Part shown: positions 1 through 53,391 of the stretch, one piece after another
Layout of the letters: each line of letters starts with the position of its first letter
Position numbering within the stretch: the stretch's first letter is position 1
Assembly (NCBI GenBank): GCA_017461475.1
Contig: JAFTXX010000015.1
Location: 1 to 53,391, forward strand
Reading direction: 5' to 3'
DNA: 53,391 nt
From: Clostridia bacterium
GTDB lineage: Bacteria > Bacillota > Clostridia > Oscillospirales > CAG-272
Notes under the pieces: generated by a model
Told to the model about the DNA's origin: nothing
Databases searched by the model: none
The model's input: the letters and a program-made list of their open reading frames with translations, nothing else
Position numbers and translations under genes: made by a program

Positions 1-193
1 ATGTTTAGCGGCGTAGCAAACATCTCCCCGCGAGATCCTTCACTTCGCTGTGCTCCGTTCGAGGATGACAAGCGGGGGTTGTTGCAATGCGATAAAATAA
101 GGCTTTTTTAGCACTCTGCTAAATCCCGCCCTTGTCATCCTTGAGCGTCAGCGAAGGATCTCGGGCGGAGATGTTTGTAACATAAACATTAAT
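1..193. repeat. MITE-like palindromic element, copy A
   Basis: An imperfect inverted repeat of about 190 bp lying just downstream of pstA. The left arm carries AACATCTCCCCGCGAGATCC and the right arm GGATCTCGGGCGGAGATGTT; the end AAACATTAATTTA is one terminal inverted repeat. Each half is itself a hairpin (GATCCTTC opposite GAGGATGAC). It is nearly the reverse complement of the copy at 53247-53391. The left terminus is cut or just missed by the window edge. Confidence 0.85.
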
Positions 194-1060
194 TTACTTC
201 TTCTCCAGTTTCTTCGCCGCGAATGACGACAGAGCGTTTATTACGATTACTATCACAAGCAGTACCACCGCGGTGGCGTAGGTCTGATTTATATACAGTC
301 CTTCGCCCGAGATTGTGTACATGTGCACGGCGAGTGTACGCGAGGAGTCAAGCAGGCTGTCTGCGACCTCGGCAACCGTACCGGCGGTGAAAATAAGTGC
401 AGCCGACTCGCCTACTATACGTCCTATACCGAGGATTACACCCGACAAAATTCCGGGAACCGCACTCGGCAAAACTACTTTCATTACCGTTCTGAGTTTG
501 CCCGCGCCGAGACCGAAACTGCCTTCGCGGTAACTGTCGGGAACGGCTCTGAGCGCTTCTTCGGTGGTACGCATTATAAGAGGAAGTATCATTATTGCAA
601 GGGTAAGCGCGCCCGCGAGGAGAGAAAGCCCCATACCGATGGCTTTAACAAAGAACAGCGAGCCGAAAAGGCCGTACACAATGGACGGTATACCCGAAAG
701 TGTCTCCGAAGTCACGCCGACGAGTTTGACAAGTTTGTTGCCGCGGCGCGCGTACTCGGTCATGTAAACGGCCGCGCCTATACCGAAAGGAACGGCAAAG
801 AGAAGCGCAAGCACAGTCATTTCAAGCGTGTTGATAATGGCGGGCATCATAGAAACGTTTTCGGATGTGTATTTCCAATCAAAAAGCGAAAGGCTGAGAT
901 GCGGTATGCCTTTTATAAGAATATAGCCGACGATTCCGACAAACGCGCCTGCGGTCATAAGCGCCGCAAGGCATACAAGTACAAACAGAAAGAGTGAATA
1001 CGGATGTCTCAGATATGAGCGAAGCTGCTCTTTTATAGTGACTTTGTTTATCTGTGTCAT
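194..1060 (-). CDS. pstA: Phosphate ABC transporter permease PstA
   Basis: One of the two membrane permeases of the high-affinity phosphate importer PstSCAB; it pairs with PstC in the cytoplasmic membrane. The 288-residue product has about six hydrophobic segments and the ABC-permease EAA-type loop around TEEALRAVPDSYREGSFGLGA, followed by the usual ILGIGRIVGESAALIFTAG helix. Its ATG overlaps the pstC stop (ATGA), with GGAGGAATGAAAA as ribosome site, so translation is probably coupled. Length is normal for the family. The ATPase gene pstB and phoU are not seen and would be expected past position 1. Confidence 0.96.
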   Translation of the reverse strand: MTQINKVTIKEQLRSYLRHPYSLFLFVLVCLAALMTAGAFVGIVGYILIKGIPHLSLSLFDWKYTSENVSMMPAIINTLEMTVLALLFAVPFGIGAAVYMTEYARRGNKLVKLVGVTSETLSGIPSIVYGLFGSLFFVKAIGMGLSLLAGALTLAIMILPLIMRTTEEALRAVPDSYREGSFGLGAGKLRTVMKVVLPSAVPGILSGVILGIGRIVGESAALIFTAGTVAEVADSLLDSSRTLAVHMYTISGEGLYINQTYATAVVLLVIVIVINALSSFAAKKLEKK

Positions 1061-1908
1061 TTTTCATTCCTCCTTTTTAAAAGCGAGAACGAAACGTTTA
1101 TAATGAGGATAAACACAAACAGTACGACCGCCGTGGCAATAAGCGCCTCGCGGTGCAAATCTGTGGAATACCCCATTTCCATAACGATATTTGTGGTAAG
1201 TGTGCGCACACCGTCGGTTATCTCGTCGGGGATGACGGGCTGGTTGCCGGCAACCATCATTACCGCCATGGTTTCGCCTATTGCGCGGCCGATGCCAAGC
1301 ACCACTCCTGCGAAAATACCGCTCTTTGCGGCGGGGAGCACGGTGTGGAACACGCTGCGCTCATGCGTTGCGCCGAGCGCAAGACCGCCCTCGTAGTAAC
1401 TTGTCGGCACCGCGCGGATAGAGCTTTCCGACACGTTGATTATAGTCGGCAAAATCATAATTCCTAGCAAAATCGACGCCGTGAGCACGCTCATGCCGCG
1501 TCCGCCGATGTTGTCGCGGATGAAAGGCACGATTACCACAAGTCCGAAGAAGCCGTAAACTACCGAGGGGATTCCCGCCATGAGGTTTACCGCGGGTTTA
1601 AGTAATTTATACAGCGGGTCGGGGCAGAATTTTGCCAGAAAAACGGCGCACAGCATGCCTACGGGAACACCGATAACGAGCGCGCCCGCGGTGACATACA
1701 GACTGCCGATTATCATTGGAAGAATTCCGAATATGTTATTTGACGGACGCCACTCGATTCCCAAAAGGAAGTCGGTGACACCGATTTCAAAGATAGCCGG
1801 CATGCCGTTTGCAAACAGGAATACGCAGATAAGCACGACTGCCGCGATAGAGACGCAGGCGCACAGCGCGAAAACGACGTGCATTGCCTTTTCTCTGAAT
1901 TTGTTCAT
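1057..1908 (-). CDS. pstC: Phosphate ABC transporter permease PstC
   Basis: Partner membrane permease of PstA in phosphate uptake. The 283-residue protein starts with a strong hydrophobic helix (VVFALCACVSIAAVVLICVF). It carries the permease loop ESSIRAVPTSYYEGGLALGA and the conserved VVLGIGRAIGETMAVMMVAG segment, which separates PstC from PstA. It follows pstS after 57 bp that contain an intercistronic hairpin, and it overlaps pstA by 4 bp. The start has the ribosome site AAGGAG 7 nt upstream. Confidence 0.96.
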   Translation of the reverse strand: MNKFREKAMHVVFALCACVSIAAVVLICVFLFANGMPAIFEIGVTDFLLGIEWRPSNNIFGILPMIIGSLYVTAGALVIGVPVGMLCAVFLAKFCPDPLYKLLKPAVNLMAGIPSVVYGFFGLVVIVPFIRDNIGGRGMSVLTASILLGIMILPTIINVSESSIRAVPTSYYEGGLALGATHERSVFHTVLPAAKSGIFAGVVLGIGRAIGETMAVMMVAGNQPVIPDEITDGVRTLTTNIVMEMGYSTDLHREALIATAVVLFVFILIINVSFSLLKRRNEK

Positions 1909-1924
1909 ATATTTCTCCTTGACG

Positions 1925-1965
1925 TGCCAAAAGCCCGTCTTTCGGCGGACTTTTGTATTAGGTTT
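1925..1965 (-). promoter_or_regulatory. Intercistronic hairpin between pstS and pstC
   Basis: On the minus strand AAAAGTCCGCC, loop GAAAG, ACGGGCTTTT form an imperfect stem-loop right after the pstS stop. There is no long T run, so it is more likely an mRNA-stabilising or partial terminator structure. Such hairpins let the binding protein be made in excess over the permeases. The function is inferred; the stem is seen. Confidence 0.5.
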
Positions 1966-2883
1966 TTACTGAGCGATTTCGGACCAGGTCTTGGTGTTGC
2001 CCATGAAGATGTTCATGACCTGCTCGCTTGTGAGGCCGTCTGTGGGGTTATCGTTGTTTACGATAACCGCGATGCCGTCGTTTGCGATAACAGTGGAAAC
2101 CGCACCCTTTTCGGTTTCGGAGGACTTGAGTTCTCTCGATGCCATACCGATGTTCGAAGTACCGTCTATTGCGTCGGCTACGCCGGTGGAGGAGTCACTT
2201 GTCTGGATTTCAACAGTCATGCCGGGGTTAGCCGCGATGTAAGCTTCTTTGAGTTTTTCCATGATGGGGGATACAGAGGAAGAACCGGATACTACAACCT
2301 TGCCGCTTGAAACGGTTGCGGTGTAGTTTGCCGCGCCCTCTGCCACTGCGATGTAGCCGCCGTTTTCAACAACTGCCTGACCGTCAGCGCTCATAATGAA
2401 GTTGATGAAGTCCTGTGTCTCGGCGTTTACGTTGCCGCAAGTTACGATGTTGAAAGGTCTGAATACCTTGTAAGAACCGTTTTTGATGTTGTCAACGTTT
2501 GCCGCCGCGCCGTCAATCTCAAGCGCCTTTACGGTGTCGTTAAGAGAGCCGAGCGAGATGTAACCGATGGCGTATTCGTCACCCTCAACGGTGGTCATCA
2601 TTACCGCGGTGGAGTTTGTGATTACCGCTTCGAGAGTGGTGTAGTCAACCTTTTCGCCTGCTTCGTTCTTCTGCTCGATGCCGAAGAGCTCGATGAACGC
2701 GCCTCTTGTGCCCGAACCGTCTTCACGGGAAATTACGCCGATGTCCTTGGAGGTGTTGAAAGTTGCTTCGTTTGTGTTGTTGCCGCTGTTTGCAGGATTG
2801 CCTGCGTTTGTTGCGTCATTGCCGCACGCTGCAAATGCAAATACCATAATTGCAGCAAGAACTACTGATAAAATCTTTTTCAT
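1966..2883 (-). CDS. pstS: Phosphate-binding lipoprotein PstS
   Basis: Extracellular phosphate-binding component of PstSCAB. The 305-residue product begins with a lipoprotein signal peptide (MKKILSVVLAAIMVFAFAAC, lipobox AFAAC) and an Asn-rich linker. It is a PBP-like-2 domain with the signatures REDGSGTRGAFIELFGI and VVVSGSSSVSPIMEKLKEAY, which contribute the Ser/Thr/Arg phosphate ligands. The N- and C-lobe motifs are in the opposite order to E. coli PstS, since the SGSSSVSP block that normally opens the mature protein comes at about residue 200 here. This looks like a circularly permuted arrangement and should be checked against the PstS family. First gene of the operon; ribosome site AAAGGAGAATTAAAAAATG. 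Confidence 0.92.
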   Translation of the reverse strand: MKKILSVVLAAIMVFAFAACGNDATNAGNPANSGNNTNEATFNTSKDIGVISREDGSGTRGAFIELFGIEQKNEAGEKVDYTTLEAVITNSTAVMMTTVEGDEYAIGYISLGSLNDTVKALEIDGAAANVDNIKNGSYKVFRPFNIVTCGNVNAETQDFINFIMSADGQAVVENGGYIAVAEGAANYTATVSSGKVVVSGSSSVSPIMEKLKEAYIAANPGMTVEIQTSDSSTGVADAIDGTSNIGMASRELKSSETEKGAVSTVIANDGIAVIVNNDNPTDGLTSEQVMNIFMGNTKTWSEIAQ

Positions 2884-2915
2884 TTTTTAATTCTCCTTTT
2901 CGTGTTTCTGACATC

Positions 2916-2970
2916 ATCATATCGCAGAAAAGTAAGGTTCATTACCGTATTATTGTAAAATCTCAGTAAA
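2916..2970 (-). promoter_or_regulatory. pstS promoter with candidate Pho box
   Basis: On the minus strand TTTACT-5 nt-TTTACA (2965-2970 and 2954-2959) reproduces the 11-bp-spaced TT(A/T/C)ACA direct repeat bound by PhoP in Bacillus. A -10-like TATGAT lies at 2916-2921 with only a poor -35 (TAATGA) 17 nt upstream, consistent with an activator-dependent promoter. Induction by phosphate starvation is inferred. Confidence 0.5.
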
Positions 2971-3026
2971 ATTAAACGGTGGGAGAAAAATTGATGTTTA
3001 GCGATGCTTATTGATCCCACAAACCC

Positions 3027-3053
3027 GTAGGGGCGATTAATAATCGCCCCTAC
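3027..3053. repeat. 27-bp perfect palindrome (GGGCGATTAATAATCGCCC family)
   Basis: Arms GTAGGGGCGATTA and TAATCGCCCCTAC around a single A. A shorter copy of the same sequence lies at 11833-11856. It sits between pstS and aroQ, two minus-strand genes; no gene is visible in this gap (2884-3120). Confidence 0.8.
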
Positions 3054-3091
3054 AATGTCTGTGAATAGCCATTTGCTATGACTTCACCGAC

Positions 3092-3122
3092 AAAAAAGGC
3101 TGCATTTCTGCAGCCTTTTTTC
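3092..3122. terminator. Terminator of the aro operon
   Basis: AAAAAAGGCTGCA / TGCAGCCTTTTTT with a TTTC loop. Stem and T run work in either direction, but it lies at the 3' end of aroQ on the minus strand and overlaps its last codons. Confidence 0.85.
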
Positions 3123-3549
3123 ATATTGTTTCAACTAAATAATCCACAGCCTCGAGGTAACCAACAAAGCCGTGACCTGCTATGGTCTTCTTTGCAACGA
3201 GTGACACATAAGAGTGCTTGCGGAACTCCTCGCGGGTGTTGATGTCAGAGATATGCACCTCAACGGTTGGAATTCCGACGGCTTTGAGCGCGTCGAGAAT
3301 GGCGACGCTTGTGTGCGTATACGCGGCGGGGTTTATAACTATTCCGTCAATTTTGCCGTATGCTGCCTGAATTTCGTCAACTATCGCGCCCTCATGGTTT
3401 GACTGGAAGAACGAGACCTCGACGTTTTTCTTTTCGCAATGCGCTTTTATTATATTGAGCAGACCTGCGTAGGTATCTTTGCCGTAGATATCGGGTTCGC
3501 GGATGCCCAGCATGTTGAGATTCGGACCGTTTATAACTAAAATCTTCAT
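3121..3549 (-). CDS. aroQ: 3-dehydroquinate dehydratase, type II
   Basis: Third step of the shikimate pathway (3-dehydroquinate to 3-dehydroshikimate), cytoplasmic, normally a dodecamer. The 142-residue product begins KILVINGPNLNMLGIREPDIYG, the type II signature with the catalytic Tyr. It also has SNHEGAIVDEI, INPAAYTHTSVAI and VEVHISDINTREEFRKHS, containing the catalytic His. The start is taken at the ATG at 3549, which overlaps the aroEK stop as ATGA; a longer frame upstream would lie inside aroEK. Last gene of the operon. Confidence 0.96.
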   Translation of the reverse strand: MKILVINGPNLNMLGIREPDIYGKDTYAGLLNIIKAHCEKKNVEVSFFQSNHEGAIVDEIQAAYGKIDGIVINPAAYTHTSVAILDALKAVGIPTVEVHISDINTREEFRKHSYVSLVAKKTIAGHGFVGYLEAVDYLVETI

Positions 3550-4778
3550 TTTGACGCTCCCACTTCTGTCATTATTGCGTTTACGCACGCTTCCGCCGTG
3601 CCGCAGGGTTCAATGGTTATGTCAGCAAATCCCTCATAAATGGGGCGGCGTATTTCGTACAGTTTTTCAACCGCGTTTTCGCCCGCCGAAAGCGGTCTGC
3701 CGCCTTTTGCAAGGCTTTCAAGTTCGCGCTTGATATAAACGGCTTTGCCGTTTTGGTGGAGTGCTATGCGGTTTTCCTCACGCAGTACGGTGCCGCCGCC
3801 ACAGGCGATAACCACGCCGCTTTTTGCGGATATCTCCTTTGTCACTGCAGTTTCAACGTCGCGGAAATATTCCTCGCCGCGCTCGGCGAAAATCTCGGGA
3901 ATGGATTTGCCCTCGCGCTCAACAATAAGTTTGTCAATGTCGAAAAACTCGCGTCCCATTACCTTTGCAAGCATCTTGCCCGCAGTGGTCTTGCCGCAGC
4001 CGGGCATGCCTATAAGCACAATATTTTCAAGTTCGCCTTGCACCCTGTTTACGATGTTTACCATCTCGGCACCGCTGTGCTTTATACCGCGGAAATATCT
4101 GTCGGCGAACGCCGCCTGCGCGACAAGCATAGTGAGACCGCCCGTGCAGGGGATGCCGAGACTCTCTGCCTGGCAGATAAGCCGTGTGCGAAGCGGATTG
4201 TAAACTACATCGACAACGCCCGAAAGGTTCGGGAACATTGTAAGGTCAACAAGTCTTGCGTCAATCTTCGGAAACATGCCGACGGGGGTAGTGTGAATGA
4301 TTATCTCCGCGTCGGACGCACGCTCGTAAAGGTTGTTGTAATTGAGTTCGAGGTCAAGGTCGGCAATGCGGACAGACTCAGCGCCCAGTTTTTTTGCCGC
4401 CGCGGTCGCGGTATGCGATGTACCGCCGCCGCCGAGAATGAGCACTTTTTTGCCCTTCATGTCAATTCCCGCGCGGTTGCACATGAAAATAAAGCCGTCA
4501 AAATCGGTATTGCAGCCGAACAGTTTGCCGTCGCAATTGGTTATGGTGTTGACCGCGCCTATCTCAATAGCCGCGCCGTCAAGCGCGTCACAGAGCGGCA
4601 TTACCGTCTGCTTGTATGGAATGGTTACATTAATGCCGTCAAACTCACGCGCGGCAAGAAAATCCGCAACCTCACCCTTTTCCTTTTCAAAAAGAGTATA
4701 ATTAGGATTGCCGAGCATGCCGTGAATCTTAGGCGAATGTGAATGCGGGAGTTTCTCTCCCAAAAGTCCGTATTTCAT
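3546..4778 (-). CDS. aroE: Fused shikimate dehydrogenase / shikimate kinase (AroE-AroK)
   Basis: A 410-residue bifunctional enzyme for two consecutive steps: 3-dehydroshikimate to shikimate (NADPH) and shikimate to shikimate 3-phosphate (ATP). Residues 1-245 are AroE: SHSPKIHG substrate motif, catalytic Lys in IPYKQ (about 56), NTDFDG with the catalytic Asp (about 92), GGGGTSHTA nucleotide loop (116-124) and GGLTMLVAQAA near its end. Residues 250-410 are the P-loop kinase: GMPGCGKTT Walker A (257-265), FFDIDKLI, FRDVE and CGGGTVLR. No stop or frameshift separates them. Ribosome site AAGGAG precedes the ATG. A MITE copy separates it from pheA. Confidence 0.95.
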   Translation of the reverse strand: MKYGLLGEKLPHSHSPKIHGMLGNPNYTLFEKEKGEVADFLAAREFDGINVTIPYKQTVMPLCDALDGAAIEIGAVNTITNCDGKLFGCNTDFDGFIFMCNRAGIDMKGKKVLILGGGGTSHTATAAAKKLGAESVRIADLDLELNYNNLYERASDAEIIIHTTPVGMFPKIDARLVDLTMFPNLSGVVDVVYNPLRTRLICQAESLGIPCTGGLTMLVAQAAFADRYFRGIKHSGAEMVNIVNRVQGELENIVLIGMPGCGKTTAGKMLAKVMGREFFDIDKLIVEREGKSIPEIFAERGEEYFRDVETAVTKEISAKSGVVIACGGGTVLREENRIALHQNGKAVYIKRELESLAKGGRPLSAGENAVEKLYEIRRPIYEGFADITIEPCGTAEACVNAIMTEVGASK

Positions 4779-4802
4779 AGGGTCTCCTTAAAGAGGTAAA
4801 TG

Positions 4803-5001
4803 GATGTTTAGTGGCTGAGCAAACATCTCCCCGCGAGATCCTTCACTGCGCCTGCGGCTCCGTTCGAGGATGACAAGCGGGGGTTGTTACAGTGCTATAA
4901 AAGATGCCTTTTTCAGCACTTTGCTTAAACCCGCCCTTGTCATCCTTGAGCGAAGCGAAGGATCTCGGGCGGAGATGTTAGTAACATAAACATTAATTTA
5001 T
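4803..5001. repeat. MITE-like palindromic element, copy B
   Basis: About 198 bp between pheA and aroEK inside the aro operon, with terminal ATGTTTAG / AAACATTAATTTA and the same internal arms as the other copies. It is almost exactly the reverse complement of copy C at 12578-12783, so the two form inverted repeats flanking the aro operon and deoC. The pheA stop codon abuts its edge. Confidence 0.88.
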
Positions 5002-6138
5002 CTATATCTCCGAGTAACAGCCGAGGAAGGTGCCGCCTTCGTATTCGGCGTCGAAAACGTCGAGGGTTTCGAGCAGTCCTTCGGCTTCAAGCGGTGCGTC
5101 AAAATCGAGGTAGAACATATATTCAAAGTCCTTGCCGGGGATTGGGCGGCTCTCTATCTTTGAGAAGTTTACGCCAAGGGCGGCAAACTTTGCAATTATG
5201 GAAAAGAGCGAACCGGGAACGTGCGGCAGAGTGAACATTATGCTGGTCTTGTTTGCGCCGGGGTAAATCTCAAGTTCCTTGGAAATGCAGATGAAACGGG
5301 TGTAGTTGTTGTCGCTGTTGGCGATGCCCTCTGCAACTACAGAGAGGTTGTAAAGTGAGGCGCACGCGGGATTGCAAATGGCGGCAACATCATCGCGGCC
5401 GCTGTCGGCAACCATACGCGCCGCAACCGCGGTGTTTGCGCACTCGGTGACTTTAACGCCGAGTTCCTTAAGGTATGCAGAACACTGTCCGATTGCCTGC
5501 GGGTGCGAGAAAACTTCCTTGATATTTTCAAGCTTTGCACCCTTCTTTGCAATAAGCGCGTGTTCAACGCGCAGTTTGATGCTTTTTACTATGTAGAACT
5601 TATGCTTTTTCATAAGGTCGTAGACCTCTGTTACGGAGCCGCGGAGATTGTTGCTTATCGGCAGAATTCCGTAGCGGCAAAGTCCGGTTGCGACCGCGCT
5701 AAAAACGTCCTCAAAGTTGGTCATAAACATGATGCTTGGGATAGAGAAAAGTTTTTCAGCCGCGTGTTGCGAATTTGCGCCCTCGGTGCCCTGGCACGCG
5801 ACGGTGCAGGTGGTGGGGAGAGTGGGCGCGGTATGCTGCGCCGCCGATTTTATAGTTTCGGAGAGCTTGCCGCCCTCGTAAATGCGCTTTGACTGGAGTG
5901 AGCGCGACACCTCAAAAAGCGTGTTGTAAAGCACCTTTGTGTAGGTCGCCATGCTGTCGTCCATGTCGGCGGTGAGTCTCGCAACTATCTCGCGCTCACG
6001 CGCGGGGTGAAAGACGGGAAGTCCGTTTGCCTTTTTATATGCTGCCATATTTGCGCAAAGCTCCATGCGCTCCTCAAACGCCGCCTTGATAGTGTCGTCG
6101 AGCGAGTCTATCTTCTGGCGAATTTCTTTCATATCCAT
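5002..6138 (-). CDS. pheA: Bifunctional chorismate mutase / prephenate dehydratase
   Basis: Converts chorismate to prephenate and then to phenylpyruvate for phenylalanine. The 378 residues hold an AroQ-type chorismate mutase (residues 1-90, EIRQKIDSLDDTIKAAFEER with KKANGLPVFHPAREREI). This is followed by a prephenate dehydratase domain (about 110-290, VACQGTEGANSQHAAEKLF) and a C-terminal ACT domain (about 295-378, SIMFTLPHVPGSLFSIIAKF, then KIESRPIPGKDFEYMFYLDF), which in this family binds Phe for feedback inhibition. The gene starts 1 bp after aroC ends; a second Met two codons later is an alternative start. Confidence 0.95.
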   Translation of the reverse strand: MDMKEIRQKIDSLDDTIKAAFEERMELCANMAAYKKANGLPVFHPAREREIVARLTADMDDSMATYTKVLYNTLFEVSRSLQSKRIYEGGKLSETIKSAAQHTAPTLPTTCTVACQGTEGANSQHAAEKLFSIPSIMFMTNFEDVFSAVATGLCRYGILPISNNLRGSVTEVYDLMKKHKFYIVKSIKLRVEHALIAKKGAKLENIKEVFSHPQAIGQCSAYLKELGVKVTECANTAVAARMVADSGRDDVAAICNPACASLYNLSVVAEGIANSDNNYTRFICISKELEIYPGANKTSIMFTLPHVPGSLFSIIAKFAALGVNFSKIESRPIPGKDFEYMFYLDFDAPLEAEGLLETLDVFDAEYEGGTFLGCYSEI

Positions 6139-6139
6139 A

Positions 6140-7219
6140 TCAGTTATTCCCTTCGAGTAAGTCTAAAATGCAGAGTGCCGCCGCCGCCTCAACGGCGGGG
6201 ACTGCTCTTGCGGCAACGCATGGGTCATGTCTGCCGTGTATTAAAAGAGTGGTGTTCTCTTTGGTTTCAAGATTAACGGTGTTTTGCTCTTTTAAAATAG
6301 AGGGAGTAGGCTTCATTGCCACGCGGAATATTATCGGCATGCCGTTTGTAATGCCGCCCTGTATTCCGCCACTGTTGTTGGTCGTAGTGACAACTTTTTC
6401 GCCCTCGTAAACGAACGGGTCGTTGTGCTCACTGCCGAGCATCTCGGTGCAGGCAAAGCCAGAGCCGAACTCAATTCCCTTTACCGCGGGAATTGCAAAC
6501 ATCGCGGATGAAATTTTGCCCTCGACGCCCTCGAAAAGCGGGCCGCCGTGACCTGCAGGCATGCCAATAACGGCACATTCGATTACGCCGCCGACGCTGT
6601 CGCCGTCTGCCTTTGCCGAAAGAATTGCCTCGCGCATTTTTTCACCCGCCGCGCCGTCAAGCACGGGGAAAGGCTTTTTGCCTGCCGAAAGCAGTGTGTC
6701 TTTGTCTATTTCAACAGCGTCAAAGGCAGTGTCCTTGACCCCCGCAACGCTTGCAAGGTGTGCGCCGATGTAAATGCCGCGCTTGGCAAGCAGTTGAAGC
6801 GCGATTCCGCCGCCTATGCAAAGCGGTGCTGTAAGTCTGCCCGAGAACGGGCCGCCGCCGCGGATGTCGTTTGCGCCGCCATAGCGGACGCTTGCGGCGT
6901 AGTCCGCATGTGACGGGCGCGGACGTACGCGCAGATCCGAATAGTCGCGCGAATGTTGGTCGGAGTTGTGAATAATTGCGGTGAGCGGCGCGCCTGTGAG
7001 GACGCCATCAACAATGCCGCACAAAAACTCGGGACGGTCAGGCTCCTTGCGCGCTGTCGATGTCGCGTCTCTGCCCGGTGCACGGCGCTCCATAAATGCG
7101 CACAGCTCGTCTATATCAATTTTCTCACCCGCGGGAAGTCCGCAAATTGTAGCGCCTATCGCCGCCGAATGAGACTCGCCGAATATCTCTATCTTAACTT
7201 TATCACCCATTGATGACAC
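6140..7219 (-). CDS. aroC: Chorismate synthase
   Basis: Last step to chorismate: anti-1,4 elimination of phosphate from EPSP, using reduced FMN. The 359-residue product has the signatures GESHSAAIGATICGLPAG, RRAPGRDATSTARKEPD, RPSHADYAASVRYG, RGGGPFSGRLTAPLC and GGIQGGITNGMPI. The GTG at 7219 is preferred because GGAGG lies 8 nt upstream; the ATG three codons on has no properly spaced site. The first codons overlap the end of aroA by 17 nt. Confidence 0.95.
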   Translation of the reverse strand: MSSMGDKVKIEIFGESHSAAIGATICGLPAGEKIDIDELCAFMERRAPGRDATSTARKEPDRPEFLCGIVDGVLTGAPLTAIIHNSDQHSRDYSDLRVRPRPSHADYAASVRYGGANDIRGGGPFSGRLTAPLCIGGGIALQLLAKRGIYIGAHLASVAGVKDTAFDAVEIDKDTLLSAGKKPFPVLDGAAGEKMREAILSAKADGDSVGGVIECAVIGMPAGHGGPLFEGVEGKISSAMFAIPAVKGIEFGSGFACTEMLGSEHNDPFVYEGEKVVTTTNNSGGIQGGITNGMPIIFRVAMKPTPSILKEQNTVNLETKENTTLLIHGRHDPCVAARAVPAVEAAAALCILDLLEGNN

Positions 7220-8474
7220 TGCATTTTCCTCCGAGTTTTTTTAAGTCCTCAAAAAATGTGGGGTATGATTTGTTTACGCACTCAGCGCCGCGGATTATCA
7301 CTTCGCCGCCCGCACGCTGTGACGCTACTGCCGCACACATTGCGATGCGGTGGTCGTTTGCCGCGTCAACCTCGCCACCCGTGAAATTTGATACGCCGTT
7401 TATCACAAAGCCGTCGTCGGTGCCTTCAATGTCCGCACCGAGCGCCTTTAGCATAGCCACGGTGGTTGCTATGCGGTCGCTTTCCTTTATTTTAAGGCGC
7501 GAGCCTCCGCTGATAACGCTCTTACCGTCTGCAAGGCAAAGCACGGTTGCAAGCGCGGGGAGCGCGTCGGGGATGTCCTCGCCGTCAAATCCAATGCCGT
7601 GCATGGCGGCATTTTCAACCGTGATGTCTGCGCCGCAAGTTACTTTTGCGCCCGCGGCTTTTATGATGTCAAGAACGCCCTTGTCCTTTTGCAGCGAATC
7701 GAGACGAAGTCCGCTTACCGTGAGCTTTTCGCCCACAACGCCTGCCGCAAGCCAAAATGTCGCGTTTGACCAGTCGCCGTCGGCGGTGTAGTCCGCTACT
7801 GCGCGGTAGGTCTGATTGCCCTTGACCTTGTAGCCGCCGTCAAACTTTTCGACCTCTATGCCAAAGCGCGAAAGCGTGTTCAAAGTCATATCTATATATC
7901 CCGCCGAAACCGCGGGGGTGGTGAGCCTTATTTCGCTGTCTCCGTCAAGCAGCGGGAGCGCGAAAAGCAGTCCGCTTATGTACTGCGAACTTACGTCGCC
8001 GCGAATGGAGTAAACTCCGCTTGTGAGTTTTCCGCATGTTGTAATTGGCAAAAATGCGCTCGAGCATTTTGTGCCGCGCTCTTCCATTGCACAACACAAG
8101 TCCCCAAACGGACGCTTTAAGAGTCCGTTTTTGCCCGTGAGTGTAAAACTGTCCGAGAGCGCCGCGGCAATCGGCAGTATAAGCCTTGCAGTTGTGCCGC
8201 ACTCGTGCGCGTCAAGCAGAGCGCCGCGCGGCATTTCGCAAATGCCTGTTACCACGGCGGTGTAATCGCCGTCAGCGCCGTCAATATCTATCGCCGCACC
8301 CATTGCCGAGAGCACGCGAACAGTTGCCGCAATGTCCTCGGAAAGCGTGGTGAAATGTACCGCCGAAATGCCTTTTGCAAGCGCCGCCGCCATAAGAAAA
8401 CGATGCACATCCGACTTTGATGAAATAGCGCGGATAGTTCCCGACAGTTTCGTCGGTTCAATGCGTATATCCAT
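7203..8474 (-). CDS. aroA: 3-phosphoshikimate 1-carboxyvinyltransferase (EPSP synthase)
   Basis: Transfers enolpyruvyl from PEP to shikimate 3-phosphate. At 423 residues it is of normal length. Visible motifs are ISSKSDVHRFLMAAAL near the N terminus, ECGTTARLILPIAAAL, SSQYISGLLFALPLL, DIPDALPALATVLC and LKIKESDRIATTVAMLKALGA. The LDAHECGTTAR loop differs from the LxxGNAGT form of class I enzymes, so inhibitor sensitivity cannot be read from it. The ATG overlaps the aroB stop by one base (TAATG). Confidence 0.95.
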   Translation of the reverse strand: MDIRIEPTKLSGTIRAISSKSDVHRFLMAAALAKGISAVHFTTLSEDIAATVRVLSAMGAAIDIDGADGDYTAVVTGICEMPRGALLDAHECGTTARLILPIAAALSDSFTLTGKNGLLKRPFGDLCCAMEERGTKCSSAFLPITTCGKLTSGVYSIRGDVSSQYISGLLFALPLLDGDSEIRLTTPAVSAGYIDMTLNTLSRFGIEVEKFDGGYKVKGNQTYRAVADYTADGDWSNATFWLAAGVVGEKLTVSGLRLDSLQKDKGVLDIIKAAGAKVTCGADITVENAAMHGIGFDGEDIPDALPALATVLCLADGKSVISGGSRLKIKESDRIATTVAMLKALGADIEGTDDGFVINGVSNFTGGEVDAANDHRIAMCAAVASQRAGGEVIIRGAECVNKSYPTFFEDLKKLGGKCSVING

Positions 8475-9523
8475 TATTTGCCCGCCTCGATAAAGTCTTT
8501 CACTTCGGTTCTGAGCACCTTGTGAATCACCGTGTTGCCGATTTCAAGCGGGATGATAAGGCTGATACTGTCGCCGCTTGACTTTTTGTCCGAAAGGGTG
8601 AGCGTGGCAAGCATATCGGTGTCGTAATCGGTCTTTGTAGGCAGACCGCAGGAAATGAGCGCATCCTCAATCTCCTTTGCCATGCCAACTCTCGCCATTC
8701 CCTTTTTCTCAGCGGCGCGGGCGATTATCGCAAGTCCCGTTGCAACGCCGTGACCGTGAGTCAAAGTGAACTCGCTTGCCGCTTCGACTGCGTGACCGAT
8801 GGTGTGACCGAGGTTTAACAGCATGCGCTGTCCGCGGTCAAACTCATCGCCAGAGACGATGTCGCGCTTTATCTCAACACAGCGTGCGATAAGCGCTTCC
8901 ATATCATTGTTTTTATAGTTTTTGACCTTGTCAAAAAGGTCGCGGTCGCAGATAACGCCGTATTTGAGCATCTCGGCAAGGCCGTCCTGCACGTTTACCT
9001 CTTTAAGCGTATCGAGCGTGTCGGTGTCGCACAAAACGAGGCGCGGCTGCCAGAACGCACCGCAAAGATTCTTGCCGCGTGAGAGGTCTACCGCGGTTTT
9101 GCCGCCTACCGATGAGTCAACCGCCGCAAGCAAAGTAGTGGGAACTTGCACATACGAAATTCCGCGCAGGAAAATAGCCGCGGCAAAGCCCGCCATGTCG
9201 CCGACAACGCCGCCGCCGAGCGCAACAATGATGTCGCTGCGGGTGAAATGCGCCTCTGCCATCTGCTCAAGCAGCGCTTCAATAGTGGAAATGCGCTTGC
9301 GCTCCTCGCCGTTTTCAAAAACGAAATTGCTGCAGGCAAATCCCGCATCTTCAAGCGACTTTGTAAGCTTTTCGCCGTAAAGCGGGAAAACTATGTCGTC
9401 CGAAACTATCATTGCCCTGTTACGGGGGAAAAGCGCGGCAATTTTCTCTCCCGCGCTTTCAAGTAAGCCTTTGCCGATATGTACCTCATACGAAGTGCTT
9501 GTGTTAACCTTGATTATCTGCAT
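8474..9523 (-). CDS. aroB: 3-dehydroquinate synthase
   Basis: Cyclises DAHP to 3-dehydroquinate with NAD+ and a divalent metal. The 349-residue product has GGGVVGDMAGFAAAIFLRGI, QVPTTLLAAVDSSVGGKTAVD and LNLGHTIGHAVEAASEF (metal-binding His), all diagnostic. The start is set at the ATG at 9523, giving the normal N terminus MQIIKVNTS; the frame runs upstream into tyrA without another plausible start. It lies 13 bp after tyrA. Confidence 0.96.
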   Translation of the reverse strand: MQIIKVNTSTSYEVHIGKGLLESAGEKIAALFPRNRAMIVSDDIVFPLYGEKLTKSLEDAGFACSNFVFENGEERKRISTIEALLEQMAEAHFTRSDIIVALGGGVVGDMAGFAAAIFLRGISYVQVPTTLLAAVDSSVGGKTAVDLSRGKNLCGAFWQPRLVLCDTDTLDTLKEVNVQDGLAEMLKYGVICDRDLFDKVKNYKNNDMEALIARCVEIKRDIVSGDEFDRGQRMLLNLGHTIGHAVEAASEFTLTHGHGVATGLAIIARAAEKKGMARVGMAKEIEDALISCGLPTKTDYDTDMLATLTLSDKKSSGDSISLIIPLEIGNTVIHKVLRTEVKDFIEAGK

Positions 9524-9536
9524 TTTTCTATCCTTA

Positions 9537-10373
9537 TTATAATTTCTCGGAGCGTATCTTTCTGTCGTTGCCCTCGCTGAGGAGAGTGTGCATTGCCTCG
9601 CGGTCGCCGTTGTCAAGCGCCGCCTTGAACTTTGAGAGGTTGCCGATAAGCTCGCCTATAACCTCGGAGAGGTTTTCGGTGTTCTCAAAGAAAAGCTCTG
9701 TCCACATATCCGCGTTGAGACGCGCGACGCGCGTCATATCCTTGAAAGAACCCGCGGAAAAGCCCTTGTGCTCGGTGGCGTACTGGCCGTGTACATACGC
9801 GCTTGACACAACGTGTGCAAGCTGGGATGTAAACGCGATAACCTTGTCGTGGTGCGCCGCGGTGGAAATCGTTATTCTGCCGAAACCTATCTCCTTAAAG
9901 AGCGTGCTTACGGTGTCAATTGCCTCCTGACTGTTGCAGTATTCGGGGCAAAGGATCATCGAAGCGCCGTCGAAAAGGGATGCGAAAGAGTGAGCAAAGC
10001 CGCTGTGCTCAATGCCCGCCATCGGGTGACCGCCGATAAAGTGAACGCCCGTTCCCTTTACAAGCTCGCCGAGCGCGGTGCACACCTCGGTCTTGATGCC
10101 GCAGGTATCAACTAAAATAGCGCCCTTTTTGAAATATTTTATATTCTCTTTTACAAAATCAATGGTAGCCGTAGGGTAAAGACCCATGATAATAAGGTCG
10201 CAATCTGCGACGTCGCTCGGCTTGCCGATCGACGCAATTGCGCCCGCTTCAAGCGCTTCTTCCGACACCGAGCGTGTGCGGTTGTAGCCTATTACAGTAT
10301 GCGAAGTGTAAAAAGTGATTGCTCTTGCAAGCGAACCTCCGATAAGTCCGAGTCCGCAGATAAAAATTTTCAT
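9537..10373 (-). CDS. tyrA: Prephenate dehydrogenase
   Basis: Oxidative decarboxylation of prephenate to 4-hydroxyphenylpyruvate, the tyrosine branch. The 278-residue product has an N-terminal Rossmann fold (KIFICGLGLIGGSLARAI). It also has the family motifs FIGGHPMAGIEHSGF and FTSQLAHVVSSAY. It has no chorismate mutase or ACT domain, so any feedback control must come from elsewhere. The start is the ATG at 10373 with GGAGAAG 3-9 nt upstream; an in-frame TTG four codons earlier would bury that ribosome site. Confidence 0.94.
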   Translation of the reverse strand: MKIFICGLGLIGGSLARAITFYTSHTVIGYNRTRSVSEEALEAGAIASIGKPSDVADCDLIIMGLYPTATIDFVKENIKYFKKGAILVDTCGIKTEVCTALGELVKGTGVHFIGGHPMAGIEHSGFAHSFASLFDGASMILCPEYCNSQEAIDTVSTLFKEIGFGRITISTAAHHDKVIAFTSQLAHVVSSAYVHGQYATEHKGFSAGSFKDMTRVARLNADMWTELFFENTENLSEVIGELIGNLSKFKAALDNGDREAMHTLLSEGNDRKIRSEKL

Positions 10374-10409
10374 TTTCTTCTCCAATTTAATTTAAACTTT
10401 TACTTTCTT

Positions 10410-10461
10410 CTTCCGCCCGAGATCCTTCGCTTACGCTCGAGGATGACAAGGGCGGAGGAAA
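10410..10461. repeat. Solitary half of the MITE-like element
   Basis: Between aroF and tyrA, CCGCCCGAGATCCTTCGC and GAGGATGACAAGGGCGG form a single stem-loop equal to one half of the ~195-bp elements. No terminal inverted repeat is present. Confidence 0.7.
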
Positions 10462-10463
10462 AT

Positions 10464-11477
10464 TCAGTTGAATTTGTATGCGTAGGGGCGAACAGCTTCA
10501 ACAGCCTTCATTACATCGTCGAAAGCTTCGGGAGTGAGTGACTGTTTGCCGTCACAAAGTGCCTTTGCGGGGTCGTTGTGAACCTCAATGATAAGACCGT
10601 CTGCGCCAGCCGCGGTTGCCGCGATACACATCGGCTTTACAAGTCTTGCAACGCCGGTTGCGTGGCTGGGGTCAATGATTACAGGCAGATGCGAACGCTC
10701 TTTGAGCACGGGAATTGCACAAAGGTCAAGGGTGTTTCTTGTAGTCGCGGTCTCAAATGTACGGATACCTCTCTCGCAAAGCATAACGTTTTCGTTACCG
10801 CCCGACATGATGTACTCAGCGCTCATAAGAAGCTCCTCAATTGTGCTTGCAAGACCGCGCTTGAGAAGGATAGGCTTGTTTGTGTGACCGAGCGCCTTGA
10901 GCAGTTCAAAGTTCTGCATGTTACGCGCGCCGACCTGAATAACGTCAACATTGTCGAAAAGGGGAAGCTGCGATATGTCCATGATTTCGGTTACGATGGG
11001 AAGACCCGTCTTACCCTTTGCTTCTTCTAAAAGCTCGATTCCCTCGGCTCTCATTCCTTGGAATGCGTAAGGAGAAGTACGAGGCTTGAACGCGCCGCCG
11101 CGCAGCATTGCAGCGCCGCTTGCCTTGACAGCCGCCGCCACTTCGCAAATCTGGCTCTCGCTCTCGACTGAGCAGGGGCCCGCGATAACTGCAAAGTTTC
11201 CGCCGCCTATCTTTACTCCGCCGACTTCAACAACTGTGTCCTTGGGGTGGAACTTGCGGTTTGCCTTTTTGTAAGGCTCCTGAATACGCTTTACGTTTTC
11301 AACGATGTCAAGCGCACCGACAAGGTCGATGTCTATTTTGGATGTGTCGCCGACAAGTCCGAGAATGGTGGAGTTTACGCCCTCGGTCTTCTTGCTTTCA
11401 AGACCCTGCTCGCGGATCCAGTTTTCAAGCTGCTCAATCTGAGCCTTGCTCGCGTTTTGCTTAAGAATTACTACCAT
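10464..11477 (-). CDS. aroF: DAHP synthase, type I-beta with N-terminal regulatory domain
   Basis: Committed step of aromatic biosynthesis: PEP plus erythrose 4-phosphate to DAHP. The 337-residue protein has an N-terminal ferredoxin-like regulatory domain (residues 1-70, [20 protein letters not shown]) as in the Thermotoga/Bacillus I-beta type. The barrel follows with [61 protein letters not shown] and [16 protein letters not shown]. In that family the N-terminal domain gives Tyr/Phe inhibition; here that is inference. First gene of the operon, behind an attenuated leader. Ribosome site GGAGAA 7 nt before ATG. Confidence 0.96.
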
Positions 11478-11528
11478 AATGTTGTTCTCCGTTTTTCTAT
11501 ATTTTTTATTATAATATTAATTTTGTAA

Positions 11529-11567
11529 AAAATAAAGGGCTTACAGCATTTTTTTGCTGTAAGCCCT
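11529..11567 (-). terminator. Attenuator terminator in the aroF leader
   Basis: On the minus strand AGGGCTTACAGCA (11567-11555) and TGCTGTAAGCCCT (11548-11536) form a perfect 13-bp stem with an A6 loop, followed by TTATTTTTT. It lies 50 bp upstream of the aroF start codon and downstream of the promoter and leader peptide, so it must be read through for operon expression. Confidence 0.9.
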
Positions 11568-11671
11568 GTGTAAATTTATACTTTTATACATTCACAGATT
11601 TACGAACAGCAAAAGAAACCTTATCTACAAAATAGATAAAGCTAAAATAAAAGTATGCAAATGTGCTGTTC
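11552..11671 (-). promoter_or_regulatory. Three-state attenuator (1:2, 2:3, 3:4 pairings)
   Basis: Segment 1 (GAACAGCA, 11671-11664, inside the first codons of the leader peptide) is perfectly complementary to segment 2 (TGCTGTTC, 11611-11604). Segment 2 can instead pair as TTTTGCTGT (11614-11606) with segment 3 (ACAGCAAAA, 11560-11552), which is the 5' arm and loop of the terminator. A ribosome stalled at the Phe/Tyr codons would mask segment 1, freeing 2 to pair with 3 and preventing the terminator. This is the logic of trp/phe-type attenuation. Pairings are seen; the mechanism is inferred. Confidence 0.8.
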
Positions 11672-11688
11672 ATAGAAGTGTTATGCAC
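11584..11688 (-). CDS. Phe/Tyr-rich leader peptide of the aro operon
   Basis: A short frame upstream of aroF, too small for usual gene callers. From the ATG at 11673 it reads MNSTFAYFYFSFIYF..., 29 residues with six Phe and three Tyr, eight of the nine within codons 5-15, ending in TAA at 11584. An in-frame GTG at 11688 has the better ribosome site (GAAAGGG, 10 nt upstream) and gives 34 residues; the ATG has no clear site. Phe and Tyr are exactly the end products of the downstream operon. Control codons lie between the two halves of the 1:2 hairpin. Confidence 0.82.
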   Translation of the reverse strand: MHNTSMNSTFAYFYFSFIYFVDKVSFAVRKSVNV

Positions 11689-11721
11689 GGCTATTATGCC
11701 CTTTCGTTAAAATATGTAAAA

Positions 11722-11750
11722 AGTATAGCACCGTTTTCCATGTAAGTCAA
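11722..11750 (-). promoter_or_regulatory. aro operon promoter
   Basis: Minus-strand TTGACT (11750-11745), 17-nt spacer, TATACT (11727-11722): a near-consensus sigma-A promoter. Transcription would start near 11715, about 240 nt before aroF, leaving room for the leader peptide and attenuator. Confidence 0.85.
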
Positions 11751-11832
11751 TAGCAATTTTGCATTTTTATTAATAAAAAGTGTGGAAAATGAATAATATG
11801 TATGATACAATTTAGTTGAAGAGTTTTTCAAA

Positions 11833-11856
11833 CGGGCGATTAATAATCGCCCCTAC
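11833..11856. repeat. Palindrome, second copy of the GGGCGATTAATAATCGCCC family
   Basis: Core GGGCGATTAATAATCGCCC followed by CTACG, matching the 27-bp palindrome at 3027-3053 with one end lost. It lies between the divergent aroF leader and deoC. Confidence 0.7.
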
Positions 11857-11918
11857 GTTGGTTAGATAATAGCCGTAAATCCCTTGAACATTCGTTTACA
11901 TCATAAAAAGGAGAACCC

Positions 11919-12578
11919 ATGAGAAAATATACAGACAACGAAATACTTTCGCGCGTGGACCACACGCTGCTGCGCGTGGACGCGACATTTAACGAGGTAA
12001 AGGCTCTCATTGACGAAGCAATCGAAAACAATACCGCGTCGGTGTGCATTGCGCCGTCAATGGTTGAGCGTGCAAAGGAATACGCCGACGGCAAAGTTGC
12101 AATCTGCACCGTAATAGGCTTTCCGAACGGTTACAACACAAAGCTTGCAAAAGTTTTTGAAACCGCTGACGCTGTGGAAAACGGAGCTGACGAGATCGAC
12201 ATGGTTATAAACATCAGCGATCTCAAAGAGAAAAACTACGACGCAATTTCAAGTGAGATAAAAGCTGTTCGAATGGCGTGTGAGGGCAAAATTCTCAAAG
12301 TAATTATCGAGACCTGCCTGCTAACCGACGAAGAAAAGATAAAAATGTGCGAAATCGTATCCGAAAGCGGGGCAGACTATATCAAGACCTCCACAGGATT
12401 TTCAAAGGGCGGCGCGACTTTTGCAGACATTAAACTTTTTAGAGAGCACGTCAAAGGCATCAAAATCAAAGCCGCAGGCGGCATTAAAAGTGTGGGCGAC
12501 GCGGAAGAGTTTATAACCTTCGGCGCTGACCGCCTTGGAACAAGTTCGCTGATAAAATATATTAGAGAGGAAAAGTGA
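11919..12578 (+). CDS. deoC: Deoxyribose-phosphate aldolase
   Basis: Cleaves 2-deoxyribose 5-phosphate to glyceraldehyde 3-phosphate and acetaldehyde, the last step of deoxynucleoside breakdown. The 219-residue TIM barrel has VDHTLL at the N terminus, ICTVIGFPNGYNT, DEIDMVINI, LKVIIETCLL (Schiff-base region), YIKTSTGFSKGGAT and IKAAGGIKS with the catalytic Lys residues. Ribosome site AAAAGGAGAACCC precedes the ATG. Only a weak promoter (TGGAAA-17-TACAAT, 11783-11811) is visible upstream. A MITE copy separates it from deoB. Confidence 0.96.
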   Translation: MRKYTDNEILSRVDHTLLRVDATFNEVKALIDEAIENNTASVCIAPSMVERAKEYADGKVAICTVIGFPNGYNTKLAKVFETADAVENGADEIDMVINISDLKEKNYDAISSEIKAVRMACEGKILKVIIETCLLTDEEKIKMCEIVSESGADYIKTSTGFSKGGATFADIKLFREHVKGIKIKAAGGIKSVGDAEEFITFGADRLGTSSLIKYIREEK

Positions 12579-12783
12579 ATTAATGTTTATGTTACTAACA
12601 TCTCCGCCCGAGATCCTTCGCTAACGCTCAAGGATGACAAGGGGCGGGATTTAGCAAAGTGCTGAAAAAGGCATCTTTTATAGCACTGTAACAACCCCCG
12701 CTTGTCATCCTCGAACGGAGCCGCAGGCGCAGTGAAGGATCTCGCGGGGAGATGTTTGCTCAGCCACTAAACATTAATTTACA
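12578..12783. repeat. MITE-like palindromic element, copy C
   Basis: Starts GAATTAATGTTTATG and ends AAACATTAATTTAC, with both internal GAGATCCTTC-type arms. It is almost identical to the reverse complement of copy B at 4803-5001, including the middle part. The right end stops about 10 bp before the deoB start codon. Confidence 0.88.
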
Positions 12784-12792
12784 TCACTGACC

Positions 12793-13950
12793 ATGCTAAA
12801 CCGCATATTTTTAATTGTGCTTGACAGCTTTGGCATCGGGGCTTTGCCGGATGCCGCGAACTACGGCGACGGCGGCGCGAACACGCTTGCCTCGCTGTTA
12901 AGATCGGATAAACTTTCAGTTGAAAACTTAAAATCTCTTGGGCTGTTCAACATCGACGGTGTTGGCGGCGGTGTGGATTTACCGCGCGGAGCGTATGCGC
13001 GGATGACCGAAAAGTCAAACGGCAAGGACACCATCATAGGCCATTGGGAGATGTGCGGCGTTGTCTCCGAGCGCGACATGCCGACCTATCCTAACGGCTT
13101 TCCAAAAGAAATAATCGACGAATTTGAGCGCCGCTGCGGGCGCGGAACGCTTTGCAACCTGCCCTACTCGGGCACAAAGGTCATCGCCGACTACGGCAAA
13201 GAACACGTTGAGACGGGGAAACTCATCGTTTATACCTCCGCGGACAGCGTTTTCCAGATAGCCGCGCACGAAGATGTGGTGCCGATAGATGAACTCTACC
13301 GCTGCTGCGAAATTGCGCGCGAAATTCTTATCGGCGAACATGGAGTAGGCAGAGTTATTGCGCGTCCGTTTGAGGGCGAGCACCCATACACGCGCACTTC
13401 CCGCCGACACGACTATGCGATACTGCCGCCGCACGAAACCACGCTCGACCTCATAAAAAATGCAGGTCTTGACACGGTATGCGTCGGCAAGATAAGCGAT
13501 ATTTTTGCTTCTCAGGGCGTGACAAAGTCAATAAAAACAAGCGGCAACACCGACGGCATGGCAAAGGCGCTTGAGGTGCAAGAAAGCGATTTTGGCGGCT
13601 TTGCGTTCATCAACCTCGTTGACTTTGACTCGGTCTACGGTCACCGCCGCGACATCGACGGCTACGCCGCCGCACTCTCGGAATTTGACGCATGGCTGCC
13701 TAAATTTATCGCGGGCATGCGCGAGGGCGACGTGCTGATGATAACAGGCGACCACGGATGTGACCCCGGCTTTGGCGGTACCGACCACACGCGCGAGTAC
13801 ACGCCGTTGCTTGTCTGCGGCGAGCAGATAAAACCGACAAACCTCGGTGTGCGAAATAGCTTTGCCGACATCGGCGCGAGCGTTTGCGAGATGCTCGGCG
13901 TAAAAAACACTCTCACGGGCACGAGCTTTGCAAATGAGGTGATAAAATGA
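12793..13950 (+). CDS. deoB: Phosphopentomutase
   Basis: Interconverts (deoxy)ribose 1-phosphate and 5-phosphate, linking nucleoside phosphorylases to DeoC. The 385-residue alkaline-phosphatase-superfamily enzyme has metal-binding motifs FLIVLDSFGIGALPDA, GKDTIIGHWEM, NLVDFDSVYGHRRD and ITGDHGCDPGFGGTDHTREY. The ATG at 12793 gives the standard N terminus, yet no Shine-Dalgarno sequence precedes it; the upstream bases are the end of MITE copy C. The stop overlaps the cdd start (ATGA). Confidence 0.95.
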   Translation: MLNRIFLIVLDSFGIGALPDAANYGDGGANTLASLLRSDKLSVENLKSLGLFNIDGVGGGVDLPRGAYARMTEKSNGKDTIIGHWEMCGVVSERDMPTYPNGFPKEIIDEFERRCGRGTLCNLPYSGTKVIADYGKEHVETGKLIVYTSADSVFQIAAHEDVVPIDELYRCCEIAREILIGEHGVGRVIARPFEGEHPYTRTSRRHDYAILPPHETTLDLIKNAGLDTVCVGKISDIFASQGVTKSIKTSGNTDGMAKALEVQESDFGGFAFINLVDFDSVYGHRRDIDGYAAALSEFDAWLPKFIAGMREGDVLMITGDHGCDPGFGGTDHTREYTPLLVCGEQIKPTNLGVRNSFADIGASVCEMLGVKNTLTGTSFANEVIK

Positions 13951-14348
13951 CAAAAGAAGAACTTTGCAACTTAGCAAAACAGGCTATGCAAAACTCATAT
14001 TCGCCCTATTCAAGCTGCAGGGTCGGCGCGGCTTTACTTGCCGAAAACGGCAAAGTCTACCTTGGCGCAAACATTGAAAACGCGTCATTTTCGCCGACGA
14101 TATGCGCCGAGCGAAGCGCATTTGCCGCGGCGGTTTCGGCGGGCGAGCGCAAATTTGCGGCGCTTGCGGTAACGGGCGGCAAAGACGGCGAGATAAACGG
14201 CGCATTTTACCCCTGCGGGGTCTGCCGACAGGTCATCAGCGAGTTTTGCGCGGACGATTTCCCGATATACGTACTGACAAAAGGCGAAATAATTTCACTC
14301 ACTTTAGGCGACCTTTTACCACACAGTTTCAGTAATGAGGTGATGTAA
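13947..14348 (+). CDS. cdd: Cytidine deaminase
   Basis: Deaminates (deoxy)cytidine to (deoxy)uridine. The 133-residue homotetrameric-type enzyme has SYSPYSSCRVGAALLAENGK, GANIENASFSPTICAERSAF with the catalytic Glu and zinc Cys, and YPCGVCRQVISEF with the other two zinc Cys. Ribosome site GAGGTGATAAA lies in the end of deoB, so translation is coupled. Uridine made here is the substrate of the next gene. Confidence 0.96.
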   Translation: MTKEELCNLAKQAMQNSYSPYSSCRVGAALLAENGKVYLGANIENASFSPTICAERSAFAAAVSAGERKFAALAVTGGKDGEINGAFYPCGVCRQVISEFCADDFPIYVLTKGEIISLTLGDLLPHSFSNEVM

Positions 14349-15122
14349 ATGATACCCGAAAACGAGCTTCAATACCACATCAAGTGCGCCGAGGGCGACG
14401 TGGGCAGATATGTGATTCTCCCCGGCGACCCTGCAAGGTGCGAAAAAATCGCGGCATATTTTGACGACGCGGAATTTGTTGCGCAGAACCGCGAATACAC
14501 GGTCTACACGGGCACTCTGCTCGGCGAAAAAGTGAGCGTGTGTTCGACGGGCATCGGCGGGCCGTCAAGCGCTATTGCCATTGAGGAACTGTTTAAAATC
14601 GGCGCGGACACGTTTATCCGCGTTGGCACTGCGGGCGGCATCAACCTCAAGGTGCGCGAGGGCGACCTCGTTATTGCGACATCCGCGGTGCGCCAGGAGG
14701 GCACGGCGTGCGCGTATGCGCCTATAGAATATCCCGCTACGGCGAATTTTGAGGTGACGCAGGCGCTTGTATGGGCGGCTGAGGAAATGGGCAAGCGCTT
14801 TCACACAGGCGTTGTGCAGAGCAAGGACTCTTTCTACGGTCAGCATTCCCCCGAGCGCATGCCTGTAGAGGGCGAACTCGTCGCCAAATGGGAAGCATGG
14901 AAGCGGTTAGGCGTACTCTGCAGCGAAATGGAGAGCGCAACGCAGTTTGTCGTTGCAGACTCGCTTGGTGCGCGTGCGGGCGCCGTATTCCACATTGTGT
15001 GGAATCAGGAGCGAAAGGCGGCAGGACTTGACGACGCGGCAGTACAAAACGAGGACACCGACCTCGCCATCCGCACGGCAATTGAGGCGGTCAAAATCTT
15101 GATCGAGAAAGATAGAACGTAA
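14349..15122 (+). CDS. udp: Uridine phosphorylase
   Basis: Phosphorolysis of (deoxy)uridine to uracil and (deoxy)ribose 1-phosphate, feeding DeoB and DeoC. The 257-residue NP-I family protein has [58 protein letters not shown] and [14 protein letters not shown]. It directly abuts cdd (TAAATG), with GAGGTGATG of the cdd end as ribosome site. A related purine-nucleoside phosphorylase is less likely given the GxFxGQ-like QHSPER loop and neighbours. Confidence 0.92.
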
Positions 15123-15138
15123 CAGTACCCGTAAACTT

Positions 15139-15211
15139 CGTAGGGGACGACGTCCTCGACGTCCCTTTTAACTGCAGTTCATGTGGGACGTCGAGGACGT
15201 CGTCCCCTACG
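15139..15211. terminator. Long palindrome between convergent udp and trxA
   Basis: Arms of 27 bp (15139-15165 and 15185-15211, beginning CGTAGGGGACGACG and ending CGTCGTCCCCTACG) are perfectly complementary around a 19-nt loop. There is no T run of the usual kind, but the stem lies exactly between the two convergent genes and could end transcription from both sides. It is probably also a mobile repeat. Confidence 0.6.
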
Positions 15212-15242
15212 GATTACATTGGTATTGTTGTTTTGAAAAAGG

Positions 15243-15560
15243 TTATTGTGCAGACTCTAACATTGCTAAAATTTTAGACTTGCCTGCAAGGCCGATGTGT
15301 GTGTCGGCGACTTCGCCGTTTTTCATTACCACGAGGGTGGGGATGCTCATTACCGAGAACTGTGCGGCAAGGTCGCTTTCGTCATCGACGTTTACCTTGC
15401 AGATCTTATACTTGTCCTGCGTTTCGGCAATTTCGTCAACCACGGGCGACACCATTTTGCACGGGCCGCACCAATCTGCGTAAAAGTCTATGAGCGCAAT
15501 GCCCTCGTATGCCTTTATCTCTTTTTCAAAATTTTCGCTTGTAAGTTTTACAACTGCCAT
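15243..15560 (-). CDS. trxA: Thioredoxin
   Basis: Small cytoplasmic disulfide reductase, 105 residues, reduced by the TrxB encoded divergently next door. Active site DWCGPCKMVSPVV (CGPC), with conserved SIPTLVVMKNGE containing the cis-Pro. The start is the ATG at 15560 with AAAGGAG 7 nt upstream; the frame continues 12 codons upstream without a better start. Confidence 0.97.
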   Translation of the reverse strand: MAVVKLTSENFEKEIKAYEGIALIDFYADWCGPCKMVSPVVDEIAETQDKYKICKVNVDDESDLAAQFSVMSIPTLVVMKNGEVADTHIGLAGKSKILAMLESAQ

Positions 15561-15600
15561 AATTTTTCTCCTTTTAAAAATAGGAATTATTTTCATATTT

Positions 15601-15628
15601 AGTATACCACAAATTTAAAAAAATACAA
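15601..15628 (-). promoter_or_regulatory. trxA promoter
   Basis: Minus-strand TTGTAT (15628-15623), 16-nt spacer, TATACT (15606-15601), about 40 bp before the trxA start codon in the divergent trxA/trxB gap. Confidence 0.6.
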
Positions 15629-15642
15629 GAGGTTTTTAAAAA

Positions 15643-16536
15643 ATGTTTGACGTTGCAATTATCGGCGCGGGACCTGCGGGCATGAGCGCCGCAATATACG
15701 CCCGCCGCGCGGGGCTTTCTGTCGCCGTATTTGAGGGCGAAATGTGCGGCGGACAGATGATTCTCACGCCCGATGTCGAAAACTATCCCGGATTTACGCA
15801 CATTTCGGGCGCGGAGCTCTCATTTTCAATGAGCGAGCAGATGAAGTCTCTTGGAGCTAAGCTTATTGAAAGCCGAGTACAAGCCGTCAAAGCAAATGAG
15901 CACTACACCGTTTGCACAAGCGACGGCGACTTTGAATCAAAAACGCTTATCATAGCAAACGGCGCAAAGCGCAAGAGACTTGGCATTGCGGGCGAAGAAA
16001 AATTCAGCGGTCGCGGCGTTTCCTACTGCGCAGTTTGCGACGGTATGTTTTTCAAAGGCAAAACAGTATGCGTTGTCGGCGGCGGCAACACCGCGCTTGA
16101 GGATGCGGTCTACCTTGCGGGAATTTGCGAAAAAGTGTACCTTATCCACCGCCGCGACGAGTTCCGCGCAAAAGGCATGCTTGTCGAAAAGGTCAAGGCA
16201 GCCGAAAACATTGAAATTCTCTACTCTGCCGTTCCCACCGAAATTTTCGGCGACTCGCGCGTAAAGTCGCTCCGCGTAAAAGACGCGAGCGGCGAGCGCG
16301 ATATTGAAACATCGGCTGTGTTCGTGGCAATAGGACTTGTGCCCGAAAACGGTATTTTTGAGGGGCTTGTCTCCCTTGCAGACGGCTACATCTTAGCGAG
16401 CGACGACACGCACACCTCGCGCGAAGGCGTTTTTGCCGCGGGCGACACCCGCACAAAATCCCTGCGCCAGATAATCACCGCCGCCGCAGACGGCGCCACC
16501 GCCGCAACAGAAGCGGAAAAATATTTGCACGGATAG
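15643..16536 (+). CDS. trxB: Thioredoxin reductase
   Basis: FAD- and NADPH-dependent reductase of thioredoxin. The 297-residue product has the FAD site IIGAGPAGMSAAIYARRAG, redox pair YCAVCDG, NADPH site VVGGGNTALEDAVYL, and the C-terminal FAD motif VFAAGDTRTKSLRQIITAAADGA. Divergent from trxA across 82 bp; ribosome site AAGAGG 10 nt upstream of ATG. A terminator follows immediately. Confidence 0.96.
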   Translation: MFDVAIIGAGPAGMSAAIYARRAGLSVAVFEGEMCGGQMILTPDVENYPGFTHISGAELSFSMSEQMKSLGAKLIESRVQAVKANEHYTVCTSDGDFESKTLIIANGAKRKRLGIAGEEKFSGRGVSYCAVCDGMFFKGKTVCVVGGGNTALEDAVYLAGICEKVYLIHRRDEFRAKGMLVEKVKAAENIEILYSAVPTEIFGDSRVKSLRVKDASGERDIETSAVFVAIGLVPENGIFEGLVSLADGYILASDDTHTSREGVFAAGDTRTKSLRQIITAAADGATAATEAEKYLHG

Positions 16537-16567
16537 AAAAAAGACCTGCTGAGTGCGGGTCTTTTTT
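16537..16567 (+). terminator. trxB terminator
   Basis: AAAAAAGACCTGC, loop TGAGT, GCGGGTCTTTTTT: a 13-bp stem and T6 directly after the trxB stop. Confidence 0.88.
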
Positions 16568-16571
16568 AAAG

Positions 16572-16840
16572 TTTAGCGACTATGCCGCTGAACATGTGAA
16601 GTTTTGCGTACCGCAAAGTGAAGTTATCTACGATAGTGAAGTTTATTGCTAAAGCAATAAGTGAAGTTTGGCGCGAAGCGCCAAGTATTGGTTGATTTTT
16701 TGCCGCTTTGCGGCAAAAAATCTTCATTAACTCGCCGTTTAGGCGAACTTCACTGCGTAGCAACTTAACTGTCTCATGGACAACTTCACTCGCCGAATGG
16801 CGAACTTCATTTGTTTATGCGCTTCGCGCATAAACATACT
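16572..16840. repeat. Array of short variable hairpins with GTGAAGTT linkers (array 1)
   Basis: About ten different small palindromes such as TGGCGCGAAGCGCCA, TATTGCTAAAGCAATA, TCGCCGAATGGCGA and TGTCTCATGGACA. They are joined by a constant linker AGTGAAGTT on the left half and its complement AACTTCAC(T) on the right half. The centre holds a strong hairpin (GATTTTTTGCCGC / GCGGCAAAAAATC, about 16695-16723). The whole array is thus a large inverted repeat filling the 302-bp gap between trxB and the C39-like gene. No coding potential is visible. Confidence 0.85.
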
Positions 16841-17771
16841 AATAACTAAGCGTTTTTACAATAATGGGATACTCATTTAGCAAACTTTGCAGCGTGGTTC
16901 TTGATGCGGAGCCGGGGTCGTTGATTTTGAAATTCGCCGCGGTGAGAGTGCCGCCGCTAAAGCCTGTGACTACGGCAAAATGCGCTAAACCGTTTGACTT
17001 TTTGACATGGACTATGACCGGCTTGCCTGCGGCGAGGTTGTTGTAGATAAACTCAAGCGAAGCACCGCTTTGCGTATAGGGCGAGGGCCAATAGAGCGCG
17101 CCGCTTGATGTAAACTTCTGATTTTGGATAACGCTTTTGGGCGTAACTGTTTTGCCGGTGCGGTAACTTTCCGCCATGGCAAACGATGTTACGGCGCAGC
17201 CGTGCGTTGCGACGCTCTCGCCGCTGCCGGGAAGATACAGCGAGGAATAATTATACTGCTTGTACGAGGGCACCGAAAGCGTAACGGCTTTTTTCGATGC
17301 CGATGTGCCGCCTACGGTGAGGTATGCCTTTGACGCGTAACCGACGAGGTTACCGTTGTACAAAACCTTGTAAAAATCGCCGTATGTACCAAGGATAAGC
17401 ACTTCTTCACCCTTTTTAAGCTTGTCCTTTATCGCAGCAGAGGTGGACGCGGACGCGCGTACATTGAGCGAAGTCGAAGCGGTGGTGACCGTCGCGGTCT
17501 TTAAATTCAGTTCATTTATATAATTTGCAGAGACATAACCAAAAGCGTCGGGGGCATACTCGACGTACCACCAGTTGCCGCTTTTTTCGTGCAGGGTGAT
17601 GACCTGCCCGTCCCAAAGTCTTGTTTTTACCGAGGCCGACGTGCTTGCCGACGTGCGGACATTGAGCCGCGTATCAACATCGACAATGCCGCCGTCCACC
17701 GCCGCCACACCGACAGCCAGCGTTGCGGCTATTGAAACAGTAGTTATAAGGTATTTTAAATTCTTTTTCAT
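16839..17771 (-). CDS. Secreted SH3-domain / C39-like peptidase-fold protein
   Basis: A 310-residue exported protein. Residues 1-25 are a signal peptide (MKKNLKYLITTVSIAATLAV...). Two bacterial SH3 domains follow (about 30-90 with LNVRTSASTSASVKTRL, and about 95-155 with LNVRASASTSAAIKDKL), typical cell-wall binders. The C-terminal half (about 165-310) is a peptidase_C39_2-type papain fold: Cys in THGCAVTSFAMA, His in GLAHFAVVTGF, Asn/Asp in KINDPGS. It could hydrolyse peptides or act on wall peptides; the substrate is unknown. The start at 17771 has GGAGAGTTT upstream. Gene and hairpin array 1 meet at the stop codon. Confidence 0.85.
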   Translation of the reverse strand: MKKNLKYLITTVSIAATLAVGVAAVDGGIVDVDTRLNVRTSASTSASVKTRLWDGQVITLHEKSGNWWYVEYAPDAFGYVSANYINELNLKTATVTTASTSLNVRASASTSAAIKDKLKKGEEVLILGTYGDFYKVLYNGNLVGYASKAYLTVGGTSASKKAVTLSVPSYKQYNYSSLYLPGSGESVATHGCAVTSFAMAESYRTGKTVTPKSVIQNQKFTSSGALYWPSPYTQSGASLEFIYNNLAAGKPVIVHVKKSNGLAHFAVVTGFSGGTLTAANFKINDPGSASRTTLQSLLNEYPIIVKTLSY

Positions 17772-17851
17772 AAACTCTCCTTTCGTGAACACTCTAAGAT
17801 TTTACCATAGCAGGCTATGGGTTGCATAGTCCTAAATATCTGGCAAAAAAG

Positions 17852-17880
17852 TTGACATAATAAGGTTAAAAAGGTATAAT
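17852..17880 (+). promoter_or_regulatory. dus promoter
   Basis: TTGACA (17852-17857), 17-nt spacer, TATAAT (17875-17880): a perfect sigma-A promoter 28 bp before the dus ATG. Confidence 0.9.
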
Positions 17881-17908
17881 TTATATATTAAATTAAAAAG
17901 GAAAAATT

Positions 17909-18883
17909 ATGAAGATACATTCGATAAACATACCGCACGGGCTGTGCCTTGCGCCGCTTGCGGGAGTTAGCGACCGCGCGTTCCGCGTGATTTCCAAGGA
18001 CCACGGCGCGGAATATATGTGCAGTGAAATGGTAAGTGCGGCGGCGATTTGCTACGGCGACAAAAAGACGCCGAAACTGTGTGAGTTCGGCGACGACGAG
18101 ATGCCGCTCGCACTACAGCTCTTCGGTTCGCGCCCCGATTTTGTAAGCGAGGCAGCACGCCGAATTTCCGACGGTTCACTTGCGGATTATGTAAAAATTC
18201 CCGCGGCAATTGACATCAACATGGGATGCCCCGTTCGCAAAATAGTCTCAAACGGCGAGGGCAGCGCGCTGATGCGCGACATTCCGCTTGCCGCCAAAAT
18301 TGTCAGCGAGACCGTCAAGGCGGTAAATCTCCCGGTAACCGTAAAGATACGCGCGGGCTTTGACGAAGAAAACAAAAACGCGCCCGAAATGGCAAAGGCG
18401 CTTGAAGCCGCGGGCGCGGCAATGATATGCGTGCACGGCCGCACGCGCTCGCAGATGTACAGCGGCAAAGCCGACCTCAAGGTCATCGCCGCGGTGAAAA
18501 ACGCAGTAAAAATTCCCGTTGTAGGCAACGGCGACATCTTCTCCGCCGAGGCGGCAAAGACAATGTTTTCAGAGACCGGCTGCGACGGCATTATGATTGC
18601 CCGCGGCGCAATGGGCAACCCTTGGATATTCGATGAACTGACAGCATTTTTCGACGGCGAGCCCTACACACCGCCTACAATAAACGAGATAGTCGGCCAA
18701 GCGATGTACCACCTTGACCTCATGTGCGAGTTCAAGGACGAGCAGTTTGCCATCCCCGAAGCGCGCAAAATAATCTCCTACTACATCCACGACATCCCCG
18801 GCGCGGCATCCGTTCGCGGCTTGCTCAACCAAGCAACATCAAAAGATTTTATGAAAGAAGTTTTATATACTTTAACCATATAA
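17909..18883 (+). CDS. dus: tRNA-dihydrouridine synthase (DusB-like)
   Basis: FMN enzyme that reduces uridines in tRNA D-loops. The 324-residue TIM barrel has LAPLAGVSDRAFR, FGSRPDFVSEAAR, AIDINMGCPVRKIVSNGEGSAL with the catalytic Cys, VKIRAGFDEENKN, ICVHGRTRSQMYSG and VVGNGDIFSAEAA. The GCPVRKI motif and size fit the DusB/Bacillus Dus1 group; the exact tRNA positions cannot be read from sequence. Single gene between its own consensus promoter and a terminator. Confidence 0.94.
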   Translation: MKIHSINIPHGLCLAPLAGVSDRAFRVISKDHGAEYMCSEMVSAAAICYGDKKTPKLCEFGDDEMPLALQLFGSRPDFVSEAARRISDGSLADYVKIPAAIDINMGCPVRKIVSNGEGSALMRDIPLAAKIVSETVKAVNLPVTVKIRAGFDEENKNAPEMAKALEAAGAAMICVHGRTRSQMYSGKADLKVIAAVKNAVKIPVVGNGDIFSAEAAKTMFSETGCDGIMIARGAMGNPWIFDELTAFFDGEPYTPPTINEIVGQAMYHLDLMCEFKDEQFAIPEARKIISYYIHDIPGAASVRGLLNQATSKDFMKEVLYTLTI

Positions 18884-18910
18884 AAAGGAACTCGTGCGAG
18901 TTCCTTTTTT
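18882..18910 (+). terminator. dus terminator
   Basis: AAAAAGGAACTCG, TG loop, CGAGTTCCTTTTTT, overlapping the dus stop. The stem sequence GGAACTC/GAGTTCC recurs in the argF terminator at 23659-23683. Confidence 0.88.
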
Positions 18911-19016
18911 AGTGATATTATGTGCTGCGCAATAAACTGCCCGAAGGGCAATATAACTCGGCGAAGCCGAATATCACTGCGAAGCAATATAACTCGCCGA
19001 AAGGCGAATATAACTG
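18911..19016. repeat. Hairpin array with AGTGATATT/AATATAACT linkers (array 2)
   Basis: Starts with AGTGATATT and continues with small palindromes GCCCGAAGGGC, CGGCGAAGCCG, GCGAAGC and CGCCGAAAGGCG. These are separated by AATATAACT or AATATCACT, the complements of AGTTATATT and AGTGATATT. It has the same design as arrays 1, 3 and 4. It fills the gap between dus and the stalk-protein gene. Confidence 0.85.
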
Positions 19017-20828
19017 CTACTTCGTCAGCGTAGCTGTCGAAGTAGCCCCGTCCCACGCGACGGTTGCGCCGAGGTTTTCGGCAACAAATCTTACGGGGAG
19101 GTAGGTGCGGCTGTTTTCGATGAACGCGGGGGCATCGAGGGTAACTTCTACGCCGTTTACTTTGGCGGTGGTGGCACCTATAGTGATTTCAATAGTGGTG
19201 TCAGCGGTGGTGAGGGTTGCGGTGGATGTTGCACCGTCCCACTTAACTTCCGCGCCGAATGCTTCTGCTACAAAACGTACGGGAAGCATTGTGCGGCTCT
19301 CGCGGATGATGGGTGCCGCGTCAAGCGTCTTTGCAACATCGTTTACATAACCTACGGTCTCGCCGATAGTGAGCTTGACAACGGTAGGTTGGGTCTCTTC
19401 TTCACCGTAAACGGATACTACGAGGTTGTCAAAACAAGTATTGTTGATATTGCTCAGACCTGCGCTCGTGGTCGTTCCGCGGAGACGGAAGCCAAACGAG
19501 CCGCTTGACCAAAGAGACGTAGAACCGCACCAGGTCCAGAGCTGTTTACCGGTGTCGATATCGGTAATGGTAAGCTGGAGCAGAGTGCCTTTAACGGCAA
19601 CCTGCATATGAATGTTCATGCCGGGAGACATGATAACGGGAGAGACCTTGATGTTGCCCTCAAGCCATGTGCCGTCTGCCTTGCCTGCGCCGAGCGCACC
19701 CATGTTGCCGTTATTGGAAACAAAAGCAAGATAGCCCATGATGCTGCTGTCGGTATCGCCTGATACGTTTGCATAGTCGGAGCGGATAATTACGCCGCCC
19801 TGCGTCTGGATATTGTACATGTCAACGTCTACTACGTAGTCGGTGAGGGTCACAAGGTCCATGTCGCCGCCGTAAACGATGTGCGACTGTCCGCCTACAG
19901 CCGAGGTGAGGTAGAGCTTGCCCTGATATACTTCCCATGTGCCGCGGTACTGCGTGAAATCAGCGATAGATGCCGCGTTGTCAAAGGAGTTTTCGTATAC
20001 GGTGACAAGGTTTGAAGTGTCGATTGTCTCGCCGGTCACGGTAGCGTTGGGAGTGGTAGTTGTAGTTGTAGAACCGGTGTCGGTCGAGGGAGTGGTGGTA
20101 GTCGGAGGCGTGGTTGTGGTCGCGGTGTCGTCCGCGGTGGTAATCTTAAAGTTGTCAAAATATGCGTTGCCCGCGGAATATGCGTTTGACGATGTGTACG
20201 CCGCACGCATGCGCAAACCTACGGTGCCGTTGTTCCACACCTGGTCGTACTCGCTTGTACCTATCTTATAGGTGTATTCGTAAACGGTCTTGCCGTTGTC
20301 GATATTTGTCATCTCGATCTTGACATCATTGCCTTTTACAATGACCTTGATATGTACATTTGAACCGATATTGCAATTGCCTGATTTGCCTACGTTTATG
20401 TTGCCTTTGTAAGTACCTGTGTTTGTACTGCAGCCGAACGCGCCTTTTGCGGCATCGTTTGCAACAAAAGCAAGATAGCCATAAAAGCCGGAGTCCTGCG
20501 AGTCAACCGACGACTGCTGCGAGCGAAAAACAATACCGCCCGAGGTCTGGATATTCATGTAGTCAACTTCCGCAACGTAATCTGTAAGAACCTCGTCAGA
20601 CTGATAAATGATATGTGAAAAAGCCGAAGCGACGTTCAGACCGGGGTCAAGATTTTCGGTGAGATAAAGTCCGCCGTCCTTGATTTCCCACTGCGCGCGG
20701 TACTGCTTAAAGTCGGAAAGCGTGCTCGGATTTGAAAAGTCATTTTCATAAATCACAGTTTCCTCCGCGCCGACGCTTATCGCAAACATAGCCACGGTGA
20801 GAATAATGCAAAGCAATAATTTTTTCAT
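19017..20828 (-). CDS. Large secreted protein: two concanavalin-like repeats plus copper-amine-oxidase-N stalk domains
   Basis: A 603-residue exported protein. Residues 1-20 are a signal peptide (MKKLLLCIILTVAMFAISVGA). Two homologous ~200-residue beta-rich modules follow (about 22-235 and 280-480). Both open with VYENSF/IYENDF and a Trp-containing strand, and share GGIVFRS/GGVIIRS, GYLAFV and YFDNFKI/CFDNLVV, as in LamG/DUF1080-like carbohydrate-binding or scaffold folds. A Thr/Pro linker (about 240-270) separates them. The C terminus (about 485-603) holds two copper-amine-oxidase-N-like motifs (RTMLPVRFVAEAFGAEVKWDG, RTYLPVRFVAENLGATVAWDG). No catalytic domain is recognised. Likely a surface polymer-binding protein; function is unknown. 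Confidence 0.85.
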   Translation of the reverse strand: MKKLLLCIILTVAMFAISVGAEETVIYENDFSNPSTLSDFKQYRAQWEIKDGGLYLTENLDPGLNVASAFSHIIYQSDEVLTDYVAEVDYMNIQTSGGIVFRSQQSSVDSQDSGFYGYLAFVANDAAKGAFGCSTNTGTYKGNINVGKSGNCNIGSNVHIKVIVKGNDVKIEMTNIDNGKTVYEYTYKIGTSEYDQVWNNGTVGLRMRAAYTSSNAYSAGNAYFDNFKITTADDTATTTTPPTTTTPSTDTGSTTTTTTPNATVTGETIDTSNLVTVYENSFDNAASIADFTQYRGTWEVYQGKLYLTSAVGGQSHIVYGGDMDLVTLTDYVVDVDMYNIQTQGGVIIRSDYANVSGDTDSSIMGYLAFVSNNGNMGALGAGKADGTWLEGNIKVSPVIMSPGMNIHMQVAVKGTLLQLTITDIDTGKQLWTWCGSTSLWSSGSFGFRLRGTTTSAGLSNINNTCFDNLVVSVYGEEETQPTVVKLTIGETVGYVNDVAKTLDAAPIIRESRTMLPVRFVAEAFGAEVKWDGATSTATLTTADTTIEITIGATTAKVNGVEVTLDAPAFIENSRTYLPVRFVAENLGATVAWDGATSTATLTK

Positions 20829-20856
20829 ATTAGCCTCCTTGTTTTTGTGCAAAACT

Positions 20857-20872
20857 TATAAGTACACTTATA
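20857..20872 (-). promoter_or_regulatory. Palindrome in the promoter region of the stalk-protein gene
   Basis: TATAAGT / ACTTATA around a 2-bp centre, overlapping a -10-like TATAAG that lies 18 nt after a TTGACT on the minus strand. It is a possible operator; no regulator is encoded nearby. Confidence 0.35.
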
Positions 20873-20954
20873 TTTTCGCACATTTCAGAGTCAAAGTCAA
20901 CAGAATACGTGTGCAAGTTCTTTCTTAATGTGTACAAAAAGTACAAAAAGTCAG

Positions 20955-21704
20955 CTATGCTTTTACCGTTATTTCAACAGCCGAAGTGTCGGCGTTTTTT
21001 ATGATTGGAACAAATCTTATGTAAAATCCGTGGCGCTCGCACTCATCGGCGTATTTTTTGCCACGCAAAGCGGCGCTGTATTTATTAATACCCTCTTTCA
21101 TTTCGAAATCGGGCGCTGTCAAAGTGAAACCGCTCGCAGTCTTTGATACACAAAACAGTTTTTCAACGCTGTTTTTTCCTTCATAATAAATCAATGCGGC
21201 GTCTTCGATGTCAACATCTTCAATAAAGGTTATATCAACTGCAATTCCCCTGACCGCACCGCCGTAATTGGTATAGCCTGCGAGATAGCGCGAGCCGTTT
21301 TTGCAAACAGCATCATGCATATACTCGGTAAATTCGGGTGCGCCGTCAGCAACAAAAGGCGGTTCTTCAAACGCGTTGTATAAATCGCTGAACATGCAGA
21401 CATGCACCTCTCCGCAAAACTCCGCGTGGATTTGCGGCATGGCGATGACCTCGCTTTTGAACTCTGCGCAAAGAAGCTCGGTCATTTCGGAAAGTTCTTC
21501 ATCCGACATCGTATCAAAATACGGTGAAACCGCAGTCATGTATTTTTCACCGTCCGCCGCATACACCACTACGGCAAACAACGCCTTTGAGCGGTCTTTG
21601 ACCAGGTGATAGCCTTTGTGTTCAAACACTCTGTGCATGTACAGTTCGATATAATCGCCGTAGAAGTTAAAACCTTTTTTTCGGATGAGAAATGCGCTTT
21701 TCAT
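20955..21704 (-). CDS. Protein of unknown function, 249 residues
   Basis: Not recognised. The product is soluble, without signal peptide or membrane helix, acidic and rich in aromatic residues. It starts MKSAFLIRKKGFNFYGDYIEL and has paired alpha/beta-looking segments (ALFAVVVYAADGEKYMTAVSP, FYIRFVPIIKNADTSAVEI). The start at 21704 is chosen because GAGGTG lies 6 nt upstream; a GTG three codons earlier is the alternative. It stands alone between the stalk-protein promoter and hairpin array 3. The strong ribosome site and codon usage like its neighbours support a real gene. Confidence 0.7.
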   Translation of the reverse strand: MKSAFLIRKKGFNFYGDYIELYMHRVFEHKGYHLVKDRSKALFAVVVYAADGEKYMTAVSPYFDTMSDEELSEMTELLCAEFKSEVIAMPQIHAEFCGEVHVCMFSDLYNAFEEPPFVADGAPEFTEYMHDAVCKNGSRYLAGYTNYGGAVRGIAVDITFIEDVDIEDAALIYYEGKNSVEKLFCVSKTASGFTLTAPDFEMKEGINKYSAALRGKKYADECERHGFYIRFVPIIKNADTSAVEITVKA

Positions 21705-21780
21705 GTGTGTCACCTCAATGCGATTATATCATAAAAGTGAATCAGGTGCAATATAATCGGCATAGTGAGGATTTTACGGA

Positions 21781-21955
21781 TAAAATGAAATCGTGAACAG
21801 AGTTCACGATGAAATCCAAAACAAGTTTTGGATGAAATCTTCGCTAACGCTCAGATGAAATTAAATCCGTCTTTAACCGCCGCAGGCGATTTCATCTGCG
21901 CAGCAGATTTCATCCATCGAAGATGGATTTATCCCGTCGTAAGACGGATTTAGTT
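21781..21955. repeat. Hairpin array with ATGAAAT linkers (array 3)
   Basis: Palindromes ATCGTGAAC..GTTCACGAT, ATCCAAAAC..GTTTTGGAT, ATCTGCGCAGCAGAT, ATCCATCGAAGATGGAT and TCCGTC..GACGGA. They are joined by GAA on the left and TTC on the right, giving the linker ATGAAAT and its complement ATTTCAT. The array changes orientation near its middle. It lies between the unknown gene and the tRNA terminator. Confidence 0.82.
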
Positions 21956-21990
21956 GAAAAAAGCCATTTGCTAAAGCAAATGGCTTTTTT
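21956..21990 (-). terminator. Terminator after tRNA-Trp
   Basis: Minus-strand AAGCCATTTGC, TTTA loop, GCAAATGGCTTTTTT immediately downstream of the tRNA-Trp 3' end. Confidence 0.88.
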
Positions 21991-21992
21991 CT

Positions 21993-22068
21993 TGGCAGGG
22001 GCAGAAGGACTCGAACCCACGACCCATGGTTTTGGAGACCAGTACTCTACCAACTGAGCTATACCCCT
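21993..22068 (-). tRNA. tRNA-Trp (anticodon CCA)
   Basis: 76 nt with an encoded CCA end. Acceptor AGGGGTA pairs with TGCCCCT. D-loop AGCTCAGTTGGTAGAG, anticodon loop CTCCAAA (CCA), and T-loop GGGTTCGAGTCC are all present. It is co-transcribed behind tRNA-Gly and ahead of a terminator. Confidence 0.95.
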
Positions 22069-22071
22069 GTA

Positions 22072-22145
<74 letters not shown>

Positions 22146-22163
22146 ATTTAATAATGCCATATT

Positions 22164-22192
22164 ATGATATCACAATTTTATCGAACTGTCAA
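22164..22192 (-). promoter_or_regulatory. Promoter of the tRNA-Gly/tRNA-Trp pair
   Basis: Minus-strand TTGACA (22192-22187), 17-nt spacer, TATCAT (22169-22164), about 20 bp before tRNA-Gly. Confidence 0.85.
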
Positions 22193-22221
22193 GTAAATTT
22201 TTCAAAAACTTTTATGCGGGA

Positions 22222-22250
22222 TTGACTTTTTTATTTAAATGCGATATACT
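22222..22250 (+). promoter_or_regulatory. mscS promoter
   Basis: TTGACT (22222-22227), 17-nt spacer, TATACT (22245-22250), divergent from the tRNA promoter. Confidence 0.85.
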
Positions 22251-22280
22251 CATTACAGTAAAATTACTCAGGAGGTACAT

Positions 22281-23117
22281 ATGACTTACTTAGAAGGAAT
22301 TCTTTCCACCGTTCGTTCGTTCATAACAGGCAGTGTGATAAACTTTATCTTCTCCGCACTTTGCGCACTTGCATTCGTACTCATCGGATTTAAGCTCTCG
22401 AGCGTTATTGTAAACATCATTAAAAAGAGCAAGGGCTTTCAGAAGCTCGATGACAGCGTTGAGAGTTTTCTCGCTTCGCTTATCAACATCACTATCAAGA
22501 TTCTGGTAGTTGTCGTTGCCGCTACTATCGTAGGCTTTGACGTAACCGCACTTTCTGCAGTTATTGCAACCTTTGGTGTTACCGCGGGTCTTGCGCTTCA
22601 GGGCAGCCTTTCAAACCTCACAGGCGGCATTATGATTCTCATTTTCCGCCCCTTTAAAGTCGGTGACTACATCGACAATCACACCGACAGCGGTACGGTT
22701 AAGGAAATCGGTATTTTCTATACCACACTTATAACAGGTGACAACAAGACCATCACCGTTCCCAACGGCAACCTCTCAAATGCTACCGTTGTCAACTACA
22801 GCACACAGTCCACCCGCCGTGTTGACATCGAGTTCTCGGTTGCTTACACATCCGATATCGACAAGGTCAACAAGGTGATGCTCACCGTTGCAAATGCAAA
22901 CGAGCAGATTCTTAAAGACCCCGCTCCTTTCGTAGCACTTCTCCGTCAGGACGCAAGCGCACTCGTATTTGTAGTCCGCGCATGGTGCAACTCGTCCGAT
23001 TACTGGAGCGTTTACTTCGCGCTTGAAGAAAACATGAAGAAAGCCTTCGACGCAATGGGCATTGAGATTCCTTTCAACCAGCTCGACGTACACTTCGACA
23101 AAGAAAATCAGCAGTAA
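22281..23117 (+). CDS. mscS: Small-conductance mechanosensitive channel (MscS family)
   Basis: Tension-gated channel releasing solutes under hypo-osmotic shock, in the cytoplasmic membrane. The 278-residue product has three hydrophobic segments (about 15-45, 65-85 and 90-120). The pore helix VTALSAVIATFGVTAGLALQGSLSNL is followed by the MscS beta domain signature GGIMILIFRPFKVGDYI, and IGIFYTTLITGDNKTITVPNGNLSN. The start at 22281 is fixed by AGGAGG 5 nt upstream; the frame also runs 14 codons further up without a ribosome site. Own promoter and terminator. Confidence 0.95.
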   Translation: MTYLEGILSTVRSFITGSVINFIFSALCALAFVLIGFKLSSVIVNIIKKSKGFQKLDDSVESFLASLINITIKILVVVVAATIVGFDVTALSAVIATFGVTAGLALQGSLSNLTGGIMILIFRPFKVGDYIDNHTDSGTVKEIGIFYTTLITGDNKTITVPNGNLSNATVVNYSTQSTRRVDIEFSVAYTSDIDKVNKVMLTVANANEQILKDPAPFVALLRQDASALVFVVRAWCNSSDYWSVYFALEENMKKAFDAMGIEIPFNQLDVHFDKENQQ

Positions 23118-23129
23118 GAATTATCAGAA

Positions 23130-23157
23130 AAAGCAAGCCTTTTGGCTTGCTTTTTTA
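23130..23157 (+). terminator. mscS terminator
   Basis: AAAAGCAAGCC, TTTT loop, GGCTTGCTTTTTT right after the mscS stop. Confidence 0.88.
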
Positions 23158-23164
23158 TGCAAAT

Positions 23165-23192
23165 GCGGCGTAAGCCTAAAGGCTTGCGCCGC
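23165..23192. repeat. 28-bp palindrome after mscS
   Basis: GCGGCGTAAGCC, TAAA loop, GGCTTGCGCCGC (11 of 12 pairs). From here to about 23410 no gene is visible: frames are short, lack ribosome sites and have no recognisable motif. The stretch may be decayed sequence. Confidence 0.65.
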
Positions 23193-23410
23193 ACAAGGAG
23201 AACGGGAAGGCTCAATGCGCATTCAGGCGTGCACCTTGCCTATACGCATATCGCCACGGCTATACACCGCAACTGTTTTTGTCATTTCCCAAGCTGGTTT
23301 TACCATAAATTGCCTGAAAAACTACTCGTATTTTGTCGTCTGCAAAAAAAATTATAGAAAATACCGTGTCTGCTTTCGTGTCGGCAATACTGTTTCGCAA
23401 AAGATAAATT

Positions 23411-23648
23411 AGTGTTTAGCGTATAAGCAAACATCTCCCCGCAAGATCCTTCACTTCGCCCATACTCGCTTTGCGAGTATGGCAGGAACCTTCGGTTCCT
23501 TGTGCTCCATTCGAGGATGACAAGCGGGGGTTGTTACCGTGCGTAAACAAAGACTTTTTAGCACTCTGCTCAAACCCGCCCTTGTCATCCTTGAGCGTCA
23601 GCGAAGGATCTCGGGCGGAGATGTTTGTAACATAAACATCAATTTACC
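23411..23648. repeat. MITE-like palindromic element, copy D, with nested hairpins
   Basis: The usual arms (AACATCTCCCCGCAAGATCC, GGATCTCGGGCGGAGATGTT) and end AAACATCAATTTA. The left loop is enlarged by two extra small hairpins, CCATACTCGC/GCGAGTATGG and AGGAACC/GGTTCCT. It lies downstream of argF. Confidence 0.85.
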
Positions 23649-23658
23649 CCATTAACGC

Positions 23659-23683
23659 AAAAAGGAACTCATGCGAGTTCCTT
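23659..23683 (-). terminator. Terminator of the arginine operon
   Basis: Minus-strand AAGGAACTC, GCAT loop, GAGTTCCTTTTT, about 10 bp after the argF stop. Confidence 0.82.
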
Positions 23684-23693
23684 ATGTTCATTA

Positions 23694-24677
23694 TTATAAT
23701 GTCGCCGCCATGACTGCTTTTATGGTGTGCATGCGGTTTTCGGCTTCGTCAAAGACGATGGAGCGACAGCTCTCGAAGGCTTCGTCGGTGACTTCCATGC
23801 AAGTCAGCCCGAATTTTTCGTAGATTTCCTTACCGATCTTGGTCTTGAGGTCATGGAACGCGGGGAGACAGTGCATAAATACGCAATCGTCGCCTGCGTT
23901 TTCGAGCAGTTCCATTGTTACGCGGTAGGGGGTGAGCTCCTTGATACGCTCTTCCCAAACGCTATCGGGCTCGCCCATGGATACCCAAACGTCGGTGTAG
24001 AGAACCTTTGCGCCCTTGGTTGCGGCGATGGGATCCTCAATAAATTCGAGGGTCGCGCCTGTTTCCTTGGCGATTTTTTCGCACTCTGCGATAAGCTTTG
24101 CATCAGGGAAATACTTCTTAGGTGCGCATGCGACAAAGTGCATGCCCATCTTTGCACAGCCGACCATGAGCGAGTTGCCCATGTTGTAGCGTGCGTCGCC
24201 GAGGTACACGAGTTTTACACCCTTGAGAGTGCCAAACTGCTCGCGAATTGTGAGGAAGTCGGCGAGAATCTGAGTGGGGTGGAACTCATTTGTGAGACCG
24301 TTCCACACGGGAACGCCTGCGTATGCGGCAAGCTCCTCAACTATATCCTGACCGAAACCGCGGTACTCGATACCGTCAAACATGCGTCCGAGAACGCGTG
24401 CGGTGTCGGCGATGCTCTCCTTTTTGCCGATCTGCGAACCGGTGGGGTCGAGATAAACGGGGTGCATACCGAGGTCAGCCGCCGCTACTTCAAATGCGCA
24501 GCGGGTACGGGTACTGGTCTTTTCAAATATAAGCGCAATGTTTTTACCCTCGCACATGCGGTGCGGGATTCCTGCTTTCTTCTTTGCCTTGAGGTCAGCC
24601 GCAAGGTCGAGAAGTCCCTCAATCTCGGCGGGGGTAAAGTCAAGCAGTTTTAAAAAATGTTTACCTTTGAGATTCAT
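23694..24677 (-). CDS. argF: Ornithine carbamoyltransferase
   Basis: Makes citrulline from ornithine and carbamoyl phosphate. The 327-residue product has the carbamoyl-phosphate loop [16 protein letters not shown], the Gln-rich [30 protein letters not shown] with the HPTQ signature, [19 protein letters not shown], and [10 protein letters not shown] with the catalytic Cys. An anabolic role is supported by the biosynthetic neighbours. The ATG at 24677 lies one base after the argD stop; last gene of the operon. Confidence 0.96.
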
Positions 24678-24678
24678 A

Positions 24679-25851
24679 CTATACCTCTTTTGCACAAACT
24701 TCTTTGATAACTTCTACGGCTTCTTTGAGTATCTCCATAGGGATGTTCAAAGCGGGGAGAAGTCTTACCTTGTCCTTTGCGGTGAGGCAGAGGACACCTT
24801 TTTCGTTACATTCTTTTACTACATCAGCCGCGGGACGCGTAGTCTTTACGCCGATCATAAGTCCCATACCGACTACTTTTTCGATGCCTTTTGCATTTTC
24901 AAACGCACCAAACACATACTCACTCTTTGCTTTTACGTCGGCTAAAAGTGCGTCGTCAATTCTCTCAACGATGCTTACAGCACCTGCGCAAGCGACGGGA
25001 TTGCCGCCAAAGGTCGAGCCGTGGTCGCCGTGGCCGAGCACGTTTTGCACCTTTTCCGAAAGCAGGCACGCGCCGATAGGCAGACCGCCGCCGAGACCTT
25101 TTGCAGTGGTAACAACATCGGGGGTTACGCCGTAGTTCATGTACGCGTACATCTCGCCTGTACGTCCGTTGCCTGTCTGAACCTCGTCAACCATAAAGAG
25201 GATGTCGTTTTCGGCGGCAAACGCGGAGGTTTGCTGCACAAACTCTTTATCCATAACGTTAACGCCGCCCTCGCCTTGGATACACTCGATGAGGATTGCG
25301 GCAACTTTGTTGTTATTGACGGTCTCTTTGAGCTTTTCAAAATCGTTTGCGGGGGTGTGAACAAAACCGGGGGTGAGCGGCTGATAAAGCTCGTGATAGT
25401 GGTCTTGTCCTGTTGCCGCAAGGGTGGTGAGAGTGCGTCCGTGGAAGCTGTTTTCAAGCGTCACAATGGTGCTATATTCGCTTCCCTTTTTCTCGGCGGC
25501 ATACTTGCGTGCGACTTTTATCGCGCACTCGTTTGCCTCAGCGCCCGAGTTACCGAAGAAGACTTTTTTCATGCCAGTCTTTTCGCAAAGCAGCTCGGCA
25601 AGCTTGCCGCAAGGCGCGGTATAATAAAGGTTGGATGTATGCTGCACTTTCATTAACTGTTCGGTGACAGCCTTTACCCATTCTACATCAGCGGTGCCGA
25701 ATGAGGTTACGCCGATTCCGCTGCCCATGTCGATGTATCTTTTATCGTTTTCGTCGTAGAGTTCCGAACCGATACCGCTTGTAATTGCAACATCAAAACG
25801 CGCGTATGTATCGGCGACAAACTCTTTGTCTCTTGCCTTTATTTCACTCAT
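24679..25851 (-). CDS. argD: Acetylornithine aminotransferase
   Basis: PLP transaminase making N-acetylornithine from the semialdehyde. The 390-residue class-III enzyme has [82 protein letters not shown], and the PLP Lys in [16 protein letters not shown]. The ATG at 25851 overlaps the end of argB by 8 nt. An upstream in-frame GTG is possible but unneeded. Confidence 0.95.
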
Positions 25852-26734
25852 CGTCTTCACTCGCTTCTTTTGCTCTGTTGGTTACCATTGTACCTGCGCC
25901 CTCGTCGGTGAGAAGTTCCATGAGGATAGAGTGAGGCACGCGGCCGTCCATAATGATAACATTTTCAACGCCGTGCCTGATTGCTTCGACACAGCACTCA
26001 ACTTTAGGAATCATACCGCCGGAAATTACGCCCTCGGCGCGAAGAGCAGCCGCTTCATCAACAGTTACCTCAGGGATAAGAGTTGAGGGGTCGTCCTTAT
26101 CACGCAGAATTCCAGCGATGTCGGTCATCATAATCAGTCTTTCTGCATTAAGCGCGCCTGCGATATGCGCCGCCGCGGTGTCGCCGTTGATGTTATAGGT
26201 GTTGCCAGCCATGTCACAGCCGACGGTGGAAATTACGGGAATATATCCCTTTTCAAGCAGGTCGTATACAGGCTGAATGTTTATCTTCTTTATCTCACCG
26301 ACATATCCGAGACGCTCGTCCTTGAAGTCGGCAACGATAAGTTGGCCGTCCATGCCCGAAATGCCCATTGCACTTCCGCCCTTGGTTTCGAGCAGGTTTA
26401 CAAGGGTCTTGTTTACCTTGCCCGCAAGCACCATCTGCACAATGTCAACGGTTTCCTTGTCGGTAACGCGCAGACCGTCGACGAACTCAGCCTTTTTGCC
26501 GAGTCTTGTCATAAGGTCGTTAATCTCGGGTCCGCCGCCGTGCACAAGCACGACCTTAACGCCAATGAGCCAAAGGAGAACGATGTCTTCCATTACCTGC
26601 TGTTTCAAATTTTCGTCAATCATGGCATTGCCGCCGTATTTGACAACGACTATCTTGCCTGTGTATCTCTTAATATACGGCAGTGCCGCGGTAAGCACCT
26701 CTGCACGCTCTGAGTTTGAAAAAGAATTTATCAT
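25844..26734 (-). CDS. argB: Acetylglutamate kinase
   Basis: Phosphorylates N-acetylglutamate, second step of ornithine synthesis. The 296-residue amino-acid-kinase-fold protein has VVVKYGGNAMID, LVHGGGPEINDLM, VEFDxLRVT-like FVDGLRVTDKETVDIVQMVLAGKVN, DMAGNTYNINGDTAAAHIAGAL, and GVISGGMIPKVECCVEAI. The N-terminal helix (NSFSNSERAEVLTAALPYI) is present, as in arginine-feedback-inhibited hexameric enzymes. Ribosome site AAGGAAACG; MITE copy E lies upstream. Confidence 0.96.
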   Translation of the reverse strand: MINSFSNSERAEVLTAALPYIKRYTGKIVVVKYGGNAMIDENLKQQVMEDIVLLWLIGVKVVLVHGGGPEINDLMTRLGKKAEFVDGLRVTDKETVDIVQMVLAGKVNKTLVNLLETKGGSAMGISGMDGQLIVADFKDERLGYVGEIKKINIQPVYDLLEKGYIPVISTVGCDMAGNTYNINGDTAAAHIAGALNAERLIMMTDIAGILRDKDDPSTLIPEVTVDEAAALRAEGVISGGMIPKVECCVEAIRHGVENVIIMDGRVPHSILMELLTDEGAGTMVTNRAKEASEDDE

Positions 26735-26754
26735 AATCGTTTCCTTGTAGTAAA

Positions 26755-26972
26755 GTGGTGGTTAGAGGAATAGCAAACATCTCCCCGCGAGATCCTTCAC
26801 TTCGCTACGCTACGTAAGCGGGGGTGTTACTCCATGTAAAGCAAGCCTTTTCAAGCACTTTGCTAAATCCCGCCCTTGTCATCTTGAGCGGAGCGTAGCG
26901 AAGTCGAAACCCGTAGGGCGATGGCGCAGCCATCGGATCTTGGGCGGAGATGTCAGTAACATATCCTCTGAT
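26755..26972. repeat. MITE-like palindromic element, copy E (degenerate)
   Basis: Between argJ and argB. It keeps AGCAAACATCTCCCCGCGAG, AAATCCCGCCCTTGTCATC and TTGGGCGGAGATGT. The left half is shortened, the termini are eroded, and an extra palindrome (CGATGGCGCAGCCATCG, about 26918-26934) sits in the right loop. Arg operon transcription must pass through it. Confidence 0.78.
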
Positions 26973-28187
26973 TTACGTTCTGTAGTCTCCGTTTATTTTT
27001 ACGTAGTCGTAGGTGAGGTCGCAGCCCCATGCGGTTGCGGATGCGTCGCCGCTGTCAAGGGTGATGTTGATTTCGATTTCCTTTTCGAGGAGAATTTCTT
27101 TTGCCTTTTCCTCGGAGAAGTCAACGCCTGCGCCATTTACACATACGGTAATCTCGCCCTTATTGCTCTTGAAGGTTACGCCGACCTTGGTTACGTCAAC
27201 GTCCGCGCCGCTGTAGCCTATCGCACAGAGCACACGTCCCCAGTTTGCGTCAGCGCCGAACATTGCGGCTTTGAGAAGGCTTGAGCAGATAACGCTCTTG
27301 GCAACGGTCTTTGCGGTGGAAACGTCTTTTGCGCCGCTTACGTTACATTCGAGAAGTTTGGTTGCGCCCTCGCCGTCGCCCGCTATCATGCGGCAGAGGT
27401 AAACGGTAACTGTGTTGAGCGCCTTCATAAACTCGGCGAAATCCTCGCCCTCGGCGGTGATTTCGGCGTTGCCCGCCATGCCGTTTGCAAGCACGGTGAC
27501 CATATCGTTTGTGGAAGTGTCGCCGTCAACGCTTACCATGTTGAATGTATCTGCGATGTCGCTGGAGAGTGCTTTCTGAAGCATTGCGGGAGAAATGCAA
27601 ACGTCGGTGGTGATAAACACCAGCATGGTTGCCATGTTGGGGTGGATCATGCCGCTGCCCTTTGCAATGCCGCCGATACGGCAGGTCTTGCCGCCTACGG
27701 TGAACTCAACCGCGATCTCCTTTTTGACGGTGTCGGTGGTCATAATGCCCTCGGATGCGGCTTCGCTGCCGTCCTTTGACAGCACTTCTGCAACCGCGGG
27801 AATACCGCTTTCAAAGGGAACGATGGAAAGGGGCTGACCGATAACGCCGGTGGATGCCACAACAACGTCAGCAGCGTCAATACCCAGTGTATCTGCGGCT
27901 ATAGCACACATTTTTTCTGCAATTTCGATGCCGTCGGCGTTGCAGGTATTTGCGTTGCCGCTGTTGCAGATAACCGCCTGAGCCTTGCCGTCTGCTATGT
28001 TGTTCTTGGTAACGGTAAGCGGTGCGCCCTTAACAAGGTTGGTTGTATATACGGCGGCAGCGCTTGCCTTGACCTCGCTGAAAATCATTGCGAGGTCACG
28101 TTTTGTGCGGTTCTTGCGCACACCGCAATGCACGCCGCCCGCAGTAAAGCCTTTCGCGGCACAAACGCCGCCAGATATAATTTTCAT
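26973..28187 (-). CDS. argJ: Glutamate N-acetyltransferase / amino-acid acetyltransferase
   Basis: Transfers acetyl from N-acetylornithine to glutamate, recycling the acetyl group; some members also use acetyl-CoA. The 404-residue precursor has the self-cleavage site HPNMATMLVFITTD, where the Thr becomes the nucleophile. GVRKNRTKRDLAMIFSEV lies near the N terminus and ANWGRVLCAIGYSGADVD and GDASATAWGCDLTYDYVKIN are in the beta chain. No argA is seen, which fits the recycling route. The start is the ATG at 28187 with GAAAGGACTAACT upstream; the longer frame has no support. Confidence 0.95.
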   Translation of the reverse strand: MKIISGGVCAAKGFTAGGVHCGVRKNRTKRDLAMIFSEVKASAAAVYTTNLVKGAPLTVTKNNIADGKAQAVICNSGNANTCNADGIEIAEKMCAIAADTLGIDAADVVVASTGVIGQPLSIVPFESGIPAVAEVLSKDGSEAASEGIMTTDTVKKEIAVEFTVGGKTCRIGGIAKGSGMIHPNMATMLVFITTDVCISPAMLQKALSSDIADTFNMVSVDGDTSTNDMVTVLANGMAGNAEITAEGEDFAEFMKALNTVTVYLCRMIAGDGEGATKLLECNVSGAKDVSTAKTVAKSVICSSLLKAAMFGADANWGRVLCAIGYSGADVDVTKVGVTFKSNKGEITVCVNGAGVDFSEEKAKEILLEKEIEINITLDSGDASATAWGCDLTYDYVKINGDYRT

Positions 28188-28211
28188 AGTTAGTCCTTTC
28201 TTGTGGCACTT

Positions 28212-28243
28212 GTGGGGAACGCTTTTGTAAAAGCGTTCCCCAC
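28212..28243. repeat. 32-bp perfect palindrome between argC and argJ
   Basis: Arms of 15 bp (GTGGGGAACGCTTTT / AAAAGCGTTCCCCAC) around GT. It lies in the argC-argJ gap (28188-28352), which also holds a second palindrome at 28314-28347. Confidence 0.8.
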
Positions 28244-28313
28244 ACCCCTCGTAAAACTTTTGAAAAAGTAAAATGCTACAGCAATTCACTTTTCATAAAT
28301 TTTTGAAAAGGGC

Positions 28314-28347
28314 ACGGGAAAGACTTTTTATAAAAAGTTTTTCCCGT
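28314..28347. repeat. 34-bp palindrome between argC and argJ
   Basis: ACGGGAAAGACTTTTT opposite AAAAAGTTTTTCCCGT around TA, with one or two mismatches. It starts a few bases after the argC stop codon and could be a partial terminator within the operon. Confidence 0.7.
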
Positions 28348-28352
28348 AAAAA

Positions 28353-29276
28353 TTATACTACTAAACCAGTCGCTTCGTCAACGCCGAGGAGTAGGTTCAT
28401 GTTCTGAATTGCGGCACCGCTTGCGCCTTTGCCGAGGTTGTCGTAGCGGGCAACGAGCAAAATGCGCTCTGCGTTGCCGCAGACGGTGATCTGCATGTCA
28501 TCGCGTCCCTCGAGTGCGTTTGCCGCAAGGAATCCGCCCTCATCGGCGGCATCAACGAACTTTACAAGTCCGTTTTTGTAATAATTCTTGTAGACCTCGG
28601 CAACCTCAGTTATGGTTGCGCCGAGTGTCCTTGCGTGAACGGGAACGGTAACTTCCATACCCGCGTAATAGGGAGCAACTATGGGACAAAAGATGGGGGG
28701 ATTGTCAAGACCCGAAATTTTGGTCATCTCTTTGAGATGCTTGTGCTGCTGAGTGATGCCGTAGAGTCTGGGTGAGTCGAGGAGGGTATTTCTTTCGTCA
28801 CTCTCGTACTCAGCTATCATCTTTTTGCCGCCGCCGGAGTAACCGGTCAGCGAAAAGCAGCTAAGATTTACATTCTTTTTAAGCAAGCCTGCGCGCATAA
28901 GCGGCTCGACAAGTGCGATAAATCCGCTCGCGTGGCAACCGGGGTTGCCGATACGCTTTGAATCCGCAATGCGTTTTCTTCTTCCGTAGAGTTCGGGGAA
29001 ACCGTATTCCCAGCCCTCAACGGTTCTGTGCGCCGTGGATGTGTCGATAATAGCAACAGACGAGCCCTCGGCGAGCGCTACTGCTTCTCTTGCCGCATCA
29101 TCGGGCAAGCAGAGAAACGCGATATCGGCGGTGTGCAGCGCGTCACGTCTTGCCGATGTGTCCTTGCGAAGCTCGTCGGGGAGAATGAGGAGCTCAATGT
29201 CTTTTCTGTCTGCAAGGCGCTCGTGAATGCGAAGTCCTGTTGTTCCTGCGCTGCCGTCAATAAATACTTTTGTCAC
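28353..29276 (-). CDS. argC: N-acetyl-gamma-glutamyl-phosphate reductase, type 2
   Basis: NADPH-dependent reduction of N-acetylglutamyl phosphate to the semialdehyde. The 307-residue product has FIDGSAGTTGLRIHERL, FLCLPDDAAREAV, IIDTSTAHRT, and catalytic Cys in RIGNPGCHASGFIALV. The length and the GSAGTTGL form match the shorter type 2 enzymes rather than the ~345-residue type 1. Its ATG overlaps the argH stop (ATGA). Confidence 0.94.
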   Translation of the reverse strand: MTKVFIDGSAGTTGLRIHERLADRKDIELLILPDELRKDTSARRDALHTADIAFLCLPDDAAREAVALAEGSSVAIIDTSTAHRTVEGWEYGFPELYGRRKRIADSKRIGNPGCHASGFIALVEPLMRAGLLKKNVNLSCFSLTGYSGGGKKMIAEYESDERNTLLDSPRLYGITQQHKHLKEMTKISGLDNPPIFCPIVAPYYAGMEVTVPVHARTLGATITEVAEVYKNYYKNGLVKFVDAADEGGFLAANALEGRDDMQITVCGNAERILLVARYDNLGKGASGAAIQNMNLLLGVDEATGLVV

Positions 29277-30646
29277 TGTAGTTTTTCCTTTACAAATCTT
29301 ATCTGTGCTTCAACCGACGAAGGCGAAGTGCCGCCCTCGCTTATACGTTTTTCAACGCAGGTAAGAAGGTCAATTTCGCCGTAGAGGTCAACCTCAAACA
29401 GCGGTGAAAATTCTTTATATTCATCAAGGGTAAGCGTTTCAAGCACTTTTCCCTCTGCGATGCATTTTGCAACGATTTGTCCCGAAATCTTGTATGCGCT
29501 GCGGAAAGGCAGCCCTTTCTTTACAAGATAATCGGCAAGGTCGGTGGCGTTGATAAAGCCTTTCTGCGCCGCCGCCTTCATGTTTTCCTTGTTCACTGCC
29601 ATGGTGCTTATCATACCGGTGAACACAGGCAGGCACATCTTGACGGTGTCGCACGCGTCAAACACGCCTTCCTTGTCTTCCTGCATGTCTTTGTTGTATG
29701 CAAGCGGAAGTCCTTTGAGAGTGGTGAGCAGCGCCATGAGGTCGCCGTAAACGCGTCCTGTCTTGCCGCGGACAAGCTCTGCCATATCGGAATTTTTCTT
29801 CTGCGGCATAATTGAGGAGCCTGTGGTGTACGCGTTTGAAAGCTCAATGAACTTGAATTCCCAGCTCGACCAGAGGATAATTTCCTCGGAGAAGCGGGAG
29901 AGATGCATCATAAGGATAGACAGCGCACTCAGCAGCTCAGCGACAAAGTCGCGGTCGGAAACGCCGTCGAGCGAGTTCATCGAGATGCCGTCAAAGCCGA
30001 GCTTTGCAGCTTCAAAGCGGCGGTCGGTCGCATAAGTCGTTCCCGCGAGAGCGCAACAGCCGATAGGCGAAATGTTCATGCGCTTTCTTGTGTCCGAAAG
30101 TCTGTCAAGGTCGCGGAGAAGCATCATCGCGTACGCCATCAAATGATGACCGAACACAATGGGCTGCGCGCGCTGAAGATGTGTGTAGCCGGGGAGAATG
30201 GTGTCCTTGTGCTCCTCAGCCTTTTCGGTAATGGCACCGATGAGGTCGCGGATCTGCAAGCTTATCGTGTCGACCTCGTCGCGCAGATACATGCGAACGT
30301 CGAGCGCAACCTGGTCGTTGCGGCTGCGTGCGGTGTGAAGCTTCTTGCCCACATCGCCAAGCCTATCGGTGAGCACCTGCTCAACGAACATGTGGATGTC
30401 CTCGCAGCTCATGTCTATCGAAAGTTTACCGCTTTCAATGTCTGCGAGAATTTCTTCAAGCCCGCCGATAAGGGTGTCCGCCTCGGTCTGTGAAATTATG
30501 CCGCAGGCAGCGAGCATAGCGGCGTGCGCCATGCTGCCCGTGATATCCTGCTTATACATTCTTGAGTCAAAGCCAATGGACGAATTGAAATCATCCGCAA
30601 GGCTGTCTGTGAGACCGTCGGTGCGGCCTGCCCACATCTTTGCCAT
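29273..30646 (-). CDS. argH: Argininosuccinate lyase
   Basis: Splits argininosuccinate into arginine and fumarate. The 457-residue fumarase-superfamily enzyme opens MWAGRTDGLTDSLADDFNSS. It contains EDIHMFVEQVLTDRLGDVGKKLHTARSRNDQVALD, GYTHLQRAQPIVFGHHLMAY, and the signature loop TGSSIMPQKKNSDMAELVRGK with the catalytic Ser. It sits 18 bp after argG. Confidence 0.96.
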   Translation of the reverse strand: MAKMWAGRTDGLTDSLADDFNSSIGFDSRMYKQDITGSMAHAAMLAACGIISQTEADTLIGGLEEILADIESGKLSIDMSCEDIHMFVEQVLTDRLGDVGKKLHTARSRNDQVALDVRMYLRDEVDTISLQIRDLIGAITEKAEEHKDTILPGYTHLQRAQPIVFGHHLMAYAMMLLRDLDRLSDTRKRMNISPIGCCALAGTTYATDRRFEAAKLGFDGISMNSLDGVSDRDFVAELLSALSILMMHLSRFSEEIILWSSWEFKFIELSNAYTTGSSIMPQKKNSDMAELVRGKTGRVYGDLMALLTTLKGLPLAYNKDMQEDKEGVFDACDTVKMCLPVFTGMISTMAVNKENMKAAAQKGFINATDLADYLVKKGLPFRSAYKISGQIVAKCIAEGKVLETLTLDEYKEFSPLFEVDLYGEIDLLTCVEKRISEGGTSPSSVEAQIRFVKEKLQ

Positions 30647-30664
30647 TGTTATATCCTTGTTTTC

Positions 30665-31891
30665 TTATTTGTTATTATTTTTGGCATCAACCATAGCCTG
30701 AACCTTGATGGGCAGACCGTAGAGGTTGATAAATCCTGCGGAGTCCTTCTGGTCGTAGTCGCTCTCGCCGAAGGTTGCGATCTCCTCGCTGTAGAGGGAG
30801 TTTTCGCTCCATACGCCGGCGTTGATCATGTTGCCCTTGTAGAGCTTGAGGCGAACCTTACCGGTAACCTTCTCCTGAGTCTTGTCAACGAATGCGCTGA
30901 GTGCCTCGCGGAGAGGTGTGAACCACTGACCGTTGTAAACGAGCTCTGCGAATGTGATGGAGAGCTTCTGCTTTTCGTGCATGGTCATCTTGTCAAGGCA
31001 GATAGTTTCAAGAACGCTGTGAGCCTTGTAGAGAATAGCTCCGCCGGGAGTTTCATAAACGCCGCGGCACTTCATGCCGACAAGACGGTTTTCAACGATG
31101 TCAAGAAGACCGATACCGTTAGCGCCGCCGAGCTCGTTGAGCTTTAAGATGATGTTCTTAGCGGACATCTTTTCGCCGTCGATAGCTACCGGAACGCCCT
31201 TCTCAAAGTCGAGTTCAACGTAAGTGGGCTTATCGGGAGCCATGATGGGAGAAACGCCCATTTCAAGGAAGCCGGGCTTGTCGTAAAGGGGCTCATTGCC
31301 GGTATCCTCGAGGTCGAGACCCTCATGAGAGAGGTGCCAGAGGTTCTTGTCCTTGGAGTAGTTGGTCTCACGGTTTATCTTGAGAGGAATGTTGTGCGCT
31401 TCTGCGTAGTCGATCTCCTCGTCGCGGGACTTGATATCCCACTCACGCCAAGGAGCGATGATAGGCATGTTAGGTGCAAAGTGCTTGATGGTAAGCTCAA
31501 AACGAACCTGGTCATTACCCTTACCTGTGCAGCCGTGGCAGATAGCATCTGCGCCCTCTTTGATAGCAATATCAACGAGACCCTTTGCGATGCAGGGACG
31601 AGCATGGCTGGTACCAAGGAGATATTCCTCGTAAACAGCGCCCGCCTTAACGCAGGGGATGATGTAGTCGTCTACATACTCGTCGGTGAGGTCGAGGACA
31701 TAGAGCTTGGATGCGCCGGTCTTAAGAGCCTTTTCTTCAAGACCCTCAAGTTCGTCAGCCTGACCTACGTTGCCGGATACCGCGATAACTTCGCAGTTGT
31801 TGTAGTTTTCCTTAAGCCACGGAATAATGATGGATGTGTCAAGACCGCCCGAGTAAGCAAGAACGACCTTTTTAATGTTTTCCTTGTTCAT
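30665..31891 (-). CDS. argG: Argininosuccinate synthase
   Basis: ATP-dependent ligation of citrulline and aspartate. The 408-residue product has the PP-loop [50 protein letters not shown], and [19 protein letters not shown]. First gene of the operon; ATG at 31891 with TTTGGAGGGTATTACT before it. The longer frame starts inside the promoter and is rejected. Confidence 0.96.
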
Positions 31892-31917
31892 AGTAATACC
31901 CTCCAAAAAAGATAATT

Positions 31918-31994
31918 CGAATAAATATGCACTCATTTTACACCCAAAACCTCATTTTGTCAAGCTTTTTAGAATAAATATTCATCAATATTCA
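31918..31994 (-). promoter_or_regulatory. arg operon promoter with two ARG-box-like sites
   Basis: Minus-strand TTGACA (31963-31958), 17-nt spacer, TAAAAT (31940-31935), start near 31928. GCATATTTATTC (31930-31919) covers the start point. TGAATATTGATGAATATTTATTC-like sequence lies upstream at about 31994-31971, containing GAATATTTATTC. Both resemble the AT-rich TGAATAATTATTCA-type operator of ArgR. Arginine repression is inferred; no argR gene is in the window. Confidence 0.7.
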
Positions 31995-32019
31995 CAAGTA
32001 TATGCACCTTGCACACAAA

Positions 32020-32072
32020 AAGCGCCCGTCCTCTCGCCAATACAGACATTTTGACGAAGAAAACGGGCGCTG
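32020..32072 (-). terminator. Probable terminator of the restriction-modification operon
   Basis: Minus-strand AGCGCCCGT and ACGGGCGCT enclose a long loop of about 30 nt and are followed by TTTTTG. It lies between the last methyltransferase gene and the arg promoter. The loop is unusually long for a terminator. Confidence 0.55.
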
Positions 32073-32122
32073 TTTGAAAATTTATTCATTATTATATGTA
32101 TTAATATATTAATGCATATATT

Positions 32123-32869
32123 TTATTTCTTAAAAACAAACAAATATTCATGTGCTATAAGTAAAAAATTATACTTTACACTGTTGGTTTTCCAATATCC
32201 CGTTGCTTTGCAATTATGTTGTTCTTTGATAATAAGTTCTTTAAGTTTAAACCCGGTATTCTCAAAGATACGCATAACATCAAACGACATCGGTATCATA
32301 TGGCCTTTCTGACGGGTATCGCCCATTAGGACGGCACAGAATTTGTCCTTTTTAAGAACGCGATAACTCTCTCCTGCGACTTTTTGCATTTCTTCTAAAA
32401 AGTCTTTGACTTTCAGTAAAGATAAATCCTCAGGAATATCATCGCTGTATTGAATAATATTAGCATACGGCGGATGAGTGCAAATGAGGTCGATACTGTT
32501 ATCGGGAACAAAGTCAAGATTTCGCGCATCGCCTTTGTGAATATAAACCTTTCCGTCAGCACCTTCATGTTCAAAGTCAACTTTTTCTTTGCAACGAGCG
32601 AGCGCGATATCATTGACATCCACGCCTATAATATTACGGTTTAACAATTTTGCCTCAACGAGAGTCGTGCCACCGCCCGCAAATTGATCAAGAACCAAAT
32701 CATTCTCTTTAGAATAACGGAGCAAAATATTACGAGGTATATACGGAGACCAGTTTCCACGCCATTTCGCATCGTGCGTTGCCCAATCACCACGCTTGGG
32801 AAAAGACCAATGAGTAGTCATTTCAAGTTCAAAATCATCAGGCTCCCATTTTGTTAATTTTTTAGTCAT
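32123..32869 (-). CDS. DNA methyltransferase (adenine N6 or cytosine N4), second enzyme of the DpnII-type system
   Basis: A 248-residue SAM-dependent DNA methyltransferase. It has a motif X-like segment WSPYIPRNILLRYSKE (40-55), motif I LDQFAGGGTTLVEA (60-73), acidic IIGVDVND (80-87) and catalytic motif IV THPPYANI (131-138). The order X-I-IV differs from DpnA of the pneumococcal DpnII system (IV before I), so it is not a simple DpnA orthologue. It starts within the stop of the nuclease gene (TAATG). Modification of GATC is suggested by context; the TRD cannot be read. Confidence 0.88.
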   Translation of the reverse strand: MTKKLTKWEPDDFELEMTTHWSFPKRGDWATHDAKWRGNWSPYIPRNILLRYSKENDLVLDQFAGGGTTLVEAKLLNRNIIGVDVNDIALARCKEKVDFEHEGADGKVYIHKGDARNLDFVPDNSIDLICTHPPYANIIQYSDDIPEDLSLLKVKDFLEEMQKVAGESYRVLKKDKFCAVLMGDTRQKGHMIPMSFDVMRIFENTGFKLKELIIKEQHNCKATGYWKTNSVKYNFLLIAHEYLFVFKK

Positions 32870-33744
32870 TATTTAAAGACCTCGCTTATTACACCATCTT
32901 CCAAATCCTTAATATTGTACATGTGCTGCATAACATCAAAAGTCTCTTCGAGATTGTTTCGTGCGCTTGTCCATCCTTTGCCATCGGTAAACCAAACGAA
33001 TGTAAATCCGTCTATCTCTTGAGTTTCCCAAGCAAGCGTTTTATAACTGCGAGCAGTTTCGTTCAGCTTGCTGCCGCCACTGCCATAAAAGTTAGTTTCG
33101 ATACCATATATCATATTATCTGTTTTAATAACAAAATCGAAACGCTTTTCCATTTTACCCTGATTAGAAATAGCCGACAAATCTATATTCCACTTGTCTG
33201 TAATCTGATGAATATACATTTCTTTGAAGTAGTTTACCCCTTTGGTAAAACCTGCTTTTTGGATAAAACTTTCTACCAAATCTTCCATAAGATGTCCGCC
33301 ACGATTTTTACGGCCGTTGGAATCGAGACCGGTTTCCACACCCGTTGCGTAATCGACCAAATTGTTTACAATATGATTTTTCAACAAATCAAACAGTCCG
33401 GTTTCTCTCATAAAATATTTGTATTTTTCATAATGAGCATGACTGTTTGGCGGAACCTTTCCGAGGTCAAATTGAAATAAATACCCGCCATTTTCATCCT
33501 GACAGTATATTTCATTCGCTCTAACCGCTAAAAGCAGAGGAATACACTTCAATACTTCCGGGTATTTTCTCATTAAATTCTCAAAATCGGCTTCAATACT
33601 CTTTGAGCCGATAAGAGAATTTAAAATATTAAGTTCGACCTTAATATTATCGACATTCCTATGTACTTTTTCAAAATCTATATAATAACCATAGTCTGCG
33701 ATACTATCACGAAAGCCTGATAACCATTTGCTAAAATCTCGCAT
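32869..33744 (-). CDS. Type II restriction endonuclease, DpnII family
   Basis: Expected to cut unmethylated GATC. The 291-residue product matches the DpnII family along its whole length. Conserved blocks are FSKWLSGFRDSIADYGYYIDF, NIKVELNILNSLIGSK, HIVNNLVDYATGVETGLDSNG, KNRGGHLMEDLVESF, and the PD-(D/E)xK-like core EKRFDFVIKTDNMIYGIETNF followed by GSGGSKLNETARSYK. The start at 33744 has GGGGTG 8 nt upstream and matches the family N terminus. It sits 20 bp after the small gene and overlaps the second methyltransferase by one base. Confidence 0.95.
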   Translation of the reverse strand: MRDFSKWLSGFRDSIADYGYYIDFEKVHRNVDNIKVELNILNSLIGSKSIEADFENLMRKYPEVLKCIPLLLAVRANEIYCQDENGGYLFQFDLGKVPPNSHAHYEKYKYFMRETGLFDLLKNHIVNNLVDYATGVETGLDSNGRKNRGGHLMEDLVESFIQKAGFTKGVNYFKEMYIHQITDKWNIDLSAISNQGKMEKRFDFVIKTDNMIYGIETNFYGSGGSKLNETARSYKTLAWETQEIDGFTFVWFTDGKGWTSARNNLEETFDVMQHMYNIKDLEDGVISEVFK

Positions 33745-33764
33745 TTTTTCACACCCCAATGTAA

Positions 33765-34019
33765 TTATGAACTTCTTTTTCTGCCTTCGTTATATCCTTC
33801 ATCATATGCTCCTTTAGCATCTTTATGGCGTACAGTTCCCGCCTGGCTATACGGCAAATGTGAAAGATCTGTTTTTCTAACATTTCCTTCCATACCATCT
33901 CGCAATCCTTCCTCATACGCACAACCTGCACAAATATGACGATCTCCGTGCTGGTTATCTTGTGCTTCTGGGAGTGAGTTGTATTCATTTAAATAACGAT
34001 GGGCTTTTTTACAGATCAT
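33765..34019 (-). CDS. Small protein of unknown function between dam and the DpnII nuclease
   Basis: 84 residues, not recognised. It contains a CxxC-like HICAGCAYEEGLRDGMEG and the repeated pattern AYEEGLRDG / AYDEGYNEG, with LPYSQAGTVRHKDA between them. A near-perfect ribosome site (AAAGGAGG, 9 nt before ATG) and tight spacing (20 bp each side) argue for a real gene. An overlapping frame (33749-33988) has no such site. It may help regulate or assemble the restriction system, like C proteins in other systems, but no HTH is visible. Confidence 0.75.
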   Translation of the reverse strand: MICKKAHRYLNEYNSLPEAQDNQHGDRHICAGCAYEEGLRDGMEGNVRKTDLSHLPYSQAGTVRHKDAKGAYDEGYNEGRKRSS

Positions 34020-34039
34020 AAATTTGTTCCTCCTTTAGT

Positions 34040-35110
34040 TTAAAAATTGCTAATAAGCAATTCTCTAATTTTGCCTCTTGCCTGCGCTTGACAGTTGATC
34101 ATTCGGGTCGCTTCAACTCTTTCGATTTTATGCGCCGCATAAATATCATCAAAGAAGTTATCATCAGCGTTTGAATTTTTAGGATCAGAATTACTTAACA
34201 GAATCTTTGCGCCTTTTCTGTTCATATCATCAACGAATCGTGCAAGTTCAATCTGTTCTTCATCATTAAATAAGTTTTCAGTATATGCAGTAAAACTCGC
34301 CGTTTCGGTCAGCGGTCTGTACGGCGGATCGAAATAAACGAATGTATTTTCATCAATAAAGTCCGCCGCCCCTCTGTAATCTCCACATACAATGGTAACT
34401 CCCTGCAACTTCTTTGATACTGCTCGGAGATTGCTTTCGTCACAAATCATAGGATTTTTGTAAGCTCCCATAGGAACATTGAAAAAACCTTTTTTATTAA
34501 CTCTAAACAGGCCATTGAAGCAAGTTTTATTTAAGAATATCATCAATGCCGCCTTTTTGATATTGATGTTCTCATTTCCGTTAACTTTCAAATCATTGAA
34601 GCGCTCACGCTTTTGCATATAATATACCTTACGGTCGTCATTATCTAACGGTATAAAAGCATTCTGCATAGTATAAAGGATTTCAATTAAGGCATCAATG
34701 TCATCACGAATAATGCGATAGGTATTAATAAGTTCAGCGTTAATATCGCTGATATAGACTTCTTCTAAATCATATTTGCTAAGTATGTCAAACAAAACAG
34801 CTCCGCCACCAACAAATGGCTCGGCATACTTTTTAATACGACCGTCAGCAAACGGATAATATCGTCCGATTTCTTTAATGAGCTGACCTTTACCACCTGC
34901 CCATTTCAGAAAAGGCTTGACTGCTTTTTCTTCGGTTTTACTATATCGTGTACTTCTTGCATCTATCGGCTTTTCTGCAGTTGTAGGTATAATCCACATA
35001 TTACCTACCATAGTTGCTTCGGCAATTCTTTGCTCAGAACAAAGAACGGCTACTCTTCTTTGGGAAATTCCCCACTTGTTAGCCGCTTCTCTTGCAGACA
35101 TAAATTCCAT
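34040..35110 (-). CDS. dam: Dam-type adenine methyltransferase with N-terminal HTH domain
   Basis: Predicted to methylate adenine in GATC, protecting the host. The first 50 residues of 356 are an excisionase/MerR-like winged HTH (MSAREAANKWGISQRRVAVL, then GNMWIIPTTAEKPIDAR). Residues 65-356 are a DpnM/Dam alpha-class enzyme: FLKWAGGKGQL (67-77), FVGGGAVLF (99-107), VYISDINAELI, and DPPYRPL (261-267). The start at 35110 has AAGGGAG 9 nt upstream. A much longer frame runs back into the preceding gene and is rejected. The HTH may let the enzyme repress its own promoter. Confidence 0.92.
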   Translation of the reverse strand: MEFMSAREAANKWGISQRRVAVLCSEQRIAEATMVGNMWIIPTTAEKPIDARSTRYSKTEEKAVKPFLKWAGGKGQLIKEIGRYYPFADGRIKKYAEPFVGGGAVLFDILSKYDLEEVYISDINAELINTYRIIRDDIDALIEILYTMQNAFIPLDNDDRKVYYMQKRERFNDLKVNGNENINIKKAALMIFLNKTCFNGLFRVNKKGFFNVPMGAYKNPMICDESNLRAVSKKLQGVTIVCGDYRGAADFIDENTFVYFDPPYRPLTETASFTAYTENLFNDEEQIELARFVDDMNRKGAKILLSNSDPKNSNADDNFFDDIYAAHKIERVEATRMINCQAQARGKIRELLISNF

Positions 35111-35140
35111 AACACAAACTCCCTTAAAGTTTATGTAAAT

Positions 35141-35169
35141 ATTATATTCTAAATCTAGAACAAAAGCAA
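35141..35169 (-). promoter_or_regulatory. dam/restriction operon promoter with internal operator-like palindrome
   Basis: Minus-strand TTGCTT (35169-35164), 17-nt spacer, TATAAT (35146-35141). The spacer contains the inverted repeat TTCTA-GATT-TAGAA (35160-35147), well placed for a repressor such as the HTH of the Dam protein. Confidence 0.75.
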
Positions 35170-35188
35170 TATCATTTTTGATATTAAC

Positions 35189-35231
35189 AAAAAAGTATTT
35201 TGCACAGTTAATGGCGCGCAAAATACTTTTA
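35189..35231 (-). terminator. Terminator after the serine hydrolase gene
   Basis: Minus-strand AAAAGTATTTTGC and GCAAAATACTTTTTT enclose a 14-nt loop; it begins 8 bp past the stop codon and ends just before the dam promoter. Confidence 0.8.
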
Positions 35232-35238
35232 GCATATC

Positions 35239-36318
35239 TCATTTTAAAACCGCGTTTTCGAACTCTACTGTTGAGCGTGATGCGGTGGACATATCGAAGA
35301 AAGAGTTCTTCAAAAATACTGCGGCGAGGTTCTTTTTCGGGTCTAAAACAACGTGCGTGCCGTAGGCGCCGTGGCTGAAAATTGTGCCTTTGGGCAGGCG
35401 GTGCTGACCGCTTATCATAAAGCAACCGAGTCCCGCGTTTTCGCCGCGGACAAGACCGTCTAGGTTATCGTCGAGCGCGGGGGTGAGCATGAGTGCGCGG
35501 GTCTCTTCACTAAGCAAATTGCCCGAGAGCAGCATTTTGCAGAACTTCAGCATATCGCTCATTGAACTTATGAGCGACGCGCCCGCCGCCTCGTATGTGC
35601 GGGGCATACCGCGGTAAAGATTGCCTTTGAAATTCACTTCCCTGTCCGTTCCGGAAATGCGCTGGTGCATCGGCACAAGGCGCGCGTACTGCTCATCCGT
35701 AGGCTGAAACGTGGTGTCGGTCATGCCGAGCGGGGCGCAGATTTCCTTTTGCAAAAATTCGTTGAACGTCTCGCCGCCGACAACTTCGGCAATTCGTGCA
35801 AGCACGTCGTAGCCCGCAAAACCGCTGTACGCAAAACGGGTGCCAACGTCAAACGCAAGGTGAAAATTCTCCGCGTAGTAATCGGTGACGCTTTCAAGCG
35901 TCACTTTAGCCTCGGTGGGCATGACCGCGTACTCGCGGTTGCCGAGTTCGTCGGCACCGAGCCCCGCGGTGTGGGTAAGCAGGTCAAAGAGCGTCACCTC
36001 GCGGTGAGGTGCGGACAAGGGGCAAATCCTGCCGTCGGGCGAAACAGCACCCACGATAAGCCGCGAAAAGCGCGGAAGATACTTTGAAACATTGTCGTAA
36101 ATACTTATCTTTCCCTGCTCGTGCAGCTTTAAAATTGCCGCCGCGGTAATTATTTTTGTAACCGATGCAAGGCGGTAGAGACTTTTTTGGTTAAATCGTT
36201 CGTCGCCGAAACTCTCGTTGAAGACCACCTCACCGCCGCGTATTACCGCCGCGGCACCGCCGAAACACTCGACGTTTGCAAGTTGATTTTCAAACAGAGC
36301 GTGAAGTTTGTTTTCCAT
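35239..36318 (-). CDS. Serine hydrolase, class C beta-lactamase / PBP-like family
   Basis: A 359-residue member of the beta-lactamase superfamily without a signal peptide. The nucleophile motif is SVTK in YRLASVTKIITAAAILKL (about 51-54). The second motif is YSGF in RFAYSGFAGYDVLARI, in place of YxN. The third is HGAYGTH near residue 314, as in esterase EstB-like members. GGGAAV-like FGGAAAVIRGGEVV lies near the start. It is more likely an esterase or peptidase than an antibiotic-resistance enzyme. It overlaps the acyltransferase gene by 29 bp and ends the operon. Confidence 0.85.
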   Translation of the reverse strand: MENKLHALFENQLANVECFGGAAAVIRGGEVVFNESFGDERFNQKSLYRLASVTKIITAAAILKLHEQGKISIYDNVSKYLPRFSRLIVGAVSPDGRICPLSAPHREVTLFDLLTHTAGLGADELGNREYAVMPTEAKVTLESVTDYYAENFHLAFDVGTRFAYSGFAGYDVLARIAEVVGGETFNEFLQKEICAPLGMTDTTFQPTDEQYARLVPMHQRISGTDREVNFKGNLYRGMPRTYEAAGASLISSMSDMLKFCKMLLSGNLLSEETRALMLTPALDDNLDGLVRGENAGLGCFMISGQHRLPKGTIFSHGAYGTHVVLDPKKNLAAVFLKNSFFDMSTASRSTVEFENAVLK

Positions 36319-37312
36319 TTTTAACTCTTTCCGATATTGCCGCCGTCGCCATGCAAAGTCCGAGCGTTACGGCGTATGTAAACACAAATCTGAATCCGAA
36401 TTTTTCCGCCATGCCGAAAATACCGATGCGCTCGGCAAGCGCATTGGCAATGTAAATAACCAAAACGTGCGAAAGGTAAATGCTGTAGGACGCGCGGTCG
36501 CAAAGCTCAAGGAGACGCGGCAGTTTTCTTCCCTCTCCGAACAGCAAAAACAGCGTGAAAAAGAAGAAGATCGCGGATATGCAATAGCAAAGGTGAACGA
36601 CCTCGATATACTTGAATGTCTCACCGTATACCTGCGCGCGCCATGTGAGATAGCCGTCCGCCGCGGCGAAAACAGCAAACGGCGGCAGCACCGCGTAAAA
36701 TCTGCGCTTTAAAAACGCGCACACGCGCTCATAATTCATACCGACAGCCGCGCCGATGACAAAATAGCAAAGGTATGCGGGGAAAACGCGGTCATCATAC
36801 TGAAAATGCACATACTGCTTGAAAAGTGCGGTGAACACCACCGCGACAACGCACATAAGCCACGGATTTACTCTCTTGCCAACATACTTAAACATCGGCA
36901 TGTTAAGGTAAAACTGCATTATGACGACAACAAAATAAAAATGCGAGCAGACCGTGCCGAACATAAGATACTCGCCGAGGCTGTTCCACGAAAAAGTGTA
37001 GCCGTACGTCTTAATAAAGTAGGCGTAGTAAACAAGCACCCACAAAACATAGGGAAAAACCACCCTTTTGTATCTGCCGAAAATAAACTTTTCGTAGTCG
37101 GTTTCCTTCTGCGAGAGAAAAAGTTTCACCGCGGAAAGGAATATAAAGCCCTGCACCACAAACTGCGAAAGCCTTGACACATTAAGCATGAAGGCATACC
37201 AGAGACTGCTTTTGTCCATGTCGCCTATTGTCCACGAAATGACGTGTACCAGAATGACCGCAAGGCACATAAAAATGTTAAACAGCGAAAGCTCGCTCTT
37301 GCGTTTTGTCAT
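36290..37312 (-). CDS. Acyltransferase family 3 membrane protein
   Basis: A 340-residue integral membrane protein with about ten hydrophobic segments, of the OafA/WecH (acyl_transf_3) family that O- or N-acylates surface sugars. The N-terminal helix has the family His in FNIFMCLAVILVHVISWTIG and SRLSQFVVQGFIFLSAVKLF, and a late helix has YSIYLSHVLVIYI. The substrate is unknown. It starts 3 bp after the Fur-family gene and overlaps the serine hydrolase, so the three form one transcript. Confidence 0.85.
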   Translation of the reverse strand: MTKRKSELSLFNIFMCLAVILVHVISWTIGDMDKSSLWYAFMLNVSRLSQFVVQGFIFLSAVKLFLSQKETDYEKFIFGRYKRVVFPYVLWVLVYYAYFIKTYGYTFSWNSLGEYLMFGTVCSHFYFVVVIMQFYLNMPMFKYVGKRVNPWLMCVVAVVFTALFKQYVHFQYDDRVFPAYLCYFVIGAAVGMNYERVCAFLKRRFYAVLPPFAVFAAADGYLTWRAQVYGETFKYIEVVHLCYCISAIFFFFTLFLLFGEGRKLPRLLELCDRASYSIYLSHVLVIYIANALAERIGIFGMAEKFGFRFVFTYAVTLGLCMATAAISERVKNGKQTSRSV

Positions 37313-37315
37313 TTT

Positions 37316-37681
37316 TTATGAAGCACTGCAATCGGCGCAAAGGCCGCGGATGGTGAGTGTATATGACGAAAGTTTCTGACCTGTCGCGTTTTCAATCGCG
37401 TGTGTGAGGTCGCCGCACCAGATGTCGGACACCTTGCCGCACTTGTCGCAATAAAGATGCTCATGGCACTCAGTGCAACCGTCATAGCGGTCGGGAGCGT
37501 TGGGTATCTCAAGCTTGCGCACTACACCGTCGCTTACGAGCTGTGCGAGGTTGCGGTAGACAGTACCCATTGCAATCTGCGGCATCTTTGCCTTTGCCGC
37601 AATGTAGATCTCCTCGGCTGTCATGTGCGAACATGTTGCCGTAACAACTTCAAGTACAAGCGCTTTTTGCTTAGTATTCAT
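37316..37681 (-). CDS. Fur/PerR-family transcriptional regulator
   Basis: A 121-residue metal-dependent repressor. The winged HTH covers about residues 10-60 (MTAEEIYIAAKAKMPQIAMGTVYRNLAQLVSDGVVRKL). The dimerisation part has the His-rich metal site HEHLYCDKCGKV and a second Cys pair CADC, giving a structural zinc site. The HEHLYCDKCG pattern and promoter context suggest PerR-like peroxide sensing, but Fur or Zur cannot be excluded. It has its own promoter with an overlapping palindrome, so autoregulation is likely. Confidence 0.9.
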   Translation of the reverse strand: MNTKQKALVLEVVTATCSHMTAEEIYIAAKAKMPQIAMGTVYRNLAQLVSDGVVRKLEIPNAPDRYDGCTECHEHLYCDKCGKVSDIWCGDLTHAIENATGQKLSSYTLTIRGLCADCSAS

Positions 37682-37697
37682 AAAGTTACCTCCTTTT

Positions 37698-37745
37698 GAG
37701 AATACTTCTTAATCTCATTATATCATCCTTTTCTGGAAAATGCAA
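37698..37745 (-). promoter_or_regulatory. Promoter and candidate operator of the Fur-family gene
   Basis: Minus-strand TTGCAT (37745-37740), 17-nt spacer, TATAAT (37722-37717). GAGATTA-AGAAG-TATTCTC (37716-37698) overlaps the start point as an inverted repeat with 6 of 7 matching positions. Ribosome site AAAAGGAGG follows. Confidence 0.65.
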
Positions 37746-37751
37746 TAGGAA

Positions 37752-37820
37752 ATTAATGTTTATGCGCACACTGTTTCCATGTTACATTCATTGGTACAGT
37801 TGTTTCGCATAAGCATTAAT
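37752..37820. repeat. Inverted repeat resembling MITE termini
   Basis: ATTAATGTTTATGCG (37752-37766) and CGCATAAGCATTAAT (37806-37820) match in 14 of 15 positions and share TTAATGTTTA with the ~195-bp elements. It is a possible internal-deletion derivative between the divergent Fur-family and CPBP genes. Confidence 0.55.
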
Positions 37821-37884
37821 ATCATCTTTCCTATGGAAATCGGCAAAAAGTTGTGCTATAATTATCGCATTAAGGAGGTGCAAA

Positions 37885-38898
37885 ATGGATTCACCCGAAA
37901 TTTCATTTGATTTCAAAAGCGCAAAAAAGCCGTTTTCGCGCATCGGCATTGCGCTTGTACTCTTCTTCGCAGCAACCTTTACTGCGCAGGAAATAATCGT
38001 TCTCGCCGCAAACGCTCTTTTGCCTGAGTGGCTCAGCGGCATAACTTACACCGAGGTGCTTATCATTTCCCAAGTGACGATGTACCTTATCGGTCTGCCC
38101 ATTTTTTACCTTGCGGTACGCAGACTTGACAAGGAACCGCCCGCAAAGATGCACTGCAGTGCAAAAACCGTAGGCACAGCGTTTCTCATTGCAATGGCGC
38201 TGACGTATATCGGTCAGATTATCGGCGAGTTTGTATTCTCTCTGCTTTACGATACGCTCGACATCGCGTTTACCTCGGACACATTTGAAATTATCAACAA
38301 CATCACCTGGTACGAGGCGCTGATTTCCACAGTGATTATCGGCCCTCTCGTCGAGGAGTTTATGTTCCGCAAGGTCATTATCGACCGCACGAGAATGTAC
38401 GGCGAAAAACTTTCGCTTATCTTCTCGGCGCTGATGTTTGCGTTCTTCCACATGAGCGTTGAGCAGTTCTTTTACGCATTTTTCGCAGGCCTGCTCCTCG
38501 GCTACCTCTACCTCAGACGCGGCAAACTGCTGTACTGCTGGATACTGCACGCGCTGTTCAACTTCTTCGGTGCTGTACTTCCGATTATCCTCTACAATTT
38601 CGTTGATATGGAGGCCTTTCTCAGTGCCGCGACCGCCGAAGAAATGTACAAACTTATAAATGACGACATTCTCGGTTACGGTCTGATATCGCTCTTCAGT
38701 CTTGCAACTATGGCAATGAGTGTGATAGGCTTTTACCTCTTACTCAAAAAGTATAAAAGTCGACGGTTTGAGGAAGTTTCGCTGAAACTCCCGAAAGACT
38801 CGGAAGCCACCGTCGCCTTTACCAATGTCGGCGTAATACTGTTCGTCCTTTTCGCAATTGCATACCCGTTTATTACTTCATTTATTAAACAACTATGA
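37885..38898 (+). CDS. CPBP-family intramembrane metalloprotease
   Basis: A 337-residue membrane protein with about eight hydrophobic segments. It has the CPBP (Abi) motifs: EEFMFRKVIIDR (EExxxR type, about residue 155-160), FAFFHMSVEQFFYAFFAGLLLGYLY with the second conserved His, and ILHALFNFFG with the third motif. Such proteins are linked to prenyl-protein processing, bacteriocin self-immunity or membrane proteolysis; the role here is not known. Ribosome site AAGGAGGTGCAAA. TATAAT lies at about 37854-37859 with a weak -35. Confidence 0.88.
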   Translation: MDSPEISFDFKSAKKPFSRIGIALVLFFAATFTAQEIIVLAANALLPEWLSGITYTEVLIISQVTMYLIGLPIFYLAVRRLDKEPPAKMHCSAKTVGTAFLIAMALTYIGQIIGEFVFSLLYDTLDIAFTSDTFEIINNITWYEALISTVIIGPLVEEFMFRKVIIDRTRMYGEKLSLIFSALMFAFFHMSVEQFFYAFFAGLLLGYLYLRRGKLLYCWILHALFNFFGAVLPIILYNFVDMEAFLSAATAEEMYKLINDDILGYGLISLFSLATMAMSVIGFYLLLKKYKSRRFEEVSLKLPKDSEATVAFTNVGVILFVLFAIAYPFITSFIKQL

Positions 38899-39881
38899 AA
38901 ACTTTTTTTGACAGATATTTTGTACGCGCCATGGGTGCGATGGCGCAAGGTCTTTTCGCATCGCTTATTATCGGAACCATTTTCAATCAGCTTGCAACCG
39001 TTCCACAGCTTAGTTTTCTGAAACAGTTCACAGCGCAGATAGGTGCGTCCTCGCCCGTCATTGGCAGTGCCATAGGCGTTGCCGTTGCACATTCGCTCGG
39101 AGCAAAGCCGCTTGTGCTGTTTACAAGCACTGTCACGGGCGCGATAGGTTATGCCCTCGGCGGTCCCGTCGGCGCATACATAGCCGCGGTCATCGGTGCC
39201 GAGATAGGCTCGCTTATCGCGGGCAAAACAAAACTTGACATTATCCTCACCCCCGCGCTCACCATTATCTCGGGCGGTTTTGCAGGCGTGTTTGTAGGTC
39301 CATACATCAGCGCGTTTATGTCGTGGCTCGGCTCGTTTATCAACACCGCGACAAACATGCACCCCATCCCCATGGGCATTATAGTCTCGGTGGTAATAGG
39401 CATGGCGCTGACCGCGCCGATATCTTCGGCGGCGATATGTATTTCGATAGGCATTGACGGTATCGCGGCGGGCGCCGCGTGCGTAGGCTGTTGCTGCCAG
39501 ATGGTCGGCTTTGCCGCCGCGTCTTTCAGGGACAACGGTTTCGGCGGCTCGCTCTCGCAGGGAGTCGGCACCTCGATGCTCCAGTTCCCCAACATCTTGA
39601 AACGCCCGCAGATATGGCTTGCACCGACGCTTGCTTCGGCGATACTCGGTCCCGTTTCAACAGTGCTGCAAGTAACCAACACATCTACCGGAGCGGGTAT
39701 GGGCACATCGGGATTTGTAGGTCAGTTCGGCGCGTTTGCCGCAATGGGATTTGACCTTGTGAGCGCCGTCACCGTATTGCTTTTACACTTTGTGTTCCCC
39801 ATGGTGCTCACTCTTGTATTTGACCTCACCTTCCGCAAACTCGGCTGGGTGAGAAAAGGAGATATGAGGATAAACAGTTAG
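38895..39881 (+). CDS. PTS EIIC-like membrane transporter (PF13303 type)
   Basis: A 328-residue, Gly/Ala-rich membrane protein with about nine hydrophobic segments. It matches the PTS_EIIC_2 group (MKTFFDRYFVRAMGAMAQGLFASLIIGTI, GYALGGPVGAYIAAVIGAEIG, MALTAPISSAAICISIGIDG, GAGMGTSGFVGQFGAFAAMG). These lack EIIA and EIIB domains and their substrate is unestablished. The ATG overlaps the CPBP stop (ATGA), implying co-expression with the protease. Confidence 0.85.
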   Translation: MKTFFDRYFVRAMGAMAQGLFASLIIGTIFNQLATVPQLSFLKQFTAQIGASSPVIGSAIGVAVAHSLGAKPLVLFTSTVTGAIGYALGGPVGAYIAAVIGAEIGSLIAGKTKLDIILTPALTIISGGFAGVFVGPYISAFMSWLGSFINTATNMHPIPMGIIVSVVIGMALTAPISSAAICISIGIDGIAAGAACVGCCCQMVGFAAASFRDNGFGGSLSQGVGTSMLQFPNILKRPQIWLAPTLASAILGPVSTVLQVTNTSTGAGMGTSGFVGQFGAFAAMGFDLVSAVTVLLLHFVFPMVLTLVFDLTFRKLGWVRKGDMRINS

Positions 39882-39892
39882 TTTGACCACGG

Positions 39893-40052
39893 AAGTCCCT
39901 CATCCGTCGCTACGCGCCACCTTCCCCCCTAGGGAAGGCTAAAATAGTTTGTACGAGTATAAACTAACTATAAGCCTTCCCCAACCATACAAGACCTGGC
40001 TATAATCTTTGTTGTTGGGGGAAGGTGGCGGCGTAGCCGACGGATGAGGGAT
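39893..40052. repeat. Long inverted repeat (CCCTCATCCGTC family)
   Basis: Left arm TCCCTCATCCGTCG..CCACCTTCCCCC and right arm GGGGGAAGGTGGCGGC..CGACGGATGAGGGA flank about 80 bp that include a second pair (GGGAAGGCT / AGCCTTCCCC). It fills the space between convergent genes; no gene is visible in it. Confidence 0.78.
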
Positions 40053-40089
40053 ATTGCTAAACTCTCCCCTAACCATCAATTCACCGCAT

Positions 40090-40130
40090 AAAAAACGACC
40101 GACTTCAAAAATGAAGTCGGTCGTTTTTTA
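40090..40130. terminator. Terminator downstream of pgeF
   Basis: AAAAAACGACCGACTTCA, four-A loop, TGAAGTCGGTCGTTTTTT: an 18-bp stem with T runs on both strands. It overlaps the pgeF stop and can serve the convergent PTS gene too. Confidence 0.88.
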
Positions 40131-40934
40131 TATCGCAATTACTGCCATAAGTGAGCCGCGTTTTTCGCCCATGCGGCGGTGGGAATAGAAGAGTTCCTTA
40201 TTGTCATAGGTGCATTCGGTGCAAAGGTCGATGTTTTCTTCCTTTACTCCTGCGCGGATAAGGAGCGTTTTATTCACCTCGCCGAGGCCGCAGAGGAACT
40301 TGCCGGGGGTCTCGGTGGTGCGCAGGTGCTTGAACGTGAGGTTTGCTTCGCCGACGGCACTGAGCACCGCCCTTGCGACTTCCTCGCCTACCTCATAATT
40401 CGGCATTGAGATATGCGGACCTATCGCGGCTTTGATATCCTCGGCGGACGCGCCAAGATAGCACATTTTTTCAACCGTTTTGCCGACGATGTTGCCGACA
40501 GTGCCGCGCCAACCCGCGTGAACGGCGGCAATAACGCCCGCGCTGTAGTCTGCAAGCAAAATCGGAACGCAGTCCGCAACTCTTACGCCGAGCGCGGTGC
40601 CGCGCTGGCAGCTTACAAGCGCGTCGCCCTCAAAGGTGGCAGGGGAATAGATGCCGTGGCCGCATTTTTCTCTGCCGACTTCTATGACGTTTGTCGAATG
40701 TATCTGCGGCATGATGATGAGCTCTTCCGCGTTAATTGCAACCGCCTCGCAGAAGCGCTCGATATTCTTTTTTACTATGATATCCTTGTCGCCGCGGTAA
40801 AAACCGAGGTTCAAAGACTTTGTGTAATCAAGCTTTGACAGTCCGCCGAGCCTTGTGGAAAAGCCGTGGCGGATGGGATAAAGTCCTTCCGAATAAAAAT
40901 AAGTTACACCGTTATAGTCAGTGCGTTTTTGCAT
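40128..40934 (-). CDS. pgeF: Peptidoglycan editing factor / laccase-domain protein (YfiH family)
   Basis: A 268-residue Cu-oxidase_4 family protein. Family members act as purine nucleoside phosphorylases or deaminases, and in E. coli remove mis-incorporated serine from wall precursors. Motifs: HGFSTRLGGLS, MPQIHSTNVIEV with one metal His, VADCVPILLADYSAGVIAAVHAGWRGTVGNIV with metal Cys and His, and AAIGPHISMPNYEVGEEV. It lies 15 bp after truB. Confidence 0.92.
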   Translation of the reverse strand: MQKRTDYNGVTYFYSEGLYPIRHGFSTRLGGLSKLDYTKSLNLGFYRGDKDIIVKKNIERFCEAVAINAEELIIMPQIHSTNVIEVGREKCGHGIYSPATFEGDALVSCQRGTALGVRVADCVPILLADYSAGVIAAVHAGWRGTVGNIVGKTVEKMCYLGASAEDIKAAIGPHISMPNYEVGEEVARAVLSAVGEANLTFKHLRTTETPGKFLCGLGEVNKTLLIRAGVKEENIDLCTECTYDNKELFYSHRRMGEKRGSLMAVIAI

Positions 40935-40949
40935 GGTTATTCTTTTCCT

Positions 40950-41861
40950 TTAAAGAGAAAATAATTTTATCATTTTAATTGCGTCGCCGCCCGCGTAAGT
41001 GCGAACCTCGCCGAGGGCGAAAAATCCGGTTTCGTCATAAAGACGCACGCGAGTGCCAACGGCAAATTTTTTGCCTATTTTTTTGAGATATATCTCGCAG
41101 CCGTCGCGGCAAAGTTTTGCAAAAAAGGGTGCGAGCGTGACCTTGGTAACGTCCGAAAACGCGTCCTCAAGCGGCAAGAGAAGCGCAATGCGTTCCTCGA
41201 CGCTCATGGCCTCGATCTGGTCTAAGGTATACGCGTGCGAGAGGTCAAATGCACCGCTTTTGGTGCGACGGAGCGACGACATTACCGCGCCCGAGCCGAG
41301 CATTTCACCGATATCGGTGATAACGGTACGGACATATGTGCCCTTTGAAACTTCAAGCGAGAGACTGTACTCGCAATCGCTGATTTTTTTCGCGGTGCAT
41401 GAGTAAATTTCAATGGGTCTTGCAGGTACGTCAACCGTAACGCCCTCGCGCTGATAGTCAACAAGTTTTTTGCCGTCGACCTTTACAGCCGAGGTCATCG
41501 GCGGTTTTTGCAAGCGCTTGCCCACCATTTTTGCGGCGGCGGAAAGCACTTCATCCTCGCTCGGCAAAGTTGCGCCAGTGTCGGTCACTTCGCCGTCGGT
41601 GTCGCCCGTCTCGCTGGTTTTGCCGAGGATGAACGTGGCTTCGTACGCTTTATCGTGTGCGCTCAGGTACTCGGACGCTTTGACGGCACGTCCGCAGAGC
41701 ATGGGGAGAACGCCCGTAGCAAGCGGGTCAAGCGTTCCTGTATGCCCTATCTGACGCGTGCCGAGGAGCCGACGCAGTTTTCCCACCGCGTCATGCGAGG
41801 TAAAACCGCTCGGCTTATCGAGCACTAAAATTCCGCTGAAAGGTGCGGGAGTCTTATTCAT
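40950..41861 (-). CDS. truB: tRNA pseudouridine(55) synthase
   Basis: Forms pseudouridine 55 in the T-loop of tRNAs. The 303-residue product has GILVLDKPSGFTSHDAVGKLRR, RQIGHTGTLDPLATGVLPM with the catalytic Asp, and SKGTYVRTVITDIGEMLGSGAVMSSLRRTKSG. A C-terminal PUA-like tail (about 235-303) is present. The start overlaps the aspS end by 8 nt (ATGAATAA). Confidence 0.96.
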   Translation of the reverse strand: MNKTPAPFSGILVLDKPSGFTSHDAVGKLRRLLGTRQIGHTGTLDPLATGVLPMLCGRAVKASEYLSAHDKAYEATFILGKTSETGDTDGEVTDTGATLPSEDEVLSAAAKMVGKRLQKPPMTSAVKVDGKKLVDYQREGVTVDVPARPIEIYSCTAKKISDCEYSLSLEVSKGTYVRTVITDIGEMLGSGAVMSSLRRTKSGAFDLSHAYTLDQIEAMSVEERIALLLPLEDAFSDVTKVTLAPFFAKLCRDGCEIYLKKIGKKFAVGTRVRLYDETGFFALGEVRTYAGGDAIKMIKLFSL

Positions 41862-43650
41862 CGTCTTCCTGCTTGATTACCGCAAGACCGAGTTCTTCAA
41901 GCGCACCGGGGTCGGGGAGACCGGGAGCCTTGCTCATAAGTTCGGACGCGTTCTGAACCTTGGGGAACGCGATAACGTCGCGGATGTCCTCAAGACCGAG
42001 AAGCAGAGTTACAAGGCGGTCGAGACCGAACGCCATACCGCCGTGCGGAGGTACGCCGTACTTGAACGCTTCAACGAGATAGCCGAACTTCTCCTGCGCG
42101 TCTTCATCCGAAATTCCGAGCGCCTTGAACATGCGGCTCTGAATTTCAGCGTCGTGGATACGGATTGAACCGCCGCCGAGCTCTGTGCCGTTAAGCACGA
42201 TATCGTATGCAATTGCGCGTGCGTTTGCGGGGTCGGTTTCAACCTTATCGAGGTCGTCGGGGTTGGGCATGGTGAAGGGGTGATGCTTGGCGTAGTAACG
42301 TCCGTCTTCCTCGGAGTACTCAAAGAGCGGGAAGTCGGTTACCCACATAAACTTGTAGTCGTGGGGGGCAAGCAGACCGAGTTTCTTTGCGCAGTGGCAA
42401 CGGAGCGCGCCGAGGGTGTCAAATACGACCTGGTCTTTGTCTGCGCAAACCAAAATGAGGTCGCCGTCGGAGAGTTCCATGCGCTGTGCGATTGCGGCGT
42501 TCTCCTCTGCGGTGAGGAACTTTGCAAACGAGGAAGAGACCTCGCCATTTGCCATTTTAGTCCATGCGAGACCCTTTGCGCGGTAAGATTTTGCAAAGTC
42601 TGCGAGTGCGTCAATTTCCTTGCGGGAGAATGCCGCGCCGCCCTTAACGTTGATAGCGCGAACGCTGCCGCCGTTTGCAATTGCGCCTGCGAACACCTTG
42701 AACTCGGTGTTTGCAACGATATCGGAAAGGTTTTTAAGCTCAAAGCCGAAACGAAGGTCGGGCTTATCCGAGCCGAAACGCTCCATTGCTTCCTTATATT
42801 CCATGCGGAGGAAAGGAGTTTGGATGTCGATATCCAGCATCTCTTTCCAAAGCTTCTTGAGGAAGCCCTCGGTAACGGCGATTACGTCGTCCTGCTTAAC
42901 AAAGGACATCTCAACGTCAATCTGTGTAAACTCGGGCTGACGGTCTGCGCGAAGGTCCTCGTCGCGGTAGCAACGTGCAATCTGGAAGTAGCGGTCAAAA
43001 CCTGCTACCATAAGAAGCTGCTTGTAAAGCTGGGGCGACTGGGGGAGCGCGTAGAACTTACCGGGGTGAACGCGGCTGGGAACGAGGTAGTCGCGCGCGC
43101 CCTCGGGCGAAGGCTTAATGAGGTTAGGAGTTTCGATGTCGATAAAACCGTTCTCCGCATAATAGTTGCGCGCGATGTTTGAAATCTTGGAACGCGCAAT
43201 GATATTGCCCTGAAGGTCCGGGCGGCGGAGGTCAAGGTAACGGTAGGTAAGACGGAGCTCGGGTCGAACCGCGCTGTTTTCCTCAATTGCAAAAGGAGGG
43301 GTCTGTGCGCTTGCGAGAATGCGGAGTTCCTTTACCGCAACCTCAATCTCACCTGTGGGAAGGTTCTTGTTTACAGCTCCCTCACCTCTTGCGCGGATAG
43401 TACCCTTTGCAAGCAGAACATACTCACTTCTTACGGTGAAAGCGGTGTCAAATACCGCGCGATCGGTGTTCTCGTCAAATGCGAGCTGCAAAATACCCGT
43501 GCGGTCACGCAGGTCGATAAAGATAAGCGAACCGAGGTCACGCTGACGCTGAGCCCAGCCCATAACGCAAACCTCTCTGCCGATGTCCTTTGCCGAAAAC
43601 TCGGCGCATCTGGCTGTACGGTTGTCATTTTCATTCAAAAGTTGTGCCAT
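41854..43650 (-). CDS. aspS: Aspartyl-tRNA synthetase
   Basis: Class II synthetase charging tRNA-Asp. The 598-residue bacterial-type enzyme has an N-terminal OB fold (VCVMGWAQRQRDLGSLIFIDLRDR), PELRLTYRYLDLRRPDLQGN, motif 2 (FQIARCYRDEDLRADRQPEFTQID), a GAD insertion (about 290-420), and motif 3 (GGMAFGLDRLVTLLLG). Start at 43650 with AAAAGGAG 7 nt upstream. Whether it also charges tRNA-Asn cannot be told from the window. Confidence 0.97.
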   Translation of the reverse strand: MAQLLNENDNRTARCAEFSAKDIGREVCVMGWAQRQRDLGSLIFIDLRDRTGILQLAFDENTDRAVFDTAFTVRSEYVLLAKGTIRARGEGAVNKNLPTGEIEVAVKELRILASAQTPPFAIEENSAVRPELRLTYRYLDLRRPDLQGNIIARSKISNIARNYYAENGFIDIETPNLIKPSPEGARDYLVPSRVHPGKFYALPQSPQLYKQLLMVAGFDRYFQIARCYRDEDLRADRQPEFTQIDVEMSFVKQDDVIAVTEGFLKKLWKEMLDIDIQTPFLRMEYKEAMERFGSDKPDLRFGFELKNLSDIVANTEFKVFAGAIANGGSVRAINVKGGAAFSRKEIDALADFAKSYRAKGLAWTKMANGEVSSSFAKFLTAEENAAIAQRMELSDGDLILVCADKDQVVFDTLGALRCHCAKKLGLLAPHDYKFMWVTDFPLFEYSEEDGRYYAKHHPFTMPNPDDLDKVETDPANARAIAYDIVLNGTELGGGSIRIHDAEIQSRMFKALGISDEDAQEKFGYLVEAFKYGVPPHGGMAFGLDRLVTLLLGLEDIRDVIAFPKVQNASELMSKAPGLPDPGALEELGLAVIKQEDDE

Positions 43651-43664
43651 GATTATTCTCCTTT

Positions 43665-44927
43665 TTATTCTTCGAGGCAAAGGCGCTTTGCGATAATGTC
43701 AAAGGCTTTTTCGTAAAGTGCTTTGCGATTATAGTATTCAAGTGTTAAGCGCGTGCCGTCGCGCATGCAGTCTGCCACAAGCGAACCGAGGTCGCCGTAG
43801 CCAAGCAGTACCGACAAGTCGGTATTTGCCGCGTCTGTGATGATGTCATACATCTCCCTGTCGGCAAACGGTGCTTCAAAATACGGTCTTACATATTCAT
43901 CCGAAAAGCTTGCCATAACGTCCACAAGATACTCGGTCTTGTCCTTTACGGGCGAGCCCTTGGGAATTGCCAGCATGACCGCTTTTTCAAGGTCGATGTA
44001 GCCGCCGTATTCGTCGTATTCGTCAGCCTTTGGCAAAGGCAGTATGCCATATCTTTCATTGCCGCGCACCTCGTAAAGCGTGTGCAGGGCAAACGCATCG
44101 GTCTCTGCGAGGTTGTTTTCGGGAATTTGCGAAACCTTATCTACGGCATCGCCGAAATCCGAAAGCGAAATGAATTTGCACCCGTCCGCCGCCGTCCGCG
44201 CAAAGTAACCGCCCATTCCGAAGAAGAGCGGATATACGTCGTCCCGAGCGTAAAGCAGGTCGCCGCAGGCGAGCATTTCGCCTACGGTAAAGCCGCCGTC
44301 AAGCGCAAGCAGGACAACCTCATCACGGTTTACAAACGCCGTGTCATACACCGTCGCGGTCGACCACCAGCGTGCGTCGGCGGCAGAGGAAGAAATGAGG
44401 TACATTCCCCCGTAAAGAGACAAGCTCTTCATGGTTTTTTTGTCATAATAGCCGGCATCGGTATCAATGTAATCACTGTTTGACACGTCAAGAAGACTGC
44501 CATCGGCCATCAGACGCGCAAGTGAGTCCGACGCGCTCGCGGCGTAAAGGTCGTAAAGATACGAGCCGGAAAGAATATCGTTTTTTGCCGCGGTGTAGAA
44601 ATCGGCTGTAGTGCTTACGCTTATATACGCGCCGGTGTCACTTTCAAGGTGAGCATTGCGCATTGCAACGCCGCGGTAAAGCTCGTCTGCCGAGGTATCG
44701 TCACCCGCAAAAAAAGGTTCGGCATTCGTATCACAGAGGATATTCAGCACAAAATCGGTTACATCGGGCACTTCCTTTGCGGCAGTCTCCGCCACGACAA
44801 GTGCAAGCGCGGCACTGTCCATCTCCGCCTGCTTTTCAGCGGCCGCTGAAAAGTAGATACCTCCCACGGCGAGCGCACATGAAAAGAGTGCTGTTAAAAC
44901 AACAGTAACTATACGCTTTTTTGTGAT
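43665..44927 (-). CDS. Exported protein resembling extracellular solute-binding proteins, apparent ATC start
   Basis: From a GTG at 44867 the product has 400 residues but lacks a signal sequence. In-frame codons 20 positions further up encode a perfect signal-anchor (ITKKRIVTVVLTALFSCALA, then VGGIYFSAAAE). That extension begins with ATC placed 7 nt after AAAGGAGG; no ATG, GTG or TTG is available there. The mature part resembles type-1 ABC sugar-binding proteins (LYDLYAASASDSLARLMADGSLLDVSN, RYGILPLPKADEYDEYGGYIDL, AIPKGSPVKDKTEYLVDVMASFSDEY). No permease genes are near. It lies 14 bp before aspS. Confidence 0.68.
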   Translation of the reverse strand: MTKKRIVTVVLTALFSCALAVGGIYFSAAAEKQAEMDSAALALVVAETAAKEVPDVTDFVLNILCDTNAEPFFAGDDTSADELYRGVAMRNAHLESDTGAYISVSTTADFYTAAKNDILSGSYLYDLYAASASDSLARLMADGSLLDVSNSDYIDTDAGYYDKKTMKSLSLYGGMYLISSSAADARWWSTATVYDTAFVNRDEVVLLALDGGFTVGEMLACGDLLYARDDVYPLFFGMGGYFARTAADGCKFISLSDFGDAVDKVSQIPENNLAETDAFALHTLYEVRGNERYGILPLPKADEYDEYGGYIDLEKAVMLAIPKGSPVKDKTEYLVDVMASFSDEYVRPYFEAPFADREMYDIITDAANTDLSVLLGYGDLGSLVADCMRDGTRLTLEYYNRKALYEKAFDIIAKRLCLEE

Positions 44928-44946
44928 ACGAACACCTCCTTTTTAT

Positions 44947-45070
44947 GTTTAATCTTTGCGCGGCAAAGATTAAACGTGATATTTGCGCTACGCGCAAGTG
45001 ATATTTGTACTTTGGTACAAGTGATATTTCCGCTTCGCGGAAGTGATATTTGCGCTTGCGCGCAAGTTAG
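44947..45070. repeat. Hairpin array with AGTGATATT linkers (array 4)
   Basis: A 29-bp hairpin (GTTTAATCTTTGC / GCAAAGATTAAAC) followed by TGCGCTACGCGCA, TGTACTTTGGTACA, TCCGCTTCGCGGA and TGCGCTTGCGCGCA. Each is separated by AGTGATATT. The linker is constant while the palindromes all differ. It fills the gap between alr and the solute-binding-like gene and overlaps the alr stop by a few bases. Confidence 0.9.
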
Positions 45071-46236
45071 TTTATGGGGACGCGTTTTACGCGTTTGCTT
45101 ATGAGGCATATTGCCTCATAGTTGATGGTGCCTGCGGCGGCGCAAAGGCGCTTTAAGTTTTCGCCGCTTTCGTCGAAGATGTAGACGTAGTCGCCTGCGG
45201 CGACGCCCATGTCGGTGACGTCGACCATGCACTGGTCCATGCACACTCTGCCTAAGATGCGCGCGGTCTTTCTGCCGACGACTACGGTGCCGCCGTTTTT
45301 GTAGCCGCGAAGGAATCCGTCGGCGTAGCCTATCGGAATGGTGGCGACGGTCATTTCCCTGTCGGCGCAGAATTCCGCACCGTAACTTACGCAGTCGCCC
45401 GCGTGAAGTTTATGTACATGCGCAATGCGGCTTTTCAGACGCATTACGGGAATGAGGTCCTCGTCTTTTGCCTCGTCGGACGGGGAAAGCCCGTAGAGGA
45501 CTATGCCGAGGCGAACCATATCCTGATACATTTCGGGGAAACGGAGCGCGCCCGCGCTGTTGCAGATGTGCTTGCATGCAAAGTTTACGCCCGCGGCTTC
45601 ACAGCGTTTTACAACGCGGTCATAGCGCTCGAACTGAGCGTGTGAATGTGTGCCGTCGCCCTCGTCGGCACATGCGAAATGCGAGAACACACCGTCGATG
45701 CGTATGCCGTCAAGTTTTGCAACTTCAAGTATCTCGGCAACTGTTTTTTCCACGGCGGCGGAATGTGTATCAAAGCCGAGGCGGTTCATGCCGCTGTCGA
45801 GCTTCAGGTGGCAGCGTATGCCGTCGCCCGCGTCGAGTACGCCGAGTGCGCGGAGCGCTTTTACCTCGTCTGAAAGTGCTTTTGCGTATTCGAGCGAGTA
45901 AACAGCCTGAGTTATCTTATGCCTTGCGAGAAGTTTTACGTTCTCGCTTTCGGGCGGGGTGTAGCCAAGGATAAGTATGCTTCCGGCGACGCAGTTCTTT
46001 GCGTCGAGTATGTCAAAAATCTGCTCCGCCTCTTCAATGCTAGACACGGCGAAACTGCGTGCGCCCGCCTCATACAGCGCGGGGACGCAAAGTTCTGCGG
46101 AATGGCCGTATGCGTCAGCCTTGACCACGCACATCGGCTCGGTTTTCGGCGACGCTTTCTTAATTCTGTCGCGCAGAAGTATGAAATTGTGTTTCAGCGC
46201 CGAAAGGTCAATTTCGGCTAAATTCTTTTCAGTCAT
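45067..46236 (-). CDS. alr: Alanine racemase
   Basis: PLP enzyme making D-alanine for peptidoglycan. The 389-residue fold-III protein has AEIDLSALKHNF, the PLP Lys in CVVKADAYGHS (Lys39), LKLDSGMNRLGF, GVFSHFACADEGD, VRLGIVLYGLSPS, and the catalytic Tyr in CVSYGAEFCAD. GRVCMDQCMVDVT is close to the C-terminal signature. Start overlaps the lipoprotein stop (ATGA). Confidence 0.95.
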   Translation of the reverse strand: MTEKNLAEIDLSALKHNFILLRDRIKKASPKTEPMCVVKADAYGHSAELCVPALYEAGARSFAVSSIEEAEQIFDILDAKNCVAGSILILGYTPPESENVKLLARHKITQAVYSLEYAKALSDEVKALRALGVLDAGDGIRCHLKLDSGMNRLGFDTHSAAVEKTVAEILEVAKLDGIRIDGVFSHFACADEGDGTHSHAQFERYDRVVKRCEAAGVNFACKHICNSAGALRFPEMYQDMVRLGIVLYGLSPSDEAKDEDLIPVMRLKSRIAHVHKLHAGDCVSYGAEFCADREMTVATIPIGYADGFLRGYKNGGTVVVGRKTARILGRVCMDQCMVDVTDMGVAAGDYVYIFDESGENLKRLCAAAGTINYEAICLISKRVKRVPIN

Positions 46237-46595
46237 TCCGCACCTCGTATATCGTAAATCTTGTATTCCCTGCCGCCTGCCGTCTTTTCTTCCTCACCGT
46301 TTACGGGCAGAAAGTCAAATATCGACGAAAAGTTTTCCGCCTCAAAAGAAACATCGCCGATTGTAACGGTGCAAACGCCGTCCGTGAGCGTAAACTCAAG
46401 CCCCGCAAGTTTTTCGGGAGTTTCAAATGTGAGTTTGTCGCAATTCTGCCGCTTTTCGTAAAGCGCATTGAAAGTTTCGCCGTCGGCGGAAATTTCAACC
46501 GACGCGAAAAACTCGTCCGGCAGTGTTTCTTTTGCACCCTCGCCGCACGCGGCAAGCGTCAGAATCAAAAGGAAAATTGCAAATATCTTTTTCAA
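46233..46595 (-). CDS. Small lipoprotein of unknown function
   Basis: 120 residues with a clear lipoprotein signal (KKIFAIFLLILTLAACGEGA, lipobox LAAC). The rest is a short acidic beta-rich domain with no recognised family. The start is a TTG at 46595, supported by GAGGTG 7 nt upstream; the ATG just before it is in another frame. It is translationally coupled to alr, suggesting an envelope role. Confidence 0.8.
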   Translation of the reverse strand: MKKIFAIFLLILTLAACGEGAKETLPDEFFASVEISADGETFNALYEKRQNCDKLTFETPEKLAGLEFTLTDGVCTVTIGDVSFEAENFSSIFDFLPVNGEEEKTAGGREYKIYDIRGAE

Positions 46596-46640
46596 ATTTC
46601 ATCACCTCATATAAAAATATGAGGGATGCGCAGACTGCTA

Positions 46641-47165
46641 TTACTTTAAGTCGCCGCTTCTTACAACGAGCGACGGAATTTGATGGAACATAGCGTCGAC
46701 AATTTTCTTAGTCGCGTCGAAAAGCACGGCTTTTTCGCCCTTTTCATCCTCATAAACAAGGACATATGAGTGCTCCGCCTTGACCGACGAACGAAAATCG
46801 TCAATGTGCGTCACGTTAAATCCTTCGAGACTGCCGTTGTACGGCATTACCTTTCGAGCACTCTTTTTGAGCTCAACCGAAAGTTTTTCCTTGCGGTATT
46901 CCTTTGAATAAATCGCAGCAAAATCCATGTACCCACCCGAAAGGCTGTATTCATATTCAATGGCGGTGAAGCGGGAAAGGTACCATACAAGCGCCGCGTC
47001 AAGCGCGATTACAACAAATCCAACAGCGCCCGATGTGGGAATTACAAACAGAAATGCCGCCGCGGCAACAAGCACCGCGAAAGCAGCGCACAGCACTATT
47101 TTCGCAAGATACGCGCCCTCTTTTTTCTTGACTACGGCAAATTCGCAAAAGTCATTTTCGTACAT
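46641..47165 (-). CDS. Small membrane protein, DUF6106-like
   Basis: 174 residues. A short cytoplasmic N terminus (MYENDFCEFAVVKKKEGAY) is followed by two adjacent membrane helices (about 22-43 and 47-66) and a soluble domain of about 105 residues with RFTAIEYEYSLSGGYMDFAAIY. It resembles the uncharacterised DUF6106 group of Clostridia, judged from memory only. The start at 47165 has GGGCGGGCG upstream; a TTG six codons earlier is possible. It is the likely first gene of the alr cluster. Confidence 0.72.
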   Translation of the reverse strand: MYENDFCEFAVVKKKEGAYLAKIVLCAAFAVLVAAAAFLFVIPTSGAVGFVVIALDAALVWYLSRFTAIEYEYSLSGGYMDFAAIYSKEYRKEKLSVELKKSARKVMPYNGSLEGFNVTHIDDFRSSVKAEHSYVLVYEDEKGEKAVLFDATKKIVDAMFHQIPSLVVRSGDLK

Positions 47166-47206
47166 TTTTCGCCCGCCCTTCAATTTTTTGCATTTTTTAT
47201 CAGTTT

Positions 47207-47235
47207 AGTATAGCATATCTAAGTCACAATTTCAA
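47207..47235 (-). promoter_or_regulatory. Promoter of the small membrane protein / alr cluster
   Basis: Minus-strand TTGAAA (47235-47230), 17-nt spacer, TATACT (47212-47207), about 40 bp before the gene. Confidence 0.75.
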
Positions 47236-47316
47236 TATTTTTATCTATTTCTTATTGAATATTGAACAAATTTGGTGTATTATTATATTATCTATTTTTA
47301 TACTCAGGAGACAAAA

Positions 47317-47586
47317 ATGAAAGCAGTTATCACCGTTATCGGCAAAGACCAGGTAGGCATTATCGCAACCGTCAGCGCAAAGTGCGCACAGTTCGGTGCA
47401 AACATCACCGAAATCACACAGAGCGTACTTGACAAATATTTCGCAATGATTATGATCGCGGACATCTCCGCACTTGAAGGCGACTTTGCAAAGTTTGCGG
47501 ACGAACTCAAGGCTCTCGGCGAAAAGAGCGGTCTCGACATCCGCTGCATGCACGAGGACATTTTCGACGCGATGCATAAGATATAA
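47317..47586 (+). CDS. ACT-domain protein, UPF0237 family
   Basis: An 89-residue single ACT domain (MKAVITVIGKDQVGIIATVSAKCAQFGANITEI), a ligand-binding fold usually sensing amino acids and related to GcvR. ATG at 47317 with CAGGAGACAAAA before it. It is followed by the DUF711 gene, a widespread gene pair, though a damaged MITE copy now lies between them. Confidence 0.92.
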   Translation: MKAVITVIGKDQVGIIATVSAKCAQFGANITEITQSVLDKYFAMIMIADISALEGDFAKFADELKALGEKSGLDIRCMHEDIFDAMHKI

Positions 47587-47589
47587 AAG

Positions 47590-47832
47590 CACACATCTCC
47601 GTCCGAGATCCTTCACTGCGCCTACGGCTCCGTTCGAGGATGACAAGGACGGGATTGAGCAAAGTGCTTAAAAGTTTATTTTACCGCACTGCAACATCCC
47701 CGCTTCCCATAGCACGTATTTAATGACCCACCGAAGGTGCGGTCAAACCAACAGTCAAACAAGATGGCAGTTAAAGTCGCCTTGTCATCCTTGATCGTCA
47801 GCGTTGCGATCTTGCGGGGATATGAAAGTAAC
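47590..47832. repeat. MITE-like palindromic element, copy F (degenerate, interrupted)
   Basis: Left arm CACATCTCCGTCCGAGATCC and GAGGATGACAAGGACGGGAT are intact. The right half is split by about 90 bp of unrelated sequence (about 47705-47790) before CTTGTCATCCTTGATCGTCA and GCGATCTTGCGGGGATATG. Terminal repeats are lost. It lies between the ACT and DUF711 genes. Confidence 0.75.
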
Positions 47833-47863
47833 ACAAAACGTTTTCAATAAGGAACTCATAAAA

Positions 47864-49222
47864 ATGATTAACACCCAAGACATTCTTGAAACAATAAACA
47901 TGATACGCGAGGAAAACCTCGACGTGCGCACCGTTACAATGGGCGTGTCTCTCTACGACTGCGTATCTGACGATGTGGACAAGCTCTGCTCAAATATCTA
48001 TGATAAACTGATGTCCAGCGCGAAAAACCTCGTTTCCACTGCGGAAGACATCGAAAAACTTTACGGTATCCCGATTGTCAACAAGCGCGTGTCCGTGACC
48101 CCCATTTCCTATGTTGGCGGCAAGGCAGGTCCCGACGGCTACGTTAAGATTGCAAAGACGCTTGACAGAGCGGCTCACGACCTCGGCATCAACTTCATCG
48201 GCGGCTACTCTGCTCTTGTGCAAAAAGGCATGACCAAAGGTGCCGACGCGCTCATTACATCCATTCCGCAGGCACTTGCAGAAACCGAAATGGTCTGCTC
48301 CTCGGTAAATGTCGGCTCCACCCGCGCCGGCATCAACATGGACGCCGTTGCGCGCATGGGCAGAGTTGTAAAAGAAGCGGCGGCGCTCACCGCTGACCGC
48401 GACGCAATAGGCTGCGCAAAACTCGTAGTTTTCGCAAACGCCGTTGACGACAACCCGTTTATGGCGGGCGCGTTCCACGGCGCGGGCGAGGGCGACTGCG
48501 TTATCAATGTAGGCGTAAGCGGCCCCGGCGTAGTTGAAAAGGCTATCCGCCGTGCGGGCGACTGCGACTTCTCCACCCTTGCGGACGTTATCAAGAAGAC
48601 CGCGTTTAAGATTACCCGCGTAGGTCAGCTTGTTGCATACGAAGCATCAAAGCGTCTCGGCGTACCCTACGGCATCGTAGACCTCTCGCTTGCCCCCACA
48701 CCCGCAATAGGCGACAGCGTTGCCTGCATTCTCGAGTCAATGGGACTTGAAACTTGCGGCGGTCCCGGCACCACGGCGGCTCTCGCAATGCTCAATGACG
48801 CGGTAAAGAAAGGCGGCGTTATGGCATCCAGCCACGTCGGCGGACTTTCGGGCGCGTTTATCCCCGTCAGCGAAGACGCGGGCATGATTGCGGCTGCGGA
48901 GTGCGGCTCGCTCACACTTGAAAAACTTGAAGCAATGACCGCCGTTTGCTCGGTTGGTCTCGACATGATTTGTATTCCCGGCGACACCACCGCCGAAACC
49001 ATAAGCGGCATTATCGCCGACGAAATCGCAATCGGCATGGTCAACAACAAGACCACGGCAGTCCGCGTTATCCCCGCCCCCGGCAAGGGCATCGGCGAAA
49101 AAGTCGAATTCGGCGGCCTGCTCGGCTACGCTCCCGTTATGCGTGTAAACCCCGTCTCCTGCGAGCAGTTCATCGCCCGCGGCGGCAGAATCCCCGCTCC
49201 CATACATTCGTTAAAGAATTAA
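47864..49222 (+). CDS. DUF711 / UPF0210 family protein
   Basis: A 452-residue cytoplasmic protein of a conserved family with no settled biochemical role. It has [75 protein letters not shown] and [39 protein letters not shown]. It resembles pyruvate-formate-lyase-fold proteins in distant comparisons. The start at 47864 is the normal family start ([13 protein letters not shown]) with AAGGA 10 nt upstream; the longer frame reads through the MITE. Confidence 0.92.
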
Positions 49223-49281
49223 GTCTTTTGCGCGTTTTATCAAAACCGACGGCGTAAAAAATTACGAAAGGGGTTGTTTGC

Positions 49282-50400
49282 TTGACTATCAAGATTTACA
49301 TCCATCCCGAATTTAAGGACACTTTCTGGACACAACTCTCCTTAAAGGCTACCAATGCGGAAATTACCCGCAAGCGTTACACCGCGGAATATCTTGATGC
49401 CGAAAGTGTAACCGATATCGACTTTGATAAAGTCTACGAAGGCGACGAAAAACGACTTCTGCTTTACATCGGCCACTCGGTCGGCGGCACACCCGAGGAT
49501 TTAAAAGTCCTCGCAGACCATGGTGTACACGTCATTCTCCTCAATTACGAGTCGTCGGTTCTGTCGGGTTCATGCTCCAAAGTGCTCCTAAACTACCGCG
49601 ACGGTATGCAGAAGACAATAAGCTACCTCACAGCAAACAGGCATGACCGCATTGCGCTGTTCGGCATAAATCCGAACTCCTCAACGGATATGCTCAAAGA
49701 CTCCTACTTTGTGGAATACCTGCGCGAACGCGGCGGCAATCCCACCCGCGACATCTACTATAACTACGGTTCTATAAGCGGCTGCTTTGCCCGCTTTGCC
49801 GAAAACTGCCACGATTACAACGCGGTTATCTGTTCAAACGATGTTGTCGCGCTTGCGCTGATACAAAACCTCAAGGAAATCGGTGTGCGCGTGCCCGAAG
49901 ATATGTACGTTACCGCCTGCGGCGGCTCGTCCATGCTCTCCTCGGTTGCATCAACCACCATTACCTCTGTTTTTGCCGACCAGTACGAACTCGGCAGACA
50001 GGCGGTGCTTACATACGCATATCTCTACAAAAATCCCTGCGATGTCGCGCTCTCGGTCAAGGTTGAAGCGAAACTCACCGTTCGCGCTTCCACAAACTAT
50101 GACCCCGACCCCGGCCGCGACCTGGTAACCACACTGTCAAAGCAGGTTCCGAATGTCGACTTCTACGACGACCCCGTCATACAAAAAATATTCAGCGTCG
50201 AAGCGTTGCTCCTCAATTCCGACGACCTTGACCGCGGCATACTCGACGGCATACTTGTCGGCGAGACATACCCCAGCATTGCCGAGCGCCTTTTCACATC
50301 CGAAAACGTTATCTCCTACCGCATAAAGCGCATGTGCAAGATAACGGGCACGGCAAAAAAGAGCGAACTTGTGGCACTGCTTGCACCATATCTAAAATAA
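49282..50400 (+). CDS. Putative regulator: LacI-type ligand-binding domain with C-terminal HTH (paralogue 1)
   Basis: 372 residues from a TTG start, with GAAAGGGG 8 nt upstream. Residues about 1-290 look like a periplasmic-binding-type-1 sensor of the LacI/GalR kind (RIALFGINPNSSTDM, YNAVICSNDVVALALIQNLKEIGVRVPEDMYV, STTITSVFADQYELGRQAV), but the usual N-terminal LacI HTH is absent. The C terminus (about 310-372) has a LuxR/sigma-like HTH (DRGILDGILVGETYPSIAERL, then FTSENVISYRIKRMCKITG). It is about half identical to the next gene. DNA-binding and ligand roles are inferred. Confidence 0.82.
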   Translation: MTIKIYIHPEFKDTFWTQLSLKATNAEITRKRYTAEYLDAESVTDIDFDKVYEGDEKRLLLYIGHSVGGTPEDLKVLADHGVHVILLNYESSVLSGSCSKVLLNYRDGMQKTISYLTANRHDRIALFGINPNSSTDMLKDSYFVEYLRERGGNPTRDIYYNYGSISGCFARFAENCHDYNAVICSNDVVALALIQNLKEIGVRVPEDMYVTACGGSSMLSSVASTTITSVFADQYELGRQAVLTYAYLYKNPCDVALSVKVEAKLTVRASTNYDPDPGRDLVTTLSKQVPNVDFYDDPVIQKIFSVEALLLNSDDLDRGILDGILVGETYPSIAERLFTSENVISYRIKRMCKITGTAKKSELVALLAPYLK

Positions 50401-50543
50401 TCACTTCAAAATCCTTCGGATTTTGAAGCGGTGCAAGTCGTTCGTTCGCACCGCCCTCAACCGGGGCGCGACTTTTAAGGAGTTTTTCGGTCGGGAAACC
50501 CGCCCAAAAAACAGATTTTATTATATTATTATAAAAAGGAGGT
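50401..50543. other. Hairpin-rich gap between the two paralogous regulators
   Basis: Contains CTTCAAAATCC/GGATTTTGAAG (50403-50427), then CGGTGC/GCACCG. The T runs that would make a simple terminator are missing. It may be a partial terminator or a small repeat; no gene is visible. Confidence 0.45.
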
Positions 50544-50549
50544 GTGCGT

Positions 50550-51668
50550 TTGCATATCAAAATTTATGTGCATCCCGAAAGCAAAGAGTCTTTCTGGGCA
50601 AGATTTTCACTGCGTGCAGTCGCCGCGGAGATACTTCGCAAGCGCTACACCCCCGAATATATCGAAGAGGACAGGGTAACAGACATCGACTTTGACAAAC
50701 TGTTCAAAGCGGGTGAAAAACGCGTTATTATGTACATCGGCTTTTCGCCGCGCGATACGCTTAACGACCTTTCCTACCTTACCGCGCACGGCGTGCACAC
50801 CCTCATGCTCAACTACGGCTATGAGGAATTTTCGGGCGCGTGCTCGCGCGTGCTGCTCAACTGCCGCGACGCAATGGAAAAAAGTATTTCATATCTCCTC
50901 GGCTGCAACCGCGACCGCATTGCACTTTTCGGAGTGACGCCGAGTTCCTCGACCGATATGATCCGCCTTGAAGTATTTTCCGAATATCTTTCTTCCATAG
51001 GACGCACACTTGAGGATGACACATATTACAACTACGGCGCAATGAGCGAATGCCGTGAAAAATTTGTAAAAAACATTTCAAATTATAACGCGGTAATCTG
51101 CGTAAACGAAGTAGCCGCGTTTATCCTTCTCCGTTGGCTGCGTGACAACGGCATCAATGTACCGCGCGACCTTTACGTCATATCCTGCGGCTATTCAACC
51201 ATGCTCTCCGAACATTCGGTTCCCACACTTACGTCGGTCTCGGCCGACCAGAGCGAGGTCGGCGCGCAGGCGGTCATTGCATACTCATCGCTCATGCGCA
51301 ACCCCGCCAACATTTCACTTACCGTGCAGGTTGAAGCAAAGCTCACCGTGCGCGGCTCAACCGATTTTACCCCCGACACAGGCGTCCTCCCCTTTGCCCC
51401 CGAAAACGCGGGCAAGCCAACGGTTAACTTTTTCGGAGACCCGTCCGTACGACGCTTTTTCAGCATAGAAACGCTGCTGCTTGAAAGCGACGAACTCGAC
51501 CGCGGCATACTAGACGGTCTCCTTTCGGGTGACACATATCCCAAAATGGCGGAAAGGCTTTACACCTCCGAAAACGTAATTTCCTACCGCATAAAGCGCA
51601 TGTGCAAAATTTCGGGCGCAAATTCCAAAACCGAACTTTTGAAATTAGTCACACCTTATCTGAAATAA
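50550..51668 (+). CDS. Putative regulator: LacI-type ligand-binding domain with C-terminal HTH (paralogue 2)
   Basis: 372 residues from the TTG at 50550, with AGGAGG 7 nt upstream; a GTG two codons earlier lies inside the ribosome site. The whole length is collinear with the preceding gene (IKIYVHPESKESFW, VTDIDFDKLF, DRIALFGVTPSSSTDM, YNYGAMSE, YNAVICVNEVAAF, VEAKLTVRGSTDF). The C-terminal HTH is most conserved (YTSENVISYRIKRMCKISG). The sensor halves differ more, consistent with different ligands. It lies 32 bp before the radical SAM gene. Confidence 0.82.
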   Translation: MHIKIYVHPESKESFWARFSLRAVAAEILRKRYTPEYIEEDRVTDIDFDKLFKAGEKRVIMYIGFSPRDTLNDLSYLTAHGVHTLMLNYGYEEFSGACSRVLLNCRDAMEKSISYLLGCNRDRIALFGVTPSSSTDMIRLEVFSEYLSSIGRTLEDDTYYNYGAMSECREKFVKNISNYNAVICVNEVAAFILLRWLRDNGINVPRDLYVISCGYSTMLSEHSVPTLTSVSADQSEVGAQAVIAYSSLMRNPANISLTVQVEAKLTVRGSTDFTPDTGVLPFAPENAGKPTVNFFGDPSVRRFFSIETLLLESDELDRGILDGLLSGDTYPKMAERLYTSENVISYRIKRMCKISGANSKTELLKLVTPYLK

Positions 51669-51700
51669 TCACACCTTATTTAAAGTGAGGCAAATATATA

Positions 51701-53203
51701 ATGAACAAGAACAAAAGTGTAGTCCTTATCGCCTTTTACAACACCAAGGCACTCGGCGTGCGCTACCTTGAGACCGCGATGAAAAACGCGGGTTATTCCG
51801 TAAAAACAATATTTTTTAAAGGCTTCAACAGCCAGAACCCGAGAGTTGCAACCGACAGAGAAATCGAGCTTTGCAAAGAGGAGATACTCGAGGCCGGCCC
51901 GCTTTTCGTCGGCCTTTCGGTTATGAGTTCGATGTACCTTGAAAGTGTTGAAAAACTTGTCAAAGAACTCAAAACGCTTGATATTCCGCTTGTTTTCGGA
52001 GGTGCGTTCGCAGCTATGTTTCCCGAGCGTTTCCTTGATATGGGCGGTAAGTTTGTCATTCGCGGCGACGGCGAGATTCCAATGGTAAAACTCGCAAACG
52101 CAATGCTTGACGGCAGCGACGTGAGTGCAAATCCCTCGCTCTGCTACAAAAAGGACGGCGAAGTCGTAGTCAACGAAATCGGCGACATCCTCGAAGAAAT
52201 CGACGGCTACGGTCTGCCCACCATCAACTGCGAAAACGCCTGCTACATCGAAAACGACACTCTGAATTACGGCGACCCGCAGCTTAGCGCAATGAGTTAT
52301 GAGGTTATCGCGTCCCGCGGCTGTCCTTTCACCTGCTCATACTGCTGCTGCATCAATCTGCACCGTATGTTCCCGAAAGACAAAAAGTATGTGCGCACCC
52401 GCTCGGTCGAGAGCGTCATTGCCGAACTCATAGAAGCGAAAAAACAGTTGAAAAAACTCGTTTTTGTACACTTCTACGATGAAATCTTCCCCAACACCCC
52501 CGGTTGGATAGACGAGTTTATCGTGCAGTACAAAAAGCACATCGGGCTTCCCTTTACCATCTGGTCACACCCAAAGATGGTGAAACTCGACGAACTGAAA
52601 AAACTCGTTTCCGTAGGTCTTACCGAGGTAATTATGGGAATCCAGTCGGGTTCGCCTTATATCCGCAAAGAGATTTTCCACCGTTTTGAGACGCAGGAAG
52701 ATATCATCAGCGCGACAAAAACCATCCGCGAAAGCGGCGTTTTCTGGGCAAGTTACGACTTCATGCTCCAGCACCCATTTGAAAAGATAGAACACCTCAA
52801 AGAGACATACTATCTCGTAAAAGAACTGGCAATGCCGCTTGAACTTCAACTTCACGGTCTCAACTTTCTCCCCGGCACCGACATCGTCGACATGGCGATA
52901 AACGACGGTCTTATCACCCGCGAGGAGATGGACAAGATAATGTACGCGCCGATGAAAGACCAGTTCGACGCATACTGGAAGCGCGAGGACGAGCGCGAAA
53001 GCCGCCTTTGGTACCGCCTTACCTACTGCCTGCAATACAAAAACTGCAGAAAGAAGTGCGAGCAATACGAAAAAGACGTGTTCAAATACGAATCCGAAAT
53101 CGACGCAATGTACGAAAAGTGCAAAAAGCGCTCCGATAATCGCTACGTCTACAAAAAAGGCAGAGTGGTTTTGAAGAGTTTAAGAATGAGACTGTTCAGA
53201 TAA
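51701..53203 (+). CDS. B12-binding-like radical SAM protein
   Basis: A 500-residue protein of the BchE/MiaB-like class with an N-terminal Rossmann cobalamin-binding-like domain (about 1-140: KSVVLIAFYNTKALGVRYLE, FVGLSVMSSMY, PLVFGGAFAAMFPE). The radical SAM barrel has its CxxxCxxC cluster motif in RGCPFTCSYCC (Cys208, 212, 215), then FYDEIFPNTPGWIDEF and GIQSGSPYIRKEIF. The usual cobalamin DxHxxG motif is not visible, so B12 may not be bound. The C terminus is Cys- and Lys-rich (YCLQYKNCRKKCEQYEKDV). The substrate is unknown; ribosome site is weak (GAGG 12 nt away). Confidence 0.88.
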   Translation: MNKNKSVVLIAFYNTKALGVRYLETAMKNAGYSVKTIFFKGFNSQNPRVATDREIELCKEEILEAGPLFVGLSVMSSMYLESVEKLVKELKTLDIPLVFGGAFAAMFPERFLDMGGKFVIRGDGEIPMVKLANAMLDGSDVSANPSLCYKKDGEVVVNEIGDILEEIDGYGLPTINCENACYIENDTLNYGDPQLSAMSYEVIASRGCPFTCSYCCCINLHRMFPKDKKYVRTRSVESVIAELIEAKKQLKKLVFVHFYDEIFPNTPGWIDEFIVQYKKHIGLPFTIWSHPKMVKLDELKKLVSVGLTEVIMGIQSGSPYIRKEIFHRFETQEDIISATKTIRESGVFWASYDFMLQHPFEKIEHLKETYYLVKELAMPLELQLHGLNFLPGTDIVDMAINDGLITREEMDKIMYAPMKDQFDAYWKREDERESRLWYRLTYCLQYKNCRKKCEQYEKDVFKYESEIDAMYEKCKKRSDNRYVYKKGRVVLKSLRMRLFR

Positions 53204-53233
53204 AAATACCGAGCCTTGCGGCTCGGTATTTTT
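53202..53233 (+). terminator. Terminator after the radical SAM gene
   Basis: AAAAATACCGAGCC, TTGC loop, GGCTCGGTATTTTT right at the stop codon. Confidence 0.88.
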
Positions 53234-53246
53234 GATGTGTGTAGTA

Positions 53247-53391
53247 AATTAATGTTTATGTTACAAACATCTCCGCCCGAGATCGCAACGCTGACGCTCA
53301 AGGATGACAAGGGCGGGATTTAGCAGAGTGCTAAAAAAGCCTTATTTTATCGCATTGCAACAACCCCCGCTTGTCATCCTCGAACGGAGCA
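53247..53391. repeat. MITE-like palindromic element, copy G (cut by window end)
   Basis: Begins AAATTAATGTTTATGTTACA and continues AACATCTCCGCCCGAGATCG and CTCAAGGATGACAAGGGCGGG. The middle part is nearly identical to the reverse complement of copy A at 1-193. In one loop GATCGCAACGCTGACG replaces GATCCTTCGCTGACG. Confidence 0.85.

Follow-up and report, generated by a model that had tools for sequence, protein, structure and literature searches.

The window, the whole stretch of DNA analysed here (53,391 nucleotides, contig JAFTXX010000015.1 of a Clostridia bacterium), carries an aromatic amino acid operon on its minus strand in the order aroF, tyrA, aroB, aroA, aroC, pheA, aroE-aroK, aroQ. 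Gene identities were assigned with NCBIfam profiles. Matches above cut-off were obtained for aroF (DAHP synthase of the B. subtilis type, 10464..11477; TIGR01361 and NF006421), aroB (3-dehydroquinate synthase, 8474..9616; TIGR01357), aroA (EPSP synthase, 7203..8474; TIGR01356), aroC (chorismate synthase, 6140..7219; TIGR00033) and aroQ (type II 3-dehydroquinate dehydratase, 3121..3588; TIGR01088). Matches to tyrA (prephenate dehydrogenase, 9537..10385; best E 7.7e-49) stayed under the curated cut-offs, and those to pheA (chorismate mutase/prephenate dehydratase, 5002..6138; best E 7e-60) just under. Shikimate dehydrogenase (residues 3-245) and shikimate kinase (residues 250-405) are fused in one frame as aroE-aroK (3546..4778; best E 4.3e-43, both parts under curated cut-offs), an uncommon arrangement. 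By these profiles the operon covers all seven steps to chorismate and both branch enzymes to Phe and Tyr, and no Trp-branch genes were found among its genes. A terminator-like 13-bp palindrome with A and T tracts, not assigned to a strand, stands at the operon end (3092..3121).

Some further elements were seen in the window. The gap between pheA and aroE-aroK is filled by an insert-like palindromic element (4822-4979) with terminal arms of 30 nt (87% complementary) and inner arms of 29 nt (83%), which resembles a REP-like or small non-autonomous mobile element; when 26 nt of it were searched against the window with up to 3 mismatches allowed, no second copy turned up. A 24-nt repeat (GTAGGGGCGATTATTAATCGCCC-like) is located near both ends of the aro operon, at 3027-3053, where it is palindromic, and at 11833-11856, with no other window copies at up to 3 mismatches. 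Three Gut-1 RNAs (RF01706) were detected above the gathering score (18946-19016, 21884-21956 and 44974-45054).

The leader locus is situated between a deoC-type gene (11919-12578, plus strand) and aroF, with all its features on the minus strand. Its promoter (11722..11750) reads TTGACT-17-TATACT with a TG ahead of the -10 (extended -10) and scores 10/12. A Shine-Dalgarno-like AAAGGG (11699..11704) is followed by an open reading frame of 34 codons (11584..11688), running from GTG (11688-11686) to TAA (11586-11584), whose predicted translation is MHNTSMNSTFAYFYFSFIYFVDKVSFAVRKSVNV with 6 Phe and 3 Tyr. The control codon block (TTT GCA TAC TTT TAT TTT AGC TTT ATC TAT TTT; 11629..11661) holds 5 of the Phe and the 3 Tyr codons. 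The sixth Phe codon (11613-11611) falls inside strand 2, so that only 5 Phe and 3 Tyr codons are placed where a stall would free that strand.

Four strands were delimited behind the leader start. Strand 1 (11664..11674), also covered by the region-level swap test below, pairs with the distal part of strand 2 (11601..11614), strand 2 through its proximal part (UUUUGCUGU) with strand 3 (11552..11567), and strand 3 with the last arm of the intrinsic terminator (11527..11567). The three mutually exclusive pairings of the sequence-only reading were found exact: 11671-11664 with 11611-11604, 11614-11606 with 11560-11552, and 11567-11555 with 11548-11536. The 1:2 pairing reaches further (11674-11664 with 11611-11601), and folding added a second, inner 12-bp stem to this hairpin (11617..11643; 11643-11632 with 11628-11617), which crosses the later Phe/Tyr codons. 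The terminator is a perfect stem of 13 bp with 7 GC pairs and a U tract behind it. The leader region folded to a minimum free energy of -57.6 versus -32.6 +/- 3.55 for dinucleotide shuffles (z -7.0; 0/200 as low). The consensus promoter, the short frame with six Phe and three Tyr codons and the perfect terminator before aroF had likewise been described correctly from the letters, the GTG start at 11688 being an addition. The earlier statement that the leader residues are the end products of the operon is borne out by its complete shikimate steps and by tyrA and pheA, through which these residues are the two amino acids served by the operon's own terminal enzymes. By sequence, the locus holds what a leader-peptide attenuator is made of: a frame with start, Shine-Dalgarno site and stop, with predicted translation, end-product codons, exclusive pairings and a terminator.

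For conservation within the genus, five other genomes were searched. aroF was present in four, and leader frame, Shine-Dalgarno site, promoter and strands were kept in 4/4 of these. In an alignment of five rows, TTGAC and TGCTAnACT of the promoter and a GAAAGG at the Shine-Dalgarno site were invariant. Behind the latter, position 11688 is GTG or ATG in 5/5 rows, and position 11673 is ATG in 2/5 (CTG, TTG and TCG in the rest); GTG 11688 was therefore preferred as start to the internal ATG. Changes inside the Phe/Tyr block were, by eye, mostly from Phe to Tyr. The covariation check proposed with the sequence-only reading was run on the three pairings. For 3:4, all pairs were kept with both-sided changes in 2/13 (13/500 shuffles as high), whereas 1:2 (95.7% paired over 23 pairs, 1 pair with both sides changed) and 2:3 (100% paired, no both-sided changes) did not exceed shuffles. 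The latter two hardly vary, since the five sequences are too alike, and genus covariation says nothing there; within the genus, covariation thus weakly suggests pairing for 3:4 alone.

For a wider survey, 218 aroF upstream regions were chosen by similarity to the window's aroF. Group A comprised 80 loci, the best of at least 595 matches in genome contigs. Group B comprised the window's relatives (52 of 61 matches listed, among them L081, the window's own copy). Group C was a phylum sample: from 337 genomes with a match, 86 regions were taken among the best matches listed rather than at random, and some genomes are represented by a second copy as well. A leader was called where a short frame within 400 nt of aroF had at least 6 Phe/Tyr in 12 codons. 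Two loci (L004 and L088) share identical upstream letters, and two short upstream stretches (L059, 91 nt; L185, 178 nt) were counted as leaderless.

Phe/Tyr-rich short frames were found in 131/218 regions (A 62/80, B 38/52, C 31/86). Shuffled sequences gave 4.0, 4.6 and 4.2%, and the reverse strand 7.5, 5.8 and 2.3%. Frames rich in other residue pairs were not comparable: Ile/Leu frames reached at most 42% versus 30% in shuffles, Lys/Asn, Ser/Arg and Ala/Val frames at most 17% (Ala/Val up to three times its own shuffles), and Phe/Trp frames, a pair that includes Phe, 6-14% versus 1-2%. Both Phe and Tyr were present in 130/131 leaders and each at least twice in 126/131; Trp occurred as well in 30/131. 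The leader loci include those of two cultured relatives, Angelakisella massiliensis (L070) and Anaerotignum neopropionicum (L041). With 38 of the 52 relatives' aroF regions (window included) carrying a leader and 2/52 a T-box motif, the window's arrangement, supposed earlier to be unusual for a Clostridia-like genome, is not rare among its relatives.

An intrinsic terminator was found behind 113/131 leaders, mono-shuffles giving mostly none; in the other 18 the scan found no terminator after the leader. Three doubtful leaders, which are probably not leaders, were kept among the 131 (L077, which looks like the end of an upstream gene, L128 and L131). Their removal leaves 128 leaders, 112 with a terminator. 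Strong terminators no more than 150 nt from aroF were present in 108/131 regions with a leader and 17/87 without (shuffles 1 and 0). Terminators kept without a Phe/Tyr frame had been named as evidence against the sequence-only reading: within the genus there was none, but farther out there are these 17. Three of them have a T-box motif and about four a Phe/Tyr frame just under threshold; about 10 have neither a T-box motif nor a Phe/Tyr frame near threshold. Among dereplicated loci, a Shine-Dalgarno-like site was scored at 91/96 leaders by a loose rule with no control set. Where 2:3 pairs clearly (40 dereplicated loci), strand 2 starts at a median of 16 nt past the Phe/Tyr block, which leaves room for a stalled ribosome.

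Two single regions of the survey were of separate interest. A leaderless region by the Phe/Tyr rule with a strong terminator (L214, genome G397) has a Trp-rich frame, MKEKSWYPRWLLWYGKWCRLCHKN, starting 355 nt before aroF, perhaps a Trp-sensing leader. The stretch ahead of one aroF gene of genome G068 (L149) carries a glmS ribozyme at 399-553 (95.9 bits).

Since cross-genus alignment was unreliable, a swap test was used, in which the duplex energy of a region with its own partner was compared with that obtained with partners from other loci. Regions rather than exact strands were swapped: region 1 began 25 nt ahead of the leader start and stopped close to where the Phe/Tyr block ends, region 2 covered the rest up to the terminator, whose 5' arm and loop made up region 3 and whose 3' arm was region 4. 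From the 131 leaders, 18 without a terminator and 2 by length or distance rules were removed, and the remaining 111 were dereplicated to 96. Own partners gave -21.1 versus -8.5 expected for 3:4 (z -36.0; own partner in the best 5% in 93/96), -13.6 versus -10.3 for 2:3 (z -13.2; 27/96) and -32.7 versus -22.5 for 1:2 (z -23.1; 61/96). The control pairing 1:3, needed by no model, gave no excess (-8.5 versus -8.7, z +0.9; 2/96). With the letters of one partner reversed, the excess dropped to z -3.7 (1:2) and -2.7 (2:3), values that are not zero, so that part of the swap signal is local composition. Single-locus tests were weaker (p 0.05 or less for 2:3 in 48/113 and for 1:2 in 39/113). Judged by predicted duplex energies, the average pairing in 1:2, 2:3 and 3:4 is more stable between own partners than between swapped ones, and in this sense the strands coevolve. 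In a few loci other antiterminator letters than the common UUUUGCUG were noticed by eye: AGAGUCU with GAAGGCUC in L174 and L176, and CUAAUGAGC with (G)CUCAUUAG-like partners in L146, L171 and L179 (single-locus p 0.03 to 0.17 for these five).

The order of Phe and Tyr codons was analysed in the blocks of the same 96 loci. Alternations between the two residues numbered 384/633 versus 325 +/- 11 in shuffles of the same residues, 0/2000 of which reached this value. The Tyr share of blocks varies like a binomial, and the Phe-only blocks (3/96 versus 0.9 expected) are at odds with a strict rule of two amino acids. The alternation is in keeping with selection for sensing Phe and Tyr alike along the whole stall window, where either amino acid alone would presumably suffice.

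We are confident that the locus is a ribosome-mediated transcription attenuator which responds jointly to charged tRNA-Phe and tRNA-Tyr. RNA polymerase would start near 11714, as judged from the promoter, and transcribe the leader. While Phe and Tyr are plentiful, a ribosome would run through the frame and strand 2 would be covered by it or, after its release, be paired with strand 1; strand 3 would then pair with strand 4 and transcription would end before aroF, with an expected product of roughly 185 nt. With Phe or Tyr short, the ribosome would stall among the interleaved codons and open the 1:2 hairpin. The 2:3 pairing would then form and block the terminator, and transcription would continue through the entire aro operon, with tyrA and pheA among its genes. 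The sequences show which parts are present, that they are conserved and that the strands coevolve; ribosome stalling and termination in vivo are the expected consequences. The attenuator reading given earlier thus holds up, with frame, terminator and pairings recurring in relatives and strands that appear to coevolve. The locus is a real attenuator of an ordinary kind, which very probably opens the operon only when Phe or Tyr is short.

Other explanations were weighed against this attenuator. The least improbable, to which we would nevertheless give little credence, is a metabolite- or protein-sensing RNA (a riboswitch or an antiterminator-protein site) in which the right shoulder of the hairpin acts as antiterminator and the frame is incidental or secondary. 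It draws on the trpB motif (RF04312), which aligns over its full length to the window leader with 30.8 bits (E 0.012 and 0.0087). This score is far below the gathering score of 59, and the alignment pairs 11631-11623 with bases other than those of the conserved hairpin. The motif had no match at E up to 0.1 in 20 other leader loci searched together, a weak match in 1/59 relatives' genomes and none at E 0.001 in the window's own genome, and it was rejected as the identity of the leader. The recurrence of the Phe/Tyr frame far outside the genus also argues against a riboswitch.

Slightly less probable again is a leader that serves as a functional small peptide, or merely couples translation to aroF, ahead of a plain 5' terminator. 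C-terminal leader residues (FAV, FAA) do recur in the genus and beyond. Behind such residues, a UUUUGCUG-like stretch was found in strand 2 of 37/96 loci, in all three reading frames (labels approximate), with a complement-like match in the terminator 5' arm or loop in 18/37. Because it occurs in every frame and stands past the leader stop codon in 14/37, it is apparently kept as RNA and not as peptide. A conserved C-terminal peptide motif was accordingly discarded, RNA strand 2 being the better explanation. For simple coupling, the leader stop is too far away: in dereplicated loci it lies a median of 36 nt before the terminator, which itself stands between leader and aroF.

T-boxes, in which uncharged tRNA is sensed directly by the RNA, are common at amino acid genes in Bacillota, but at the window locus such control is scarcely credible and was ruled out, since RF00230 did not reach its gathering score anywhere in the window and had no match up to E 5 in the leader. 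T-boxes were found in 12/12 genomes searched at E 0.001 (11 over cut-off), with one match in the window's own genome; the leader is therefore not used for want of T-boxes. In the survey, a T-box motif was present in 6 regions and coincided with a Phe/Tyr leader in 0/218. Rfam scans located a T-box before aroF in 4/40 leaderless regions, L162 (genome G060), L166 (G092), L168 (G070) and L199 (G287). For G060 and G092, two aroF copies each were scanned and a T-box was seen at one only.

Phe/Tyr leaders were also followed into other phyla, starting from leaders in loci with Lentisphaerae and Treponema titles (labels set from L071, Victivallales, L035, Treponema, and L073) and sampling the class of the one and the family of the other. 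All 59 Lentisphaeria genomes and 56 of 80 Treponemataceae genomes had a match, and the best 30 matches of each were taken; one locus (L255), whose match began at residue 88, was dropped. Among these best matches, a leader was found in 17/29 Lentisphaeria and 19/30 Treponemataceae aroF regions (1 and 1 on the reverse strand). The 36 leaders include four that look doubtful by eye (L228, L254, L259 and L272). A terminator followed 25/36 versus 2/36 shuffled. In 21 dereplicated loci, the swap test gave z -7.5 for 2:3 and -5.0 for 1:2 (control 1:3, z +0.5; reversed controls -2.9 for 2:3 and -1.6 for 1:2). Many Treponema-family leaders (L269-L286) look Tyr-heavy by eye, with runs such as VYFYYYYW, and may shift the sensor toward Tyr.

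In a quick aroF tree, Lentisphaerae, Treponema and Thermoguttaceae rows stood among Bacillota rows, with many forks weak. This suggests, as a lead only, a transfer of the leader with the operon. On this tree, built with FastTree from 138 aroF proteins, 23 changes of the leader label are required, 13 of them forced by starred branches (shuffled mean 29.0; 2/500 shuffles as low). No origin is claimed, since the label shifts with the threshold and the rows had been selected for their resemblance to the window.

A wider proposal, which we regard as evenly balanced between true and false, is that all these leaders form one widespread class of two-amino-acid attenuators. In such a class Phe and Tyr would have been interleaved by selection so that either shortage opens the shikimate operon. 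In Clostridia-like bacteria, aroF genes of this type would rely on it as their chief alternative to T-box control; the class would extend with coevolving strands to Lentisphaeria and Treponemataceae, and perhaps travelled with the operon between phyla. Ribosome-dependent attenuation has been described mainly for Proteobacteria and Actinobacteria. The present data suggest that gut Clostridia-like bacteria, and at least two groups besides, commonly control the synthesis of aromatic amino acids in this way. The aroF leaders offer a clean system for asking when evolution settles on a leader peptide and when on a T-box for one and the same gene. They also offer a natural sensor with two inputs and a testable codon order.

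Related systems are in print. The Fig. 6b legend of Stav et al. 2019 (PMC6429828), who studied five genomes including that of Clostridium novyi, lists two uORF candidates that contain Phe and Tyr codons and are associated with shikimate genes. They resemble the window's leader in these codons and gene context and, set beside it by description, may well be of the same kind; the text passages of that paper do not state their genome or gene, pairings or distribution. Directly upstream of aroF, the uORFC-13-1 motif of Acholeplasma combines a terminator with a uORF containing at least one Phe codon (PMC8632094, 2021). Unlike the window's leader, as far as the descriptions allow comparison, its 24 representatives come from Acholeplasma and environmental sequences only, and the passages available leave Tyr codons unmentioned. 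In Bacillota, His leader peptides have been described as ribosome-type attenuators in place of T-boxes (PMC2965389, PMC9413887); they differ in amino acid (histidine) and genes, and 6 B. cereus group, 5 Eubacteriales and 6 Erysipelotrichales species are named (PMC9413887). The trpB motif of Firmicutes and Fusobacteria is considered a strong riboswitch candidate by its authors, who keep a classic attenuator possible (PMC11109978). It shares with the window's leader the hairpin with an antiterminator shoulder, the following terminator and the occurrence in Firmicutes, and differs in its sub-threshold match, proposed riboswitch function and other genes.

With the reports of Stav et al., the Acholeplasma motif and the His leaders, the kind is known, also for the aro pathway and possibly for Clostridia, and this too speaks against the rarity in Bacillota assumed by the sequence-only reading. 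The main-text passages of this literature yielded no description of the breadth across Bacillota, Lentisphaeria and Treponemataceae, nor of Phe/Tyr interleaving, strand coevolution or T-box exclusion at aroF. Going by these passages, the distribution and codon design of the Phe/Tyr leader are apparently undescribed. The pheA/pheST, his and trp leader-peptide attenuators of Proteobacteria represent the classical kind. By design, the window's leader is like them in its end-product codons, its 1:2, 2:3 and 3:4 alternatives and its terminator before the first structural gene. Unlike them, it has Phe and Tyr codons interleaved and would control the common pathway and both terminal branches in one operon.
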